A DNA stretch of 64,000 nt from contig NZ_JQLN01000005.1 of the NCBI RefSeq assembly GCF_000744225.1, positions 1,488,001-1,552,000 of the forward strand, read 5' to 3'. Position 1 is the stretch's first letter; every line of letters starts with the position of its first letter. A program made the translations under genes and the position numbers. This document shows positions 1 to 64,000 of this stretch, piece after piece. The notes below the pieces were generated by a model. That model saw nothing but the letters and a program-made list of their open reading frames with translations. It was not told the DNA's origin and searched no databases. The stretch comes from Kitasatospora mediocidica KCTC 9733 (lineage in GTDB: Bacteria > Actinomycetota > Actinomycetes > Streptomycetales > Streptomycetaceae).

Positions 1-617
1 GCTCCTGGCGCGAGCCCGGCACCCGGCTCGGCCTCTGGGTGCACTTCACCACCGCCTTCCCGGCCGGCGCGTTCGCGCTGCTCTGGGGCCTGCCCTACCT
101 GGTGGAGGGCCAGGGCATGAGCCGGGCCGACGCGGGCGGGATGCTGACCCTGCTGGTCTTCAGCAACATGTTCTTCGCCCTGCTCATCGGCCGGCTGCTG
201 GCCCGCTCGGCCCGGGCCCGGATGCCGATCGTCCTCACGGTGATCACGGCCACCGCCGGCTGCTGGGCGCTGGCCCTGGCCTGGCCGGGCGGCCACCCGC
301 CGTTCTGGCTGCTGGTGCTGGTCCTGCTGGTGATGGGAAGCAACGGCCCGGCCTCCCTGGTGGGCCTCGACTACGCCCGCTCGCACAACCCCGCCGAACG
401 CCTCGGCACGGCGTCGGGCATCGCGAACATGGGCGGCTTCATCGCCACGGTGATCACTCTCCTGGGCATCGGCGTCCTGCTCGACGCACTCTCACCGGCC
501 AGCGCCGCGACGTACTCGGCGGGGGCGTACCGGCTGGCGTTCTGCTGGATGTACGTGCCGCTACTGGTGGGGGCCGCGATGATCCTGCGGCTCCGGGGGA
601 AGCTGAAGAGTCACTGA
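1..617 (+). CDS. MFS transporter, 5'-truncated by window edge
   Basis: This is the C-terminal part of a major facilitator superfamily transporter. The reading frame is open from base 3, so the start lies outside the window. The visible ~204 residues hold about five or six hydrophobic helices, with short basic loops such as LLARSARARMP between them. A loop with LGTASGIANMGGF resembles the conserved loop near the fifth helix of the C-terminal half of many 12-helix MFS proteins. The protein ends with a short basic tail. The substrate cannot be inferred. It faces the BRO-N gene convergently and shares a strong palindromic terminator with it. Confidence 0.8.
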   Translation, partial: SWREPGTRLGLWVHFTTAFPAGAFALLWGLPYLVEGQGMSRADAGGMLTLLVFSNMFFALLIGRLLARSARARMPIVLTVITATAGCWALALAWPGGHPPFWLLVLVLLVMGSNGPASLVGLDYARSHNPAERLGTASGIANMGGFIATVITLLGIGVLLDALSPASAATYSAGAYRLAFCWMYVPLLVGAAMILRLRGKLKSH

Positions 618-667
618 GCCGGGAGAGTCCCGTACGCCTCGCGCGGCGCGAGGCGTACGGGACTCAC
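604..667. terminator. 41-bp perfect palindrome, bidirectional terminator
   Basis: Bases 625-644 are the exact reverse complement of 646-665, leaving one unpaired centre base at 645. The arms carry GTACGCCTCGCGC. It lies between the convergent MFS gene and BRO-N gene, so it most likely terminates both. There is no long T-run, as is common in high-GC actinobacteria. Confidence 0.75.
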
Positions 668-1543
668 TCACGCGGCCATGTACCGCATCAGCTCGGCGAC
701 CTGCTGCGGGCTTCCGTGGATCTCCGCCTCGCCGAGCCTGACCAGCATGAGGCCGGTCGAGGCCGAGGGCTCCGGCTGCGGGACCGGTTGCGGGACCGGC
801 TGTGCCTCCGGCGCGGGCCGGTCGGGGGCCGGTTCGGCGGACATCCGCCGGATCAGCTCGACCAGCTTCAGCTTCCCGCAGCGCGGTATGCCCTTGCCGC
901 CCCGGATGCCGACCCGCTCCACGCTCGGGCACTGGAAGTACGCCCCGAACGGCGGACCGCTGTCCTCCGCGCGCCCCGGCGCGTGGAACTCCATCTCGCC
1001 GTGCCGGCAGTGCACCGTCCCGTCGGAGTGCACGTGGATCCCGGGGGAGCCCTCGCGGTCGATCTCGGCGACGATCTGGATCTGCTGCCCGATCGCCTCC
1101 GCGAGGGTCTGCGCCATCCGCTGCCGCTGCGTCGGGATGTCGGTGTCGCCGCGCCGGATGGAGGGGAGGAGGTCGCGGGTGACCCACTCCTGGAAGGGGG
1201 CGGCGGAGGGCTTCTTGGACCTCATGATCAAGGTGTAGAGGCCCGCCTCGCTGACCACGTTCAGGAGCGGATTGTTGTTGGTGTAGGGCGGATCACCTGC
1301 GGAAACGCCCCAACCCTTACTTGAAGTTAGGGTTGCCCGCCGCAAGTCGACGGTAGTGGTCTCACCCTCCGCGACCAACTTGCTGGCCCTGCTCGGATTG
1401 CCCCGGCCGAGGATCCGGCAGACGTCCGTCGTGGCGAACCACGGGTCTCCCGTGATCATCACCACCCGGATCGGCTGCCCCGTCACCGGGAAACTCGTTC
1501 TCATCAGCACCATGCCGACGTCGTCCATCTCGGACACCCCCAC
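668..1543 (-). CDS. BRO-N (phage antirepressor-like) domain protein
   Basis: The protein is 291 residues from a GTG start. An ATG five codons in (1528) is an equally good start, with a GGGGG run upstream. Residues ~15-120 resemble the BRO-N domain of phage antirepressors and baculovirus BRO proteins: PWFATTDVCRILG, then VSEAGLYTLIMRS and EWVTRDLLPSIRR. The rest of the protein is less familiar. It has a cysteine and histidine cluster (HCRHGEMEF, ending FQCPS) and a Pro/Gln-rich linker. Such proteins usually bind DNA and act in phage regulation. Stand-alone copies are common in Streptomyces and their function is unknown. No other phage gene is nearby. Confidence 0.72.
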   Translation of the reverse strand: MGVSEMDDVGMVLMRTSFPVTGQPIRVVMITGDPWFATTDVCRILGRGNPSRASKLVAEGETTTVDLRRATLTSSKGWGVSAGDPPYTNNNPLLNVVSEAGLYTLIMRSKKPSAAPFQEWVTRDLLPSIRRGDTDIPTQRQRMAQTLAEAIGQQIQIVAEIDREGSPGIHVHSDGTVHCRHGEMEFHAPGRAEDSGPPFGAYFQCPSVERVGIRGGKGIPRCGKLKLVELIRRMSAEPAPDRPAPEAQPVPQPVPQPEPSASTGLMLVRLGEAEIHGSPQQVAELMRYMAA

Positions 1544-1603
1544 TTTCTTCAGGAACGGGATGTGTCCGGATCAACGAGGTCGAACGCCTGCGGTACTGGC
1601 ACC

Positions 1604-1653
1604 GTACGACCGCGCGGATGTGCGAGGAGTGCTCGCCCGGCGCGCGGTCGTAC
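1604..1653 (-). terminator. 13-bp stem-loop with inner stem
   Basis: GTACGACCGCGCG at 1604-1616 pairs perfectly with 1641-1653. The 24-base loop contains a second small stem, GCGAG/CTCGC. It sits 50 bases beyond the stop codon of the downstream-reading minus-strand gene at 1703, so it is probably that gene's terminator. Confidence 0.6.
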
Positions 1654-1702
1654 GTGTGCGCCGTATGGGTGGTCACGCTCTGTCGGTGTGTTGCGCCGGG
1701 CG

Positions 1703-2536
1703 TCAGAACGTCAGGGTGAAGTTGGCCAGGATGCGCTCCGCCAGCTCGGTGTCGCCGTCGGCGCGGACCGCGTCGGCCACTGCCTCCGGCCGTACGCGGC
1801 CGGTGGCCAGCCGTAGGTAGGTCTCCCAGTCGAGGGTGAGCTTGACGTCCGGGCCCAGGGTGATCTGGGCGTCCACCGAGCCGCGTCCGGTGTCGTCCAC
1901 CCGGACGGTGCGCAGGAACTCCAGCGGGCCGGTGACGTCGAAGGCGACGGTGCTGCCGGCCGGGGCGCCGGCCAGCTTGGCGACCACCTTGGGCAGGCCG
2001 TCCACCAGCAGGTCGCGGCTGATCAGGGCGCCGGGGGAGGCGAGGTTGCCGGGGGTGCCCAGGGCGCGGCGCAGGTCCTGCTCGTGCACCCAGACGTCGA
2101 AGACCCGCATCCGCAGCAGCTGGTGGTAGGGGACGTCGAAGGAGAACGGTCCGGCGGGCCAGCGCACCTGTTCGGTCGCCTCGGTCCGGGCGGTGCGCAG
2201 GGCGCGCGAGCGCCGGATGATCACGTAGTCCAGCTCCCCGGTCATCTCGGGGGTGGTGTGGCAGCGCCGCTTGTCGACGGGCAGTTCGAGGTAGCGGGAG
2301 AGCTCGTCCTTGATGTGCCGCAGGTCGCTGGGGAGCGAGTGGATCGGGCGCGGGTCGCCGAGCAGTTCGGACTCGACCGCGATCACGTGCGAGATGATGT
2401 CCCGCACCGACCAGCCGGGGCACTCGGTGGCGCGGTTCCAGGCGTCGCCGGGCAGTGGTGCGACGAGTTCCGATATGGCCTCGATCGACTGCGTCCACGC
2501 ATCGGTGTAGGCCTGCACGGCCTGATTGTCGGTCAC
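1703..2536 (-). CDS. maleylpyruvate isomerase family, mycothiol-dependent (DinB-like)
   Basis: The 277-residue protein has the DinB/MDMPI fold signature of actinobacterial mycothiol-dependent enzymes. An N-terminal helix is followed by NRATECPGWSVRDIISHV, whose His is the usual first metal ligand, and RVFDVWVHEQDLRRAL carries the later His. A C-terminal sterol-carrier-like domain with WETYLRLATGR follows. Family members use mycothiol to isomerise or conjugate small molecules, but most Streptomyces paralogues have no known substrate. It is divergent from the nitrilase gene, so the two may share a promoter region. Confidence 0.78.
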   Translation of the reverse strand: MTDNQAVQAYTDAWTQSIEAISELVAPLPGDAWNRATECPGWSVRDIISHVIAVESELLGDPRPIHSLPSDLRHIKDELSRYLELPVDKRRCHTTPEMTGELDYVIIRRSRALRTARTEATEQVRWPAGPFSFDVPYHQLLRMRVFDVWVHEQDLRRALGTPGNLASPGALISRDLLVDGLPKVVAKLAGAPAGSTVAFDVTGPLEFLRTVRVDDTGRGSVDAQITLGPDVKLTLDWETYLRLATGRVRPEAVADAVRADGDTELAERILANFTLTF

Positions 2537-2704
2537 GGGTGGTCTCCGGTCCTCCGTCAGCTGCCTACGCGCACGCCCACGACAGGTGAAGACGGGAATT
2601 CCGGCTTCCGGGCGCGGGCGCTAACCGCACGTTACGCTGCCGGGGAGAGCAGAGCAGCGCTTTCGGGTGACGATCGTAGGTCTCTTGTCGTGGACGGTGG
2701 TAAT

Positions 2705-3505
2705 GTGCGCGCCTCTTTGATCCAACTCTCCGTCTCGGACGCCGAACCGGTGTCCGAACGTCGGGCCCGTGCGGTCGCGCTGATCCGTGCGCAGGAGGCC
2801 TCGGACCTGGTGATCCTCCCGGAGCTCTGGCCGTTGGGCGCGTTCGCCGACGCGGCGGCCTGGTCCGCAGGGGCTGAACCGCTGGACGGGCCGACGGCTG
2901 ACGCGATGTCAACGGCCGCCCGGGCTGCCGGAGTCTGGCTGCACGCGGGGTCCATCGTCGAGCGCGACCCGGACGGGCCGATCTACAACACCTCGCTGCT
3001 CTTCTCGCCGGCCGGCGACTTGGTGCGCACCTACCGCAAGATCCACCGCTTCGGCTTCGACAGCGGCGAGGCGGTCACCATGGGCGCCGGGCAGGAGATC
3101 GTGACGGCCGCCTCGGACTTCGGCGTGCTGGGCCTGGCGACCTGCTACGACCTGCGTTTCCCCGAGCTGTTCCGGGCGTTGCTGGACGCGGGGGCCGAGC
3201 TGCTGGTGGTGCCGGCCTCCTGGCCCGAGCGCCGGCGCGAGCACTGGACGCTGCTGGCCCGGGCCCGCGCGGTGGAGGAGCAGGCGTACGTGCTGGCCTG
3301 CAACGCGGCGGGGACGCACGGCGGTGTCGAACAGGCCGGGCACAGCCTGGTGGTGGACCCGTGGGGCCGGGTGCTGGCCGAGGCGGGCGCGGGGGAGCAG
3401 GTGCTGACCGTGGACTTCGATCCGGCCGAGGTCGCCAAGGCGCGGGCGGAGTTCCCGGTGCACCGGGACCGCCTGCTCGGCATCCCCGCTCCGGTCCAGC
3501 GCTGA
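2705..3505 (+). CDS. carbon-nitrogen hydrolase (nitrilase superfamily amidase)
   Basis: The protein is 266 residues, normal for a bacterial omega-amidase-like C-N hydrolase. The catalytic triad is visible: Glu40 in LPELWP, Lys112 in YRKIHRFGF and Cys147 in ATCYDLRFPE. These enzymes hydrolyse amide bonds of small molecules through a cysteine thioester. A role in deaminated glutamine repair (Nit2-like) is possible but unproven. GTG 2705 is chosen because the protein then begins MRASLIQL, as relatives do. An in-frame GTG at 2690 is an alternative. The reading frame stays open far upstream, but that part looks non-coding. A tandem repeat array follows the stop. Confidence 0.87.
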   Translation: MRASLIQLSVSDAEPVSERRARAVALIRAQEASDLVILPELWPLGAFADAAAWSAGAEPLDGPTADAMSTAARAAGVWLHAGSIVERDPDGPIYNTSLLFSPAGDLVRTYRKIHRFGFDSGEAVTMGAGQEIVTAASDFGVLGLATCYDLRFPELFRALLDAGAELLVVPASWPERRREHWTLLARARAVEEQAYVLACNAAGTHGGVEQAGHSLVVDPWGRVLAEAGAGEQVLTVDFDPAEVAKARAEFPVHRDRLLGIPAPVQR

Positions 3506-3520
3506 CCCCTCGCACGAACC

Positions 3521-3597
3521 GAAGGCGGACTGAAGGCGAACCAAAGGCGAAGCGAAGGGGGACCGACGGCGGACGAAAGGCGGACCGAAGGGGCGGC
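3521..3597. repeat. seven tandem copies of an 11-bp unit
   Basis: Seven consecutive 11-base units follow the pattern GAAGGCGGACC, for example GAAGGCGGACT, GAAGGCGAACC and AAAGGCGGACC. Each copy has one to four changes. The array begins 15 bases after the nitrilase stop and ends 80 bases before the GntR start. It is purine-rich on the plus strand and does not look coding. The period is close to one turn of the DNA helix. Confidence 0.85.
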
Positions 3598-3677
3598 AGG
3601 GGTGGATGTGTGCGTGATCTTCACACGTTTGAGAAGATGACCCCTCCCGCCCGCCCACCCAGCGCCCTGAGGAGGTT

Positions 3678-4475
3678 GTGCCCATGGTCAGCACCGGTCG
3701 CGGACGGTTCCCCATCCAGCGCAACAGCCTGCGCGAGCAGATCGCGGGGGCGATGCGCGAGGAGATGATGGCCGGTCGGCTGGCGGCGGGCAGCGACTTC
3801 ACCGTGAAGGAGATCGCCGAGCTGTACGGGGTTTCCGCCACCCCGGCCCGCGAGGCGCTGGTCGACCTGGCGGCGCAGGGGTTGCTGCGCACCGAGCACC
3901 ACCGGGGCTTCAGCGTCCCGGTGCTGGGCTGGGCGGACTTCGTGGAGATCTTCGAGGCCCGGGCGCTGCTCACCGACAGCGCCTTCCGCCAGCTCTCGTC
4001 GCGGTTCAGCGGTTACGACCACTCCCGGCTGCCATCGCTGCGCCGGCGGGCCGAGGCGGCCGCGCGGGCGGCCCGGGCCGGGCAGCTGGACGTGCTGGTG
4101 GGCTGCGACCGGCGGTTCTGGCACGGGCTCTCCGCCTTCCTGGAGAACCAGCGGATCGCCGACTACCTGGACTGGCTGCGGGTCCAGTCCTGGATGTTCG
4201 CGGCTCCCTACCTGCGGGCCCACGAGGACCTGGCCGGGGTGAGCTGGGACCGGTACGGCGAACTGGTGGACCTGATCGAGGCCCAGGACCTCTCGGGGGC
4301 CCGCCGGCTGGTGAACGATTCCAATCTGGCCACGGTACGGCTGCTGGCGGCGCTGGCCGAGGAGCCGTTGGAGAGCGTCCTGGTGCTGCCGCTGCTGACC
4401 GGTGAGCCGGTCGCGGGCCCGCTCGCCGAGCCCCGGTCGCTGCTGCCCTCCCCGTACGGTCCACTGGGCCGGTAG
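3678..4475 (+). CDS. GntR-family transcriptional regulator (FCD-type)
   Basis: The protein is 265 residues from GTG 3678, with a second possible start at ATG 3684. GAGGAGG lies just upstream at about 3669. The N-terminal winged helix is clear: LREQIAGAMREEMMAGRLAAGSDF, then VKEIAELYGVSATPAREAL and HHRGFSVP, the usual FadR-subfamily wing. Residues ~90-230 form a helical ligand domain of the FCD type, with EIFEARALLT and a later DRRFWHGLSAF segment. A C-terminal Pro/Leu-rich tail is atypical. The effector and targets are unknown. The nearest candidate target is the plus-strand gene that follows. Confidence 0.85.
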   Translation: MPMVSTGRGRFPIQRNSLREQIAGAMREEMMAGRLAAGSDFTVKEIAELYGVSATPAREALVDLAAQGLLRTEHHRGFSVPVLGWADFVEIFEARALLTDSAFRQLSSRFSGYDHSRLPSLRRRAEAAARAARAGQLDVLVGCDRRFWHGLSAFLENQRIADYLDWLRVQSWMFAAPYLRAHEDLAGVSWDRYGELVDLIEAQDLSGARRLVNDSNLATVRLLAALAEEPLESVLVLPLLTGEPVAGPLAEPRSLLPSPYGPLGR

Positions 4476-4550
4476 GGTGGATCGGGTTGTCCGCCGACCG
4501 GGCGACGACCTGACGACACCCGCCCGCCACCCGAGAGGAAGCGCTGGTCC

Positions 4551-5198
4551 GTGGCCTGCGACCTCTGGCTCGTTCCGCTTGTGGACGTTCTGAGCCACAG
4601 CCCCGAGAACCCGTTCCGTGAGGACCTCACGGTCTACAACGCGGCGCTGGTCGCCAGCGGCCTGCCCCAGGTGCCGGTCTTCGAGTACGCCCCGGGGATC
4701 ACCGGTGCGGTCGAGGCGATAGCGGCCTTCGACTACGACTCGCTGCACTTCCTGCGCCGGGCCTACCTGCTGCACCGCACCGGCTTCCAGCTCACCCCGG
4801 TGGACGCGCTGGGCGGCGACTACGAGCAGTTGCTGGAGATGTTCGAGAGCACCGCCGAGCACTCGCACCTGGTCTGGCACTTCGACCACGCGGGGGCCTA
4901 CGTCCCGATCGAGTTCGAGATCCCGCTGGTCGACGAGGCGCTGCTCTCCTCGGGCGGCCCGCTCGGCTCCTCGTACGGGCTGCTGCGCGAGCTGCAGACG
5001 GTCGCCCCGGCGCTCGGACTCGACCCGATGCATCCGCCGATGCCGACCCGGCCGCTGTCGCCGACGGGCCTGGAGCAGCCGTTCGCGCCGCCGCTGGACG
5101 ACGTGCATCCGTACGCCCGCGAGCGGCACGCCTGGGCCGGGCTGTACGCGGCGGCGACCCGCAGCCTGACCCAGGGCTCGATGGTCGTCTTCGCCTGA
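4551..5198 (+). CDS. conserved hypothetical protein
   Basis: The 215-residue protein starts at GTG 4551 behind GAGAGGAAG. I do not recognise a domain. It is soluble-looking, acidic and rich in aromatic residues (FDYDSLHFLRRAYLL, LVWHFDHAGAYVPIEFEIP), with no signal peptide or membrane segment. It lies 75 bases after the GntR gene on the same strand, so co-transcription is possible. The pattern of conserved Asp, His and Glu residues could support a metal or ligand site, but nothing here establishes a function. Confidence 0.6.
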   Translation: MACDLWLVPLVDVLSHSPENPFREDLTVYNAALVASGLPQVPVFEYAPGITGAVEAIAAFDYDSLHFLRRAYLLHRTGFQLTPVDALGGDYEQLLEMFESTAEHSHLVWHFDHAGAYVPIEFEIPLVDEALLSSGGPLGSSYGLLRELQTVAPALGLDPMHPPMPTRPLSPTGLEQPFAPPLDDVHPYARERHAWAGLYAAATRSLTQGSMVVFA

Positions 5199-5234
5199 CC
5201 GCTGAGCCCGGCAGGAGCCCGCCGCCGCGCCGGA

Positions 5235-6029
5235 TCAGCGCAGCGGGCCCTCCGGCGGCCGCTGGCGCGGCATGGTGGGCCGGGTCCCGGGCGGCGGCAG
5301 CACCCGCACCTGCGCCCCGGAGGCGATCTCGTTGCGCCCGCCCCAGGCGCCGGGGGCCTGCGTCGGCAGCTGGGTCATCCGGGCGCGGAACTCCAGCATC
5401 CATTCCGCGGTCTCGCTGCGGACCATGTCCGACACGTCCTCGCAGAACCGGCGCAGCACGCCGAGGCAGCGCTCGGCGGCCTCGCCGGCGGTGCCCTCGG
5501 TCGGGCCGAGTACCTCGCGCACGCACTCCGAGGCCCAGTCGAACTGGAACGCCTCCAGTCGGCGCTGCAACGCCTGCGCGGTGCTGACGTCCCGCATCCA
5601 CCCCGAGCTCAGACCGAACGCGCGGTCCGCCGCCAGGCAGCCGGCCGCGAGCGCGAGGCCGACGTAGCCCCAGCCGTCGGCCCGGTCCCAGACCCCGGTC
5701 AGCGAGACCAGCGGCAGCGTGACCCCGGCCATGCCGAAGCCGACCGCGCCGAACCGGAGCAGCCGCGCCAGGCGACGCTTCCAGATCCGGTCCCGGCGGT
5801 ACCAGTCGATGGCCTCGACGGCCCGCTCCTCCGACCAGCGGTAGAGCTCCTCCAGACGCTCGGCGGGCTCCCCCCAGTCCCCGAGGGGGAACTGGCGGGC
5901 GCTCAGGTCGGCGCGGCGGCGGGTGGCGGCGCGGTCCCGGCCGACGGCGGCCGTCGTGGTGGACTGGTCCTCCTCGCCGACGTCCTTGCCCCAGGGACTC
6001 TCCTCGGGCTGCATTTCGGGCTGGCTCAC
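5235..6029 (-). CDS. SLATT-like two-helix membrane protein
   Basis: From GTG 6029, which has GGGAG upstream, the protein is 264 residues. The frame stays open to 6137, but that extension is low-complexity Gln/Pro. Two adjacent membrane helices (LLRFGAVGFGMAGVTLPLV and GYVGLALAAGCLAADRAF) are flanked by charged helices (EERAVEAIDWYRRDRIWKRR before, ALQRRLEAFQFDWASECVRE after). This matches the SLATT class (two-TM proteins associated with SMODS/SLOG defence modules). It stands alone with no nucleotidyltransferase or SLOG partner, so a defence role is not supported here. It is divergent from purD. Confidence 0.6.
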   Translation of the reverse strand: MSQPEMQPEESPWGKDVGEEDQSTTTAAVGRDRAATRRRADLSARQFPLGDWGEPAERLEELYRWSEERAVEAIDWYRRDRIWKRRLARLLRFGAVGFGMAGVTLPLVSLTGVWDRADGWGYVGLALAAGCLAADRAFGLSSGWMRDVSTAQALQRRLEAFQFDWASECVREVLGPTEGTAGEAAERCLGVLRRFCEDVSDMVRSETAEWMLEFRARMTQLPTQAPGAWGGRNEIASGAQVRVLPPPGTRPTMPRQRPPEGPLR

Positions 6030-6398
6030 CTGTGGGGCTCCCTTGACGGGCCTGACTGCATCGGACAGGCCCGACCGCTCGGACGGACCCGGCTGCTGCG
6101 GGGGCTGGTGCTGGCACTGCTGGCTATCCAACAGCACTTCTTACCGCCAAATGGCTGAGCGCGTGGCCGGTTCCCCAACGATCGTTACGCGAAATGGCTT
6201 CAGGAGCCCCAGGTGAGCACGGCGCGGAAGTCGGCGGGATTTCACTCTTCCGAGGGAACAGCCGGTGTGCCGTGAGGCTGACCCGATCCTCGGATCAGCC
6301 GAAGCTACGAAGACCGGAGCGGATTCGGGGCTCGCGGATGGAGGTTCCGACAGCCCGGTGGACCGGTCGGATCGAGCCACCGACTACCCTTGCCAACC
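6030..6398. promoter_or_regulatory. intergenic region with putative leaderless purD promoter
   Basis: This 369-base gap separates the divergent SLATT-like gene and purD. TACCCT at 6385-6390 ends eight bases before the purD GTG and would serve as a -10 element for a leaderless transcript. No Shine-Dalgarno sequence is seen before that GTG. No convincing -35 box or purine repressor operator was recognised. The rest holds no gene that I can support. Confidence 0.4.
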
Positions 6399-7661
6399 GT
6401 GAAGGTCCTCGTCATCGGCGGCGGCGCCCGCGAACACGCCCTGTGCCGCTCTCTGTCCCAAGATCCCGCCGTCACCGAACTGCACTGCGCCCCCGGTAAC
6501 GCCGGGATCGCGCAGGTGGCGACGGTCCACCCGGTCGACCAGCTGGACGGCGCGCAGGTCCTGGCGCTCTCCCAGCGGCTGGCCGCCGACCTGGTCGTGG
6601 TCGGCCCGGAGGCCCCGCTGGTCGCGGGCGTCGCCGATCCGTTGCGCGCGGCCGGCATCCCGGTCTTCGGCCCGTCGGCCGAGGCGGCCCAGCTGGAGGG
6701 CTCCAAGGCCTTCGCCAAGGACGTGATGGCCGCGGCCGGTGTGCCGACCGCGCTCTCCTACGTCTGCACGACCCCCGCCGAGGCGGCCGAGGCGCTGGAC
6801 GCCTTCGGCGCGCCGTACGTGGTCAAGGACGACGGCCTGGCGGCCGGCAAGGGCGTGGTGGTCACCTCCGACCGCGCCGCCGCGCTCGCGCACGCCGCCT
6901 CCTGTGACCGGGTCGTCATCGAGGAGTACCTGGACGGTCCCGAGGTCTCGCTCTTCGCGATCACCGACGGCGTGACCGTCGTCCCGCTGCAGCCCGCGCA
7001 GGACTTCAAGCGCGCGCTGGACGGCGACGAGGGCCCCAACACCGGTGGCATGGGCGCGTACTCGCCGCTGCCGTGGGCTCCCGAGGGCCTGGTCGCCGAG
7101 GTGCTGGAGCACGTCCTGCAGCCCACCGTGGACGAGCTGCGGCGGCGCGGCAGCACCTTCTCCGGCCTGCTCTACGCGGGTCTGGCGCTCACCTCGCGCG
7201 GTACCCGGGTGATCGAGTTCAACGCGCGCTTCGGCGACCCGGAGACCCAGGTGGTGCTGGCCCGGCTGCGCACCCCGCTGGCGGGCGTGCTGCTGGCGGC
7301 CGCCAACGGCTCGCTGGCCGCCCTGGAGCCGCTGCGCTGGGACGACGGCGCCGCCGTCACCGTGGTCGTGGCCGCCGAGGGCTACCCGGCCGCGCCGCGC
7401 TCCGGCGACCCGATCGAGGGTCTGGAGAAGGCCGAGGCCGCCGACGGCACGGTCTTCGTGCTGCACGCCGGCACCCGGGCCGACGAGGAGGGCCGGGTGC
7501 TCAGCGCCGGCGGCCGCGTCCTGTCGGTCACCGGTACCGGCGCCGACCTGGCGCAGGCGCGCGACCGGGCCTACGCGGGCGTTGCCGAGATCCGCCTGGA
7601 CGGTTCACAGCACCGCACCGACATCGCGCTGAAGGCGGCGCGGCAGCAGGCCGGCGAGTAG
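6399..7661 (+). CDS. purD: phosphoribosylamine--glycine ligase
   Basis: PurD makes glycinamide ribonucleotide from phosphoribosylamine, glycine and ATP, the second step of purine synthesis. The 420-residue length is typical. The N-terminal Rossmann-like motif [13 protein letters not shown], the ATP-grasp segment [30 protein letters not shown], the [14 protein letters not shown] loop and the metal-site segment [12 protein letters not shown] are all present. GTG 6399 is chosen because the protein then begins MKVLVIGG. Translation is probably leaderless. A strong terminator follows, so it is likely monocistronic and separated from purC by two unrelated genes. Confidence 0.97.
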
Positions 7662-7680
7662 CCGACCAGCACTGATCATC

Positions 7681-7728
7681 CGCAGGGGCGCTGCCTCCGG
7701 TCATCCCACCGGACGCAGCGCCCCTGCG
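7681..7728 (+). terminator. purD terminator hairpin
   Basis: CGCAGGGGCGCTGC at 7681-7694 pairs exactly with 7715-7728. An inner TCCGG/CCGGA stem extends the hairpin. It lies 20 bases after the purD stop. Confidence 0.75.
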
Positions 7729-8175
7729 CGTTCGGGCAGCCGGGACCCGTCCGCGCGGCGTCCCGATCGGCGGTCGGAATCCAGCCCTTCGGGTGAATGC
7801 GGGGGTATCGGGCTGACGCAGCGGTCCCGGCGGCCGTAGGGTGCGCTGAATCGCGGTGCCACGGGTCGTGACCCTGCTGGCGTGCACGCGATCGCCGCCG
7901 GGTGCTCGGGCCCGCGTGGGGGGAAGCTGCAACAAACGGGCCGACGGCAGGCATGCGAGCCGGGGCCCGTGGTCCGGAATGCGCGCGCTGTCACCGGGAC
8001 GAGTGGAAACCGGGGCGATCTGGAACACCCACTCGTCCGCGGGCGTCAGAACTGGCAGAAGGACTATGCGGGTTGTCGGGCGGCGATCGGTTGTCGGCCC
8101 CTTCGGCCCGAGCTGATCGTGTGGATCCCGAACGTCCGTCTCCGAAGTCCGACTCCGAAGGGGGTGCAGCGCCGG
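7729..8175. other. 447-base gene-free leader with a stem-loop
   Basis: No gene is supported here. Reading frames that cross the region lack a recognisable protein and a ribosome-binding site. The clearest structure is a 10-bp stem, GGACGAGTGG at 7997-8006 with its complement at 8029-8038, enclosing a 22-base loop. The sequence could be a long untranslated leader of the gene starting at 8176. I could not match it to a known riboswitch class. Confidence 0.35.
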
Positions 8176-9729
8176 ATGGCCACTCTCGATGCCGCACGCG
8201 CCCGTGCCCACGCCGTCCTGCGGATCCGCGGCCTGGCCCGCGCCGCCGCAGTGCTGCCGGCCGCGCTCGCCGTGGTGCTGCTGGCCGGCCGGCTGACCGG
8301 CCGGATCGGCGCGCCCGGTTCGCCGGACGTGACCGCCTGGGACGCCGTCCGCTGGGTGGTCGGCGCGATCGCGCTGCTCGTCGGCCTGGTCGCGCTGGCC
8401 GCCGTGCACCGGCACGCGCGGGCCGTCCCGCCGCAGATACCGGCCGTGCCGGTCCGCCAGCGGGAGGCCCCGGAGCTCTACCGGTTGATCCACGAGCTCG
8501 CCGACCGGCTCGCGGTGCCCGCGCCCGCCGCGATCGCGCTGACGCCGGACTGCGACAGCTGGTTGGAGGAGCCGCACCAGGTCCCGAGCACGCTGTTCGG
8601 GCCGCTGCGGCCGGTCCGGTCCCAGGCGCCGGTGTTGCCGGCGCCGGTGCTGGTGATCGGCTCGCCGTTCCTGTGGTGGATGCGCTCGGGTGAGCTGCGC
8701 GCGCTGCTGGCGCCGGTGGTGGCGGGCACCGCGGCCGCCGCCGACCCGGAGATCGCGGCCGCCCGGCGGTTCGTCCGGGGGCTGGACGCCGCGCTCGGCT
8801 CGGGCCGCCGGACACCGCTGGCCCCCCTGCTGGACAAGATCACCGGCCTGCTGTTGCGGGCCTGCCGGGAGCACATCGCCGAGTTGGAGCGGGCGGTGGC
8901 GGCCGCCGCCTCCGAGCAGGCCAAGGCGGTCGACTACGGTCTGCGGATCGCCGCCCAGGGCCAGGTGGGCCTGGCGTACGCGGGCTGGGACCGGCTGCTG
9001 ACCCGGGTCGCCGGGCCGGCCTGGCGGCTGGGCCGCTGCCCGGCCCAGCTGAACGCCGGCGTGGTCTCCGCGCTGACCGACCTGGCCCGCCGTGACCGGC
9101 TGGCCGAGGGCTACGAGAGCCGGCTCGGCGACCGTCCGGCCTGCGACCTGTTGGAGGAGCCCGGCACGGTGGACGCGGCGGTCTCGCTGCTGGCCGCCGA
9201 GCTGTTCCACGGCCCGGTCCCCGGAGGCCGGGCCGACCTGGACTGGGAGGACTACCCGGAGCAGGTGGTGGACCGCGGGTGGCGGCTCCAGGCGGCCGCC
9301 CTCCAGGACGCGCTGGACCGGCTCGCGGCGCCCGAGTTCGCCGGGCCCACCGGTCGGCCCGGCGCCGCCACCCGGACGCCGACGCTGGCGCAGCTGCTGG
9401 GTCGGCTGGCCGAGGGCGGCGGCGACGAGCTCGCCCGGGCGCTGGCCGTCGCTCCGCCCGCCGCCGTGCCGGGGGAGCCCGAGCGTGGCGGCCGCGAGCT
9501 GCTGGCCGACTGCGTGACGGCCCTGGTGTGCTGCGCGGCCGTCGACAGCGCCGGTGCCCGGCCCGGCCTGGACTGGTTGGACGGACCGGTCCTGCTGCTC
9601 GGCGGAGTCCGGCGCAACGATCTCGCGGGGCCGGTCGCCGAGGCGGTGGAGCAGGGCCGGACCACCCCGCTGAGAGCCTGGTTGGAGGCGGCCGGGGTCC
9701 GTCTGGAGAAGCCGGTGCGGCTCGGCTGA
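8176..9729 (+). CDS. membrane protein with degenerate M48-like peptidase domain
   Basis: The protein is 517 residues from ATG 8176. A GTG four codons upstream (8164) is an alternative, and GGGGG sits nearby. Two N-terminal membrane helices (residues ~25-40 and 60-77) lead into a segment like M48 zinc peptidases: PELYRLIHELADRLAVPAPAAIALTP, then a serine/proline loop, then SGELRALLAPVVAG at 171-184. In active M48 enzymes this last segment carries the HExxH zinc motif after GELRAVLA. Here it reads PVVAG, so both zinc histidines and the catalytic Glu are absent. The C-terminal half is helical and unfamiliar. It is probably a pseudoenzyme, and its function is unknown. Confidence 0.62.
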   Translation: MATLDAARARAHAVLRIRGLARAAAVLPAALAVVLLAGRLTGRIGAPGSPDVTAWDAVRWVVGAIALLVGLVALAAVHRHARAVPPQIPAVPVRQREAPELYRLIHELADRLAVPAPAAIALTPDCDSWLEEPHQVPSTLFGPLRPVRSQAPVLPAPVLVIGSPFLWWMRSGELRALLAPVVAGTAAAADPEIAAARRFVRGLDAALGSGRRTPLAPLLDKITGLLLRACREHIAELERAVAAAASEQAKAVDYGLRIAAQGQVGLAYAGWDRLLTRVAGPAWRLGRCPAQLNAGVVSALTDLARRDRLAEGYESRLGDRPACDLLEEPGTVDAAVSLLAAELFHGPVPGGRADLDWEDYPEQVVDRGWRLQAAALQDALDRLAAPEFAGPTGRPGAATRTPTLAQLLGRLAEGGGDELARALAVAPPAAVPGEPERGGRELLADCVTALVCCAAVDSAGARPGLDWLDGPVLLLGGVRRNDLAGPVAEAVEQGRTTPLRAWLEAAGVRLEKPVRLG

Positions 9730-9873
9730 CCAGCCGTCATGGAGTGCGCGGAGAACCGTTACCACTTGTTGCTACCGTGGGGTGACGCAGCGCCAGCACT
9801 CTGTGGTGTGCTAGACCGCACGCAATGACCAGTGGCACATGCCGCTGGCCGGGGTGCACGGTGGGAGGGGTGC

Positions 9874-11412
9874 GTGGACCAGGAGCCGGGCCGGAGATGG
9901 GAGTCCGGGACGCTCGCGCACGGCGTCTCGGACCCGTTCGGACAGGGACCGCTGCCTTGGCTGCGCAGCCCGGACCAGTATCTGGCCGGGACCGGGGGTG
10001 CCATCCCCTGGTACGCCAGCACCGACGCCCCGGGGCAGCACCCGCCGCGCGGCGGTACGCCGCCCCAACTGCCGGGCACACCACGCAACTCCGACGACGT
10101 GGTGCAGCAGATCAAGGGCTTCGCCTCGGCGGGGGTGATCCACCCCGGTGGGTCGGTGGACTTCCGGGTCACCGTGAACCCGCCGCGCGAGTTCATCGTG
10201 GACGTCTACCGGATCGGCCACTACGCGGGCGCCGGCGCACAGCACATGACGGCCAGTCCGCGGATCTCCGGCCTCCAGCAGCCCGCCCCGCTGGTGGTGG
10301 GACGGACGGTCAGCTGCCACCACTGGTGGCACTCCTGGCGGTTGCAGATCCCCGCGCACTGGCGCCCCGGCGCGTACGTCGCGGTGCTCACCACCGCGGA
10401 CCAGCGCCACCGCAGCCACATCCCGTTCACCGTCCGCGATCCGTTGTCGCCCGGGCCGGCCGCCGAGCTGCTGCTGGTCCTGCCGGACGTCACCTGGCAG
10501 GCCTACAACCTCTTCCCGGAGGACGGGCACACCGGTGCCAGCCTCTACCACGCCTGGGACGGCCAGGGCGGGCTGCTCGGCGAGGATCAGGCCGCCGTCA
10601 CGGTCTCCTTCGACCGCCCGCACGCCGGCGCCGGGCTGCCCCTGCACGTGGGCCACGCCTACGACTTCATCCGCTGGGCCGAGCGGTACGGCTACGACCT
10701 CGCCTACGCGACCGCTTCGGACCTGCACGCCGGTCTGGTCGAACCGAACCGGCACCGCGCGCTGATCTTCCCCGGTCACGACGAGTACTGGTCGGAGCCG
10801 ATGCGCCGGGCCGTCGAGCAGGCCCGGGACGGCGGGACGTCGCTGGTGTTCCTCTCCGCCAACACCATGTACTGGCGGGTCGACCTGACGGCCGCGCCCA
10901 CCGGCGTGCCGGGTCGGCTGCTCAACTGCCGCAAGCGCCAGCGCGTCCCGGCCGGCACCCCGGCGGCGGGGCTGCCCGGCGCGGCCGGCGCGTTGTGGCG
11001 CGACGCGGGCGAGCCGGAGCAACACCTGCTGGGCATCCAGTACACCGGCCGGGTCGCCGAGCCGGCGCCGCTGGTGGTGGCCAACGGCGCGCACTGGCTC
11101 TGGGCCGGCACCGGGCTGCGCGACGGCGGCCGGCTGGAGAACCTGGTCGCCGGCGAGGCGGACCGCTACTTCCCCAAGGTGGCGCTGCCCGTGCACACCG
11201 AGCGGATCCTGCTGGCCCACTCGCCGTACCGCGACGAGCAGGGCAAGCCGCGGCACCAGGAGACCTCCCTCTACCGGGCCCCCAGCGGCGCGTACGTCTT
11301 CGCCTCCGGGACCTTCGCCTGGTCGCCCGCGCTGGACCGGCCCGGGCACACCGACGAGCGGGTCCAGCGAGCCACCGCCAATCTGCTCGACGAGTTGTGC
11401 AAGGGCAGCTGA
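9874..11412 (+). CDS. N,N-dimethylformamidase beta-subunit-like protein
   Basis: The 512-residue protein begins at GTG 9874 behind GGGAGGGG. The frame stays open to 9832, but that extension lacks a ribosome-binding site. After an N-terminal beta-rich domain (VDVYRIGHYAGAGA), the core carries the pattern of the DMFase large-subunit C-terminal domain: LPDVTWQAYNLFPEDG, FDRPHAGAGLPLHVGHAYDFIRWAERYGYDLAYAT, FPGHDEYWSEPMRRAVEQARDGG and VFLSANTMYWRVDL. Family members adopt a glutamine-amidotransferase-like fold, and some hydrolyse formamides. No signal peptide is evident. It precedes purC by 76 bases but has no known purine role. Confidence 0.8.
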   Translation: MDQEPGRRWESGTLAHGVSDPFGQGPLPWLRSPDQYLAGTGGAIPWYASTDAPGQHPPRGGTPPQLPGTPRNSDDVVQQIKGFASAGVIHPGGSVDFRVTVNPPREFIVDVYRIGHYAGAGAQHMTASPRISGLQQPAPLVVGRTVSCHHWWHSWRLQIPAHWRPGAYVAVLTTADQRHRSHIPFTVRDPLSPGPAAELLLVLPDVTWQAYNLFPEDGHTGASLYHAWDGQGGLLGEDQAAVTVSFDRPHAGAGLPLHVGHAYDFIRWAERYGYDLAYATASDLHAGLVEPNRHRALIFPGHDEYWSEPMRRAVEQARDGGTSLVFLSANTMYWRVDLTAAPTGVPGRLLNCRKRQRVPAGTPAAGLPGAAGALWRDAGEPEQHLLGIQYTGRVAEPAPLVVANGAHWLWAGTGLRDGGRLENLVAGEADRYFPKVALPVHTERILLAHSPYRDEQGKPRHQETSLYRAPSGAYVFASGTFAWSPALDRPGHTDERVQRATANLLDELCKGS

Positions 11413-11488
11413 GCTGGGGGTCCACAGGCGCATGAAAGACTCAGGGTCTCCTGCGCCGCGACCCCCACTCGTAAGGACTGAGACGACC

Positions 11489-12388
11489 TTGAGCGGATTT
11501 GTCACCAAGCCCGAGCCGGTCCAGGTGCCCGGCCTGGTCCACCTGCACACCGGAAAGGTCCGCGACCTCTACCGTGACGAAGCGGGCCGACTGGTGATGG
11601 TGGCCAGCGACCGCACCTCGGCCTTCGACTGGGTGCTGCCCAACGAGATCCCCGACAAGGGCCGGATCCTCACCCAGCTCTCGCTCTGGTGGTTCGAGCG
11701 GATCGCCGACCTGGTGCCCAACCACGTGATCTCCACCGAGGTTCCGGCCGGGGCCCCCGCCGACTGGGCGGGCCGCACGCTGATCTGCCGCAGCCTGGAG
11801 ATGTTCCCGGTGGAGTGCGTGGCGCGCGGCTACCTGGCGGGCTCCGGCCTGCTGGAGTACGACGACAGCCGGACGGTCTGCGGCATCGCGCTGCCCGACG
11901 GTCTGGTCGACGGCTCCGAGCTGCCCACGCCGATCTACACGCCGGCCCTCAAGGCCGAGGTCGGCGACCATGACGAGAACGTCCCCTACGAGGAGACCGC
12001 CCGCCGGATCGGCGCCGACCACGCCGCGCTGCTTCGGCAGACCACGCTGGCGGTCTACACCCGGGCCCGGGACATCGCCCGCGAGCGCGGCATCATCCTG
12101 GCCGACACCAAGTTCGAGTTCGGCCTGCTGGACGGCGAGCTGGTGATCGGTGACGAGGTGCTGACGCCGGACTCCTCGCGGTTCTGGCCGGCCGACCAGT
12201 GGGAGCCGGGGCACGCCCAGCCCTCCTTCGACAAGCAGTTCATCCGGGACTGGCTGGCCTCGCCGGCGTCCGGCTGGGACCGCCACAGCGAGCTGCCGCC
12301 GCCGGCCCTGCCGCCGGAGATCATCGAGCGCGTCCAGGCCAAGTACGTCGAGGCCTACGAGCGCCTCACCGGGACGGAGTGGGTGTAA
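11489..12388 (+). CDS. purC: SAICAR synthase (phosphoribosylaminoimidazole-succinocarboxamide synthase)
   Basis: PurC condenses CAIR with aspartate and ATP to give SAICAR. The 299-residue protein has the family hallmarks: LVHLHTGKVRDLYRDE, VASDRTSAFDWVLPNEIPDKG, FPVECVARGYLAGSG, the ILADTKFEFGL signature and DEVLTPDSSRFWP. TTG 11489 is chosen because the protein then begins SGFVTKPEPVQVPG like relatives, and AAGGA lies 11 bases upstream. An in-frame ATG at 11432 would add 19 unconserved residues and overlaps a likely promoter stretch (TGAAAGACT). A perfect 16-bp terminator follows. Confidence 0.96.
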   Translation: MSGFVTKPEPVQVPGLVHLHTGKVRDLYRDEAGRLVMVASDRTSAFDWVLPNEIPDKGRILTQLSLWWFERIADLVPNHVISTEVPAGAPADWAGRTLICRSLEMFPVECVARGYLAGSGLLEYDDSRTVCGIALPDGLVDGSELPTPIYTPALKAEVGDHDENVPYEETARRIGADHAALLRQTTLAVYTRARDIARERGIILADTKFEFGLLDGELVIGDEVLTPDSSRFWPADQWEPGHAQPSFDKQFIRDWLASPASGWDRHSELPPPALPPEIIERVQAKYVEAYERLTGTEWV

Positions 12389-12433
12389 CACCCCGTAGCA
12401 CCCCGTTCCACACCGTCCCACCCCGTTCGCAGC

Positions 12434-12466
12434 GCTTCTCCCGGGATCCAGGATCCCGGGAGAAGC
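12434..12466 (+). terminator. purC terminator, 16-bp perfect stem
   Basis: GCTTCTCCCGGGATCC at 12434-12449 is exactly complementary to 12451-12466 with one centre base. It lies 46 bases after purC. Confidence 0.7.
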
Positions 12467-12492
12467 ACGGACGGTGCGGGGTGCGGGGAACG

Positions 12493-12524
12493 CGAAAAGG
12501 GCCTCCCGAAGGAGACCCTTTTCG
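12493..12524 (-). terminator. terminator of the tRNA-Gly pair
   Basis: CGAAAAGGG..CTCC at 12493-12506 pairs with GGAG..CCCTTTTCG at 12511-12524, with one mismatch and a CGAA tetraloop. Read on the minus strand it ends in TTTT, placed just after the CCA-bearing tRNA gene. Confidence 0.75.
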
Positions 12525-12528
12525 ACTA

Positions 12529-12603
12529 TGGAGCGGACGACGAGATTCGAACTCGCGACCCTCACCTTGGCAAGGTGATGCTCTACCACTGAGCCACGTC
12601 CGC
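12529..12603 (-). tRNA. tRNA-Gly(GCC), CCA encoded
   Basis: The 72-base tRNA body runs from 12603 to 12532. It has a 7-bp acceptor stem (GCGGACG/CGTCCGC), D-arm GGCTCAGTGGTAGAGC, anticodon loop TTGCCAA with anticodon GCC, and T-arm GTTCGAAT. The discriminator T is followed directly by CCA at 12531-12529, so the 3' end is encoded. It is the second of two copies transcribed leftward. Confidence 0.95.
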
Positions 12604-12643
12604 ATGATCTTCACTTGTTCTGCTTCAATCTACTGCACTTACG

Positions 12644-12715
12644 AGCGGACGACGAGATTCGAACTCGCGACCCTCACCTTGGCAAGGTGATGCTCTACCA
12701 CTGAGCCACGTCCGC
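12644..12715 (-). tRNA. tRNA-Gly(GCC), CCA not encoded
   Basis: This copy is identical in its 72-base body to the neighbouring tRNA-Gly(GCC) but is followed by CGT, so CCA must be added enzymatically. The two genes are 40 bases apart and probably come from one transcript. Confidence 0.95.
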
Positions 12716-12801
12716 CTGGTTCCTTGGAAGGAACCTGTCGCTGCCCCCGGCTTCCCGGTTGCGGCGACGAGAATTACTCTACCCCATCCCTAGGGCTGGT
12801 C

Positions 12802-12850
12802 GTGCCGCCCTTCCGGCGCCGCCGCACGGGCGCTGGCGGAAGGGCGGCAC
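12802..12850 (-). terminator. terminator after the Lsr2-like gene
   Basis: GTGCCGCCCTTCCG at 12802-12815 pairs exactly with 12837-12850. It lies 45 bases beyond the Lsr2-like stop codon and upstream of the tRNA pair. Confidence 0.7.
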
Positions 12851-12894
12851 CACGGGTCACCGGCCCGGTTGGGGGCGACCTGTGGCCGGCCGGG

Positions 12895-13212
12895 TCAGTT
12901 GGCCTCGGCGAAGGCTTCGTAGACGTGCTTGGGGATCCGGCCACGGGCCGGGAGTTCCATCCCGCGCGACTGGGCCCAGGCGCGCACGGCGGCCGGGTCC
13001 GGCGCGAGCGCGGTGCGACGGAAGGACTTTCCGGTACGGCTCTGGCGACGGCCGGCCGCGACGAAGGGGGCGAGCGCCTCCCGCAGCCTTTCCGCGTTGT
13101 CCAGGGACAGGTCGATCTCGTACGACTTCCCGTCGACGCCGAAGTGGACGGTTTCCGCGGCGGTGCCGCCGTCCAGGTCGTCGGAGAGCGTGACAACTAC
13201 ACGCTGAGCCAT
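12895..13212 (-). CDS. lsrL: Lsr2-family nucleoid-associated protein (LsrL-like paralogue)
   Basis: The 105-residue protein from ATG 13212 has both Lsr2 domains. The N-terminal dimerisation part is MAQRVVVTLSDDLDGGTAAETVHFGVDGKSYEIDLS, with NAERLREALAPFVAAGR. The C-terminal DNA-binding part has AVRAWAQSRGMELPARGRIPKHVYEAF, where the RGR AT-hook-like loop contacts the minor groove of AT-rich DNA. Lsr2 silences foreign AT-rich genes in actinobacteria. Streptomyces carries two copies, and the one beside purS corresponds by position to the paralogue called LsrL in S. coelicolor, which is why that symbol is used. A GTG at 13233 is a less likely start. Confidence 0.9.
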   Translation of the reverse strand: MAQRVVVTLSDDLDGGTAAETVHFGVDGKSYEIDLSLDNAERLREALAPFVAAGRRQSRTGKSFRRTALAPDPAAVRAWAQSRGMELPARGRIPKHVYEAFAEAN

Positions 13213-13669
13213 GGGTGTCAATCCTCTCGGCAATTCGGCCGCCGGGCGCGGTGTGCCCCGGGGGCCCTTGTGCGCCGGTCGCTCAAGGGCATACGGGCAG
13301 ACCGGAGGCCTGCCGGTTGCGCAGCTCCTCCACCACCGGTGGCCCTATTCTGCACCCGCGGCGAGTGGAAATCGATGGGAACTGCATTCTTTTCTGGATA
13401 TTCACCTTCCTTCGCCGTCGCACCGATAGGGGGTATCCCTGGTCGATCTGTCCGGTGTGCCGGTATTCGGGCGCTCCTGAAGTGGTGGTGGTGGAGAAGA
13501 TGAGAGGTTCATTAAAGAGGGAGAAAACGGGCGCCGGAGGCCCTGGAACCCTTGGGACGTAAGGGGTAGAGGTCTACGCGCGTTGCACTCTCCGGGCGCC
13601 GATCAGGCCCTTCCGTCCCGGTACTCTGAAGGTCCCCCGCCTTCACGCACCACACCATCGGGAGTGCCA
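13213..13669. promoter_or_regulatory. divergent lsrL/purS upstream region
   Basis: This 457-base gap holds no gene I can support. The part from about 13360 to 13560 is clearly richer in A and T than the flanks (TTCTTTTCTGGATATTCACC, GAGGTTCATTAAAGAGGGAG). That could be an autoregulatory Lsr2-type binding zone, which is inference. TACTCT at 13622-13627 is a possible -10 box for purS. GGGAG just before the purS GTG is its ribosome-binding site. Confidence 0.4.
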
Positions 13670-13921
13670 GTGGCACGCGTCGTAGTCGACGTCATGCTCA
13701 AGCCGGAGATCCTCGACCCCCAGGGACAGGCGGTGCAGCGAGCACTGCCCCGTCTCGGATTCGACGGGATCGCCGATGTCCGCCAGGGCAAGCGTTTCGA
13801 GCTGGAACTGGAGGGCCCGGTTGACGATGCCGCGCTCGCCCGGATCCGGGAAGCAGCCGAGACCTTCCTTGCCAACACTGTGATCGAGGACTTCACCGTT
13901 CGGGTGGAGGAGTCCCAGTGA
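13670..13921 (+). CDS. purS: phosphoribosylformylglycinamidine synthase subunit PurS
   Basis: PurS is the small bridging subunit that joins PurL and PurQ in the FGAM synthase complex. The 83-residue protein from GTG 13670 shows the typical pattern [39 protein letters not shown] and the C-terminal [17 protein letters not shown] lies six bases upstream. Its stop overlaps the purQ start by four bases (GTGA), so translation is coupled. Confidence 0.96.
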
Positions 13922-14595
13922 CCACCCGCGTCGGCGTAGTCACTTTTCCCGGATCCCTCGACGACCGCGACGCACAGCGTGCCGTCCGCCTGGCCGGCGC
14001 CGAGCCGGTCGCGCTCTGGCACCGTGACAAGGATCTCCATCAGGTCGACGCCGTCGTCCTGCCCGGAGGATTCAGTTACGGCGACTATCTGCGCTGCGGA
14101 GCGATCTCCCGGTTCTCCCCGGTGATGGACACCATCATCGAGCAGGCCAAGCTGGGAATGCCCGTCCTCGGTATCTGCAACGGCTTCCAGGTGCTCTGCG
14201 AATCGCACCTGCTGCCGGGCGCGCTCACCCGCAACGACTCGCTGCACTTCATCTGCCGCGACCAGAAGCTGCGGATCGAGAACGCCTCGACCGCCTGGAC
14301 CGGGGATTACACCCAGGGCCAGGAAATCGTGGTCCCGCTCAAGAACGGCGAAGGCCGATTCGTCGCCGATGAGCACGTGTTGGACGCGTTGGAGGCGGAG
14401 GGTCGCATTGTCGCCCGCTACCTCGACGTCAACCCCAATGGCTCCTACCGGGACATCGCCGGCATCAGCAACGCGGCCGGCAATGTCGTCGGCCTGATGC
14501 CGCACCCGGAGCACGCGATCGAGCCGTTGACCGGCCCGACCACCGAGGGCCTGGGCTTCTTCACGTCCGTACTGAAGCAGTTGGTGAGCGCCTGA
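13918..14595 (+). CDS. purQ: phosphoribosylformylglycinamidine synthase subunit PurQ (glutaminase)
   Basis: PurQ releases ammonia from glutamine for FGAM synthase. The 225-residue class I glutamine amidotransferase has its nucleophile Cys87 in GICNGFQ and the His196/Glu198 pair in [20 protein letters not shown] forms the oxyanion region. It overlaps purS (GTGA) and purL (TGATG), so the three subunits are made in a coupled operon. Confidence 0.97.
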
Positions 14596-16850
14596 TGTCC
14601 CTCGACACGGTCAAGAACGCCGAACAGACCCCGGACGCGGAGCAGCCCTGGGCCGAACTCGGCCTGAAGGAAGACGAGTACGCCCGGATCCGGGAGATCC
14701 TCGGCCGCCGCCCCACCGGCGCCGAACTGGCGATGTACTCCGTCATGTGGTCGGAGCACTGCTCCTACAAGAGCTCCAAGGTGCACCTCAAGCAGTTCGG
14801 CGAGAAGGCTCCGGCCAACGACGCCATGCTGGTCGGGATCGGCGAGAACGCCGGTGTGGTGGACGTCGGTCAGGGCTACGCGGTCACCTTCAAGGTGGAG
14901 TCGCACAACCACCCGTCCTACATCGAGCCCTACCAGGGCGCGGCCACCGGGATCGGCGGCATCGTCCGCGACATCCTGGCGATGGGCGCCCGCCCGGTCG
15001 CGGTGATGGACCCGCTGCGCTTCGGTGCGGCCGACCACCCCGACACCCGCCGGGTGCTGCCCGGGATCGTCGCGGGCATCGGTGGCTACGGCAACTGCCT
15101 GGGCCTGCCGAACATCGGCGGCGAGGTCGTCTTCGACTCCTGCTACCAGGGGAACCCGCTGGTCAACGCGCTCTGCGTGGGCGTGATGAAGCACGAGGAC
15201 ATCCACCTCGCGCAGGCCAGCGGCGCCGGCAACAAGGTCATCCTGTACGGAGCCCGGACGGGTGGCGACGGCATCGGCGGCGTCTCCGTGCTGGCCTCGG
15301 AGACCTTCGACGCGACCGGCCCGGCCAAGCGCCCGGCCGTCCAGGTCGGTGACCCGTTCCAGGAGAAGCTGCTCATCGAGTGCACCCTGGAGATCTTCTC
15401 CGAGAAGCTCGTGCTCGGCATCCAGGACCTCGGTGGCGCCGGACTCTCCTGCGCCACCTCGGAGTTGGCCTCGGCCGGCTCCGGCGGCATGCGGGTCGAG
15501 CTGGACACCGTCCCGCTGCGCGACTCCTCGCTCTCGCCCGAGGAAATCCTCATGAGCGAGTCGCAGGAGCGCATGTGCGCGATCGTCGAGCCCGGCAAGG
15601 TCGACCGCTTCCTGGAGATCTGCGAGAAGTGGGACGTCATCGCCACCGTGATCGGTGAGGTGACGGACGGCGAGCGGCTGGAGATCTTCTGGCACGGCGA
15701 GCAGGTCGTGGACGTGCCGCCGCGCACGGTCGCGCACGACGGCCCGGTCTACCAGCGCCCGTATGCCCGGCCGTCCTGGCAGGACGCCCTGCAGGCCGAC
15801 GCGCCGACCGCCGAGCGCCTGCAGCGCCCGGTCACGGGCGAGGAGTTGAAGGCCGCGCTGCTGGCGGTCGCGGGTTCGCCGAACCAGGCCTCCAAGGCCT
15901 GGATCACCGACCAGTACGACCGTTACGTCATCGGCAACACCGTGCTGGCCACCCCCGAGGACTCCGGCATGGTCCGGATCGACGAGGAGACCAACCTCGG
16001 CGTCTCGGTGGCGACCGACGGCAACGGGCGGTTCGCCAAGCTGGACCCGTACACCGGTGCCCAGTTGGCGCTCGCCGAGGCGTACCGCAACGTCGCCGCC
16101 GGTGGCGCCAAGCCGCTCGCGGTCTCCGACTGCCTCAACTTCGGCTCCCCCGAGGACCCGGACGTGATGTGGCAGTTCGCCGAGGCCTGCCGCGGACTGG
16201 CCGACGCCTGCCAGATCCTGGGCACCCCGGTGACCGGCGGCAACGTTTCGCTCTACAACCAGACCGGCGAGACCGCCATCCACCCGACCCCGGTGGTCGC
16301 GGTGCTCGGCGTCATCGACGACGTCAACCGGCGGACCCCGATCGGCTTCGCCGAGGAGGGCCAGCACCTCTACCTGCTCGGCGACACCGCCGACGAACTG
16401 GGCGGCTCCGCCTGGTCCGAGGTCGCCCACGGCCACCTGGGCGGCCTGCCGCCCAAGGTCGACCTGGAGCGCGAGCGCCTGCTCGGCGAGATCCTGATCG
16501 CCGCCTCGCGCGACGGCATGATCGACGCGGCGCACGACCTCTCGGACGGCGGCCTGGCCCAGGCGCTGGTGGAGAGCTGCCTCAAGGGCGGCAACGGCGC
16601 CCGGGTGATCGTGCCCGCAGGCCTGGACCCGTTCGTGTTCCTGTTCTCCGAGTCGGCGGGTCGCGCGGTCGTCGCGATCCCGCGCAGCGAGGAGCTCCGG
16701 TTCAACGACATGTGCGGCGCGCGCGGCCTGCCGGCCACCCGGATCGGCGTGGTCGACGGTGATGTCCTGGAGATCCAGGGCCAGTTCACCGTCTCGCTGG
16801 CCGAGCTGAAGGACGCGCACACCGGTGTGATCGAGGCACTGCTCGCGTAG
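14595..16850 (+). CDS. purL: phosphoribosylformylglycinamidine synthase subunit PurL
   Basis: PurL converts FGAR, ATP and ammonia to FGAM. At 751 residues it is the small type of PurL, which needs PurS and PurQ. Key segments are [14 protein letters not shown] near residue 55, [24 protein letters not shown] with the catalytic His, GVGNPxxx-type glycine-rich stretches, and the second-half repeats [14 protein letters not shown] and [13 protein letters not shown]. The ATG overlaps the purQ stop. A hairpin follows the stop, so the operon probably ends here and purF/purM are not adjacent. Confidence 0.97.
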
Positions 16851-16858
16851 TCGTGGGT

Positions 16859-16897
16859 GAAGGGCGGTCCGCTCCGGTTCGGGGCGGGCCGCCCTTC
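16859..16897 (+). terminator. purSQL operon terminator
   Basis: GAAGGGCGG at 16859-16867 pairs with CCGCCCTTC at 16889-16897. It begins eight bases after the purL stop. Confidence 0.7.
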
Positions 16898-16925
16898 GGC
16901 GTGAAAGCTGGGTAGCGTGTCCGCC

Positions 16926-17774
16926 ATGGCGACTTCCCGAGGTACCGCTGCCCGTCGGGCCCGCAGCTACGACCCGGTCAGGGTGCGGGCCGCGCTGGCC
17001 GCCCAGAGCGAGGCGCTGCGCGAGGTGGTGCGGCGGCTCTGCGCCGATCCGCAGGCCGAGCGGCTGCTCGCCCTGCCCACCCGGCTGGGCAGTTGGCGGG
17101 TGCGCGAGCTGGTCGCCCATCTGGCGCTGCAACTGGCCTGGGTGCCACGCCACCTCGACCAGCCCCTGGAGGGCCGGGCGCCGCTCTCGCTGAGCGCCTG
17201 GGCGGCCGGTGTGGGCGGCGTGGCCGAGGCGCTGGACGCCGGGGCCAGGGAGCACGCGGCGGGCGCCTTCGCGGGCGGTCCGCAGGCCGTGGCGGCGGAG
17301 TTCGACGTGGCGGCCGACGCGCTGGCCGCTCTGCTGGCTGGGCCCGAAGTCGCCGACGAGCAGCGCAGGTTCGAGATCCGGCTGGGCTCGATGACGCTCG
17401 CCGACATGCTGGTCACCCGGCTGGTCGAGACGGTGGTGCACGCCGACGACCTGGCGCAGGCGCTCGGGCTCGACGGCTTCCCGCACGACCGCTTCGCGCT
17501 GGCCTCGGTCTGTCGGCTGCTCGCGGATGCCTTTGCCGACCAAGTGCCGGGCGGATCAGTCGAGTTGAGGATCCCGCCGTATGCGGTGGTGCAGGCGGTG
17601 GCAGGCCCTCGGCACACCCGCGGTACCCCGCCGAACGTGGTGGAGACCGATCCGCTCAGCTGGATCCGGCTGGCCACCGGCCGGCTCGACTGGGCCTCGG
17701 CGCTGGATGCGAACCTGGTCAGCGCGAGCGGGGAGCGCAGCGACCTCGCGGCCCATCTCCCGGTCCTGGGCTGA
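16926..17774 (+). CDS. maleylpyruvate isomerase/sterol-carrier-like family protein
   Basis: The 282-residue protein has a DinB-like N-terminal domain (LGSWRVRELVAHLALQLAWV, then LVETVVHADDLAQALGL with the second His). It also has a C-terminal sterol-carrier-like part (SVELRIPPYAVVQAV, ending WIRLATGRLDWASAL). This resembles the mycothiol-dependent isomerase family, but the exact reaction is unknown. ATG 16926 is preferred. TAGCGT lies about seven bases upstream as a possible -10 box, suggesting a leaderless message. A GTG at 16917 is an alternative. Confidence 0.72.
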   Translation: MATSRGTAARRARSYDPVRVRAALAAQSEALREVVRRLCADPQAERLLALPTRLGSWRVRELVAHLALQLAWVPRHLDQPLEGRAPLSLSAWAAGVGGVAEALDAGAREHAAGAFAGGPQAVAAEFDVAADALAALLAGPEVADEQRRFEIRLGSMTLADMLVTRLVETVVHADDLAQALGLDGFPHDRFALASVCRLLADAFADQVPGGSVELRIPPYAVVQAVAGPRHTRGTPPNVVETDPLSWIRLATGRLDWASALDANLVSASGERSDLAAHLPVLG

Positions 17775-17796
17775 GCGTTGCTCGAAGGGGGCGGTC

Positions 17797-17820
17797 GGTC
17801 CGCCCCTGGTGGGGCGGACC
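17797..17820. terminator. convergent bidirectional terminator
   Basis: GGTCCGCCCC at 17797-17806 pairs exactly with 17811-17820 around a TGGT loop. It lies between two converging genes. This is also the point where the pur block meets the aldolase/dnaK block. Confidence 0.75.
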
Positions 17821-17834
17821 GGGCCGGCTAGGGC

Positions 17835-18254
17835 CTAGCCCTTCAGTTCGGCGTACGCCTCGGGGCTGCTGTCCCGCAGGAACTCCCAGCAGCGGGTGGC
17901 CTCTTCGGTCTCCTTGATGGCCTCGGCGGCCCGGGCGAGTCCGGCCAGGCAGCGCAGGAAGCCGCGGTTGGCGCGGTGCTCCCACGGGACCGGGCCGTGG
18001 CCCTTCCAGCCGGCCCGGCGCAGCGAGTCCAGGCCGCGGTGGTAGCCGGTGCGGGCGTAGGCGTAGGACTCGACGACGCGGCCCTCGGTGAAGGCGTCGT
18101 CCGCGAGCATCGCCCAGGCGAGCGAGAACCACGGGTAGTCCGCCGCGAGCTGGGTCGGCGACGCGGACTCCTCGGCCAGCCGGCGGTACGGCTCGGGCTC
18201 TTCGTTGAGCAGCGTCGGGGACGGGCCCGAAAGCAAGTTCTTGCGTTCAGTCAT
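17835..18254 (-). CDS. DUF3151 family protein
   Basis: The 139-residue soluble protein is recognisable as DUF3151 from LLSGPSPTLLNEEPEP, ADYPWFSLAWAMLADDAF, SYAYARTGYHRGLDSLRRAGW and PVPWEHRANRGFLR. The family is restricted to actinobacteria and is often encoded close to the class II aldolase gene, as it is here. The helical repeat-like pattern resembles a TPR fold, but its function is unknown. Confidence 0.82.
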   Translation of the reverse strand: MTERKNLLSGPSPTLLNEEPEPYRRLAEESASPTQLAADYPWFSLAWAMLADDAFTEGRVVESYAYARTGYHRGLDSLRRAGWKGHGPVPWEHRANRGFLRCLAGLARAAEAIKETEEATRCWEFLRDSSPEAYAELKG

Positions 18255-18298
18255 GCTCCCCAGTCTGCCAGCCCGCTCAAGGGGGGCGGCAGCCCCTG

Positions 18299-18328
18299 CC
18301 GGGGCCCGGTGCAGGGACCGGGCCCCGG
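18299..18328 (-). terminator. terminator of the glycosyltransferase gene
   Basis: CCGGGGCCCGGT at 18299-18310 pairs exactly with 18317-18328 around a six-base loop, just beyond the glycosyltransferase stop codon at 18337. Confidence 0.7.
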
Positions 18329-18336
18329 CGGACGGC

Positions 18337-20571
18337 TCAGCGTCCGCAGCGGTAGAGCGGCTGGTCCGCGGCCCGGTCCTTCGCCTTCTCGGCGGCCTTC
18401 TCGGTGGGCTCCTCCGCGGGCTGCCCGTAGGCGGCCGGCGGGACCAGGGTGCAGGTCGCGCGTACCCAGGAGGCGATCGCCTCGATCGGCCCGGTACCCG
18501 TCGCCCCGGTCACCTGCGAGCCGAGGCCCTTGGCGATCATCACGTAGCGCAGCTGCCCGCTGCCGACCAGTTCGCGGACCCGGTCGAGCGAGGGGGCCGG
18601 CACCTGGCCGGTGAAGCCGCCCATCGGGAGCACCTCGGCGCCGGTGGCCAGGATGTAGGGCGAGGAGGCCGACCAGCTGGTGGTGGCGAAGACGTAGCGG
18701 GCGCCGTCGTCGTGGGCCCGGACGTAGTCGAGCAGTGCCTGCTGGGCGGGGGTCAGCCGGGTCGCGCCGGTCGGGAAGCCGGACATCGCGGCGGGGGCGT
18801 CGGCGGACGGGTCGGCGGGAGCGCCGGCCGGCGGCGGCCCGGCGGGCGTGGGCCGGCTGCCGAAGCCGTGCCGTGCCTCGGGACCCACGGTGCCCATGCC
18901 GGACCCGCCGTACGCCGGGTCCAGCACCGAGGCGGCCCAGGCGCCCGGGCCGATCAGCACCGCCGCGAGCGCGGCGGCCAGGCCGACCGTCGCGATCCGC
19001 ACGCGGCCGAGGCGGCGCGCGCCGAACCTGGCGGACTTCGCCAACCCGAGCAGCAACAGCGCGAGCGCGCCGACGCCCACCGCGGTGGGGGCCAGCCAGG
19101 GCAGGAAGGCGGGGAAGTCCCGGGCCAGCCAGGCGCTCCACGCCACCGTGGCGACGACCGCGACGGGCAGCGCCCAGGCCCGCCGTCCGCCGTCCCGGTA
19201 GGCCCGCCCGAGCAGGACGGCGCCCGCACCGCTGAGCGCCGCCAGCGGGGTGGCGATCACGCCCATGTAGTAGCTGTGCCCGCCGACGCTGCCCGCGCTG
19301 AAGACCAGGAAGAAGACCGCCAACCAGCAGCCCCAGAGCAGGTAGCCGGCCCGCAGCTGGTCGGTGCGCGGTTCGCGGCGCCGCCAGGCCAGCGCGCAGA
19401 GCAGCGAGATCGCCGCCAGCGGGTAGAGCCAGCCGGTCTGCGGGGCGAACTGGGAGCCGAACATCTTGGTCCAGCCGCCGTCCGCACCCATCGGACCGCC
19501 GGCGTGCTGCTGCGCCTGTGTGCCGACGCTGCCCGGTGCCTGCGCGTCGCCCGGCGCTGCCTTCCCGCCGCCCGTGCCGTGCGGGGCCGCCTGGCCGCCG
19601 CCGCGCGAGGAGACCACGCTGCCGGTCTCATCGGCGTTCAGCCCGACCGAGGAGAAGCGGTTCAGGAAGTTGTAGCCGACGACCATGCTGTAGGCCGAGT
19701 TGTCGGTGGTCCCGTCGACGTAGGGCCGGTCGGCGGCGGGCGTCAGGGTCGTCAGCGCCACCCATGAGGCCGACACGGCCAGCGTCACCAGCCCGGCCAG
19801 CGCCAGGTGCCCGAGCCGGCGGCGCAGCCGGGTGGGCGCCGAGAGCAGGTACACCGCGCCCAGGGCCGGCAGCACGGCCCAGGCCTCCAGCATCTTGGTC
19901 TGGAACGCCAGCCCGACCCAGACGCCGGACAGCAGCAGCGGTCCGAGCCGGGCGCCGCGGGCGGCCCGCTGTGCCGCGTCGGCCGCGAGCAGCAGCAGCA
20001 GGGTGAACGCCGGGTCCTCGACGGCGGTGCGGAACAGGCCGGCCACCACCGGGGTCAGCGTGAAGGCCGCGGCCGCCAGCAGCGCGGCGTCGGCGCCCGC
20101 CCAGCGCCGGACCGCCCGGAACAGCACCAGCACCGAGAGCACGCCCTCCACCGCCTGCGGCAGGGTCAGCGCCCAGGGGTGGAAGCCGAACAGCCGGGCC
20201 GAGAGCGCCTGCGGCCAGAGGAAGCCGGGCAGTTTGTCCAGGGTGATCGTGTTGGCCGGGTCGTAGGAGCCGAAGACGAAGGCCTTCCAGCTCTCGGTCA
20301 TGCTGCGCACGCCGTTGGCGTAGAAGACGTGGTAGCCGCTGCGTCCGATGCCCCAGAAGAACAGCACCCCGGCGACGGCGGCGATGCCGAGCAGGGCCGG
20401 CCGGGCGTAGGCCGGCTGCCCCTGGGGTGATCTCCACAGCGCGCGGCGGACCGGCTGGGGGACGGACGGCCGGTCCGGAGCGGTGAGTAGCGCATTGGTA
20501 GCCATACGTAGCAGCCAACGTGCCGTTGCTGGGAGATCGTCAGCGGGACGCGGCTGACGGGCGAAGTTCAT
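18337..20571 (-). CDS. GT39-type (ArnT/PMT-like) membrane glycosyltransferase
   Basis: The 744-residue polytopic protein has about 11-13 membrane helices. The first extracytoplasmic loop contains YANGVRSMTESWKAFVFGSYDPANTITLDKLPG, a DxxK arrangement typical of lipid-linked-sugar transferases in the ArnT/PMT clan. LFRTAVEDPAFTLLLLLAAD and the ALPALGAVYLL helices follow. A large Gly/Ala/Gln-rich linker lies at ~335-370, and the C-terminal third is an extracytoplasmic domain (TRLTPAQQALLDYV, YVFATTSWSASSPYILATGAEV). The substrate is unknown; cell-wall or protein glycosylation is possible. The start could also be ATG 20505. Confidence 0.8.
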   Translation of the reverse strand: MNFARQPRPADDLPATARWLLRMATNALLTAPDRPSVPQPVRRALWRSPQGQPAYARPALLGIAAVAGVLFFWGIGRSGYHVFYANGVRSMTESWKAFVFGSYDPANTITLDKLPGFLWPQALSARLFGFHPWALTLPQAVEGVLSVLVLFRAVRRWAGADAALLAAAAFTLTPVVAGLFRTAVEDPAFTLLLLLAADAAQRAARGARLGPLLLSGVWVGLAFQTKMLEAWAVLPALGAVYLLSAPTRLRRRLGHLALAGLVTLAVSASWVALTTLTPAADRPYVDGTTDNSAYSMVVGYNFLNRFSSVGLNADETGSVVSSRGGGQAAPHGTGGGKAAPGDAQAPGSVGTQAQQHAGGPMGADGGWTKMFGSQFAPQTGWLYPLAAISLLCALAWRRREPRTDQLRAGYLLWGCWLAVFFLVFSAGSVGGHSYYMGVIATPLAALSGAGAVLLGRAYRDGGRRAWALPVAVVATVAWSAWLARDFPAFLPWLAPTAVGVGALALLLLGLAKSARFGARRLGRVRIATVGLAAALAAVLIGPGAWAASVLDPAYGGSGMGTVGPEARHGFGSRPTPAGPPPAGAPADPSADAPAAMSGFPTGATRLTPAQQALLDYVRAHDDGARYVFATTSWSASSPYILATGAEVLPMGGFTGQVPAPSLDRVRELVGSGQLRYVMIAKGLGSQVTGATGTGPIEAIASWVRATCTLVPPAAYGQPAEEPTEKAAEKAKDRAADQPLYRCGR

Positions 20572-20620
20572 ACCGGGACAAGGGGAAGATTTTGCCTGCC
20601 TCCCGGGGCCCGCAACGACC

Positions 20621-20654
20621 GAGCCCCGGTCCGGCGGCTGCCGGACCGGGGCTC
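20621..20654 (-). terminator. fbaA terminator
   Basis: GAGCCCCGGTCCGGC at 20621-20635 pairs perfectly with 20640-20654 around GGCT. It lies 12 bases beyond the aldolase stop codon. Confidence 0.8.
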
Positions 20655-20666
20655 GGGGGTGTCTGA

Positions 20667-21689
20667 CTACTTCAGGCGGGTGCCCGCGGAGCGCAGGCTC
20701 TTGGTGGCCTCGACCACGCGGGCGGCCATGCCGGCCTCGGCCAGCTTGCCCCAGGTGCGCGGGTCGTAGGTGCTCTTCTTGCCGACCTCGCCGTCGACCT
20801 TCAGGACGCCGTCGTAGTTGCGGAACATGTGGTCCGCGATCGGGCGGGTGAAGGCGTACTGGGTGTCGGTGTCGAGGTTCATCTTCACGACGCCGTTCTC
20901 CAGCGCGGTGGCGATCTCCTCGGCGCTGGAGCCGGAGCCGCCGTGGAAGACGAAGTCGAACGGGTCCTTCTTGCCGTACTGCTTGCCGATCGCGTCCTGC
21001 AGGTCGCGCAGCAGCTCCGGGCGGAGCACGACGTTGCCCGGCTTGTAGACGCCGTGCACGTTGCCGAACGAGGCGGCCAGCAGGTAGCGGCCCTTCTCGC
21101 CCAGGCCGAGCGCCTCGGCGGTGCGGACCGCGTCGTTGACGGTGGTGTAGAGCTCGTCGTTGATCTCGTGCGTGACGCCGTCCTCCTCACCGCCGGTCGG
21201 GGTGATCTCGACCTCGAGGATGATCTTGGCGGCGGCGGCCTGGGCCAGCAGCTCCTGGCCGATGGCCAGGTTGTCGGCCAGCGTCTCGGCCGAGCCGTCC
21301 CACATGTGGGACTGGAAGAGCGGGTTCTGGCCCTTGGCGACGCGCTCGGCGGAGATCGCGATCAGCGGACGGACGTAGCCGTCCAGCTTGTCCTTGGGGC
21401 AGTGGTCGGTGTGCAGGGCGACCGTGATGTCGTACTTGGCGGCCACGATGTGCGCGAACTCGGCGAGCGCGACGGCGCCGGTCACCATGTCCTTGTTGTG
21501 CTGGCCGCCCAGGAACTCGGCACCGCCGGTCGAGATCTGGATGATGCCGTCGCTCTCGGCCTCGGCGAAGCCGCGCAGGGCCGCGTGCAGCGTCTGCGTC
21601 GAGGTGACGTTGATGGCCGGGTAGGCGAACTTGCCCGCCTTGGCCCGGTCCAGCATCTCGGTGTAGACCTCGGGAGTTGCGATGGGCAT
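20667..21689 (-). CDS. fbaA: class II fructose-bisphosphate aldolase
   Basis: This glycolytic enzyme interconverts fructose 1,6-bisphosphate with DHAP and glyceraldehyde 3-phosphate. The 340-residue protein has the class IIA zinc-site motifs: ITVALHTDHCPKDKLDGY, ILEVEITPTGGEEDGV, AASFGNVHGVYKPGN and FVFHGGSGSS with the phosphate-binding loop. NLDTDTQYAFTRP is the usual late signature. It has its own terminator and a promoter divergent from the DedA gene. Confidence 0.97.
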   Translation of the reverse strand: MPIATPEVYTEMLDRAKAGKFAYPAINVTSTQTLHAALRGFAEAESDGIIQISTGGAEFLGGQHNKDMVTGAVALAEFAHIVAAKYDITVALHTDHCPKDKLDGYVRPLIAISAERVAKGQNPLFQSHMWDGSAETLADNLAIGQELLAQAAAAKIILEVEITPTGGEEDGVTHEINDELYTTVNDAVRTAEALGLGEKGRYLLAASFGNVHGVYKPGNVVLRPELLRDLQDAIGKQYGKKDPFDFVFHGGSGSSAEEIATALENGVVKMNLDTDTQYAFTRPIADHMFRNYDGVLKVDGEVGKKSTYDPRTWGKLAEAGMAARVVEATKSLRSAGTRLK

Positions 21690-22027
21690 GCGAATCCGCT
21701 CCTGTCGGTGTGCGGCGTACGGTCGGCCTGTCTGGCGCGCGTACGCCTCGGTACGTCGTCGGTACTGTTCGCGGCGGTGCGGCTGTACCAGGGTGCGACG
21801 GCGGCTCTACTGCCGCGGTGCTCCGCTCCTTCGAGGGTGTGGGAGCAGGTGAGGTGCGACCGCGGCCCGGACGCCTGTGCCATCTTTCCAGACTCGTGCT
21901 CCGGGTTCACCTCCCCGCCCGCCAGTCGGGACAGAAGGGGCCGGAGCGGAGGACGAAAGGGACGATGCGGTCGTCGCCCGGGCCGGGTCATAAGGTTCCG
22001 GCCATCCGGCCGCGCTATTCTGCGCCG
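21690..22027. promoter_or_regulatory. divergent fbaA/dedA promoter region
   Basis: The 338-base gap has no supported gene. TATTCT at 22016-22021 lies six bases before the DedA GTG and fits a -10 box for a leaderless message. AGGAG on the minus strand directly precedes the fbaA start. Confidence 0.4.
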
Positions 22028-22759
22028 GTGACTACCTCCACCGAACTAGCGGTCAACCTCCTGAATGCCAAGTCGTTGATCGCCTCGGTCGGGACGATCG
22101 GCCTGCTGGCGATCATCTTCGCCGAGACCGGCCTACTGATCGGTTTCTTCTTCCCCGGTGACTCCCTGCTGATCCTGGCCGGCGTGGCCGCCTCCAGCGC
22201 GGCGGCCAAGGCCTTCGGCCCGGGTGTGCAGATGCCGATCGCGGTGCTGCTGATCGGTGCGCCGCTCTGTGCGGTCGCCGGTGCCCAGCTGGGGCACCTG
22301 ATCGGGGCCAAGGCGGGCAGGAAGCTCTTCGACAAGCCGGAGTCGAAGATCTTCAAGCGGGAGTACGTGCAGAAGGCGGAGGAGTACTTCGAGAAGTTCG
22401 GCCCGGCGAAGGCGGTGGTGATCGCTCGCTTCATCCCGATCGTCCGGACCTTCCTCAACCCGGTGGCCGGGACGCTGGAGATGCCGGCCCGGACGTTCTT
22501 CGTCTGGAACCTGGTCGGCGGGGTGCTCTGGACCGAGGTGATGCTCTCGATCGGCTACTTCTTCGGCGACTCGATGGCACCGGTGATCGACAAGTACCTG
22601 ATCCCGGCGATGGCCCTGATCATCCTGATCTCGATCTCGCCGATCCTGGTCGAGGTCATGCGCGAGCGCAAGAAGCGCAAGGCCGGCGGCGCCGCCTTCA
22701 CCGGCGAGCCGGAGACGGAGACCGCCGGATCCTCCGCCGGTCGCCACCGTCGCGGCTGA
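22028..22759 (+). CDS. DedA family membrane protein
   Basis: The 243-residue protein from GTG 22028 carries the DedA/VTT signature. Near the N-terminus is AIIFAETGLLIGFFFPGDSLL with the conserved acidic residue and FFPGDS. In the middle are AGAQLGHLIGAKAGRKLF and ARFIPIVRTFLNPVAGTLEM, the conserved R-F-x-P-x-x-R motif. DedA proteins are thought to act in lipid-carrier flipping and envelope homeostasis. The basic Ala/Gly-rich C-terminus is cytoplasmic. Divergence from the aldolase gene mirrors the Mycobacterium order. Confidence 0.9.
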   Translation: MTTSTELAVNLLNAKSLIASVGTIGLLAIIFAETGLLIGFFFPGDSLLILAGVAASSAAAKAFGPGVQMPIAVLLIGAPLCAVAGAQLGHLIGAKAGRKLFDKPESKIFKREYVQKAEEYFEKFGPAKAVVIARFIPIVRTFLNPVAGTLEMPARTFFVWNLVGGVLWTEVMLSIGYFFGDSMAPVIDKYLIPAMALIILISISPILVEVMRERKKRKAGGAAFTGEPETETAGSSAGRHRRG

Positions 22760-22792
22760 GGCGGCCGCTGCGAGGTCGTCCGCGCGCAGCCC

Positions 22793-22831
22793 GATCGGCC
22801 CCTGTCACGTTCACCGTGGCGGGGGCCGATC
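22793..22831. terminator. convergent terminator between dedA and the sulfatase gene
   Basis: GATCGGCCCC at 22793-22802 pairs with GGGGCCGATC at 22822-22831. It lies between two converging stop codons. Confidence 0.65.
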
Positions 22832-22845
22832 CGTGTCCGGGGTCG

Positions 22846-24675
22846 TCAGGGCGTGACGATCGCGAAGTTCGGCTCCGGGGTGTCCAGGACGGCGAGCAGC
22901 TCGGCCAGCGCCTGCGGGTCGCCGCTGTGGTCGATCCCCTCCAGGCCGCTCCCGGCCAGCAGGCCCAGCAGCTGGGCCTTGCCGAGTTTGAGGGTGAGGT
23001 CCGCCGTCTCGGGACCCAGCGACTTGCCCAGCGCGGCGCTGCGGTGGGTGAGCGCGCCGTTGGAGAGGATCAGCCGCCAGCCGCGCCGCTCGTCGGCCAC
23101 CAGCCAGTCGAGGGTCAGGGCGGTGCCCCAGGCGCGCGGGCCGTTGACCCGGACGGCCAGCGAGTCGATCAGCTGGCCGACCGTGAGGGCCATCGCCATC
23201 TCGGGGTTGTCGGTCTTCAGGTCGACGGCGGCGAGGGTGCCGCGCAGTTCCATCGCGGCGGTCAGGTAGAAGTTGCGCCAGGTGCCGTTCTCGGCGCCGC
23301 GCCCGAGCACGTCGTAGACGTCGGCCAGGGTGTGGCGGGCGTCCTGGTGGTCGGGCTGGGCGAAGACCGCGTGGTTCAGCAGCGTCGCCGCGAAGCGCCG
23401 GTCGCCGGCCGCCACGTACTCCTTCGCCTTGGCCACGGTGGCGTCCACGCCGCCCAGCGCGTCGGTGTGGCGCTTGGCCAGCTCGACCGGCGGGTGTTCC
23501 CAGAGGTGCGCCGGGTTGCCGTCGTACCAGCCCATGTAGCGCTGGTAGATCGCCTTGGCGTTGTGGCTGAGCGAGCCGTAGTAGCCGCGCAGGGCCCAGG
23601 ACTTCTCCAGCTCGGGGGCGAGCTGGAGCTCCTCGGCGATCTCCGGGCCGGTCAGGCCGGCGTTGAGCAGCCGCAGGGTCTGGTCGTGCAGGGACGCGTA
23701 CAGGTCGCGCTGCAGGGTGAGGTGGCGCGCGATCTTCTGCTGTCCCCAGGTGGGCCAGTGGTGCGAGGCGAAGGAGACGTCGGAGTTCGCGCCGAACAGG
23801 GTGAGCGCCTCGTCCAGGTAGTGCGCCCAGACCCGGGCGTCGCGCACCAGGGCGCCGCGCAGGGTCAGCACGTTGTGCATGTTGTGCGTGGCGTTCTCGG
23901 CCAGGCAGAGCGCCCGGCGGTCGGGGAAGTGGAAGTTCATCTCGGCCGGGGCCTCGGTGCCCGGGGTGAGGTGGAAGGCGATCCGCACGCCGTCCACGGT
24001 CTCCACCTGGCCGGTGTGGGTGATGTCCACAGTTGGTGCGATCAGCGTGACGGTGCCGAGCGAGGTGGTCATCCCCAGGCCGCAGCCGATCTGGCCGTCC
24101 GGCGCCTTGGGCAGCTGGGCGCCGTACATGTAGACCGCGCGGCGGGTCATCGCGTTGCCGGCGTAGACGTTCTCGCTGGCCGCGTGCTCCAGGAAGCCCT
24201 TCGGGGCGATCACCGGGACGGGCTCGTGGCCGTGCGGCAGCACGCCGCGGGCGCCGCCGAAGTGGTCGGCGTGCGAGTGCGTGTAGATCAGCCCGGTGAC
24301 CGGACGTTCGCCGCGGTTGCGGCGGTACAGCCCCAGCGCGGCGGCGGCGGTCTCGGCGGAGATCAGCGGATCGATGACGATCACTCCGCGGTCGCCCTCG
24401 ACCAGGGTCATGTTGGACAGGTCCAGCCCGCGTACCTGGTAGATGCCCTCGGTGACCTGGTAGAGACCCTGCCGGGCGGCGAGTCCGCCCTGCCGCCAGA
24501 GGCTGGGATTGGCGGTGTCGGGGCAGGCCCCGTCGAGGAACGCGTAGGCGTCGTTGTCCCAGACCACCCGGCCGTCGTCCGTGGTGACCACGGCCGGGTC
24601 GAGACGGTCGATGAACCCGCGGTCGGCGTCCGCGAAGTCCTCGGTGTCGTCGAAGGAAGGAGCTGTGGCTGTCAT
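22846..24675 (-). CDS. alkyl/aryl-sulfatase, metallo-beta-lactamase fold
   Basis: The 609-residue protein resembles SdsA1-type alkylsulfatases, which hydrolyse sulfate esters with a binuclear zinc site. The zinc motif THSHADHFGG is clear, followed by AEMNFHFPDRRALCLAENATHNMHNV and SFASHHWPTWG, which carry later ligands. A helical dimerisation domain (AKEYVAAGDRRFAATLLNHAVFAQP) and a C-terminal SCP2-like domain (MALTVGQLIDSLAVRVNGPRA) complete the family layout. No signal peptide is present, so this copy should be cytoplasmic. The substrate is unproven. Confidence 0.9.
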   Translation of the reverse strand: MTATAPSFDDTEDFADADRGFIDRLDPAVVTTDDGRVVWDNDAYAFLDGACPDTANPSLWRQGGLAARQGLYQVTEGIYQVRGLDLSNMTLVEGDRGVIVIDPLISAETAAAALGLYRRNRGERPVTGLIYTHSHADHFGGARGVLPHGHEPVPVIAPKGFLEHAASENVYAGNAMTRRAVYMYGAQLPKAPDGQIGCGLGMTTSLGTVTLIAPTVDITHTGQVETVDGVRIAFHLTPGTEAPAEMNFHFPDRRALCLAENATHNMHNVLTLRGALVRDARVWAHYLDEALTLFGANSDVSFASHHWPTWGQQKIARHLTLQRDLYASLHDQTLRLLNAGLTGPEIAEELQLAPELEKSWALRGYYGSLSHNAKAIYQRYMGWYDGNPAHLWEHPPVELAKRHTDALGGVDATVAKAKEYVAAGDRRFAATLLNHAVFAQPDHQDARHTLADVYDVLGRGAENGTWRNFYLTAAMELRGTLAAVDLKTDNPEMAMALTVGQLIDSLAVRVNGPRAWGTALTLDWLVADERRGWRLILSNGALTHRSAALGKSLGPETADLTLKLGKAQLLGLLAGSGLEGIDHSGDPQALAELLAVLDTPEPNFAIVTP

Positions 24676-24758
24676 GGGGGCGAGATTGTCACACTATGGG
24701 CGTTTTCTCCTGCGCTGGACGGCACTTCGGCCGGCCCCGGAGGCGTCGGAAACGGCGG

Positions 24759-24810
24759 ACGGCCGGGGTGGTGCGCTGTTTCACGTGAAACAGCGCACCA
24801 CCCCGGCCGT
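24759..24810. repeat. 52-bp perfect palindrome
   Basis: Bases 24759-24784 are the exact reverse complement of 24785-24810, with no central spacer. It lies between the pyrE stop and the sulfatase start, both minus strand, so in RNA it would form a 26-bp hairpin that can end pyrE transcription. Its centre is a parS site. Confidence 0.9.
24778..24791. other. parS centromere site (ParB-binding)
   Basis: GTTTCACGTGAAAC is the exact 14-bp parS consensus known from Streptomyces and, extended to 16 bp as TGTTTCACGTGAAACA, from Bacillus. ParB loads here and helps segregate the chromosome during sporulation. Streptomyces parS sites cluster around oriC, which suggests this window lies in the origin-proximal part of the chromosome. 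It is the only exact copy I found in the window. Confidence 0.9.
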
Positions 24811-24855
24811 TGTGCCGAACGTGGGACCCGAGGGCCCGCGGGCGCAGGCGGAGCC

Positions 24856-25395
24856 TCAGGCGAGGTCGAGGTCCTGCGCGGTGAAGACGGTGTAGTACGG
24901 CAGCCCGGCGGCCTCGATGGCCGGAGCGGCACCGCGCTCGACGATCACCGCGACGCCCACCACCTCGGCGCCGGCCTCGCGCAGCGCCTCGACGGCCGTC
25001 AGCACCGAACCGCCGGTGGTGGAGGTGTCCTCGACGGCCAGCACCCGGCGGCCCTTGACGTCCGGGCCCTCGATCCGGCGCTGCAGGCCGTGCGCCTTGC
25101 CGGTCTTGCGGACGACGAACGCGTCCAGCTCACGGCCGCGGGCGGCGGCGGCGTGCAGCATCGAGGCGGCCACCGGGTCGGCGCCCAGGGTCAGGCCGCC
25201 GACGGCGTCGTAGTCGAGGTCCGCGGTGGTGTCCAGCAGGACCCGGCCGACCAGCGGCGCCGCCTGGGCGTCCAGGGTGATGCGGCGCAGGTCGACGTAG
25301 TAGTCCGCCTCCAGGCCGGAGGAGAGGGTGACCTTGCCGTGCACCACGGCCTTGTTCTTGATCTGCGCCAGCAAGGCGTCGCGGTCGTTGCTCAT
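24856..25395 (-). CDS. pyrE: orotate phosphoribosyltransferase
   Basis: PyrE attaches orotate to PRPP to make OMP in pyrimidine synthesis. The 179-residue protein has LSSGLEADYYVDLRRITL, the PRPP-binding loop VLAVEDTSTTGGS and the flexible loop with VVRKTGKAHGLQRRIEGP, which contains the catalytic lysines. The stop is followed by the large parS palindrome. The CoxG-like gene ends 43 bases upstream on the same strand, so the two may be co-transcribed. Confidence 0.95.
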   Translation of the reverse strand: MSNDRDALLAQIKNKAVVHGKVTLSSGLEADYYVDLRRITLDAQAAPLVGRVLLDTTADLDYDAVGGLTLGADPVAASMLHAAAARGRELDAFVVRKTGKAHGLQRRIEGPDVKGRRVLAVEDTSTTGGSVLTAVEALREAGAEVVGVAVIVERGAAPAIEAAGLPYYTVFTAQDLDLA

Positions 25396-25438
25396 GGACA
25401 GTCAGTCTAGGGCCTGGGGTCTGGGGGGACGCCGCAGC

Positions 25439-26518
25439 TCAGCGCTTGCGCAGGGCGCGGGCCAGCACGACCGCTCCGCCGAGCAGGGCCACCGAGCCGC
25501 CGATCACCCACGGCACGGTGGTCCGGCCGTGGACCCGGGAGGCGACCGGCGCGCCGGCGCCGTGCTCGCCGGACCAGCGGCTGGCGGCCCGGGCGCGGGC
25601 GCTGCGGGCGGGCAGCGCCGGGGCATAGCGGCCGCGCGGCGGGGCGTGGTCGACCTCCTCGGCCGAGCGGCCGACGATGCTCCGGCGGACCGGGCCGGCC
25701 AGCACGTCGTCCGGCGACAGCGGGTCGCCGCCGGGCTGGTAGCCGTACGGCGCGTCCGCGCTCTCCGCGCCGTGGCCGCCGGCGAGGGCCTCGGCGGCGG
25801 CGGTGCCGGCCGGCTCGTCCAGGCTCTCCTGCTCGGAACCGAGGCCGAAGGAGTCGGAGTCGGAGAAGGAGATCAGGTCGGAGAGGTCATCGGCGAACAG
25901 GTCGTCGGGGAGCTCGTCGTCCTCGTCGGCGCGGGGCCTGAGCTCGATCGGGCGGGCACCGGTGTCGGGCTCCTCGACCTGCTCGACGTCGTCGACGGCC
26001 TCGGTCTCGGCCTCGTCGGTGTCCAGGGCCGTGGCTTCTTCGGCGCTGCCGTCGGCGGCCAGCGCGGCGCCGAAGCGGTCCAGCAGACGGCGTCCGGCCA
26101 GGGCCAGCGCCTCCTCGTCGAAGTCGGCGAGCCGGCCGCCCGGCGTCAGGTCACCGCGGAAGCGCAGCACGGTGCGCTCGGCGCCGTCCTCGTCGACGCT
26201 GATCCGCAGGGTCGCCGTCACCTCGCCGTCGCCGCGGGCCTCCTGGCCCTCCGCGAAGGCTGTCAGCACACCGGCCGCGCCGCTGCGGATCAGCGAGACG
26301 ACGCCCCGGTAGGTGATCGTGGAGCCGGCGATCCGCAGCCGCAGTCGGCCGTTGATCTCCTGCGGCGCGGCGCCGCCCGCGCGCCGCGCCGCGCGGGTGT
26401 CGGTGGGCTCGGCCGCATCGGTGCTCAGACCGGGCACACACCGCGCGAGCAGCGCGGGATCCTGCAGGGCCCGGTGGACCAGCGCGGCAGGCAGCGGGAC
26501 GACAACCTCATGCTCCAT
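25439..26518 (-). CDS. SRPBCC (CoxG-like) protein with C-terminal membrane anchor
   Basis: The 359-residue protein opens with a CoxG-type SRPBCC domain (MEHEVVVPLPAALVHRALQDPALLARCVPGL, then GRLRLRIAGSTITYRGVV and GRLADFDEEALALAGRRLLDRF). A long acidic linker follows, rich in Asp/Glu/Ser (ADDLSDLISFSDSDSFGLG). A C-terminal helix (WVIGGSVALLGGAVVLA) ending in RALRKR anchors it with the domain in the cytoplasm. CoxG proteins act in CO dehydrogenase maturation, but no cox genes are here. The domain may bind a hydrophobic ligand. Confidence 0.72.
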   Translation of the reverse strand: MEHEVVVPLPAALVHRALQDPALLARCVPGLSTDAAEPTDTRAARRAGGAAPQEINGRLRLRIAGSTITYRGVVSLIRSGAAGVLTAFAEGQEARGDGEVTATLRISVDEDGAERTVLRFRGDLTPGGRLADFDEEALALAGRRLLDRFGAALAADGSAEEATALDTDEAETEAVDDVEQVEEPDTGARPIELRPRADEDDELPDDLFADDLSDLISFSDSDSFGLGSEQESLDEPAGTAAAEALAGGHGAESADAPYGYQPGGDPLSPDDVLAGPVRRSIVGRSAEEVDHAPPRGRYAPALPARSARARAASRWSGEHGAGAPVASRVHGRTTVPWVIGGSVALLGGAVVLARALRKR

Positions 26519-26630
26519 ACCTGTGAGCCTACCGACCTACCCCTGGGGTGGGAGGGCACGGCGCCAGGTTGACGCTCGGACGGGGGCAGCGGGTCTGTCG
26601 GCGGTGCTGTCCGTGCTGCTCCGGGCGGGG

Positions 26631-28568
26631 TCAGCGCGGCCTCAGCAGGGTGCTCGGCGGGGGGAGGTCCTGCGGGCGGCTCGCGGCCAGCCGGGCGGCC
26701 GAGGCGGTCAGTTCCGGCACGGTCATCGAGCGCGGCGGCGGGGCGTCGTCGGCCAGCCCGAGCGGTGGCAGCGGCCCGCGCGCGGCGAGCAGCACCGCGG
26801 CGAGGCTGCCGGTGCCCGCCGGGTCGCAGGCCGGCCCGGTTCCCGCCACCGGGTACGGCACGGTGGACAGGCCCGCGGCCCGCAGGCCGGCCTCGGCGGT
26901 CCACAGGCCCGGCCCGCCCGCCCCGGCCGGGACCGCCAGCCGTCCGTCCGGGACGAGCAGGGCGGCGGCCAGCCCGTAGAACTCGGTGGAGTGGTACTCG
27001 CTGTGCGCGGCCCGTTCGGGCGCGGGCAGGTCGGCGAGAACGGCGTTGAACGGTTGCACCGGTCCGGGCCGGCGCAGCCAGTCCAGTGGATCGGTGGTCA
27101 GCACCCGGACCCGGGGGTCCGCGAAGGAGTGCTCGCCGAGCGCGGCCAGCGCCGGGTCCGTCCGGGCCAGTTCGGGCAGCGCCGGATCGAGCGTCACCAC
27201 CAGCACCGAGGCCACCCCCCGGTGCCGCAGCACCTCGCGCAGCGCGAGGCCGTCGCCGCCGCCGAGCAGCAGCACCCGGGTGTCCGCGCCGCCGGCCAGC
27301 GCCGGGTGCACCAGCGCCTCGTGGTACCGGTACTCGTCGGTGCCGCAGACCGCGAGCCGCCCGGCCAGGTAGAGCCGCAGCGGGTCGGCGGGGACCGTGC
27401 CCTGCTCGGGCACCCGCGGTGACGGGCCGGTCAGCACGATCTCGCCGTAGCGGCTCTGCATGGCCGGCCGCGCCTGGCCGCCGTACAGCGCGTGCCGGGC
27501 GGCGCGTTCGATCGCGCCGGTACAGGCCGCCGCCACCGCCAGTGCGGCCAGCACCGCGCCGCAGCCGGCCCAGAGCAGCACCCGGGTTCGCGGGCCCGGC
27601 TCGTCGCGGAAGAGCCAGAGCACCACCGCCGCCCCGGCCAGCGCGTTGACCCCGCCGGTCAGCAGGGCGCCGGTGGCCTGCCCGAGCGTGGGCAGCAGCA
27701 GGAACGGGAAGGCCAGGCCGCCGATCAGCGCTCCGACGTAGTCGGCGGCGAACAGGTCGGCCGCGGCCCGGCCGGCGTCCTCCTGGCGGATCCGTTGGAT
27801 CAGCGTCATCAGCAACGGGATCTCGGCGCCGATCAGCACCCCGATGACGCAGGTCAGGGCGACCATGGTGATTTCGCAGCGGCCCAGCCAGGCCCAGCAG
27901 GCGTAGAGCGCGAGCCCCGAGAGCCCGCCGACCAGCGCGAGCGCGCACTCCACCAACGCGAAGGAGGTGGCCGGGCGGTGTGCGAAGTGCTTGGCGGCCA
28001 GTGAGCCGACGCCCATCGCGAAGACCATCACGGAGAGCACCACCGAGGTCTGCGTGACGGAGTCGCCGAGCAGGTAGCCGCCCAGCGCGACCAACTCCAG
28101 CTCGTACACCAGTCCGCAGGCGGCGCAGACGAACGCGGCGAGCAGCACCAGCAGCCGGGCGAGCGCGGGACGGCGGCGCAGCGGCGCGCGGCGGCCGTGC
28201 GCGCGTCCATCGATCGCACGGTCGTTCGGACGGCTCTGGTCGCCCGCTCGGACGCGGGCCTGCGAGCGGGCGCGGACGGGCGGCGCGGCGGGTCCGTCCG
28301 GCCCGTCGGGTCCGCCCGTACGGGTGCGTCCGTTCGGGCGACCTCGGGCCGGCGCGCGCAGTCGAGGCCGGGTGCGGGTGCGCGGCCACCGGGCCGGGCC
28401 GGACGGGGCCTCGGCGCCGGGGTCGGGCTGGAGGCGGGCTCGGCTCTGCCCGCGGATACGTGCCCTGTACCGCACGGTCCGGTCAGCTCCGGGCCGTGCG
28501 GAAGCTGGGGGAGGACCGTCGCGGTCAAGGCCGGGCTGCGCGGGTGGGCCCGCCGGCTGGTTGATCAC
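26631..28568 (-). CDS. membrane-embedded spermidine synthase-like protein
   Basis: The 645-residue protein has an Arg/Pro-rich N-terminus of about 135 residues, seven predicted membrane helices beginning [30 protein letters not shown], and a C-terminal spermidine-synthase-type methyltransferase fold. That fold has [38 protein letters not shown] and [15 protein letters not shown]. Bacterial polyamine aminopropyltransferases of this membrane class are known, but the reaction here is unproven. The extension is unusual, since relatives start near the first helix. The only in-frame starts I can see are ATG 28568 and a GTG about 32 codons later, both well before the first helix. Confidence 0.85.
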
Positions 28569-28685
28569 GAAGAAACGCTAGGGGACGTATGCCGCGAACA
28601 GGCCCACTCGTTCGAGGGGCAGTGGCCCTGTCGCGGTTGACGGATCGTCACGGTGTTCGGGGCGGTGGGGTGGTGGGGTCAGCGG

Positions 28686-29282
28686 TCACGGTGCGGTGGG
28701 GCGGGCCATCGCGCAGCGGGCGGCCGGGTTGGGCGCCGACTCGACCTGGCTGCGCACCACCAGGGCCGAGCGGGTACAGACCAACCGCCCTTCCTGGGGG
28801 TAGGCGTGCCAGGTGCGCCAGAGCACCCGGTCCGCGCTGCCGTACGCGAACAGGGCGGTGAACGCGCTCGGATCGCCGGGGAAGACCCCGGCCAGTCCGC
28901 GCGGGTGGCCGCCCACCAGAGCGAGGATCTCCTGTGCCCGGGCGGCGAACATGTGGGGCGGGTGGGTTTCGATCCGGGCGGCGAACTCGTACTCCCAGCC
29001 CGAGACTTGCTCGGCCACCCGGGCGGGCAGTGGGTTGCGGCGGCCGGGCATGCAGGCCACCGTCTCCAGGCAGTCACCCGGCCCGGCCGCGATCACCACC
29101 TGGTGCGAGGCACCCAGCAGGCGCAGCTGCAGGGTGCCCGCCGGTCTGCCGTCGGGCGCCCGGCCGTCGCCCGACAGGGGCAGGTCGCGCACCGCGAGCG
29201 CGGGCAGCGGTCCGCCGCCGAGACACCAGGCCAGATCGCCGGCGCGGGTGTCGGTATAGGAGGTCTGCAGTGTGGTGAGCAT
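28686..29282 (-). CDS. DUF2617 family protein
   Basis: The 198-residue protein shows the DUF2617 pattern: MLTTLQTSYTDTRAGDLAW, LQLRLLGASHQVV, ETVACMP, GWEYEFAARIETHPP and WRTWHAYPQEGRLVCTRS. The family is actinobacterial, soluble and uncharacterised, and is regularly encoded beside the membrane spermidine-synthase-like gene. A functional link between the two is plausible but unproven. Confidence 0.82.
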   Translation of the reverse strand: MLTTLQTSYTDTRAGDLAWCLGGGPLPALAVRDLPLSGDGRAPDGRPAGTLQLRLLGASHQVVIAAGPGDCLETVACMPGRRNPLPARVAEQVSGWEYEFAARIETHPPHMFAARAQEILALVGGHPRGLAGVFPGDPSAFTALFAYGSADRVLWRTWHAYPQEGRLVCTRSALVVRSQVESAPNPAARCAMARPTAP

Positions 29283-29770
29283 GCTGGGCTCCGCATTTCA
29301 GCTCCGTACGCGCCCGCCGTGCAGCGTCCGACTCGGCCGAAGGCGAGACTGTTCGAGGCTGTGCGGTCCAGGACGCGGCCGACCGTGGAAGGAAGGATTC
29401 CGGCTGGAGTTTCAGCAGCAGAGAAGCACGAATTCTCCAGGTCCGTCAGGGATTTACCCATTCTTGTTGCACATTCACCGTTCTGGGCGTAGTGCCTGGT
29501 CGGGTCTGACCGGCCTGGTGAACGAGATTGCTCGACGTGCGCCACTTTGACCGGTGTGCGCGACCGGCAGGCAGGGCGCGCGAGGAGTGGGTTGCCAGGG
29601 TGCGCAGACGCGCGCGCCGACGGTCTGCGCCGGGCGCGGGCGGGGCGCACACGGCTGTTCGGACGCACGGCGCAGGGCTCGCGGCCGAGCCGGGATTTAA
29701 TCCCTGCGATCATCGCCGGGTGGCGCGTATGGTCATGAACTCCCCGAGAGGGAAGGGAGGTTCAGCAACG
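29283..29770. other. 488-base gene-free region
   Basis: Frames crossing this region lack a ribosome-binding site and look like shadows. GGGAAGGGAGG at ~29750-29760 is the ribosome-binding site of the next small gene. I see no convincing RNA gene. Confidence 0.4.
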
Positions 29771-29980
29771 ATGGGACTGTTCAAGGACGCCCCGCCCAGC
29801 CCGCATCCGCAGTACACGCAGATGCGTTTCATGACGGCCGGATCCCCGTCCTGGTGGAAGCAGAACCGGCACAAGGTCCTCGTCGTCGTCGGCCTGCTGG
29901 CCGGCTTCTGGCTCGGCAGCCACCAGGCGGCCACCCCCGCCACGTGCGCCCCGGCCAGCACGTCCAGCAGCGCGCACTGA
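29771..29980 (+). CDS. small single-helix membrane protein
   Basis: This 69-residue protein from ATG 29771 has a strong GGGAGG ribosome-binding site. A Pro/aromatic-rich N-terminus (PPSPHPQYTQMRFMTAGSPS) with a basic KQNRHK leads into one membrane helix (VLVVVGLLAGFWLGSHQA) and a short Ser/Thr/Ala tail with one Cys. I do not recognise a family. It is probably a real small membrane protein because start, RBS and codon use agree. Confidence 0.6.
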   Translation: MGLFKDAPPSPHPQYTQMRFMTAGSPSWWKQNRHKVLVVVGLLAGFWLGSHQAATPATCAPASTSSSAH

Positions 29981-30145
29981 CCGGAAGGGCTCCGCGCCGC
30001 CGCCCCCTCGGCGGCGCGGGCACTCGGTTGGCCGTGGACCCGCTACCCCGGTAGGGGGTCGAGGTTGGCTCCGTGGAGGGACGATCACGCGTGCGGACGA
30101 ACCTAGTCTCGAATCACTTGGTCGTCCTCACGAGGAGATACCCCC

Positions 30146-30673
30146 ATGGCACTCGCTTCGCCTTCCGATCTCACCGCCAATTCGCTGACAGCAAAGGCTG
30201 GTTGGCTTCGCGCCAGCTACGACTGGCGGAGCTCGGCGTATGCCGTCGCGGCCCTGCCGGTCGGTCTGCTGGCCGTGTCGCTCGCGCTGCTCGGCCGGCC
30301 GCGCGTCGCCTACCGGCTCCAGAGCGGCCTCGCGGTACGGCTGCTGGGCGCGCGGATCGCCGAGCCGGCGCGTGGCCGGCTGGTGCGGGTCGTGGGTCAT
30401 GGCGTGTTGGCCCTGCCGCTCCAACTCCTCGCCGGTCTGCTCACCGGAGCGCTGTGGGCGGACTTCCTGGCCCGCGGGGCCTGCTACCCGCTGGCGGTCT
30501 GGGGGCAGGACGTGAGCCACGCCTGGGGCGGTCCGACCCTCGTCGGCGCGTGGATCGCGCACTTCGCCGTCGGGGTGCTCACTCTGGCGCTGCTGCTGCC
30601 GGTGTTCCGCGTGTTGGTCGTCGCCCAGCGGCGGCTGGCTGTCCGTCTGCTCGGCACGGCCGCAGGAGTCTGA
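30146..30673 (+). CDS. putative membrane sensor protein preceding a kinase
   Basis: The 175-residue protein from ATG 30146 has GAGGAG upstream. It has three or four membrane helices (AYAVAALPVGLLAVSLALLG, GHGVLALPLQLLAGLLTGALWADF, LVGAWIAHFAVGVLTLALLLPVF) and ends in a basic cytoplasmic helix (VVAQRRLAVRLLG). The pattern resembles the 'Sensor' membrane domain often found N-terminal to, or beside, NarL-type kinases in actinobacteria. The kinase starts one base after its stop codon, so they are probably co-expressed. Confidence 0.62.
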   Translation: MALASPSDLTANSLTAKAGWLRASYDWRSSAYAVAALPVGLLAVSLALLGRPRVAYRLQSGLAVRLLGARIAEPARGRLVRVVGHGVLALPLQLLAGLLTGALWADFLARGACYPLAVWGQDVSHAWGGPTLVGAWIAHFAVGVLTLALLLPVFRVLVVAQRRLAVRLLGTAAGV

Positions 30674-30674
30674 G

Positions 30675-31865
30675 GTGGTCACCCTAGGATGGCCGCCGAT
30701 GAGTATCGAACAGACGATCCAGCGGCTGCGGCCCGCGGTCCTTCCGGCCGTCGTCGTCGCCCTGGTGCCGCTGGGCTGGCTGGACCTCGTTCAGCACTAC
30801 GCGCTGGGGGCCGCCCCGGCGATGGTCCTGAGTGTGGCTCGGGTGGCGCCGCTGCTGTGGTGTCGCAGCCGCCCGGTGTTCGCGTGGGGTGTTTCGCTTG
30901 CCGCGATCCTGCTGACCTCGCTGGTGACCCGGCCGGTCTCCGCGGCGGAGCCGTGGCCGTGGCCCGTGACCAGCCTGGCCGCGGAGGCGCTGGTGCTGGT
31001 GTTGGCCGGGAGCCGGGTGGAGCGGCGGCTGTCGGTGGCGATGGTGGCGGCGGTTCTCACCGCCACCACCGTTCTGCTGGCCGCGCTGCCCGGGCGGGGT
31101 GGTTGGTCGAACCTGCTTCCGGTCGCCGTCGCCGTCGTGCTCGCGCTGGTCGGCGCCGAGGTGCTGCGTGACCGTGCGCAGACCCGGGCCCGGCTGGCCG
31201 AGCAGGAGCGGATCAGCGAGACCGAGCGGACCCGGAGCGCTCTGTTGGAGGAGCGGTCCCGGATCGGTCGCGAGCTGCATGACGTCGTGGCCCACCACAT
31301 GTCCCTGATCGCCGTCCGGGCCGAGACGGCGCCCTACCGTCTGCCGGACACCTCCGCGGCGACCCGGGAGGAGTTCCGGGCCGTGAGCGGTGCGGCCCGC
31401 GAGGCGCTGACGGACATGCGGCGTCTGCTGGGACTGCTGCGCGGAGACGAGGCCGCCGAGCGGATGCCACAGCCCGAGCTGGCCCAGCTCGCCGATCTCG
31501 TCCGGGACGCCGGACCGTCGGTGACGCTGGAGGTGGCCGGTGACCTCGGGTCCGTTCCGGCCGCGGTCGGTGTCTGCGCCTACCGGATCGTCCAGGAGTC
31601 GCTGTCGAACGCGCGTCGGCACGCGAACGGCGCGTCGGTGGCGGTCCGGGTGGAGCGTTCCATGACACATCTACTGATAGTCATTCAGAACGGCCCTGGT
31701 GGAGCCGAGTCGGCAGCCACCCGGCCTTCGGCCGCCGGGCCCGGTCATGGTCTGATGGGGATGCGGGAACGGGCCGCCCTGCTGGGAGGGTCGTTCTCCG
31801 CCGAGGGTGCACCCGGGCGCGGGTTCACCGTGACGGCCGATCTGCCGCTACCAGAGGGACGATGA
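30675..31865 (+). CDS. NarL/DesK-type sensor histidine kinase
   Basis: The 396-residue protein from GTG 30675 has AGGAG six bases upstream. ATG 30699 is an alternative start. About five or six membrane helices occupy the first ~160 residues. A coiled linker (LAEQERISETERTRSALLEERSRIGR) then leads into the HisKA_3 box ELHDVVAHHMSLIAV, whose His is phosphorylated. The ATPase has N-box YRIVQESLSNARRHANG and G-box GHGLMGMRERAALLGG. Its stop overlaps the response regulator start (ATGA), showing translational coupling. The signal is unknown. Confidence 0.93.
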   Translation: MVTLGWPPMSIEQTIQRLRPAVLPAVVVALVPLGWLDLVQHYALGAAPAMVLSVARVAPLLWCRSRPVFAWGVSLAAILLTSLVTRPVSAAEPWPWPVTSLAAEALVLVLAGSRVERRLSVAMVAAVLTATTVLLAALPGRGGWSNLLPVAVAVVLALVGAEVLRDRAQTRARLAEQERISETERTRSALLEERSRIGRELHDVVAHHMSLIAVRAETAPYRLPDTSAATREEFRAVSGAAREALTDMRRLLGLLRGDEAAERMPQPELAQLADLVRDAGPSVTLEVAGDLGSVPAAVGVCAYRIVQESLSNARRHANGASVAVRVERSMTHLLIVIQNGPGGAESAATRPSAAGPGHGLMGMRERAALLGGSFSAEGAPGRGFTVTADLPLPEGR

Positions 31866-32530
31866 CCACCAGCATTCTGATCGTCGACGACCAGGCCATG
31901 GTCCGCCAGGGCTTCGGCGCGCTGCTCGACGCTCAGCCGGGCCTGGCGGTGGTCGGCGAGGCCGCCGACGGTGCGGCCGGGCTGGAGGCCGCGGCCCGGC
32001 TCGACCCCGACGTGGTCCTGATGGACGTGCGGATGCCGGTGATGGACGGCCTCGAGGCGACCCGTCGGCTGCTGGAGGGCCGCAGCCACCGGCCCAGAGT
32101 GCTCATGCTCACCACCTTCGACCTGGACGACTACGTCTACGAGGCGCTGCGGGCGGGCGCGAGCGGCTTCCTGCTGAAGGACGCGACGGCCGAGGAGCTG
32201 ATCCAGGCCGTGCGGGTCGTCGCCGCCGGCGACGCGCTGCTCGCCCCCTCGATCACCCGGCGCCTGATCGAGGACTTCGCCCACCGCCGGCCCGCTCCCC
32301 TCCGCAGTGGCCCCGCCCGTCGGCTGCCCGAGCTGACTCCGCGCGAGACCGAGGTCCTGCGACTCGTCGCCCAGGGCCTCTCGAACAGGGAGATCGCCGC
32401 GGATCTCGTGCTCGCGGAGCAGACGGTCAAGACCCATGTCAGCCGCATCCTGACCAAGCTCGACCTGCGCGACCGGGCCCAGGCGGTGGTCTTCTCCTAC
32501 GAGTCCGGCCTGGTCGCCCCGGGCGCCTGA
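31862..32530 (+). CDS. NarL-family response regulator
   Basis: The 222-residue protein has an N-terminal receiver with Asp9/Asp10 in LIVDD, the phospho-acceptor Asp55 in VVLMDVRMP, and LLKDATAEELIQAV near the conserved Lys. A C-terminal LuxR-type HTH follows: LTPRETEVLRLVAQGLSNREIA, then EQTVKTHVSRILTKL. It overlaps the kinase gene by four bases and is its cognate partner. Targets are not evident, and autoregulation of the three-gene unit is likely. Confidence 0.95.
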   Translation: MTTSILIVDDQAMVRQGFGALLDAQPGLAVVGEAADGAAGLEAAARLDPDVVLMDVRMPVMDGLEATRRLLEGRSHRPRVLMLTTFDLDDYVYEALRAGASGFLLKDATAEELIQAVRVVAAGDALLAPSITRRLIEDFAHRRPAPLRSGPARRLPELTPRETEVLRLVAQGLSNREIAADLVLAEQTVKTHVSRILTKLDLRDRAQAVVFSYESGLVAPGA

Positions 32531-32552
32531 CCGCGCGGTGCGGCTGCGGGGA

Positions 32553-33713
32553 TCAGAGCCGCCGGAGGCGGGCCACCGCCTCGTTGAGTACGTCGTCCTG
32601 CTTGCAGAAGGTGAAGCGGACCAGGCTGCGGCCGGCCTCGGTGTCGTCGTAGAAGACGGCGTTGGGGATCGCCACGACGCCGCAGCGCGCGGGGAGGCTG
32701 CGGCAGAACTCGATGCCGTCCTTCTCCCCGAGCGGGCTGATGTCGGTGGTGATGAAGTAGGTGCCGGCGGGTTCGAAGACCTGGAAGCCCGCGGCCGAGA
32801 GCCCCTCGGCGAGCAGGTCGCGCTTGCGGCGCAGGTCGGCGCGCAGGGTGTCGAAGTAGCTGTCGGGCAGGTGCAGGGCCTGGGCGACGGCGTACTGGAA
32901 GGGGCCGGCGCTGACGTAGGTGAGGTACTGCTTCGCGGTGCGGACGGCGGCCAGCAGCGCGGGGGCGGCGGTCACCCAGCCGACCTTCCAGCCGGTGAAG
33001 GAGAAGGTCTTGCCGGCCGAGGAGATCGAGACGGTCCGCTCGCGCATGCCGGGCAGGGCGGCGATGGGGTGGTGGGCGCCGGTCAGCACGAGGTGTTCGT
33101 AGACCTCGTCGGTGACGACCAGGAGGTCGTGCTCGCAGGCGAGTTCGGCGATGGCGGCGAGTTCCTCGGGGGTGAGGACCATGCCGGTGGGGTTGTGCGG
33201 AGTGTTGAGCAGCAGGAGGCGGGTGCGCGGGGTGATCGCGGCGCGCAGGGCGTCCAGGTCGGGGCGGAAGGACGGCGGGCGCAGCGTGAGCGGCACGCGG
33301 GTGGCGCCGGCCATCGCGATGCAGGCGGCGTAGGAGTCGTAGAACGGCTCGAAGGCGATCACCTCGTCGCCGGGTTCGAGCAGGGCGAGCATCGCGGCGG
33401 CGATGGCCTCGGTGGCGCCGGCGGTGACCAGGACCTCGGTGTCGGGGTCGTAGCGAAGGCCGTAGAAGCGCTGCTGGTGCTCGGCGATCGCGGTGCGCAG
33501 CTCAGGGATGCCGGGGCCGGGCGGGTACTGGTTGCCCTTGCCGGTCAGGACGGCGTCGGCGGCCGCCTGGGCGATCTCGCGCGGTCCGTCGGTGTCCGGG
33601 AAGCCCTGCCCGAGGTTGATCGAACCGGTGGCGGTGGCCAGCGCCGACATCTCGGCGAAGATCGTCGTGCCCATCCCCGCCAGTCGTCGGTTCAGCAGCG
33701 GCCTCGTGGTCAT
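32553..33713 (-). CDS. PLP-dependent class I/II aminotransferase
   Basis: The 386-residue protein is a fold-type I aminotransferase. Lys235 in SSAGKTFSFTGWKVGW binds PLP. INLGQGFPDTDGP, NTPHNPTGMVL, VTDEVYEHL and VRFTFCKQDDVL are typical of the group that includes kynurenine/methionine aminotransferases and succinyldiaminopimelate aminotransferase (DapC). The exact substrate cannot be settled from sequence alone. It converges with the response regulator gene. Confidence 0.88.
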   Translation of the reverse strand: MTTRPLLNRRLAGMGTTIFAEMSALATATGSINLGQGFPDTDGPREIAQAAADAVLTGKGNQYPPGPGIPELRTAIAEHQQRFYGLRYDPDTEVLVTAGATEAIAAAMLALLEPGDEVIAFEPFYDSYAACIAMAGATRVPLTLRPPSFRPDLDALRAAITPRTRLLLLNTPHNPTGMVLTPEELAAIAELACEHDLLVVTDEVYEHLVLTGAHHPIAALPGMRERTVSISSAGKTFSFTGWKVGWVTAAPALLAAVRTAKQYLTYVSAGPFQYAVAQALHLPDSYFDTLRADLRRKRDLLAEGLSAAGFQVFEPAGTYFITTDISPLGEKDGIEFCRSLPARCGVVAIPNAVFYDDTEAGRSLVRFTFCKQDDVLNEAVARLRRL

Positions 33714-33775
33714 CCCGGCTCCTCACAACTCGCGGTCGGCTCATCATCGGTCGCGCCCGTTACCGGGACAAGTAG

Positions 33776-33804
33776 GCCCGGCCCGCCGATGGCGGGCCGG
33801 GCCT
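33776..33804 (-). terminator. terminator after the YbjN gene
   Basis: GGCCCGGCCCGCC at 33776-33788 pairs exactly with 33792-33804 around GAT. It lies 14 bases beyond the YbjN stop codon and upstream of the aminotransferase start. Confidence 0.75.
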
Positions 33805-33817
33805 GGGGAGCTGGGGG

Positions 33818-34369
33818 TCAGCCCTCGTCGGGGGTCTCGTCGGCGGCGTCGCCGTCCTCGCCGTCGATCTCCTGCTGCAGGCCGAGGCGCTCGACGATCC
33901 ACTGCTCGAAGCCCACGGCCGCCTGGGTCCAGTTGGCGGTGGTGGTGACGAAGTAGTCCAGGTTGACGCCGGAGCCGACGATCATCTGCGACTCGCCGAT
34001 CAGGCGGACCACGCCGTCCTCGTGGGTGTGCGTGTAGACCTTGGGCCACAGGGTCTCGCGGTTCCACTCGTCGATGAGGTCGAGGATCTCGCCCTTCTTC
34101 TCCAGCGGGTACGAACGGTCGTAGAACGACCGGACCGCGAAGAGCTCCTTCTGGTCGCCGCGGAACATGAAGTAGACCCGGAAACCCTCCCAGGGGGCGG
34201 TGAGGTCACCCTCCTCGTCCACCACGTGCTTGAGCTGCATCTGGTCGAGAAGCTGGGTCACCAGAGCCTGGTCCGGCACCACCACCGGCGGCGGACCGGC
34301 CGGCTGGCCGCCCGCCGGGGGCTGCTGGGGCAGGCCGAAGGACGGGATGGACGACGGGTCAACGCTCAC
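33818..34369 (-). CDS. YbjN domain-containing protein
   Basis: From GTG 34369, with AAGGGA upstream, the protein is 183 residues. A longer frame to 34525 exists but is low-quality. After a Pro/Gly-rich N-terminus, the YbjN-like core reads LVTQLLDQMQLKHVVDEEGDLTAPWEGFRVYFMFRGD, then EWNRETLWPKVYTHTHEDGVVRLIGESQMI and FVTTTANWTQAAVGFEQWI. YbjN proteins share a fold with type III secretion chaperones and are thought to act as chaperone-like or regulatory factors. It lies directly downstream of clpB, as is usual in Streptomyces. The C-terminus is acidic. Confidence 0.85.
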   Translation of the reverse strand: MSVDPSSIPSFGLPQQPPAGGQPAGPPPVVVPDQALVTQLLDQMQLKHVVDEEGDLTAPWEGFRVYFMFRGDQKELFAVRSFYDRSYPLEKKGEILDLIDEWNRETLWPKVYTHTHEDGVVRLIGESQMIVGSGVNLDYFVTTTANWTQAAVGFEQWIVERLGLQQEIDGEDGDAADETPDEG

Positions 34370-34498
34370 GGGAGGTCCCTTCACAGTGCACGAGGGTGGC
34401 TGGAACTTCAGGGGCCGCCCTTCCATGTCTCCATCCTGCCTCATTCGGCGCCGGTGGCACAGGGAGTCCCGCAGCCGGTGATCATGTCTGCCCGGCCC

Positions 34499-34519
34499 GG
34501 TCCCGCAGGGGGCGGGACC
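34499..34519 (-). terminator. clpB terminator hairpin
   Basis: GGTCCCGC at 34499-34506 pairs with GCGGGACC at 34512-34519. It lies 40 bases after the clpB stop codon. Confidence 0.55.
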
Positions 34520-34558
34520 AGGCACGGAACCGGGCGCGGTGCCCCCGGGCGAGCGGTG

Positions 34559-37150
<2,592 letters not shown>

Positions 37151-37202
37151 TGCTGGGTCTCCTCCTGGTGACGATTCTTGGGTGATGCGTCAAGGGTAAG
37201 AC

Positions 37203-37227
37203 AAGTTGAGCGTACTTCGCTCAACTT
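37203..37227 (-). promoter_or_regulatory. HAIR operator (HspR) at the clpB promoter
   Basis: AAGTTGAGC-N7-GCTCAACTT forms nine-base arms around a seven-base spacer. This is close to the HAIR consensus CTTGAGT-N7-ACTCAAG bound by HspR. On the minus strand, TTGAGC within it can serve as -35, with TCTTAC 17 bases later as -10, so repressor binding would block the promoter. Confidence 0.85.
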
Positions 37228-37440
37228 TCCTGGATCTTTTTCCTGGATCCTGGATCCGGGCGGGCGACCGGTTCCACGGTCAGGTTAAGCGCGCTGTGCC
37301 GCCTCGGCTGCGCTCGGTGGTGTCCGGTCGAGTGACGCTCGCGGACCGGTCGAGCGGGCTTCGGCGGGGCCCCGGGGCTCGCACGGGCCGTGCCCGGCTG
37401 GCACGATGGCGGAGGTCAGTCAAGCGATCGGGGGCGCACG

Positions 37441-38427
37441 GTGCACGGGGAACCAGGGGTGATGCCGGACGACCTCGGGCTGGACGCCGACGCACGCGCG
37501 TTCTATCTGGCGGTGGTGGCCGCGGGCGGCTGGGTGATGGCCGACGATCTGTGTGCGCAGGACGCGCCGGTGCTGGCCCGGCTGCTGGAACTGGGCCTGG
37601 TCCGCGGCCTGCCCGGCGGCACGTTCTACTCCGCGGTCAGCCCGCGGGCCTTCGCGGGCCGGGCCGGCGGCGAGCTGCGCGAGCGCTCCGCCCGGCTGCT
37701 GCGGCAGGCCGAGGAGGTGCCCGCCGCCCTCGACGAGCTGGCGCAGGCCTACGACGCCGCGCCGCGCCGGATCGAGCGGACCGGGGTGGTGGAGACCGTC
37801 CAGGACCGGGACACCATCCGGCACCGGATCGCCCAGCTGGTCGCCGACACCACGACGGAGATGCTCACCGCCCAGCCCGGCGGCAACCGGCCGGCCGACC
37901 ACCTGGTCTGGGCGATGGAGCAGGACGTCCCGTTCCTCAAGGGCGGCGGGGTGATGCGCACGCTCTACCAACCGGTGGCCCGGGTCGATCCGGCCACCAT
38001 CGAGTACGCGGTGACGGTCGCGCCGTACGGCGCCCGGATCCGGGTGTTGGACGAGGACTTCCAGCGGATGCTGATCTTCGACCGCTCGGTGGCGGTGATA
38101 CCGGCCTCGGCCGACATGGGCAGCGCGGCCTTCATCGAGGACCCGACCGCGGTGGAGGTGCTCGTGGAGCTCTTCGAGCGGGACTGGCGCCGGGCCGAGC
38201 GCGTCCAGTGGGGTTCGGCGCACGCGGTGCCCGACGCCGGCGCGGTCGAGGCCCGGGTCGGCCTGCTGCTGGCCGGCGGGCTGAGCCAGCGGGCGATCGC
38301 CGGTCGACTGGGCCTGAGCGAGCGGACGGTGGCCGGCCATATCGCCCGGCTGCGCGAGGAGCACGAGGCGGAGACGCTGTTCCAGCTGGGCTGGTTGATG
38401 CGTGGACGGACCGACGGGCGGCGCTGA
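37441..38427 (+). CDS. TrmB/LuxR-like regulator, paralogue 1
   Basis: The 328-residue protein has three parts. A short N-terminal winged-helix-like segment (LGLDADARAFYLAVVAAGG, then LLELGLVRGLPGGTFYSAVSP) comes first. A middle domain resembling the PLD-like effector domain of TrmB-type regulators follows: TEMLTAQPGG, MRTLYQPVAR and RIRVLDEDFQRMLIFDRSVAVIP. The C-terminal LuxR-type helix-turn-helix is LAGGLSQRAIAGRLGLSERTVAGHIARL, ending AETLFQLGWLM. Three paralogues lie within 7 kb. The ligand is unknown. GTG 37441 follows a GGGGG run. Confidence 0.8.
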   Translation: MHGEPGVMPDDLGLDADARAFYLAVVAAGGWVMADDLCAQDAPVLARLLELGLVRGLPGGTFYSAVSPRAFAGRAGGELRERSARLLRQAEEVPAALDELAQAYDAAPRRIERTGVVETVQDRDTIRHRIAQLVADTTTEMLTAQPGGNRPADHLVWAMEQDVPFLKGGGVMRTLYQPVARVDPATIEYAVTVAPYGARIRVLDEDFQRMLIFDRSVAVIPASADMGSAAFIEDPTAVEVLVELFERDWRRAERVQWGSAHAVPDAGAVEARVGLLLAGGLSQRAIAGRLGLSERTVAGHIARLREEHEAETLFQLGWLMRGRTDGRR

Positions 38428-38766
38428 CCCGGGTGAGCGCGAGGACGGCCGGGTTTATCCGGTTGGCCGTCCGGTTTTATTTCCCGGCCACCGTCGAAAT
38501 CCGGCGGAATCGATTCCGCCCCCGCGCGCGACCGTTTCGCCGAGCCGAAAGTCGCGCGAAATGCCGTATGTCGCGGTCTATCTGACGTGTACTCGCCATG
38601 CGAGTTCCCGCACTTGCGAAGTCGCGCATGCGTTTTCCCTTGTCGAGCGGCCCGAATCTTGCAAATCTGACGATGGGTCAGTCTGTTTCGGTGGCGCGGA
38701 AATCCGGCGATGCGGGTCGGCCCGAGTGGAAACCGGTAACGGCGCGTCAACGGGGAGGGGTAGCCG
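38428..38766. other. 339-base intergenic region with two inverted repeats
   Basis: GGACGGCC at 38443-38450 pairs with 38465-38472 and may end the preceding regulator transcript. An 18-bp perfect palindrome with half-site GGCGGAATC lies at 38503-38520. The rest (about 38560-38700) is relatively AT-rich and probably holds the promoter of the next gene. GGGAGGGG at 38754-38761 is its ribosome-binding site. Confidence 0.5.
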
Positions 38767-39099
38767 GTGTCGGAACGTTCGCAGCATGTGCTGGTGGAAA
38801 GTCAGGTGGTCTGGGGGCCGGGAGCGGGACGGTTCCTGCGTGAAGCGGTGACGCTCGCCGAGGCGGGGGACCGGGTGGTCCTGTACCTGGTCGAGGACGG
38901 CATCTTCGCGGCCGTCTCGGACGCGGTGCCGGAGCTGGCCCGGCTGGTCGAGCTGGGCTCGGAGGTGTGGGCGGACGACCGTTCGCTGACGCACCGCGCG
39001 CTGGCCGCCACCCGGCTCTCGCCCTACGTCACGGTGAAGGACGTCGAGGACCTGGACCTGCTGCTCCGCAGCACCGAGAGCCGGGTGGCCTGGCACTGA
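38767..39099 (+). CDS. DsrE-like small protein
   Basis: The 110-residue protein from GTG 38767 has GGGAGGGG upstream. The pattern VVWGPGAGRFLREAVTLAEAGDRVVLYLVEDGIFAAV, then ELARLVELGSEVWADDRSLTHRAL and VTVKDVEDLDLLLR, resembles the DsrE/TusB-like fold used in sulfur-transfer and small-molecule handling. There is no cysteine, so sulfur relay is unlikely. It sits between two paralogous regulators and may be a partner or ligand-binding accessory, which is inference. Confidence 0.6.
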   Translation: MSERSQHVLVESQVVWGPGAGRFLREAVTLAEAGDRVVLYLVEDGIFAAVSDAVPELARLVELGSEVWADDRSLTHRALAATRLSPYVTVKDVEDLDLLLRSTESRVAWH

Positions 39100-39628
39100 G
39101 CCGCGCCGCCCGGGGCGGTTCATCGTCGCAGCTCAGCCGTCCGTAGACCGACTACATCCGATGGTTCGCTGCAACTTCGTGCAGTTGCGGGAATCTGCAG
39201 GAAGGCCGCACTTGTCCGACACTCGCCACGCTGTGAGAGTGGGACTACGCCAAGCCGCCAGGGCTACCGCAGCCCACTGGTGGTGACTCGTTCTCCGTCT
39301 TCGCACAGGGGCAGAAGTATCTGTGTGGTGAAGGGAGGACACCGGGTGGTCCGTCATATGTGGTGATGACGACCGGGCCCGGGTCCAGCGAGGCGTTGCT
39401 GCTCCGTCTCGCTGGAAGCACCAGGGATTTGGCGTACACAAGTGGATCCGCCCGGAGTCAGGTGACTTCGAGTCCCTGACTCCGGGCCGGATCCGCTCCC
39501 AAGTTGGCCGGGCTGCCCCGAACGGGGCGGGGCAGCCGTCGGTCATGCTTTCGCGGCGCGCCCGGCTGGGCCGGGCGAGATCGTGCGACCTGGTGACGTG
39601 CCGGCTCGCGGGCACGGGGGGTGACGCG
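39100..39628. promoter_or_regulatory. 529-base leader with two large stem-loops
   Basis: No gene is supported here. Short frames on both strands lack ribosome-binding sites. Near the right end, 39444-39462 pairs with 39475-39494 (19 bp with one bulge, 12-base loop). GGCTGCCCC at 39511-39519 pairs with 39529-39537. The pair stands 90-180 bases before the next regulator start. They may be terminators or an attenuator in its leader. Confidence 0.5.
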
Positions 39629-40639
39629 GTGGCCGAGACCGTGAAGGGTCCGCAGGACACGCTGCTGGACGAGGCCGCGCGCGAGCTCTATCTCGACGTC
39701 CTGCGCCGCGGCGGCGGGGTCGAGTCCGACGAGGTCGCCGAGCGGGACCGTGACGCGCTGCGCCGCCTGGTGGAGATCGGGCTGGTGGTCCCGCGGGTGG
39801 CCGACCGCGGCTTCACCGCCGTCAGTCCGCGGGCGGTGGCCGACCGCATCGGCCTGGAGATGCGGGCCGAGGCCGTCCGGTTGCTGGCCGGATCGGACCA
39901 GGTGAACGGTCGGTTCAGCGATCTGATCCAGGCCTACGACCAACTCGCGCCGGCACCCGTCGGCCGCCCGGCGCCCGAGTGGGTGCACGGCCTGGAGCAG
40001 ATCCAGAAGAGGATCGCCCGGCTGCTGTCGGAGTGCCGGACCGACCTGATCACCGTTCAGCCCGGCCATCGCCCGGCCGAGATCCTGGACGTCGCGCTCC
40101 AGCAGGACCTGCCGTTCCTCAGACGCGGCGGCACCTTGCGGACGATCTACCAGCCGACGGCCCTGACCGCGCCCGCGACGGTCTGCTACGCCACGGAGGT
40201 CGGCAAGCTCGGCGGCCAGGTGCGCGTCCTGGACGAGCCGTTCCAGCGGACCATCATCCTCGACCGCCGGATCGCGGTGATCCCGGCCGGCGACGACCCC
40301 ACGGCTGCGGTCTTCCTGGAGGACCCGGCGGTGGTGGCGCACCTGGTGCGGGTCTTCGAACGGGACTGGGAGCGCGCCGAGACGCCCCGCTGGGCGGACG
40401 CCCGCCGGACGGACACCGCCGGCTCGCCGGGGGGCCGGATCGGCGCGCTGATGGCCCAGGGGCTCACCCAGGGGATGGTGGCCAGACGGCTCGGCCTCAG
40501 CGAGCGTACGGTGGCGGGGCATCTGGCCCGGCTGCGGAACCGATACGGTGCTCGGACCCTCTATCAACTGGGGTGGTTGATGCGGACCGCCGAGCACGGG
40601 GCCGACGTGGTGGACGACCGGAGCGGGGGGATCGGGTAG
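39629..40639 (+). CDS. TrmB/LuxR-like regulator, paralogue 2
   Basis: From GTG 39629 behind GGGGGG, the protein is 336 residues. A longer frame to 39545 exists but lacks a ribosome-binding site. It repeats the family layout: LLDEAARELYLDVLRRGGG, LVEIGLVVPRVADRGFTAVSP, a middle domain with DLITVQPGH, LRTIYQP and VRVLDEPFQRTIILDRRIAVIP, and a LuxR-like HTH (GMVARRLGLSERTVAGHLARL, ending ARTLYQLGWLM). The stop codon overlaps a GTG that could start paralogue 3. The ligand and targets are unknown. Confidence 0.8.
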   Translation: MAETVKGPQDTLLDEAARELYLDVLRRGGGVESDEVAERDRDALRRLVEIGLVVPRVADRGFTAVSPRAVADRIGLEMRAEAVRLLAGSDQVNGRFSDLIQAYDQLAPAPVGRPAPEWVHGLEQIQKRIARLLSECRTDLITVQPGHRPAEILDVALQQDLPFLRRGGTLRTIYQPTALTAPATVCYATEVGKLGGQVRVLDEPFQRTIILDRRIAVIPAGDDPTAAVFLEDPAVVAHLVRVFERDWERAETPRWADARRTDTAGSPGGRIGALMAQGLTQGMVARRLGLSERTVAGHLARLRNRYGARTLYQLGWLMRTAEHGADVVDDRSGGIG

Positions 40640-40694
40640 TGACCGAGGCGGACCGAGCGGACCAGGCGGAGCCGGGGGCCCGGCGGCGGGCGGT

Positions 40695-41663
40695 GGGGTG
40701 CTGCCCAGCGAGCGGGCACGGGAGCTCTACCTGGCGGTGCTCGGCGAGGGCGGTCGGCTGCGGATGTCCGAGGTGCGCCCCGAGGATGCCGCCCGGGTCG
40801 CCGAACTGGCTGAGCTGGGCCTGCTGGTGGCGGTCCCGGCGGAGGCCTCGTACACAGCCGCCAACCCGCGTGCGGTCGGCGGCCGGCTGAGCGAGGAGCT
40901 GCGCTCGGCCGGGACCAGGCTGCTGGTGCAGGCCCAGGAGATGCCCGCGCTGCTGGAGGACCTGACCCGGGCCTACGACCTGACCCCGCGCAAGCTGGAC
41001 CGCTCCGGCGAGGTGCGCCACGTGCACAGCGCCGCGCAGATCCGCCGCCTGGTGCAGGAGCTGGGGCGCGCGTGCCGGACGGAGGTCCTGGCGGCCCAGC
41101 CGAGCGGCGGCCCGCTGCTGGTGCTGGGGGACACGCTGGCGCAGACCCGGGCGTTCCTGGAGGACGGCGGCTGCCTGCGGGTGCTGTACGAGCCCGCCGC
41201 GCGCGCGGACGGGCCGACGGCCGAGTACGCGGCCGCGGCGGCCGAGTTGGGCGCGCGGTTCCGGGTACTGGGCGAGTCGTTCAAGCGGATGTTCATCTTC
41301 GACCGGACGACCGTGGTGATCCCGGCCGTCGGCGACACCGACAGCGCGGCCTTCGTCGACGACCCGGCGGTGGTCGCCTTCCTGCTGGGCATGTTCGAGC
41401 GGGACTGGCGGCGTGCGGAACCGGCCCAGTGGAGCGCCGTCGAACTGGACCGGGTGGGCCTGCCGGTGCACGCCCAGGTCGGCCGGATGCTCGCCCAGGG
41501 CCTGACACAGCGGGCGATCGCCGGTCGGCTCGGCCTGAGCGAGCGGACGGTGGCCGGCCACATCTCCCGGCTGCGCGAGCTCTACGACGCCGAGACGCTC
41601 TTCCAGCTGGGCTGGCTGATGCGGGCCGTGGACGGCGACGCCAAGAGCGAGCCGGGCCGGTGA
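40695..41663 (+). CDS. TrmB/LuxR-like regulator, paralogue 3
   Basis: From GTG 40695 the protein is 322 residues and begins close to the conserved PSERARELYLAVLGEGG. No good ribosome-binding site precedes it. A GTG at 40639 overlaps the previous stop (TAGTGA) in the ideal coupled position, but its frame is offset by one base, which a single base missing in the G-rich stretch at ~40690-40696 would explain. The middle domain has TEVLAAQPSGG, LRVLYEPAAR and FRVLGESFKRMFIFDRTTVVIP. The HTH is AIAGRLGLSERTVAGHISRL, ending AETLFQLGWLM. Confidence 0.75.
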   Translation, partial: GVLPSERARELYLAVLGEGGRLRMSEVRPEDAARVAELAELGLLVAVPAEASYTAANPRAVGGRLSEELRSAGTRLLVQAQEMPALLEDLTRAYDLTPRKLDRSGEVRHVHSAAQIRRLVQELGRACRTEVLAAQPSGGPLLVLGDTLAQTRAFLEDGGCLRVLYEPAARADGPTAEYAAAAAELGARFRVLGESFKRMFIFDRTTVVIPAVGDTDSAAFVDDPAVVAFLLGMFERDWRRAEPAQWSAVELDRVGLPVHAQVGRMLAQGLTQRAIAGRLGLSERTVAGHISRLRELYDAETLFQLGWLMRAVDGDAKSEPGR

Positions 41664-41724
41664 GCGCGTGAGCCGCCGCGAGCGGGGGCTGCGCGGATCA
41701 GCGCCGAGGCCCGGCACCTGCCGC

Positions 41725-42354
41725 TCAGCCGGTGGCGGCGCCGCTGCTCGGCCAGCTGGTGCCGTACGGGTCGCTGTGCTGGGTCCGCAGCGGGGTGGTG
41801 AACTGCTCGCCGGGCGCCGTCCAGAAGCCCTCGCGCAGCGACAGCGCCATGCCGGCCCAGTCGAGCGCGGTCTCCACGATGTGGCGCAGGCTCTCCTGGG
41901 ACCAGGAGTCGTCGAAGACCAGCGGCAGGACGGGGGCGACCTGCTCGATGGTGGCGATCAGCGGGTTGTGGGTGATCGCCTCGTCGACCAGCAGCACGAT
42001 CGGCTTGCGCAGCGCCGAGCCCCAGCCGAGCTCCAGCGAGACGCCGGCCGAGAGCGGGGCGCCGACGTACGCGAAGACCAGGTCGGCGGTCTGCATCGCC
42101 CGGAAGTCGGAGGGCACCCGCGGTTCCGGAGCCCGGCCGTCCACCGTCCACGCGTCGCTGTGGTGCGCGCTGAACACGGCGGCGCCGCTGCTCAGCAGCG
42201 AGCTGCGCAGGGCGGTCAGCCGGGTGCGGCTGGCCAGGGTGACCACGCTGTCGGCCGGGCCGGTCAGCCGCATCAGCGGCGCGGCGAGGAAGACACGGGC
42301 CCGGCGGCCCTCGGGGGCCTGGGCGGCGTGCTGGCGCATGTAGGGCTCACTCAT
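41725..42354 (-). CDS. nucleoside 2-deoxyribosyltransferase-like protein
   Basis: The 209-residue protein has RARVFLAAPLMRL near the N-terminus, then DFRAMQTADLVFAYVGAPLSAGVSLELGWGSALRKPIVLLVD. The spacing of an aspartate in a 'DADLVxA' segment and a Glu in SxELGWG resembles nucleoside 2-deoxyribosyltransferases and SLOG/Rossmann relatives, which handle nucleotide-sugar bonds. The reaction is unproven. It converges with regulator paralogue 3 and is divergent from the DYIWT-repeat gene across a 459-base region. Confidence 0.6.
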   Translation of the reverse strand: MSEPYMRQHAAQAPEGRRARVFLAAPLMRLTGPADSVVTLASRTRLTALRSSLLSSGAAVFSAHHSDAWTVDGRAPEPRVPSDFRAMQTADLVFAYVGAPLSAGVSLELGWGSALRKPIVLLVDEAITHNPLIATIEQVAPVLPLVFDDSWSQESLRHIVETALDWAGMALSLREGFWTAPGEQFTTPLRTQHSDPYGTSWPSSGAATG

Positions 42355-42568
42355 GGCGGCTACTCCGGGGAAGAGTGGGTCGGCCCGGCTGAGCGTGGTG
42401 TCTCAGCTGGTGCGGTGGTGTACGGAGCAGAGCTGACGGCAAATCCGACATTGGAAGACCGAACGATTGTTGAGCCTTTTACTGACTGGGAGAAACGGGA
42501 GTCGTCGTCAGAACGTGCTGCCAATTGATCGTCTCCGTTGGCACCAGGAGCCGTCCACAGAGCCGGTG

Positions 42569-42599
42569 TGTCATCTCCCTGTCTGGCGCTCGGATGACA
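42569..42599. promoter_or_regulatory. operator-like inverted repeat A (TGTCATC-N17-GATGACA)
   Basis: TGTCATC at 42569-42575 and GATGACA at 42593-42599 are perfect inverted arms with a 17-base spacer. The site lies in the long divergent region between the deoxyribosyltransferase-like gene and the repeat-protein gene. The N17 spacing suits a dimeric or tetrameric regulator. Confidence 0.55.
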
Positions 42600-42645
42600 G
42601 CGCCGTTTGCCACGGGGAGTCACGGCCGCCGCTCACCCCGGGATG

Positions 42646-42676
42646 TGTCATCTTTCTGCATGGCAGCACGATGCCA
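42646..42676. promoter_or_regulatory. operator-like inverted repeat B (TGTCATC-N17-GATGCCA)
   Basis: This is a second copy with the same spacing. TGTCATC at 42646-42652 and GATGCCA at 42670-42676 have one mismatch in the right arm. The two copies start 77 bases apart and share flanking bases (TGTGTCATCT, then CTG). GATAAT at 42724-42729 and TATATC at 42784-42789 are possible -10 elements downstream, without a clean -35. Confidence 0.55.
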
Positions 42677-42813
42677 GGCTCTATGTGATGCCTGACCTTG
42701 CCTCGGGTCCGGGGGGTGGCTTTGATAATGCATTGGCCATGTCTGAAACGCGCGGTAGGCGCAGGGCTGTGGACCATGTCGTTTATATCAGGCTCATGAC
42801 AAGGAGGCGCCAC

Positions 42814-43230
42814 ATGCGTCGTGCACCCCGATTCGTGACTCGCGCGCGTGTGGCTGTCGCAGTAGCCGGCGCCGGGCTGCTGCTTTCAGGCGCTGCCGCA
42901 CTGTTTGGGTCTGTTACCTCGGTGCATCCGACGGGTGACGGTGGGCGGGCGGCGAGTTCGTCGGTCATGGTGGAGGCCGGGTCCGACGACTACATCTGGA
43001 CCAAGACCCCGATGGCGACGCCGGCCGACTACATCTGGACGCTGGGCACGCCGACCGCCGCCGCGGCGGCTGCGCCGGCCGACTACATCTGGACCCTGGG
43101 CGCGCAGAACGACTCCGTGGCCAGGCCCGCCGACTACATCTGGACCAGGACCGCGATGGCGACGCCGGCCGACTACATCTGGACCAAGAGCGCGATGGCC
43201 GCCGCGCCGGCCGACTACATCTGGACCTGA
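42814..43230 (+). CDS. exported DYIWT-repeat protein, possible pro-peptide
   Basis: This 138-residue protein is unlike any family I recognise. ATG 42814 has a perfect AAGGAGG six bases upstream. Residues 1-36 are a basic stretch (RRAPRFVTRARV) and hydrophobic helix (AVAVAGAGLLLSGAAALFGSV) that look like a secretion signal or anchor. After a Gly/Ser linker come six copies of (P-A/S-D)-D-Y-I-W-T, five of them PADYIWT. They are separated by Ala/Thr/Lys/Arg spacers of 6-11 residues, and the last copy ends exactly at the C-terminus. That layout resembles multi-copy peptide precursors. A structural or adhesive role is an alternative. Confidence 0.85.
   Translation: MRRAPRFVTRARVAVAVAGAGLLLSGAAALFGSVTSVHPTGDGGRAASSSVMVEAGSDDYIWTKTPMATPADYIWTLGTPTAAAAAAPADYIWTLGAQNDSVARPADYIWTRTAMATPADYIWTKSAMAAAPADYIWT
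42985..43227 (+). repeat. six in-frame copies of the DYIWT-coding unit
   Basis: The DNA unit GCCGACTACATCTGGAC occurs in copies 2-6 without change. Copy 1 has GACGAC in place of GCCGAC. The DYIWT codons start at 42988, 43027, 43081, 43132, 43171 and 43213. Codon identity as well as residue identity suggests recent duplication or gene conversion. Confidence 0.95.
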
Positions 43231-43239
43231 CCGTCGGAG

Positions 43240-43256
43240 CGTGCGGACCCCGCACG
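43240..43256. terminator. small hairpin after the repeat gene
   Basis: CGTGCGG at 43240-43246 pairs with CCGCACG at 43250-43256. It lies between the convergent repeat gene and regulator paralogue 4. Outer arms GTCGGAG/CTCCGAC further frame the region. Confidence 0.5.
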
Positions 43257-43282
43257 GCCGCGGCGAAGCGAGGCGTGGGCGA

Positions 43283-44332
43283 TCACTCCGACTTGATCGG
43301 GGTTTCGCCCTCGCCCTCGTCCTCGATGCCGTAGGGACTGCCCGGTGCGTTCAGCGCCATCCGCCAGCCGAGCTGGAACAGCGTCTCCGAGCCGTACTCC
43401 TCGCGGAAGTCGGCGATGTGCCTGGCCAGCGTCCGCTCACTGATGCCGAGATTGCGCGCGATGACACGGTGGCCGATTCCCTGGACCATCATCCGCAGGA
43501 TGTTGGTGCGCATCCGCGAGATGACCTCGGGGGGAACTTCGGTCGCCCCCAGGAACGGACTGGAGCGTTCCCACAACTGCTCGAACGAGTCCAGCAGATA
43601 GGCGACGATCGCCTCGTCACGGACGAAGGCGGCCTTTTCGGTGTCACCCCGGACGGGGATCACGGCGACCCGGCGGTCGATGATGAAGAGCCGCGTGAAC
43701 GGTTCCTCCAGGGTCCTGACCTCGGCTCCGGCGTCCGTCATGCGCTCGACGTACTGTCTGGTGGGAGCGGAGTACCGGGCACTCGGGTGGTACACGATCC
43801 GCCGGGAGACGCCACGCCGGATGAGCGCGAGGTCCCCCTCCAGCGCCTCCAGAACCCCCTGTATCTGCGACTGCCGCCGGCTTCCGCCCGGCTGGGCGGT
43901 CAGCACCTCGCGCTCGGCGCCGTCGATCAGGGTGCCCACCCGCTGGTTGATCTCCACCAGTCCGTGGATGTGCTCCACCGGTCCGCCCGGGTGGACTTGC
44001 CGATCCAGTGACTGGTAGGCGTGGTTCAGGTCCTGCAGGGCGGTCGGTATCGACACGGCCTGGGTGAGCAGCGAAAGAGCCTGTTTCTGCCAGGAGGTGC
44101 TAAGCCGGCCGGCCAGCCGATTCGGATCCGTGGCAATAGCGGTCGACGCTTTTCCTTGGCCCAGAACCAATAGACCGAGCTCGGCCAGTTCGGTTCTGGC
44201 TCCGACGAGTCCGGGGTCGTCGATCTCCAGGGAACCGCCGGCGGCGACCACCTGGAGATACAAAGACTTTGCCTCGGCGGAGACGAAGTCGACGTGCTCC
44301 TTCTCCACCTCGGCCCCGCCTGTCGAGCTCAT
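43283..44332 (-). CDS. TrmB/LuxR-like regulator, paralogue 4
   Basis: From ATG 44332 behind GGGAGGGGAG, the protein is 349 residues. It keeps the family pattern: FVSAEAKSLYLQVVAAGGSL, LAELGLLVLGQG, a middle domain with REVLTAQPGG, RRIVYHPSAR and VRTLEEPFTRLFIIDRRVAVIP, and an HTH with RVIARNLGISERTLARHIADF, ending SETLFQLGWRM. It is the most divergent of the four. It is convergent with the DYIWT-repeat gene, 52 bases apart, so it is the closest regulator to it. Confidence 0.82.
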   Translation of the reverse strand: MSSTGGAEVEKEHVDFVSAEAKSLYLQVVAAGGSLEIDDPGLVGARTELAELGLLVLGQGKASTAIATDPNRLAGRLSTSWQKQALSLLTQAVSIPTALQDLNHAYQSLDRQVHPGGPVEHIHGLVEINQRVGTLIDGAEREVLTAQPGGSRRQSQIQGVLEALEGDLALIRRGVSRRIVYHPSARYSAPTRQYVERMTDAGAEVRTLEEPFTRLFIIDRRVAVIPVRGDTEKAAFVRDEAIVAYLLDSFEQLWERSSPFLGATEVPPEVISRMRTNILRMMVQGIGHRVIARNLGISERTLARHIADFREEYGSETLFQLGWRMALNAPGSPYGIEDEGEGETPIKSE

Positions 44333-44401
44333 CCCTGGCTCCCCTCCCGGAAAATCGTCCGCCGATCCACCGGTCAGCACTCTACGCAAGAGCCAGAGTG
44401 G

Positions 44402-44431
44402 TTGGCACCCCACCGTCCGATGGGGTGCCAA
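44402..44431 (-). terminator. dnaK operon terminator
   Basis: TTGGCACCCCA at 44402-44412 pairs exactly with 44421-44431 around an eight-base loop. It lies 16 bases after the hspR stop codon. Confidence 0.8.
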
Positions 44432-44446
44432 GCGGTGGAACGAGCG

Positions 44447-44947
44447 CTATCGCCGGGGGCGCCAGACGACCAGTGCGCTGGACTGCTGAGCCGGTTGGTA
44501 GGGCACCAGATCGCGTCGGTACGAGGCGTGCACGGCGGCCTCGCGGGCCTGCAGGGTGCTGGCGGCACCCTCCAGCGAGGTGGCGAGTTCGGCGATCCGG
44601 GACTGCAGCGCGGCGACCTGGTTCTCCAGCTCGATGATCCGCTTGATGCCGGCCAGGTTGATGCCCTCGTCCTGGGAGAGCCGCTGCACCTCGCGCAGCT
44701 GCTGGATGTCCCGGGCCGAGTAGCGCCGACCGCGGCCGGCCGTGCGGTCCGGGCAGACCAGGCCGAGCCGGTCGTACTGCCGCAGGGTCTGCGGGTGCAG
44801 ACCGGAGAGCTCGGCCGCCACCGAGATCACGTACACCGGGGTGTCCTCGGTGAGCGTGTACGAGGGGCCGGGCGGCGCGGAACGGCGCGGCCGGGGCCCC
44901 CCGGGGAGGCCCTCGCCCAGACCGACGCCGATGCTGTCAGGACTCAT
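44447..44947 (-). CDS. hspR: heat-shock repressor HspR (MerR family)
   Basis: HspR represses the dnaK operon and clpB, and uses DnaK as co-repressor. The 166-residue protein has the MerR-type HTH with VYVISVAAELSGLHPQTLRQYDRLGLVCPDRTAGRGRRYS, then a coiled-coil (SQDEGINLAGIKRIIELENQVAALQSRI). It is the last gene of dnaK-grpE-dnaJ-hspR and starts five bases after dnaJ, so it is autoregulated through the HAIR sites upstream of dnaK. Confidence 0.95.
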   Translation of the reverse strand: MSPDSIGVGLGEGLPGGPRPRRSAPPGPSYTLTEDTPVYVISVAAELSGLHPQTLRQYDRLGLVCPDRTAGRGRRYSARDIQQLREVQRLSQDEGINLAGIKRIIELENQVAALQSRIAELATSLEGAASTLQAREAAVHASYRRDLVPYQPAQQSSALVVWRPRR

Positions 44948-44951
44948 TGCG

Positions 44952-46109
44952 TCACGCTCCCTCCGCCGCCCGGAAGAGGTCGGCTCGCGGATCCTGCGAG
45001 GCGGTGGCCTCGCGGTACTGCTCCAGCGCTGTCAGGGCTTCGCCACTGGTCTCCTGCGGGACCGTCACCTCGACGGTGACCAGCAGGTCGCCCCGGGTGC
45101 CGTCCTTGCGGGTGGCGCCCTTGCCGCGGGCCCGCAGGGTCAGGCCGTTGGCACTGCCGGCCGGGAGCCGGAGCTTGACGGCCGGTCCGTTCAGGGTCGG
45201 CACCTCGATGGTGCCGCCAAGTGCGGCCTCAGGGAAGGACACCGGGACGGTGACGGTCAGATTGTCGCCCTTGCGACCGAACACCGGGTGGGTGTCGACG
45301 TGAACGGTGACGTACAGGTCGCCGGGCTGGCCGCCGCGTTCGCCCTGGGCGCCCTTGGCCTTGAGCCGGATCCGCTGGGCGTCCTGGACCCCGGCCGGGA
45401 TCCGGACCTGCATGGTGCGCGCGGAGGTGGCCCGGCCGCTGCCGTGGCAGTCGGTGCAGGGGTCGTCGACGATCATGCCGCGGCCCTTGCAGTCCCGGCA
45501 CGGGTCGGACAGCGCGAAGGCGCCCTGGCCCCGGCTGACCGTGCCGGCGCCGACGCAGGTCGGGCAGACCCGCGGGGTGGTGCCGGCCTTGGCGCCCGTC
45601 CCGGCGCAGGTCCGGCAGGCGGCCTGACTGGTCATCCGCAGCGGGACGGTGGCACCGTCCACCGCCTCCTCGAAGCTGAGCGTGACCTCGGTCTCGACGT
45701 CCGCCCCGCGGCGCGGCTGGGGCTGGCGGCCGCCGCGGTTGAAGAGGCCGCCGAAGACGTCCCCGATCCCGCCGCTGCCGTTGCCGCCGGCCGGCGCCCC
45801 GTTGAAGAGGTCGCCGAAGTCGAAGTTGTAGCCGGCGCCGTTGGTCCCGCCGCCGCCGCGCATGCCGCCCGCGCCGAACAGGCTGCGCGCCTCGTCGTAC
45901 TCCTTGCGGCGCTTGTCGTCCGACAGGACGTCATAGGCCTCGGAGATGTCCTTGAAGCGGTCCTCGGCCTTGGCGTCGCCCTTGTTGGCGTCCGGGTGGA
46001 ACTCCCGGGCCAGCTTGCGGTAGGTCTTCTTGATCTCTGCAGTGGTGGCGTCCTTGGGCACGCCGAGGACCTTGTAGTAGTCCTTCTCCACGTAGTCCTT
46101 GGTGCTCAT
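44952..46109 (-). CDS. dnaJ: co-chaperone DnaJ
   Basis: The 385-residue protein has a J-domain (KDYYKVLGVPKDATTAEIKKTYRKLAREFHPDANKGD, with HPD), a G-rich stretch and four CxxCxGxG zinc motifs (CRTCAGTG, CPTCVGAG, CRDCKGRG, CTDCHGSG), then the C-terminal beta domains. It stimulates DnaK ATPase and delivers clients. ATG 46109 is chosen with GGGAGG upstream. A GTG four codons earlier (46121) sits too close to the RBS. Confidence 0.96.
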   Translation of the reverse strand: MSTKDYVEKDYYKVLGVPKDATTAEIKKTYRKLAREFHPDANKGDAKAEDRFKDISEAYDVLSDDKRRKEYDEARSLFGAGGMRGGGGTNGAGYNFDFGDLFNGAPAGGNGSGGIGDVFGGLFNRGGRQPQPRRGADVETEVTLSFEEAVDGATVPLRMTSQAACRTCAGTGAKAGTTPRVCPTCVGAGTVSRGQGAFALSDPCRDCKGRGMIVDDPCTDCHGSGRATSARTMQVRIPAGVQDAQRIRLKAKGAQGERGGQPGDLYVTVHVDTHPVFGRKGDNLTVTVPVSFPEAALGGTIEVPTLNGPAVKLRLPAGSANGLTLRARGKGATRKDGTRGDLLVTVEVTVPQETSGEALTALEQYREATASQDPRADLFRAAEGA

Positions 46110-46199
46110 GGCGTCCGCCACCTCCCGGGATGTGTTGATACGGCGCTGCGGAGCCGCGCGTCGCAGTCAGCGACGTACGGCCCCGCAGCGCACAGCGTG

Positions 46200-48916
<2,717 letters not shown>

Positions 48917-49000
48917 TTAAGTTACCGATGAGTAGACTGACGGGTGGGGGGCTTCATGCCCCCGCACACCCCCGGAAGTCCCGCAGGAGACGGAGAGCCG

Positions 49001-51223
49001 ATGCAGCTAGCAGCGATCGTCATCTCGCTGGTCACCACAGTGATCGGCATCGCGCTCGCCACCCGTGCGGGCATGTACATCTACCAAGTGGTGAAGACCG
49101 GGCAGCCGGACGCCAGCCGCACCGACAAGCCGGTGCAGCGGGTCAAGACGGTGGCGACCGAGTTCCTCGGCCACACCCGGATGAACCAGTGGGGCGTCGT
49201 CGGCGTCGCGCACTGGTTCGTCGCGATCGGCTTCTACACCCTGCTGCTCACCCTGGTCACCGCGTACGGGCAGCTCTTCAACGCCGAGTTCGTGCTGCCG
49301 GTGCTGGGCGGCTGGCTGCCGTACGAGCTGTTCACCGAGTTCGTCGGCACCTTCACCACGCTGGGCATCCTGGTCCTGATCGTGATCCGGCTGATGAGCC
49401 TGCCCTCGCGCTCCGGCCGCAAGTCGCGCTTCGCCGGCTCGATCGCCTGGCAGGCCTTCTACGTCGAGTACACGATCATCGGCATCGGCATCTGCATCCT
49501 GGTCCTGCGCGGCCTGGAGGGCGCGATGGCCGGCGTCGGGTCGTACGAGGCGCGGTACGTGTTCTCGTACCCGCTGGTGCTGGCCTTCAACGGCCTGTCG
49601 CACGGCACGCTGGTCAACCTGATCTACATCTTCGCGATGCTGAAGATCACGATCTCCTTCGCCTGGGCGACCACGATCGGGATCAACCCGTCGATGGGCG
49701 TGGCCTGGCACCGCTTCCTCGGGTTCTTCAACATCTTCTTCAAGCGCGAGTCGGACGGCTCCGTCGCGCTGGGTGCGCTGCGGCCGATGACCAGTGGCGG
49801 CGCGCCGATCGACTTCGAGGACCCGTCCGAGGACGCGGTGTTCGGCGTCTCGCAGGTCGAGCACTTCTCCTGGAAGGGCATCCTCGACTTCTCCACCTGC
49901 ACCGAGTGCGGGCGTTGCCAGTCGCAGTGCCCGGCCTGGAACACCGGCAAGCCGCTCTCCCCGAAGCTGCTCATCATGAGCCTGCGCGAGCACGCCTTCG
50001 CCAAGGCCCCCTACCTGCTGGCGGGTGGCGGCAAGGACGCCGAGGGCAACGAGCTGGCGACCGCCGAGCAGCTGGCGAACGTCCCCGCCGCCGCGCTGGC
50101 CGAGGCCGAGCGCCCGCTGGTGGGCACCGCCGAGGAGAACGGCGTCATCGACCCGGACGTCCTGTGGTCCTGCACCAGCTGCGGCGCCTGCGTCGAGCAG
50201 TGCCCGGTCGACATCGAGCACATCGACCACATCGTCGACATGCGCCGCTACCAGGTGATGATCGAGTCCTCGTTCCCCACCGAGGCCGGCACCATGCTCA
50301 AGAACCTGGAGAACAAGGGCAATCCGTGGGGCATGGCCACCAAGGCCCGGCTCGACTGGGTCAAGGAGCTGAAGAAGGAGACCGGGATCGAGGTCCCGGT
50401 GATCGGCGAGGACATCGAGCCCGCCGAGGTCGAGTACCTCTACTGGGTCGGCTGCGCCGGTGCGCTGGAGGACCGCGCGAAGAAGACCACCAAGGCCTTC
50501 GCCGAGCTGCTGCACACCGCGGGCGTCAAGTTCGCGATCCTCGGCAAGGAGGAGTCCTGCACGGGTGACTCCGCCCGTCGCCTGGGCAACGAGTTCCTCT
50601 TCCAGATGCTCGGCGCGCAGAACGTCGAGTCGCTGAACGCGGCCCTGGAGGACGCCCCGCTCAAGCGGATCGTCGCCACCTGCCCGCACTGCTTCAACAC
50701 CATCGCCAACGAGTACCCGCAGCTCGGCGGTCACTTCGAGGTGATCCACCACACCCAGCTGCTGCAGCACCTGATCGACGAGGGCCGGCTGGTCCCCGTC
50801 AACCCGGTGGAAGGCCTCATCACCTACCACGACCCGTGCTACCTGGGCCGCCACAACAAGGTCTACAGCCCGCCGCGCGAGATCATGGACAAGGTCCCGG
50901 GCCTGCGCCAGCAGGAGATGCACCGCCACAAGGAGCGCGGCTTCTGCTGCGGCGCCGGCGGCGCGCGGATGTGGATGGAGGAGCGGATCGGCAAGCGCAT
51001 CAACACCGAGCGGGTCGACGAGGCGTTGTCGCTCAACCCCGACATCGTCTCCACCGCCTGCCCGTTCTGCCTGGTCATGCTCTCCGACTCGGTCAACGGC
51101 AAGAAGAACGAGGGCGCGGCGAAGGAACACCTCAAGGTCGTCGACGTCGCGCAGCTGCTGCTCGACTCGGTGAAGGCGCTTCCCGAGGCGCCCGCCGAGC
51201 CCGCGGAGACCGTCGGGGTCTAG
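49001..51223 (+). CDS. membrane iron-sulfur reductase (HdrD/GlpC-like, CCG domains)
   Basis: The 740-residue protein from ATG 49001 has GGAG upstream. About six N-terminal membrane helices (residues 1-240) resemble a cytochrome-b or NarI-like anchor. Two [4Fe-4S] motifs follow: STCTECGRCQSQCPAW and CTSCGACVEQCPVDIEH. Two cysteine-rich CCG-type domains complete the layout (CTGDSARRLGNEF, ATCPHCFNTIANEYP, then HDPCYLGRHNK and GFCCGAGGARMW). Actinobacterial relatives are annotated as iron-sulfur-binding reductases near dnaK, as in M. tuberculosis Rv0338c. The electron donor and acceptor are not known. Confidence 0.9.
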   Translation: MQLAAIVISLVTTVIGIALATRAGMYIYQVVKTGQPDASRTDKPVQRVKTVATEFLGHTRMNQWGVVGVAHWFVAIGFYTLLLTLVTAYGQLFNAEFVLPVLGGWLPYELFTEFVGTFTTLGILVLIVIRLMSLPSRSGRKSRFAGSIAWQAFYVEYTIIGIGICILVLRGLEGAMAGVGSYEARYVFSYPLVLAFNGLSHGTLVNLIYIFAMLKITISFAWATTIGINPSMGVAWHRFLGFFNIFFKRESDGSVALGALRPMTSGGAPIDFEDPSEDAVFGVSQVEHFSWKGILDFSTCTECGRCQSQCPAWNTGKPLSPKLLIMSLREHAFAKAPYLLAGGGKDAEGNELATAEQLANVPAAALAEAERPLVGTAEENGVIDPDVLWSCTSCGACVEQCPVDIEHIDHIVDMRRYQVMIESSFPTEAGTMLKNLENKGNPWGMATKARLDWVKELKKETGIEVPVIGEDIEPAEVEYLYWVGCAGALEDRAKKTTKAFAELLHTAGVKFAILGKEESCTGDSARRLGNEFLFQMLGAQNVESLNAALEDAPLKRIVATCPHCFNTIANEYPQLGGHFEVIHHTQLLQHLIDEGRLVPVNPVEGLITYHDPCYLGRHNKVYSPPREIMDKVPGLRQQEMHRHKERGFCCGAGGARMWMEERIGKRINTERVDEALSLNPDIVSTACPFCLVMLSDSVNGKKNEGAAKEHLKVVDVAQLLLDSVKALPEAPAEPAETVGV

Positions 51224-51241
51224 TCGCGGGACCCGTCAGGG

Positions 51242-51268
51242 ACCGTCGGGACCGTCGGGACCGTCGGG
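51242..51268 (+). repeat. three tandem 9-bp repeats (ACCGTCGGG)
   Basis: ACCGTCGGG occurs three times without change, 18 bases after the reductase stop, with a further degenerate copy just upstream. It lies just before a strong hairpin. Confidence 0.8.
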
Positions 51269-51284
51269 GTCCCGGCGGGTCCAC

Positions 51285-51330
51285 GAGCCCCAGCGTCCGG
51301 CCGGTGACCAGCCGGTGGGCGCTGGGGCTC
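51285..51330 (+). terminator. terminator of the iron-sulfur reductase gene
   Basis: GAGCCCCAGCG at 51285-51295 pairs exactly with 51320-51330, with an inner stem of CCGG repeats. Confidence 0.75.
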
Positions 51331-51375
51331 CGCGCATCCGGGAATGTGCTTGCGCCTTTGGCGCTCACATATGAT

Positions 51376-51407
51376 GCCTGCCCCGGGTGTTATCGCCCGG
51401 GGCAGGC
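51376..51407. other. 12-bp stem-loop in the pyrophosphorylase leader
   Basis: GCCTGCCCCGGG at 51376-51387 pairs exactly with 51396-51407 around an eight-base loop. It lies 162 bases before the next start. It may be a second terminator or a leader structure. The remaining gap to 51568 holds no gene I can support. TATGAT at 51370-51375 could be a -10 box. Confidence 0.5.
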
Positions 51408-51568
51408 TGCTTGCACCGATACGTCACGAACCGCGTGACCGCGGGCCCGCCTGTGCACAGGACCCGTGGCCACCAGCTGTGGCGGCAGGATCAAGCACCG
51501 AAGCGACGGACCTGGCACCACTCCACAGGCCGGGCCGCTGACCGGAACGCAAGGGGAGAAAGCACACC

Positions 51569-52711
51569 ATGACCGAAGCGATCATGCTGGTCGGTGGCCA
51601 GGGCACACGGCTGCGCCCGCTCACCACCCACACCCCGAAGCCGATGCTGCCGGTCGCCGGCGTGCCGTTCATCGCGCACCAGCTCGCCCGTGCCGCCGCC
51701 GCCGGGGTGACCCGCGTGGTGCTGGCCACCTCCTACCTGGCCGAGGTCTTCGAGGAGCACTTCGCCGACGGCTCCCCGTACGGGATCGAACTGGTCTACC
51801 TCACCGAGGTCGAGCCGCTCGGCACCGGTGGCGCGATCCGCAACGCCGCCGCCGGGCTGACCTGCGGCCCCGACGAGCCGGTGCTGATCTTCAACGGCGA
51901 CATCCTCTCCGGCCTGGACATCGCCGGCCTGCGGGACGGCCACGTCGCGGCCGGCGCCGACGTCACGCTGCACCTCACCCGCGTCGAGGACCCGCGCGCC
52001 TTCGGCCTGGTCCCGACCGACGAGGACGGCCGGGTGCTGGAGTTCCTGGAGAAGCCGGAGACCCCCGAGCAGATCGTCACCGACCAGATCAACGCGGGCT
52101 GCTACGTCTTCACCCGTTCGGTGATCGACCGCATCCCGGCCGGCCGCCCGGTGTCGGTGGAGCGGGAGACCTTCCCCGAGCTGCTGCAGACCGGCGCGCT
52201 GGTGCGCGGCGTGGTCGACACCTCGTACTGGCTGGACCTCGGCACGCCGGCCGCGTTCGTGCGCGGCTCGGCCGACCTGGTGCTCGGCAAGGTGGACTCC
52301 CCGGCCGTGCCCGGCCCGACCGGCGACGCGCTGCTGCTCGACGGCGCCACCGTGGACCGGGGCGCGGTGCTCAGCTGCGGCACGGTGGTCGCGGCCGGCG
52401 CGGTGGTCAGGGCCGGCGCGATCGTCGAGGGCAGCGTGGTGCTGCCGGGCGCGACGATCGGGGCTGACGCCTTCGTGAAGGACTCCATCGTCGGCGCCTA
52501 CGCCACCATCGGCGCCCGCACCTCGCTGGACGGCGCCGTGATCGGCGACGGGGCGACCGTGGAGGCCGACAACGAGCTGCCGAACGGGATCCGGATCGCC
52601 TGCGGCGTCCTGCTGCCGGTCGGCGCGGTGCGCACCACGGCGGGTCCCGGCGGCTGCCCGGCCGGGCAGTCCACGGCGGCGGCGGTGCACGGATCGGTGC
52701 TCCAGCAGTAG
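51569..52711 (+). CDS. NDP-sugar pyrophosphorylase (mannose-1-P guanylyltransferase-like)
   Basis: The 380-residue protein joins an N-terminal nucleotidyltransferase fold (AIMLVGGQGTRLRPLTTHTPKPMLPV, then PLGTGGAIRNA and FNGDILSGLD, the metal site) to a C-terminal left-handed beta-helix (GAVLSCGTVVAAGAVVRAGAIVEGSVVLPGATIG). It should make an NDP-sugar from a sugar 1-phosphate. Similarity to GDP-mannose or dTDP-sugar enzymes cannot be separated by eye. AGGGGAGAA precedes ATG 51569. Confidence 0.9.
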   Translation: MTEAIMLVGGQGTRLRPLTTHTPKPMLPVAGVPFIAHQLARAAAAGVTRVVLATSYLAEVFEEHFADGSPYGIELVYLTEVEPLGTGGAIRNAAAGLTCGPDEPVLIFNGDILSGLDIAGLRDGHVAAGADVTLHLTRVEDPRAFGLVPTDEDGRVLEFLEKPETPEQIVTDQINAGCYVFTRSVIDRIPAGRPVSVERETFPELLQTGALVRGVVDTSYWLDLGTPAAFVRGSADLVLGKVDSPAVPGPTGDALLLDGATVDRGAVLSCGTVVAAGAVVRAGAIVEGSVVLPGATIGADAFVKDSIVGAYATIGARTSLDGAVIGDGATVEADNELPNGIRIACGVLLPVGAVRTTAGPGGCPAGQSTAAAVHGSVLQQ

Positions 52712-52826
52712 GCGTTCGGCGCGGTGTGGTCCGTGGGTGGGGTCGGTGCGTCACAGGCGTGCTGCAAAGTCCGCGCATTCCTTGATCGACCGGGCTCCGC
52801 ATCGCCTTTCCGGGTACCTTCGGAGG

Positions 52827-53756
52827 GTGGCTGGCAACGGATATGACAACGGGTGGGGCGGCGGCGAGCCGGAGTACCTCGGCGCTCGGCCGCCGTACGA
52901 CCCGTACCGCGGCGATGGCGCGTACGGCGGCGACAGCCCCGGCCACACCCGGCCGTTCCCGGCCGGCGACCCGGGACACGGGCCGTACGGGCAGCCGGCG
53001 CAGCCGCTGGGGTACGGGCCGGAGTCGGGGTACGGGCCGGAGTCGGGTTATGGGCCGGAGTCGAGTTATGGGCCGCCGACCTACCCGGACCCGGGGCACG
53101 GGCCGTCGGGGTATCCCGCGACCGAGCCGCAGATCGACTACCCGCCCGGCTACGGCCACGACAACGTCGCCACCTACCGGGCCGGCGGCCGCACCTCCCC
53201 GCGCAGCGGCGGCCCGCGGCTGGAGTGGCGGGCGCTGCTGGCCGGCATCTTCCGGTCGCCGTCCAGGACCTTCGACCAGATGCGAGACCACCAGGTCTGG
53301 CTGCCGGCCGTCACGATCTCGCTCTGCTACGGCCTGCTGGCCGTCCTCGGTTTCGGCGACACCCACGACGAAGTGGTCAACTCGTCCTTCTCGGTGGCCG
53401 CCTGGTCGCTTGCCGGGGCGGCGGTCGGCTTCACGCTGGCCGCGCTGATGCTCGGCGCCGTGACGTACGCGCTGGCCAGGCAGCTCGGCGGCGACGGCCC
53501 CTGGCAGTCGACGATCGGGCTGGCGGTGCTGATCGGCTGGACCACCGACGCGCCGCGCCTGCTGCTGGCGCTGGTGCTGCCGTCGGACAATCCGGTGGTG
53601 CAGGGCGTGGGGCTGCTGAGCTGGCTGTTCTGCGGCTTCCTGCTGACCAGCATGGTGCGTCGGATCCACGACCTGCCGTGGGGCAAGGCGCTCGGCGCGG
53701 CTTCGCTGCAGCTGCTCGCGCTGCTGGTGATGGTCAAGCTGCCGGTCCTCGGCTGA
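52827..53756 (+). CDS. Yip1-family membrane protein with YGPES repeats
   Basis: From GTG 52827 the protein is 309 residues. TACCTT about eight bases upstream suggests a leaderless start. The frame is open to 52737 but without a good start. The first ~130 residues are Gly/Pro/Tyr-rich with three copies of YGPES (YGPESGYGPESGYGPESS). The remainder has about five membrane helices (AVTISLCYGLLAVLGFG, AGAAVGFTLAALMLGAVTYAL, QGVGLLSWLFCGFLLTSMV) in the Yip1/DUF1282 arrangement. The function is unknown. It directly precedes the AlaX-type gene. Confidence 0.75.
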   Translation: MAGNGYDNGWGGGEPEYLGARPPYDPYRGDGAYGGDSPGHTRPFPAGDPGHGPYGQPAQPLGYGPESGYGPESGYGPESSYGPPTYPDPGHGPSGYPATEPQIDYPPGYGHDNVATYRAGGRTSPRSGGPRLEWRALLAGIFRSPSRTFDQMRDHQVWLPAVTISLCYGLLAVLGFGDTHDEVVNSSFSVAAWSLAGAAVGFTLAALMLGAVTYALARQLGGDGPWQSTIGLAVLIGWTTDAPRLLLALVLPSDNPVVQGVGLLSWLFCGFLLTSMVRRIHDLPWGKALGAASLQLLALLVMVKLPVLG

Positions 53757-53845
53757 CGGGCTGCTCGTCGCCGGTCCGTCCTTTGTTCCTCCCCCTGGTT
53801 CTCCTCTTCCCTCCCCCTTTGTCCCCTCGTGCACGGAGCCACCGA

Positions 53846-54739
53846 ATGACCCTCCCCACCACCCTGGTCAGCTTCCCCGCCGGGGCGGTGACCGGCGAGT
53901 CGACCGTCCTCGCCGTCCACCCGCTCGCCGACGGCCGGTACGGCGTCGTCACCGCCGCCACCCCCTTCCACCCGCTCGACCACACCTGGCCCGACCAGCC
54001 CGCCGACACCGGCACGCTGACCCTGGCCGGCACCGAACTGGCCGTGGTGGACTGCCTGACCGCGGCGGTGGGCCCGGACGGTCCCGAGCTGCTCGTCGGC
54101 GCCGACATCCCGGTGCGCCGCGGTGACGAGGCGTGGTCGTGGCTGGTCCTGCACGTGCTGGCCGAGGCGCCCGCCGAGCCCGCCGTCGGCCTGCCCGTCA
54201 CGCTCGCCGTGGACGTCGAGCGGCGCTCCGCGCTCTGCGCCGCGCACACCGGCTGCCACCTGCTGGCGCTGGCCCTGAACGCCGCGCTCGCGCCGCGCTG
54301 GCGCAAGGACCCGGGCCGCGCCGACGCCTTCGGCAACCCCGACTTCGACAGCCTCGCGATGGCCTCGTCGGTGATGGACACCGAGGCCAGCACGGACGTC
54401 TACCGGCTCGGCAAGTCGCTGCGCAAGAAGGGCTTCGGGACGGACGCCACCGAGGACCTGCCGTCCCTGGCCGATGCACTCCCCGCGATCACCACGGACG
54501 TCAACACGCGGCTCGCCGCCTGGGTCGCGGCCGACGCGCCCGTACGGATCGAGGTCCCCGGCCCAGAGCTGACCGCCCGCCGCCGCTGGCACTGCGAACT
54601 CCCGGCCGGCCCCGCCGAGATCGCCTGCGGCGGGACCCACCTGCACCGCCTCGGCCAACTCGCCGACCTGCGCACGGAGTTGACCCTGTCGGAGGACGGC
54701 AGCGAGCTCACCGCGGTGACCCGCCCCAAGCGGGTCTGA
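53846..54739 (+). CDS. AlaX-type alanyl-tRNA editing protein
   Basis: The 297-residue protein is AlaX-like. It carries His134 and His138 (HTGCH) and Cys261/His265 (CGGTH), the HxxxH and CxxxH zinc ligands of AlaRS editing domains, with WHCELP and LHRLGQLADLRTEL nearby. Free-standing AlaX proteins clear Ser or Gly wrongly attached to tRNA-Ala. GGAG precedes ATG 53846. An editing domain without AlaRS is normal for this family. Confidence 0.85.
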   Translation: MTLPTTLVSFPAGAVTGESTVLAVHPLADGRYGVVTAATPFHPLDHTWPDQPADTGTLTLAGTELAVVDCLTAAVGPDGPELLVGADIPVRRGDEAWSWLVLHVLAEAPAEPAVGLPVTLAVDVERRSALCAAHTGCHLLALALNAALAPRWRKDPGRADAFGNPDFDSLAMASSVMDTEASTDVYRLGKSLRKKGFGTDATEDLPSLADALPAITTDVNTRLAAWVAADAPVRIEVPGPELTARRRWHCELPAGPAEIACGGTHLHRLGQLADLRTELTLSEDGSELTAVTRPKRV

Positions 54740-54787
54740 CGCGCCTGACGCCTCTGGGCTCTCTGGGTTCTCCTACGCCGCGCGTCC

Positions 54788-55363
54788 TCAGACGTCGGAG
54801 CGGTGGAAGTTCAGGTACGAACGCGACGCCGTCGGCCCGCGCTGCCCCTGGTAGCGCGAGCCGTAGCGCTCGGAGCCGTACGGGTGCTCGGAGGGCGAGG
54901 AGAGCCGGAACAGGCAGAGCTGCCCGATCTTCATCCCCGGGTAGAGCTTGATCGGCAGCGTCGCGACGTTCGACAGCTCCAGCGTGACGTGCCCGCTGAA
55001 GCCGGGGTCGATGAACCCCGCCGTCGAGTGCGTCAGCAGCCCGAGTCGGCCGAGGCTGGACTTGCCCTCCAGACGGGAGGCGACGTCGTCGGGGAGGCTG
55101 ATCACCTCGAACGTCGAGGCCAGCACGAACTCACCCGGGTGCAGGATGAACGCCTCGTCGCCCTCGGGCTCGACCAGCCGAGTGAGGTCGGGCTGCTCCT
55201 CGGAGGGGTCGATGTGCGGGTACCGGTGGTTCTCGAACACCCGGAAGAAGCGGTCCAGCCGCACGTCAATGCTGGAGGGCTGGACCATGGAGGGGTCAAA
55301 GGGGTCGATGGAAACCCGACCCTTGTCGATCTCGGTTCGGATGTCCTTGTCAGAGAGCAGCAC
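54788..55363 (-). CDS. dcd: dCTP deaminase
   Basis: Dcd deaminates dCTP toward dUTP for thymidylate synthesis. The 191-residue protein shows [65 protein letters not shown] and [11 protein letters not shown], all family signatures including the catalytic Ser-Ser-x-Gly and Glu region. It converges with the AlaX gene. Confidence 0.96.
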
Positions 55364-55477
55364 GCTTCGAGGTTACGTGCTGGTGGACGCGTCCTCCCAA
55401 TCCTGCCCATCCCACGACGCGCGTCGGCGCCCTCCCCGAGGGCGCCGACGGCTCCACACGCCACTCACACCACGCGC

Positions 55478-55699
55478 TCAGGCGAGCAGTCGCTCCGCAT
55501 CCAGCCGCAGTGCCCGGGCCAGCTCCGGCGCCGACAGCGCACTCACATCCGCCGGCACGGAACTCCGCAGCCGCCCGCACTTCGGACACCTGATCAACCG
55601 CCCGGGTCCGAGTCTCCCCGCCCCGAGGCTCTGCAGCGGCAACGTACCGGTACTGAACAGGTGCCCCTCGGCACAACGAACCACAGTCCGCTGCTCCAT
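55478..55699 (-). CDS. small zinc-ribbon-like protein
   Basis: From ATG 55699 the protein is 73 residues. The frame stays open to 55753, but the inner ATG fits relatives better. A CxxxH pair (VRCAEGHLFS) and a CxxC (LIRCPKCGRL) could bind one zinc ion, followed by a short helical tail (SAPELARALRLDAERLLA). The function is unknown. It lies about 115 bases upstream of dcd on the same strand. Confidence 0.65.
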   Translation of the reverse strand: MEQRTVVRCAEGHLFSTGTLPLQSLGAGRLGPGRLIRCPKCGRLRSSVPADVSALSAPELARALRLDAERLLA

Positions 55700-55900
55700 C
55701 GATCCCCAACTCCACTTCCCCCGCGACGCCGACCCCCGACTGGCCGCCTCCACCGCAGGACAGCGTCACATTAGGGGATCTTCCGGACATCCCCCACGCC
55801 GCCTCGCCGCAACACCCGTGCCTCGCCGCAACGGTGCCGGCCTCGCTCGTTGGATGGGGTAGCATGATGCATGATCGAGCAGCTCATGGCGGCTCGTCAG

Positions 55901-55971
55901 GCGGGCGTAGTTTAATGGTAGAACATGAGCTTCCCAAGCTTATAGCGCGAGTTCGATTCTCGTCGCCCGCT
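55901..55971 (+). tRNA. tRNA-Gly(CCC)
   Basis: The 71-base gene has acceptor stem GCGGGCG/CGCCCGC, D-arm TTTAATGGTAGAAC, anticodon loop TTCCCAA with anticodon CCC, and T-loop GTTCGATT. CCA is not encoded (TCAG follows). A strong hairpin follows at once. Accessory genes begin on its 3' side, making it a plausible integration site. Confidence 0.93.
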
Positions 55972-55979
55972 CAGAGGTA

Positions 55980-56006
55980 AAGCCCCAGGTCAACGACCTG
56001 GGGCTT
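55980..56006 (+). terminator. tRNA-Gly(CCC) terminator
   Basis: AAGCCCCAGGT at 55980-55990 pairs exactly with 55996-56006 around CAACG, followed by a T-rich tail (TGCTTGTTGT). Confidence 0.85.
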
Positions 56007-56214
56007 GCTTGTTGTCTGGACCAATTCAGGGTTTGCCGTGCCAGATTCGTGCCAGAAGGGACTGGTGGTCAGTCGGATTCGCACGGCTGGAGGATCTTCG
56101 GCGTCGAGACGGGCCGGCATTTCTCAAGTCGGGCGGCAGCGTGTGGCGTATCTCTAGTTCGGTGGTATCTCATAGGAGTTCGACTGAGGAAGCTCCTGGC
56201 TAGGCTTCTGCCCC

Positions 56215-57123
56215 GTGGCCTCTGAACAGCTCGAACCCATGACTCGCGACCGGGCGCTCGCCCTGCTTGCGGCACTCCCGGCAACCATCGGTCCCGCTCT
56301 CAGTGACGCCGAGGTCGAGGCCACTGAGGAGCGCTTCGGGTTCCGATTCGCGGTGGATCACCGGCTCTTCCTGCAAGCCGGGCTGCCACTGGGCCGAGGC
56401 TGGCCGGACTGGCGCAACGGTGACGCGGGCGAGCTGCGCGGGCGCCTGGACTGGCCGAGGGACGGCGTGCTGTTCGATGTCGCTGTCGCCGACCAGGATC
56501 TGAGTCGCGCTCGCGCGAGCGTGCCCTTCTGGTCGTACTTCCTCGGCGGTGAGGAGCTGCGGGAGATCGTTGCGAGCACTCCTCACGACCCCTATGCGGT
56601 CACCGCCGAGGAAGCCGTCGACCACCTGCTCATGCTCGCGATCGAACGGCGGATCGGCCGCCACGTGGGAGCGGACACGCTGATCCAGGCCGCCCTGGTC
56701 GCGCTCGTCCTCGACATCGACAGCCCCGCCCTCCGCGACCTCGCCGGCCTGCCCCGAAGCGAGGAGTCGCGGGCCCACGAGCTTCTCGCGCAGGTCGTCG
56801 AGGAACTCGGCCTCGCGGCGCGGGTCCCCGCCACCGACGCGGAGGCCCGTTGGGCACTGGTGCGCTGGTGGCTGCAGCTCATCGACAACGGCAGCATGAA
56901 CGCCATTGAGGGCGGCAACCTGATCTCGTACGAGGCATGGGACCAGCTCGACCGCCCCGAAACCCTCCGGCCGTTCGTCGCCTGGACCAGCGAGTACGAC
57001 GACTGGAAGGACGACTGGGACACGCCCCGCGACGCCTTCAAACAACGGATCATCGACGACGCCCGTGACCTCCTTGCCGGACCCTGGCCGCCGATGGATC
57101 TTAGTCAGGGCCCCGACCTGTAG
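56215..57123 (+). CDS. SMI1/KNR4-like protein, possible immunity protein
   Basis: The 302-residue protein from GTG 56215, or ATG 56239, has the SMI1/KNR4 start (PALSDAEVEATEERFGFRFAVDHRLFLQAGLPLGRGWPDWRNGD). These domains often serve as immunity proteins to toxins, but also occur alone. Later parts (FWSYFLGGEELREIV, RWWLQLIDNGSMNAIEGGNLISYEAWDQL) are unfamiliar. No toxin gene is adjacent. A weak ribosome-binding site and the position after the tRNA suggest recent acquisition. Confidence 0.6.
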   Translation: MASEQLEPMTRDRALALLAALPATIGPALSDAEVEATEERFGFRFAVDHRLFLQAGLPLGRGWPDWRNGDAGELRGRLDWPRDGVLFDVAVADQDLSRARASVPFWSYFLGGEELREIVASTPHDPYAVTAEEAVDHLLMLAIERRIGRHVGADTLIQAALVALVLDIDSPALRDLAGLPRSEESRAHELLAQVVEELGLAARVPATDAEARWALVRWWLQLIDNGSMNAIEGGNLISYEAWDQLDRPETLRPFVAWTSEYDDWKDDWDTPRDAFKQRIIDDARDLLAGPWPPMDLSQGPDL

Positions 57124-57488
57124 GAATGGCGTATCTCCGGCGTCCCGAAAGAGCTTGGGCCGAGGCCGGCGGTGCAGAGGTTGTTCGCATCGGATAGCCT
57201 CAACGAATTGTTACTCATGGTAACTGTCAAGGGCGGCTAGATGGCTCCCGGTCACATGGTCGCGAGTGGGGAATCCCAACGGCCGCTGACACGCTCATCC
57301 GCGACCACGTCGCCGAGCCGCTGGGTGAGCGTACCCACAGCCAACCGTGACTCCACCATGGCCCGTCGTCATCCGCGTCGTCGCGCGCCCCGACGAACTC
57401 AACTCCCGCGGCATCACGATCGTCTGCTCCCAGCGCGACGCCCGACGCGACTCGCTCCTGCTCAACCTCCGCCACCAGATCTTCGTCC
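57124..57488. other. 365-base region with a possible gene remnant
   Basis: GTTAC-N5-GTAAC at 57210-57224 is a compact inverted repeat in an AT-rich patch. Downstream, two offset frames each read protein-like for 30-45 residues (IPTAADTLIRDHVAEPLGER, then RPDELNSRGITIVCSQRDAR) before hitting stops. This suggests a decayed gene. I could not assign a family. Confidence 0.35.
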
Positions 57489-58655
57489 CTACGGCTGCGC
57501 GTGGGCCTGGATGAGGCCGTACTTGCCGCTGGTGCGCCATGGCTCCCCCGTGGCGTCCAGTCCGGCGACCATCGGTCCGGTGAGGCCGACGATGACGTCC
57601 GACTTCAACGTACGCAGTGCCGCTACTGAGGACGGGAAGTGGCCGACCCTCTCGGCGAACGGGGTTGTGGCGTCCCAGAGCTGGTCCCCGACGAGGCGGC
57701 GGTAGTTGAGGTCGCCCTTGAGGATCGTGATCGTGGCGCCGGAGAACTCGGCCCTGAGGTCGGCGGGCATGTCGTGGAATGGCAGTGGCGCGCAGAAGAA
57801 CTGGTGCGTGCGGACCACGAGCGTGCTGCGGTTCATCGCCTGCCAGAGCCGACGGCCGATCAGGGCCGCCTCCTGCGCGCGTGCGGTGCGAAGGCGTTCG
57901 ATGGTGGAGAGGACGTCGGCGGTGGTCGCGTCCGACACGTAGTAGGGGGAGGGCTTGACGTACAGGACGACCTCGGCGGCCAACTCGCTAGTGAGGAGGT
58001 GGTCGACCAGGACGAGGTCGGGCAGCAGCTCCCGCCCGGCGTTGTCCGCGATGACGCAGACCTTCGGGCTGCTTGCAGCAGCCAGAGTGGACCACAGGAG
58101 CGGGCTGTCGTCCGCAATCAGTGCGGAGGGCTGGGCGTCCCCGGCCGAGGCGGTGATTTGGAAGCTGAGGTCCGCCCGGTTGCCCCAGAGCGCTGACGAC
58201 AGCAGCACCTCAGTGCGCTTCTCGCTAGAAAGGGAGGGCAGGTCGCTGAGAGCCGCCAGCTCAGCGTCGACGGCCGGGCCGGCCAGTTCGGCGTTCTTGA
58301 ACGGCGCGAACGGGTCGATGCCCTGCCAAGTCCCGGGCCGGAAGTAGCCGGTGGCCTCGAGCAGCCTGCGGTAGAAGTAGCTCTCGGCCCACAGGAACGG
58401 CGCCTCGCCCCACGGCCGCTCGAACAGGCCCTCGCCCCACTCCAACCACTGTTCGTGATCGTGGGCGTTCTCGCTCAGCGGTTCCAGCACGCCGCTGGTG
58501 CTCTCGGAGAGGAGATCCTCGATCGCTGCCCGCTCGGTCGGCCCGTACGGCAGAGCGTCGAGCACCTGCTGGATAAGCTTCGGGTGGCGCTCGTAGAAGA
58601 CGCGCCAGGCGAAGGAACCGGGGACACCACTCAAGATCACGGGTGCGGTGCGCAT
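57489..58655 (-). CDS. DUF89 / ARMT1-family damage-control phosphatase-like protein
   Basis: The 388-residue protein has the DUF89 layout: an N-terminal helical region, then the core with VCVIADNAGRELLPDLVLVDHLL, RTHQFFCAPLPFHDMP and ITILKGDLNYRRLVGDQ, whose Asp/Asn residues bind the metal. Family enzymes dephosphorylate damaged sugar phosphates or related metabolites. The substrate is unknown. It is divergent from the HNH endonuclease gene. Confidence 0.82.
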   Translation of the reverse strand: MRTAPVILSGVPGSFAWRVFYERHPKLIQQVLDALPYGPTERAAIEDLLSESTSGVLEPLSENAHDHEQWLEWGEGLFERPWGEAPFLWAESYFYRRLLEATGYFRPGTWQGIDPFAPFKNAELAGPAVDAELAALSDLPSLSSEKRTEVLLSSALWGNRADLSFQITASAGDAQPSALIADDSPLLWSTLAAASSPKVCVIADNAGRELLPDLVLVDHLLTSELAAEVVLYVKPSPYYVSDATTADVLSTIERLRTARAQEAALIGRRLWQAMNRSTLVVRTHQFFCAPLPFHDMPADLRAEFSGATITILKGDLNYRRLVGDQLWDATTPFAERVGHFPSSVAALRTLKSDVIVGLTGPMVAGLDATGEPWRTSGKYGLIQAHAQP

Positions 58656-58829
58656 GTTCAGGCTTGTCCTTCTCCTCGTCGGCCGTCGCCGGGCTCCGCT
58701 AGCGGTCCGGCGTCGGCTTGGTCAACGGTTTGGCCGCCATGTGACTTGACCAATAATCACCCCTGCCGGCGACAGATGCCGTAGACCACGGGAGAGGCGG
58801 CGTCAGTGCCGCGAGCTAATCTGGCGCCC

Positions 58830-59753
58830 ATGGGCTGGGTCGATCGGGTGGCGAAGCTGCGGCAGTGGACGAATAACGAGGTCCGCGCACCGCACAAGCC
58901 GCTGTTGCTGCTGTACGCGCTCGGCAGCTTCCAGCAGGACGCCGACAGCGAACTGCGATACAGCGTGGTCGAGGAGGAGCTGAAGCGGCTGCTGGTCGAG
59001 TACGGGCCACCGAATCCGACGACGCCCGCATACCCCTTTCACTATCTGGTCAATGACGGAGTGTGGGAGGTCAGGACCGACCATGGGCAAGGAAGCCCGG
59101 GGACGGGGATCCGGATTCTCCGGTCCAGTGGCGCCACGGGCAGGCTCGTTCCGGAATTGCGGACAGCGCTCATCAGGGAGCCTTCGCTGCTGGGGCGGCT
59201 TGCCAGAGTACTGCTGGACGTCAATTTCCCACCGTCGCTGCACGCTGATCTCTGCGAGGCCGTCGGTCTCGATCTGGAGCTGGCCGAGACCGCGCCCGTG
59301 GCTGGCCTGCTGGGCGAATCCGAGACTGCTGTGCGGCGCCAGCGAGATCGCCGGATGCGCGAAGTCGTCCTGACGGCGTACGAGTTCCAGTGCGCTTTCT
59401 GCGGCTACGACGGGATGCTCGGTGCGAGCAGCGTTGGTCTGGAGGCCGCTCACGTGCGGTGGTGGTCCTACGACGGGCCGGACGAAGTCGACAACGGCCT
59501 GTGCCTGTGCTCGTTGCACCACAAGCTCTTCGACAAGGGCATCCTCGGTCTGGGAGAGGGGCACCGCATTCTGGTCTCGCAGCGCTTTGTCGGCCGCAGC
59601 GAGGCGAGCCGGCGGCACGTTCTCGCACTGGCTGGGCGGCCGGTGATAGGTCCGCAGTCCGGCATTCCATCCGTTGCCGAACGGCACCGCGAGTGGCACA
59701 CCAGGCAGGTTTTTCATGGTGCGCCCCGCATGCCTGCAGAAACGCTGCGCTGA
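58830..59753 (+). CDS. probable phosphorothioate-DNA-dependent HNH endonuclease (SBD-HNH)
   Basis: The 307-residue protein resembles the sulfur-binding-domain nucleases of the ScoMcrA type, which cut phosphorothioate-modified DNA. The N-terminal half has the conserved HKPLLLLYALGSF (residues 22-34) and YPFHYLVNDGVWEV (69-81). The C-terminal HNH has CAFCGYDG (188, 191), AHVRWW with His208, DNGLCLCSLHHKLFD with Asn222 and His231, and further cysteines. ATG 58830 is preferred because TAATCT lies seven bases upstream as a leaderless -10. A GTG at 58806 is an alternative. No dnd genes are in the window. Confidence 0.82.
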   Translation: MGWVDRVAKLRQWTNNEVRAPHKPLLLLYALGSFQQDADSELRYSVVEEELKRLLVEYGPPNPTTPAYPFHYLVNDGVWEVRTDHGQGSPGTGIRILRSSGATGRLVPELRTALIREPSLLGRLARVLLDVNFPPSLHADLCEAVGLDLELAETAPVAGLLGESETAVRRQRDRRMREVVLTAYEFQCAFCGYDGMLGASSVGLEAAHVRWWSYDGPDEVDNGLCLCSLHHKLFDKGILGLGEGHRILVSQRFVGRSEASRRHVLALAGRPVIGPQSGIPSVAERHREWHTRQVFHGAPRMPAETLR

Positions 59754-59860
59754 CTAGCGCAAGGCTGAAGTGCGTGTCCTGGAAGTGAAGTTTGGCATTA
59801 GCGTTGATTTGCTCATCGCACCGACGACGGCTGTGCCAGCGCCCGTCTCCGCCCTCGCCG

Positions 59861-61954
59861 CTATGGCTGCGGGTATACCGGTATCGGTTCCGAGCCGGGG
59901 CAGCATGTGGCGTTCTCGTCGGCGACGGGCTGCAGGCAGCTCTCGCAGTGCCAGTCCGGGGCCGGGGGCTCGGGTTCGGAGGTGGAGACCTTGTTGTCTC
60001 GTACCAGGAGTTGCCAGGTGTCCCAGGGCTCCTCGCCCTGTGCGTCGATCGTGCCGTTGAGCAGGTGGTTGAAGGTGAAGTCCGCGAAACCGGGGTTGCT
60101 TTGGGTGTGGGCGCCTGGCTTCAGGAAGTGGTCGATCAGGTAGGTCATCCACTCGGGTGAGTCGTAGAACTTCTCGGTGCGGTTCCACTCGATTGCTGAG
60201 CCGTCCGCTGTGGGTACCCATCCGCACCAGAGGCCGGGTTGGCCTGCCGGGGGCTTGTCGAAAGTGCGGATGTCGGGGTCATGGCCCTGCCCTGCGTGGC
60301 CGGTTCCGTCGACGAAGTAGGGGCCGTTGTCACGGTCCATGCGACGGGTGCCGGCGAACTTCCGGAGGTATGCGATCTCGGCCGGGTTGAGCGGTGGGGT
60401 GATGGTGACGTGGCCGGTGAATTCAGTGGTGTAGCCCATGCCGCGGATGGTAGCCACGCACTCGGACACCCGAGCTTGGGTGGGTCGGACCTTGGTGGGG
60501 GATAGCGCGCGGAAGGTGAGGAGGGCGCCGAGTGCTGAGAGGGCTGCGAGGGCTGTGCCGAGGGTGTGGAAGGCGGCGGTGAGGCTGTGGGTCAGCTCCT
60601 GGCGGTGGGCGCCGGCCAGTTGGCCGTAGACGGCTTGGCCGGCGAGGTGGGTGGCTTCGGGGGTGTCCAGGCCTTGGGCGTGGAGGGAGGAGCTGGTGAG
60701 GGTGGTGAGGAGTGCGGCTGCGCCGGCCACGGCGACGGACTCTCCGGTGATGCGCATGGTGTTGAAGATCCCGGCGGCGGCGCCGGCGTTCTGGAGCGGG
60801 ACCGTGCTGAGCGCGGCGTTGTCCATGACTCCGAAGGCCAGGCCGACGCCCAGGCCGAACGGCAGGAGAGGGCAGGCCAGTTGCAGCCACGAGGCGGCGG
60901 GCTGCAGCAGCGGTAGCACGAGCGCGCCCGCTGCGATGAGGAGGGAGGCGCAGGTCAGCACGGCTCGTAGGGAGTAGCGGGCGGCCAGTCGGCCGCTGAT
61001 CAGTGGCAGTACCAGGACAGGGACCGTCAGCGGCAGGAGGAGCAGCCCGCTGGCGAGGGTGCTGTGTCCGCCGACGCCCTGGAGGTACGACGGCAGGGTG
61101 ACGAGCAGGACGACGAAGCCGAGCGTCACCGTGAAGGGTTGGCAGATCACGGCGATGAACTCCGGCCGCCGGAACAGCCGTAGATCGAACATCGCGCGTT
61201 GCCCGCGTCGCCTCTCGACCTGGATGAAGCCGAGGACCAGGGCGATCGCAGCGGCGAGCAGGCCGAGCGTGGACGGTGCCGTCCAACCGCTCGTGGCACC
61301 TTGCACGAACACGAAGGACAGGCAGGCCAGGCCGGCCGTGAAGGTGGCCGCGCCGAGGAGATCGAAGCTCTCCGAGCTCGGGCTGAGCGACTCCGGGGCC
61401 CGGCGGGTGCACAGGGCGACGGGCAGGCTCAAGGACGCGATGGCCAGGAAGACCGCGCGCCAGCCACCGGCCTCGACCAGGGCTCCGGCCGTGAGCGGGC
61501 CGACCGCGAGGCCGGCACCGAAGGCTGCTCCCAGCAGCCCGAAGGCGAGTTGCCGTCGGCGACCGGTAGTGGCGTTGGCCAGGACCGCGGCCCCGGAGGC
61601 GAGCACCGCTGCGGCTCCGCAGCCCTGGATCACGCGAGCCGTGTCGACCCACCCGATGGACGGCGCGAGTGCCTCCAGCAGGGAGGTCAGCCCGACCAGA
61701 GTGATGCCGAGCAGGAGGACCCGTCGGCGGCCGTAGCGGTCGGCGAGGCTTCCGGCTGCCAGCGGCAGCGCTGCGAAGGGCACGTTGAAGCCGTTCTGCA
61801 CCCACTGGGCCGCACCGATGGAGGCGTGCAGGTCAGCGACCATCCGCGGCAGCGCCACCGCGGTGCCGGTCACTGAGAACGGCAGCATCGCGCTGGCTGC
61901 GGCGACCGCGATGACAGTGGGCCAGAAGGAAGGGGCTGCTCTGGTGGAGGACAT
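59861..61954 (-). CDS. MFS exporter fused to a C-terminal cytoplasmic domain
   Basis: From ATG 61954 the protein is 697 residues. About 14 membrane helices of the DHA2 drug-exporter type occupy the first ~490 residues, with LADRYGRRRVLLLG between helices 2 and 3 and AGAAAGIFNTMRITGESVAVA late. The last ~190 residues form a soluble domain beginning MGYTTEFTGHVTITPPLNPAEIAYLRKFAGTRR and ending with two CxxC-like pairs. In other Streptomyces this domain looks like a separate small protein; here it starts in frame with no stop. The frame to 62059 overlaps the divergent regulator and is not the start. Confidence 0.78.
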   Translation of the reverse strand: MSSTRAAPSFWPTVIAVAAASAMLPFSVTGTAVALPRMVADLHASIGAAQWVQNGFNVPFAALPLAAGSLADRYGRRRVLLLGITLVGLTSLLEALAPSIGWVDTARVIQGCGAAAVLASGAAVLANATTGRRRQLAFGLLGAAFGAGLAVGPLTAGALVEAGGWRAVFLAIASLSLPVALCTRRAPESLSPSSESFDLLGAATFTAGLACLSFVFVQGATSGWTAPSTLGLLAAAIALVLGFIQVERRRGQRAMFDLRLFRRPEFIAVICQPFTVTLGFVVLLVTLPSYLQGVGGHSTLASGLLLLPLTVPVLVLPLISGRLAARYSLRAVLTCASLLIAAGALVLPLLQPAASWLQLACPLLPFGLGVGLAFGVMDNAALSTVPLQNAGAAAGIFNTMRITGESVAVAGAAALLTTLTSSSLHAQGLDTPEATHLAGQAVYGQLAGAHRQELTHSLTAAFHTLGTALAALSALGALLTFRALSPTKVRPTQARVSECVATIRGMGYTTEFTGHVTITPPLNPAEIAYLRKFAGTRRMDRDNGPYFVDGTGHAGQGHDPDIRTFDKPPAGQPGLWCGWVPTADGSAIEWNRTEKFYDSPEWMTYLIDHFLKPGAHTQSNPGFADFTFNHLLNGTIDAQGEEPWDTWQLLVRDNKVSTSEPEPPAPDWHCESCLQPVADENATCCPGSEPIPVYPQP

Positions 61955-62057
61955 GCCCCGATACTTCGGGCTGAACTCCTGGGCAGGAACGGAACCCTGT
62001 TCCCTGGGAATGACAGGGCCACCCTGGCAGGGGCCCGTTCGGGTCACACTGGATTCC

Positions 62058-62912
62058 ATGGTCGAGAGCCGATTGATCGATGACAGCCTGGGCAGCTACC
62101 TGCGGACCCGGCGGTCCCAGCTGACGCCCCAGGACGCTGCTCTGCCCTCGCCGGCGACGGGCCGACGCAGGGTTCCGGGCCTGCGACGGGAGGAGGTTGC
62201 CGAACTCGTCGGCGTCAGTATCGATTACTACGTGCGGCTTGAGCAGGGCCGGGCGGACCGTCCCTCCGACGCCGTCCTGGAGGCGCTCAGCCGGGCGTTG
62301 CGGCTGGGCCCAGCTGAGCGCACGCACCTCTTCGACCTGGCCCGGCGGGGCCGTCCGCACCGAGCCGAACGTCCTGAGGTCCTGCGACCGGGACTGACCC
62401 GCGTGGTCGACGCCTTCACCACGACGCCGGCGATGGTGATGAACGCTTATACCGACGTCCTCGCCTGGAACCCGCTGGCCGCCGCGCTCATCTGCGACTT
62501 CGCAGGACTGACGGCGCAGGAACGGAACATGGCCCGCTTGATCTTCCTGGATCCCGCCAGCCGCGAGGTCCACGTCGACTGGGACCGGGCGGCCCATGAC
62601 ACGGTGGGAATCCTGCGGATGGCGGCCGGCCGGCAGCCCCACCAACCGGCACTCGTCCGGCTCGTCGGCGAACTCTCGCTGGGCAGCGAGACCTTCCGCA
62701 GGATGTGGGCCACCCACCACGTCCACGAGAAGACCCACGGGCCGAAGGCCTTCCGCCACCCGCTCGCCGGCGAACTGGCGCTGCAGTACGAGAGTTTCCA
62801 CGTCCCCGGGCGCGCCCGCCACACGCTCGTTGTCTACACCGCCCCTGCCGGCAGCCCGGCCGCCGAGGCGCTCAACTTCCTCGGGAGCATGCTGCCGCAT
62901 CCGCCGGGCTGA
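62058..62912 (+). CDS. XRE/MmyB-type transcriptional regulator
   Basis: The 284-residue protein has an N-terminal XRE HTH (LGSYLRTRRSQLTPQDAALP, then VPGLRREEVAELVGVSIDYYVRLEQGRADRPSDAVL) and the MmyB-like ligand domain (NAYTDVLAWNPLAAALICDF, REVHVDWDRAAHDTVGILRM, FHVPGRARHTLVVYTAP). Members often regulate a divergent transporter gene, and the MFS exporter is exactly that neighbour. The ligand is unknown. Confidence 0.88.
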   Translation: MVESRLIDDSLGSYLRTRRSQLTPQDAALPSPATGRRRVPGLRREEVAELVGVSIDYYVRLEQGRADRPSDAVLEALSRALRLGPAERTHLFDLARRGRPHRAERPEVLRPGLTRVVDAFTTTPAMVMNAYTDVLAWNPLAAALICDFAGLTAQERNMARLIFLDPASREVHVDWDRAAHDTVGILRMAAGRQPHQPALVRLVGELSLGSETFRRMWATHHVHEKTHGPKAFRHPLAGELALQYESFHVPGRARHTLVVYTAPAGSPAAEALNFLGSMLPHPPG

Positions 62913-63029
62913 GCTGGGCGGCAGAGATCCGATATGGCGCGGTGTCAGGTGTGTGGGGCGACCATATGCTGGGCAGTCAAGATCCGTCGTGGGTCGGGAC
63001 TGTGTCGGGTCGGGTGGGTGGAGGAAGCC

Positions 63030-64000
63030 TTGAGCGTGTGCGTCATAGGCGCGGGTCTGTCGGGGTTGGCAGCCGGCTATGCGCTCAGGGGGCGGGGGAT
63101 CGAGTTCGTCTGTCTGGAGCGGGCGGCGGATGTCGGGGGGATCTGGCGGATGCCGGGGGCGGGGGAGGCGGGGCCGGCGTATCGGGCTTTGCATCTGAAC
63201 AGTGCCAAGCAGTTGACGGGGTATGCGGATTTCCCGATGGCGGCGGAGTTGCCGCTGTACCCGCGGCACAGTGATGTCGCCGCCTATCTGCGGTCCTTCG
63301 CCGAGTGGGCCGGGTTGTTGCCCCATATCGAGTTGGGCACCGAGGTGGTCTCCGTTCGGCAGGGGGCTGACGGGGTGTGGAGCGTGACCAGCCGGGATGC
63401 CCAAGGGGGTGAGGCGGTACGGCGGTTCGACCAGGTGATCGTTGCTTCCGGGCATCATTCGGAGCCGGCGCTGCCCGATCCGCTGCCGCCGGGGGCCGGG
63501 TCCTTCGGGGGGAGGATTCTGCATTCGATGGACTACCTGGACGGCGCGGAGTTCGCCGGGCAGCGGGTGGTCGTGGTGGGGCTCGGGGCGTCGGGGGTGG
63601 ACATCGCCGCGGATCTGTCGCGGCATGCCGAGCGGACGGTGATCTCGGTTCGGCGGGGGCTGCACATCGTGCCGAAGCAGCTGTACGGGATGTCGGTGGA
63701 CCTGATCGCGGAGGCTTCGTGGTTCACCGAGAAGCCCTTCGAGGAGCAGCGGCGGTTCGTCGAGGAGGCGCTGTTGGTGGCGCGTGGCAGGTTGTCGGAC
63801 TACGGGTTGCCGGAGCCCGATCATCCGATCTTCTCCTCGGCGGTGACCATCTCGGACGAGATCCTCAGCCGGATACGGCACGGCGCGGTGGTCCCCAAGC
63901 CCGCGGTCGCCGCGCTGGACGGTGACCGGGTCTGCTTCGCCGACGGGACCTCGGTGGAGGCGGACGCGATCGTGTACTGCACCGGTTTCCGGATGGCCTT
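63030..64000 (+). CDS. flavin-containing monooxygenase, 3'-truncated by window edge
   Basis: A TTG at 63030 (GGAGGA upstream) begins a 323-residue fragment that runs off the window. A GTG at 63036 is an alternative start. FAD binding is shown by [17 protein letters not shown] and [16 protein letters not shown]. The FMO-like FxGxxxHSxxY pattern is [16 protein letters not shown](P)H binding follows in [19 protein letters not shown], and YCTGFRMAF is the late motif. It should oxygenate a small substrate, such as an amine, sulfide or ketone. The substrate is unknown. Confidence 0.88.

Follow-up and report, generated by a model that had tools for sequence, protein, structure and literature searches.

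A candidate D-x-x-W peptide signaling system beside TrmB/LuxR-type regulators of Kitasatospora and Streptomyces

Yeast alpha-factor and fungal Kex2-processed precursors are exported proteins that carry many copies of one short peptide each. Among bacteria, the RRNPP systems (Rap, Rgg, NprR, PlcR, and PrgX) belong to the Bacillota and are defined in PMC10075063 by a receptor gene of 250–500 aa beside a propeptide gene, the latter by default of 10–100 aa. The same 2023 paper describes the signals of Actinomycetota as typically enzyme-made small molecules, and the actinobacterial signals named in a 2016 review are gamma-butyrolactones and cyclic or modified peptides (PMC4748050). Streptomyces coelicolor has, in addition, an oligopeptide signal that is taken up by the BldK permease and controls development, as reported in PMC5650626 and PMC11303876. 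Repeated short cores in a single precursor are a feature of thiovarsolin-type RiPPs of Streptomyces, for which release by endogenous peptidases was considered plausible (PMC6511847).

The locus described here belongs to Kitasatospora mediocidica KCTC 9733 and lies in a stretch of 64,000 nt, hereafter the window (NZ_JQLN01000005.1, positions 1,488,001 to 1,552,000, forward strand). It consists of the peptide precursor gene P0001 (138 aa; 42814–43230, + strand), identified by its ORF and translation and by orthologues in relatives, and the partner regulator gene P0002 (349 aa; 43283–44332, − strand), the proposed receptor according to Pfam, profile search, and structure model. The two genes are convergent: their 3′ ends face each other, with 52 bp separating the end of the regulator ORF from the stop codon of the precursor. 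The precursor gene features the ribosome-binding site AAGGAGG (42801–42807, + strand), with the ATG 6 bases further on, and a signal-like N-terminus by composition—an Arg-rich start followed by a hydrophobic stretch—at residues 1–31 (42814–42906, + strand). Six DYIWT copies, located by DNA pattern and translation, follow on the + strand: copy 1 with SD before the D (42988–43002), and five copies as PADYIWT (43027–43041, 43081–43095, 43132–43146, 43171–43185, and 43213–43227), the last abutting the stop codon. The features that the initial annotation had listed were found again in the sequence.

Upstream, a region of the ORF map that is presumably a control region (42355–42813) separates the precursor gene from a divergent nucleoside 2-deoxyribosyltransferase (NDT)-like gene (41725–42354, − strand; PF05014, score below cut-off). 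The NDT-like gene is present in 52/53 Kitasatospora regions and is possibly a target gene of the system; the conserved neighbors of the locus are clpB, this NDT-like gene, hspR, and dnaJ. Three paralogous regulators, recognized by Pfam and homology, lie on the + strand: P0003 (40698–41663), P0004 (39545–40639 in the ORF map, with an uncertain start codon; 39626–40639 was used in the analysis), and P0005 (37462–38427). The regulators had initially been taken for a family of four; this cluster does hold four members, but with E ≤ 1e-6 as the limit, the genome has 20 superfamily matches, including a partial one.

Compared with RRNPP systems, the locus shares three features: a small propeptide gene that adjoins a 250–500 aa regulator gene; a short linear peptide as the proposed ligand of a cytoplasmic DNA-binding receptor; and diversified pairs. 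The size of the regulator and its distance of 52 bp agree with the RRNPP definition, whereas the propeptide of the window exceeds the default length. The differences are that the D-x-x-W system is actinobacterial, that a precursor carries up to ten copies, that the ligand is marked by the D-x-x-W motif, and that the receptor combines a TrmB/PLD-like sensor with a LuxR-type HTH in place of TPR repeats: Pfam gave no TPR domain in the four regulators, only HTH/GerE and sub-threshold TrmB.

In the whole 8.7-Mb genome, the DYIWT DNA pattern occurs six times, always in the P0001 gene, and the reversed control pattern does not occur. The leader CATGACAAGGAGG of this gene is the same as that before three orthologues (L008, L009, and L010). 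Between P0001 and its closest relative, 42 codon differences change the residue and 16 are silent; hence, the linkers evolve freely, and no purifying signal is seen over the whole ORF. A single-sequence model (mean pLDDT 41.4) features a low-confidence helix at residues 8–30, a repeat region without a confident fold, and short strands at several DYIWT copies with very low confidence. P0001 has no NCBIfam match. Since relatives have ORFs of the same build with other repeat cores, and since such ORFs are rare away from the regulators, the repeats are more than chance, and low-complexity coding was discarded as their source. PADYIWT, proposed initially as a search motif, is too narrow: the general motif across relatives is D-x-x-W. 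The build resembles Kex2 precursors in repeating one short peptide many times within a precursor, but the system is bacterial, the linkers between the copies of P0001 have no dibasic sites, and a cytoplasmic regulator takes the place of the membrane receptor.

The model of P0002, of moderate confidence (pLDDT 78.3, pTM 0.50), features a winged helix, a long helix, a TrmB/PLD-like sensor domain (residues 116–261; 43550–43987, − strand), and a C-terminal LuxR/GerE-type HTH (residues 268–328; 43349–43531, − strand), the latter supported by Pfam, model, and profile search. The sensor domain was delimited by structure comparison and by its co-change with the peptide core; it aligns to the sensor domain of 2f5t with a Z of 14.9 and an rmsd of 2.5 over 128 residues. 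The profile search matched TrmBL2 at an E of 6e-7 and also NarL, and Foldseek returned 5bpd at an E of 1.4e-13, although a TM of 0.32/0.41 marks a poor whole-chain superposition. In Pfam, P0002 scores below the cut-off for both Regulator_TrmB (20.6 bits, cut-off 22.2) and GerE (23.0 of 23.5 bits); for GerE, P0003 and P0004 are above the cut-off and P0005 is below (21.7 bits). P0002, hence, has the winged helix and PLD-like sensor domain of a TrmB-like protein and the C-terminal GerE-type HTH of the LuxR/GerE class. It shares with archaeal TrmB/TrmBL2 the winged helix, the long helix, and the PLD-like sensor domain; it differs by the extra C-terminal HTH, a proposed peptide rather than sugar ligand, and a partner peptide gene. 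Against reading P0002 as a peptide receptor, the TrmB relatives with PDB entries are either sugar binders or chromatin proteins.

A small signal-like D-x-x-W ORF adjoins the same regulator in 69/70 Kitasatospora genomes; the contig of the 70th stops short of the locus. These precursors carry 1–7 motifs, mostly with one residue from the last W to the end. All 33 named loci, a set overlapping with the 70 genomes, are paired as well. In Streptomyces, each of the 22 loci of one regulator type has a D-x-x-W gene (for example DSTW in 9–10 copies, DSGW in 7, and DVGW in 7); 21 were scored by script and one by eye, and L247, which has no ribosome-binding site, was left out. Twelve other Streptomycetaceae genomes gave 12 distinct peptides, read by eye, beside 51 regulators in 8/12 genomes—a count that leaves out L194 (908 bp away), L197, L202, and L218 as unconvincing. 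The gene was also found at 4/7 plasmid loci examined and in 5/6 regions of the regulator family f26; a tblastn search of plasmids with the DSTW-repeat stretch returned two unrelated records. As a control, signal-like ORFs with a C-terminal or repeated D-x-x-W were counted in 106 regions: 86 occur per 258.6 kb beside regulators versus 2 per 822.1 kb elsewhere, making them ~137 times rarer away from regulators. One candidate precursor, L012 (E 0.0097), was dropped because it sits within a 999-codon open frame.

Regulators of this class can do without the peptide, since 15 of the 20 matches in the window genome have no nearby D-x-x-W ORF (14 when the DSLGWQ tail of L043 is taken as one) and such an ORF was found in 0/16 fetched regions of the families f17, f18, f19, and f28. 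The suggested co-occurrence of peptide and regulator family, therefore, holds in the Streptomycetaceae and in f26 but fails in those four families. The initial proposal of a peptide system with a neighboring TrmB/LuxR regulator gains support from the near-constant pairing in Kitasatospora and Streptomyces, the short changing core, and the regulator class.

Across the precursors as a whole, 1 to 10 D-x-x-W copies are set in A/P-rich linkers. The two middle residues vary by species, with 39 versions of the last copy in Kitasatospora. Within a precursor, the cores are mostly alike: identical in 96/133 pairs in Kitasatospora versus 234/9,458 pairs between precursors, and in a second comparison, in 190/194 versus 391/3292. 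The cores follow the regulator tree. Copy number varies freely, and 30/69 Kitasatospora precursors are single-copy (38–68 residues as scored). Immediately preceding the cores, position −1 is mostly A, G, or D and position −2 mostly P, A, or S. After the last W, 0–2 residues follow in 65/69 Kitasatospora precursors; in many Streptomyces precursors, 4–18 residues follow, so that a second cut is needed there. Small Streptomyces proteins with DTTWG-like ends exist.

The columns of the sensor domain co-change with the core beyond the rest of the protein (0.101 versus a null of 0.009, sd 0.025, p 0.0025), the sensor having been picked as the test region once these data had already been inspected. 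A first, simpler test indicated the same domain; its null was badly centered (mean z below zero), and the later test was relied on for this reason. No single column is significant (maximum z 3.18; null 90% quantile 3.21), and the eight sensor columns above a z of 1.645 do not significantly exceed the null mean of 4.8 (p 0.21). The naming of single specificity residues was dropped because no column beat the maximum-statistic null.

Judged from sequence, the D-x-x-W peptides are likely to be secreted, species-specific pheromones that are sensed by the neighboring regulator in an RRNPP-like manner with an unrelated receptor. The precursor would be exported via the Sec route, and general extracytoplasmic proteases would cut before the Asp and shortly after the Trp—releasing peptides like DYIWT. 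The released peptides would enter the cell through an oligopeptide permease, similar to the permease uptake of the BldK signal; the 14 SBP_bac_5 proteins encoded in the window genome were counted for this uptake reading, and a D-x-x-W peptide could conceivably be the BldK-imported signal itself. The imported peptide would bind the PLD-like sensor domain, and the peptide-bound regulator would change how its own locus is transcribed. In S. coelicolor at least, the regulator may strongly affect antibiotic production: the receptor there would be SCO3664, assigned by gene order, with gene numbers taken from PMC2631018 and PMC3282765, and insertion in SCO3664 reportedly raises actinorhodin >50-fold (PMC6585502).

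An unexported precursor in the membrane or cytoplasm may instead present its D-x-x-W tail directly to the neighboring regulator as a built-in co-regulator, the copies raising valency. This reading accounts just as well for the constant adjacency and for the co-change of the sensor, composition is what marks the start as signal-like, and the box CAGGAACATGATGCA, located between the divergent Streptomyces genes, is matched exactly at a single site in each of the four genomes searched, which indicates local control. We regard such a co-regulator as unlikely: Ala-x-Ala stands immediately upstream of the first D in several precursors, and fast species-specific change with homogenized copies is the pattern to be expected of exported recognition signals.

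The precursor may also belong to a multi-core RiPP or small antibiotic with a modified product, the regulator merely controlling expression. Streptomyces has RiPPs with repeating precursors, such as thiovarsolin VarA with its five repeats (PMC6511847), and L219 is weakly similar to the thiovarsolin precursor model NF033878 of NCBIfam, with 20 bits versus a cut-off of 35 that L275 (14.2 bits) also missed; five others had no match. Such a product is quite improbable, since the contig of the window has no YcaO gene (the genome's two lie on C2 and C7), the scanned neighbors—a part of the window's genes—have no RiPP-type enzyme domain, the conserved neighbors are those named above, and the core co-changes with the sensor domain of a regulator. 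The earlier remark that no modifying enzyme is adjacent agrees with the genome-wide search for YcaO and with the domain scan of that part of the neighbors; an enzyme of a new type may still be encoded nearby. The system differs from thiovarsolin in core sequence and length, too, and by its regulator partner. Aromatic-residue repeats of exported proteins can serve wall or surface binding, and the strands modeled at several copies would suit structural or adhesive repeats of an envelope protein that stays intact. Single-copy precursors, freely varying copy number, a repeat region without a confident fold, and fixed pairing with a transcription regulator make this highly improbable.

The pheromone reading can be extended to a broader model, which we regard as possible with doubt slightly prevailing: Streptomyces, Kitasatospora, and some other actinomycetes would use a D-x-x-W pheromone language with several peptide–receptor pairs per genome, the two middle residues forming species "dialects" that are homogenized in multi-copy precursors. 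The core pair beside hspR–dnaK/clpB (SCO3664 in S. coelicolor) would gate antibiotic production, and plasmid copies would do likewise for plasmid-borne pathways. DYIWT was not found in the open-licence PMC papers searched, nor were D-x-x-W peptides or their regulator pairing in the titles and abstract openings listed; in this sense, the system resembles a chemical language of antibiotic-producing soil bacteria that has not been described before. If true, antibiotic producers would have a programmable switch in the form of a linear peptide signal that is gene-encoded, diversifies, and acts through a new class of receptor, and synthetic peptides of 4–6 residues could wake or silence pathways species by species. 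The rule of a D-x-x-W ORF beside a TrmB–LuxR regulator would predict ligand and receptor together from genomes and offers a testable explanation of actinorhodin overproduction in SCO3664 insertions.

The box GAACATGATGC is not claimed as an operator common to both genera: with up to two mismatches, it occurs in 9/69 Kitasatospora upstream regions versus ~2 in shuffles, and it is present in 21/21 Streptomyces upstream regions.

The window covers bases 1488001–1552000 of contig C5 in a genome of 8.7 Mb. The DYIWT-repeat gene proposed in the initial annotation is real: the ORF at 42814–43230 carries the ribosome-binding site AAGGAGG and encodes a precursor of 138 aa with six DYIWT copies, the last at the stop codon. 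The partner regulator P0002 (43283–44332, minus strand) is convergent with the peptide gene, leaving a gap of 52 bp. On the opposite side of the peptide gene lie a nucleoside 2-deoxyribosyltransferase-like (NDT-like) gene and three paralogous regulators (P0003–P0005). The cluster is flanked by clpB (34559–37150) on one side and by hspR–dnaJ–grpE–dnaK on the other; the names grpE and dnaK were given here by reading the sequences rather than by a database search.

The window peptide as BLAST query finds matches in 6 of the 70 genomes of the genus, its own among them. One match, L012, sits inside a 999-codon frame and was rejected as a small precursor; the remaining four relatives carry PADYVWT/PADYIWT, PADFIWN, PADLGWT, and PADWQW at the same locus—repeats that differ from that of the window. 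With the regulator as query, orthologues at E ≤ 1e-100 are found in 21 of the 70 genomes, and all 21 feature a small convergent ORF with at least one D-x-x-W motif beside the orthologous regulator (12 by script, 9 read from the listing). A looser search yields at least two regulators of the P0002 type in 70/70 genomes. A further 53 Kitasatospora regions were fetched (49 genomes new to the survey and four repeats), of which 52 contain a D-x-x-W peptide; the sole exception, G047, is a 6.7-kb contig on which the best match is a paralogue. Judged by a single script and one locus per genome, the peptide lies beside the regulator in 69 of the 70 genomes. It is also present in 33/33 loci of a separate named collection (Kitasatospora, Streptomyces, Streptacidiphilus, and one record labelled Saccharothrix), which overlaps with the 70 genomes and is not independent. 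The order clpB–NDT-like–P0002–hspR–dnaJ is kept in 50 of the 53 regions, an additional small gene being present in three of these 50; of the other three regions, two lack clpB and one is the G047 contig. The NDT-like gene (window 41725–42354, divergent from the peptide gene) occurs in 52/53 of these regions and in 0/3 Streptomyces regions tested. A 110-aa ORF between regulators (window 38767–39099) has no Pfam match and relatives in just 3/53 regions.

As a control, ORFs with a signal-like start and D-x-x-W either at most two residues from the end or in at least three copies were counted in 106 regions. The 258.6 kb lying no more than 700 bp from these regulators hold 86 such ORFs, and 822.1 kb farther away in those regions hold 2; this enrichment of about 137-fold is a rate comparison and not a p-value, since the near set includes related, partly duplicate loci.

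The constant Asp and Trp of the core are a consequence of the ORF search criterion; the position of the motif is not. Zero to two residues separate the last Trp from the stop codon in 65 of 69 Kitasatospora precursors; in 51 there is exactly one, which is most commonly Thr. Across the 69 precursors, the last copy comes in 39 versions that differ in the two middle residues. At least two motif matches occur in 39 precursors and at least three in 15, with a maximum of seven; overlapping matches raise the counts of loci L019 and L027 by one each. All matches are identical in 27 of the 39 multi-match precursors, and pairwise core identity amounts to 96/133 within precursors versus 234/9,458 between them. 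In several members, Ala-x-Ala directly precedes the first copy, e.g., ASA before DLIWN. Between the window gene and its closest relative L014, 58 aligned codons differ, 42 of them altering the residue and 16 leaving it unchanged, but each gene retains all six D-x-x-W: the cores persist among drifting linkers. The precursor of L022 (genome G059) features seven D-x-x-W, some degenerate (DLWW, DRAW), and a 28-residue tail; this array looks as if it were still changing.

An alignment of 15 peptide-linked regulators, used as query against 296 genomes of the class, matches 81 at E ≤ 1e-45. Of 24 top-match loci in Streptomyces, 22 share one arrangement, with the regulator divergent from the peptide gene at 185–223 bp. 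For L240, arrangement and peptide were read by eye; in the other 21, the peptide was found by script. The cores are DSTW (×9, ×10, ×5), DSGW (×5, ×2, ×3, ×7, ×5), DSSW (×5), DVGW (×7), DPGW (×3 and ×5, one copy DPSW), DIAW (×5), and DITW, DLGW, DSAW, DSIW (×2), next to single DTVW in three precursors and single DSKW in two. In the script's set (n = 22, including L242 with another regulator type and leaving out L240), copies are uniform in 16 of 17 multi-copy precursors, and core identity by pairs is 190/194 within versus 391/3,292 between precursors. Three 19-kb Streptomyces regions contain ClpB in 3/3 and HspR and DnaJ in 2/3. Twelve genomes of seven other genera were surveyed, eight of them chosen for strong matches in the looser regulator search. 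Near their 51 regulators, 12 distinct D-x-x-W peptides were read by eye within ~640 bp; 8 of the 12 genomes contain at least one. Four of these peptides have no recognizable ribosome-binding site, and the loci of G078 and G144 recur in the Streptomyces set. Outside the family, 5/6 regions of family f26 carry peptides such as DTSWGG ×2, DTGW ×3, and DSSWG, and the same scan finds no D-x-x-W peptide in 16 regions from families f17, f18, f19, and f28. L214 (4288–4629) holds a Streptomyces-family precursor in which DDFTW occurs four times, near a distant member of the regulator family.

The clpB and hspR genes of S. coelicolor are numbered SCO3661 and SCO3668 (PMC2631018), and PMC3282765 lists SCO3665 (327 aa) and SCO3666 (394 aa) as LuxR-family. 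The order in genome G078 is dnaK, grpE, dnaJ, hspR, a periplasmic binding protein, three regulators, the peptide, two small genes, and clpB. By inference from gene order, SCO3664 should be the regulator adjoining the peptide. SCO3664, termed "regulator," is among the insertion targets raising actinorhodin >50-fold; the same source lists a complementation plasmid and reports restoration of 12/16 regulator mutants tested, which may or may not include that of SCO3664 (PMC6585502). SCO2686, a 338-aa LuxR-family protein, is likewise described as an actinorhodin down-modulator (PMC6585502, PMC3282765) and might be a paralogous receptor. The upstream regions are alignable in 21 of the 22 Streptomyces loci of common arrangement, and the box GAACATGATGC occurs without mismatch in 21/21. 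For the longer box CAGGAACATGATGCA, four genomes each contain a single exact match, and G136 has an additional site with one mismatch; its reversed control, at up to one mismatch, also has one match in three of the four.

The AlphaFold2 model of P0002 (35 sequences; mean pLDDT 78.3, pTM 0.50) features a winged helix, a long helix (70–109), an alpha/beta domain, and a C-terminal HTH. Searched by profile against the PDB, P0002 matches TrmBL2 (E 6e-7) over the first two thirds and NarL-type HTHs at the end. TrmBL2 also ranks first in Foldseek (1.4e-13), with whole chains superposing poorly (TM 0.32/0.41). By VIA-align, residues 116–261—the sensor domain—match folds of the PLD family and the sugar-binding domain of TrmB (2f5t, Z 14.9, rmsd 2.5, 128 residues). 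The "TrmB/LuxR" label first given to the regulators is right. Core changes were mapped on the regulator tree (69 tips). For each of 213 regulator columns, the fraction of changes that fall on branches where the core also changes was then set against 400 simulations in which cores evolve at a similar rate. The sensor domain, chosen once these data had already been inspected, exceeds the rest of the regulator by 0.101 (null 0.009, sd 0.025; reached in 0/400 simulations, p 0.0025). The strongest single column, V143, stays below the maximum-statistic null, and the eight sensor columns with z above 1.645 are not significant (null mean 4.8, p 0.21). These results support, but do not prove, that this domain reads the peptide.

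The most likely working comprises four proposed steps: the precursor would be exported and cut before Asp and after Trp (+1), and the peptide would be taken up into the cell and bound by the sensor domain. Endogenous peptidases are considered a plausible means of release for the thiovarsolins, whose repeating Streptomyces precursor has no protease of its own (PMC6511847), and BldK is a precedent for oligopeptide signal import (PMC5650626, PMC11303876); the genome contains 14 SBP_bac_5 genes. Such working would resemble RRNPP signaling, but with a TrmB-type receptor; the TPR receptor that characterizes RRNPP is lacking, and hence the system is not RRNPP. The precursor is also not of the Kex2 type, and a scan covering part of the window's genes revealed no RiPP enzyme. 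Peptide signaling itself is already known; new within the open-licence PMC literature searched are the receptor class, the lineage, and the multi-copy species-specific precursor.

The own genome contains 20 matches to the regulator superfamily at E ≤ 1e-6, one of them partial. Besides P0002, four of these regulators lie near a D-x-x-W ORF (DTSWGG, DIGWDGG, DQGWG, and DIIWD). Near a fifth, likewise paralogous regulator of this genome, a precursor-like ORF (L043, 288–461 in the script's orientation) ends in APADSLGWQ with three residues between D and W, and the motif rule may accordingly be wider than D-x-x-W. Regulator relatives occur in 122 plasmid records, and 4 of 7 records picked from these carry a D-x-x-W ORF, one (L274) without a clear ribosome-binding site. 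S. ambofaciens pSAM1 encodes DTAWG ×3 (WP_053143246.1). On a Streptomyces globosus plasmid (L275), a DTGWG ×3 precursor (WP_114059216.1, annotated "hypothetical protein") and its regulator (1463–1726 and 1–1417) lie directly beside MbtH and NRPS genes, which suggests a pathway-specific peptide switch.
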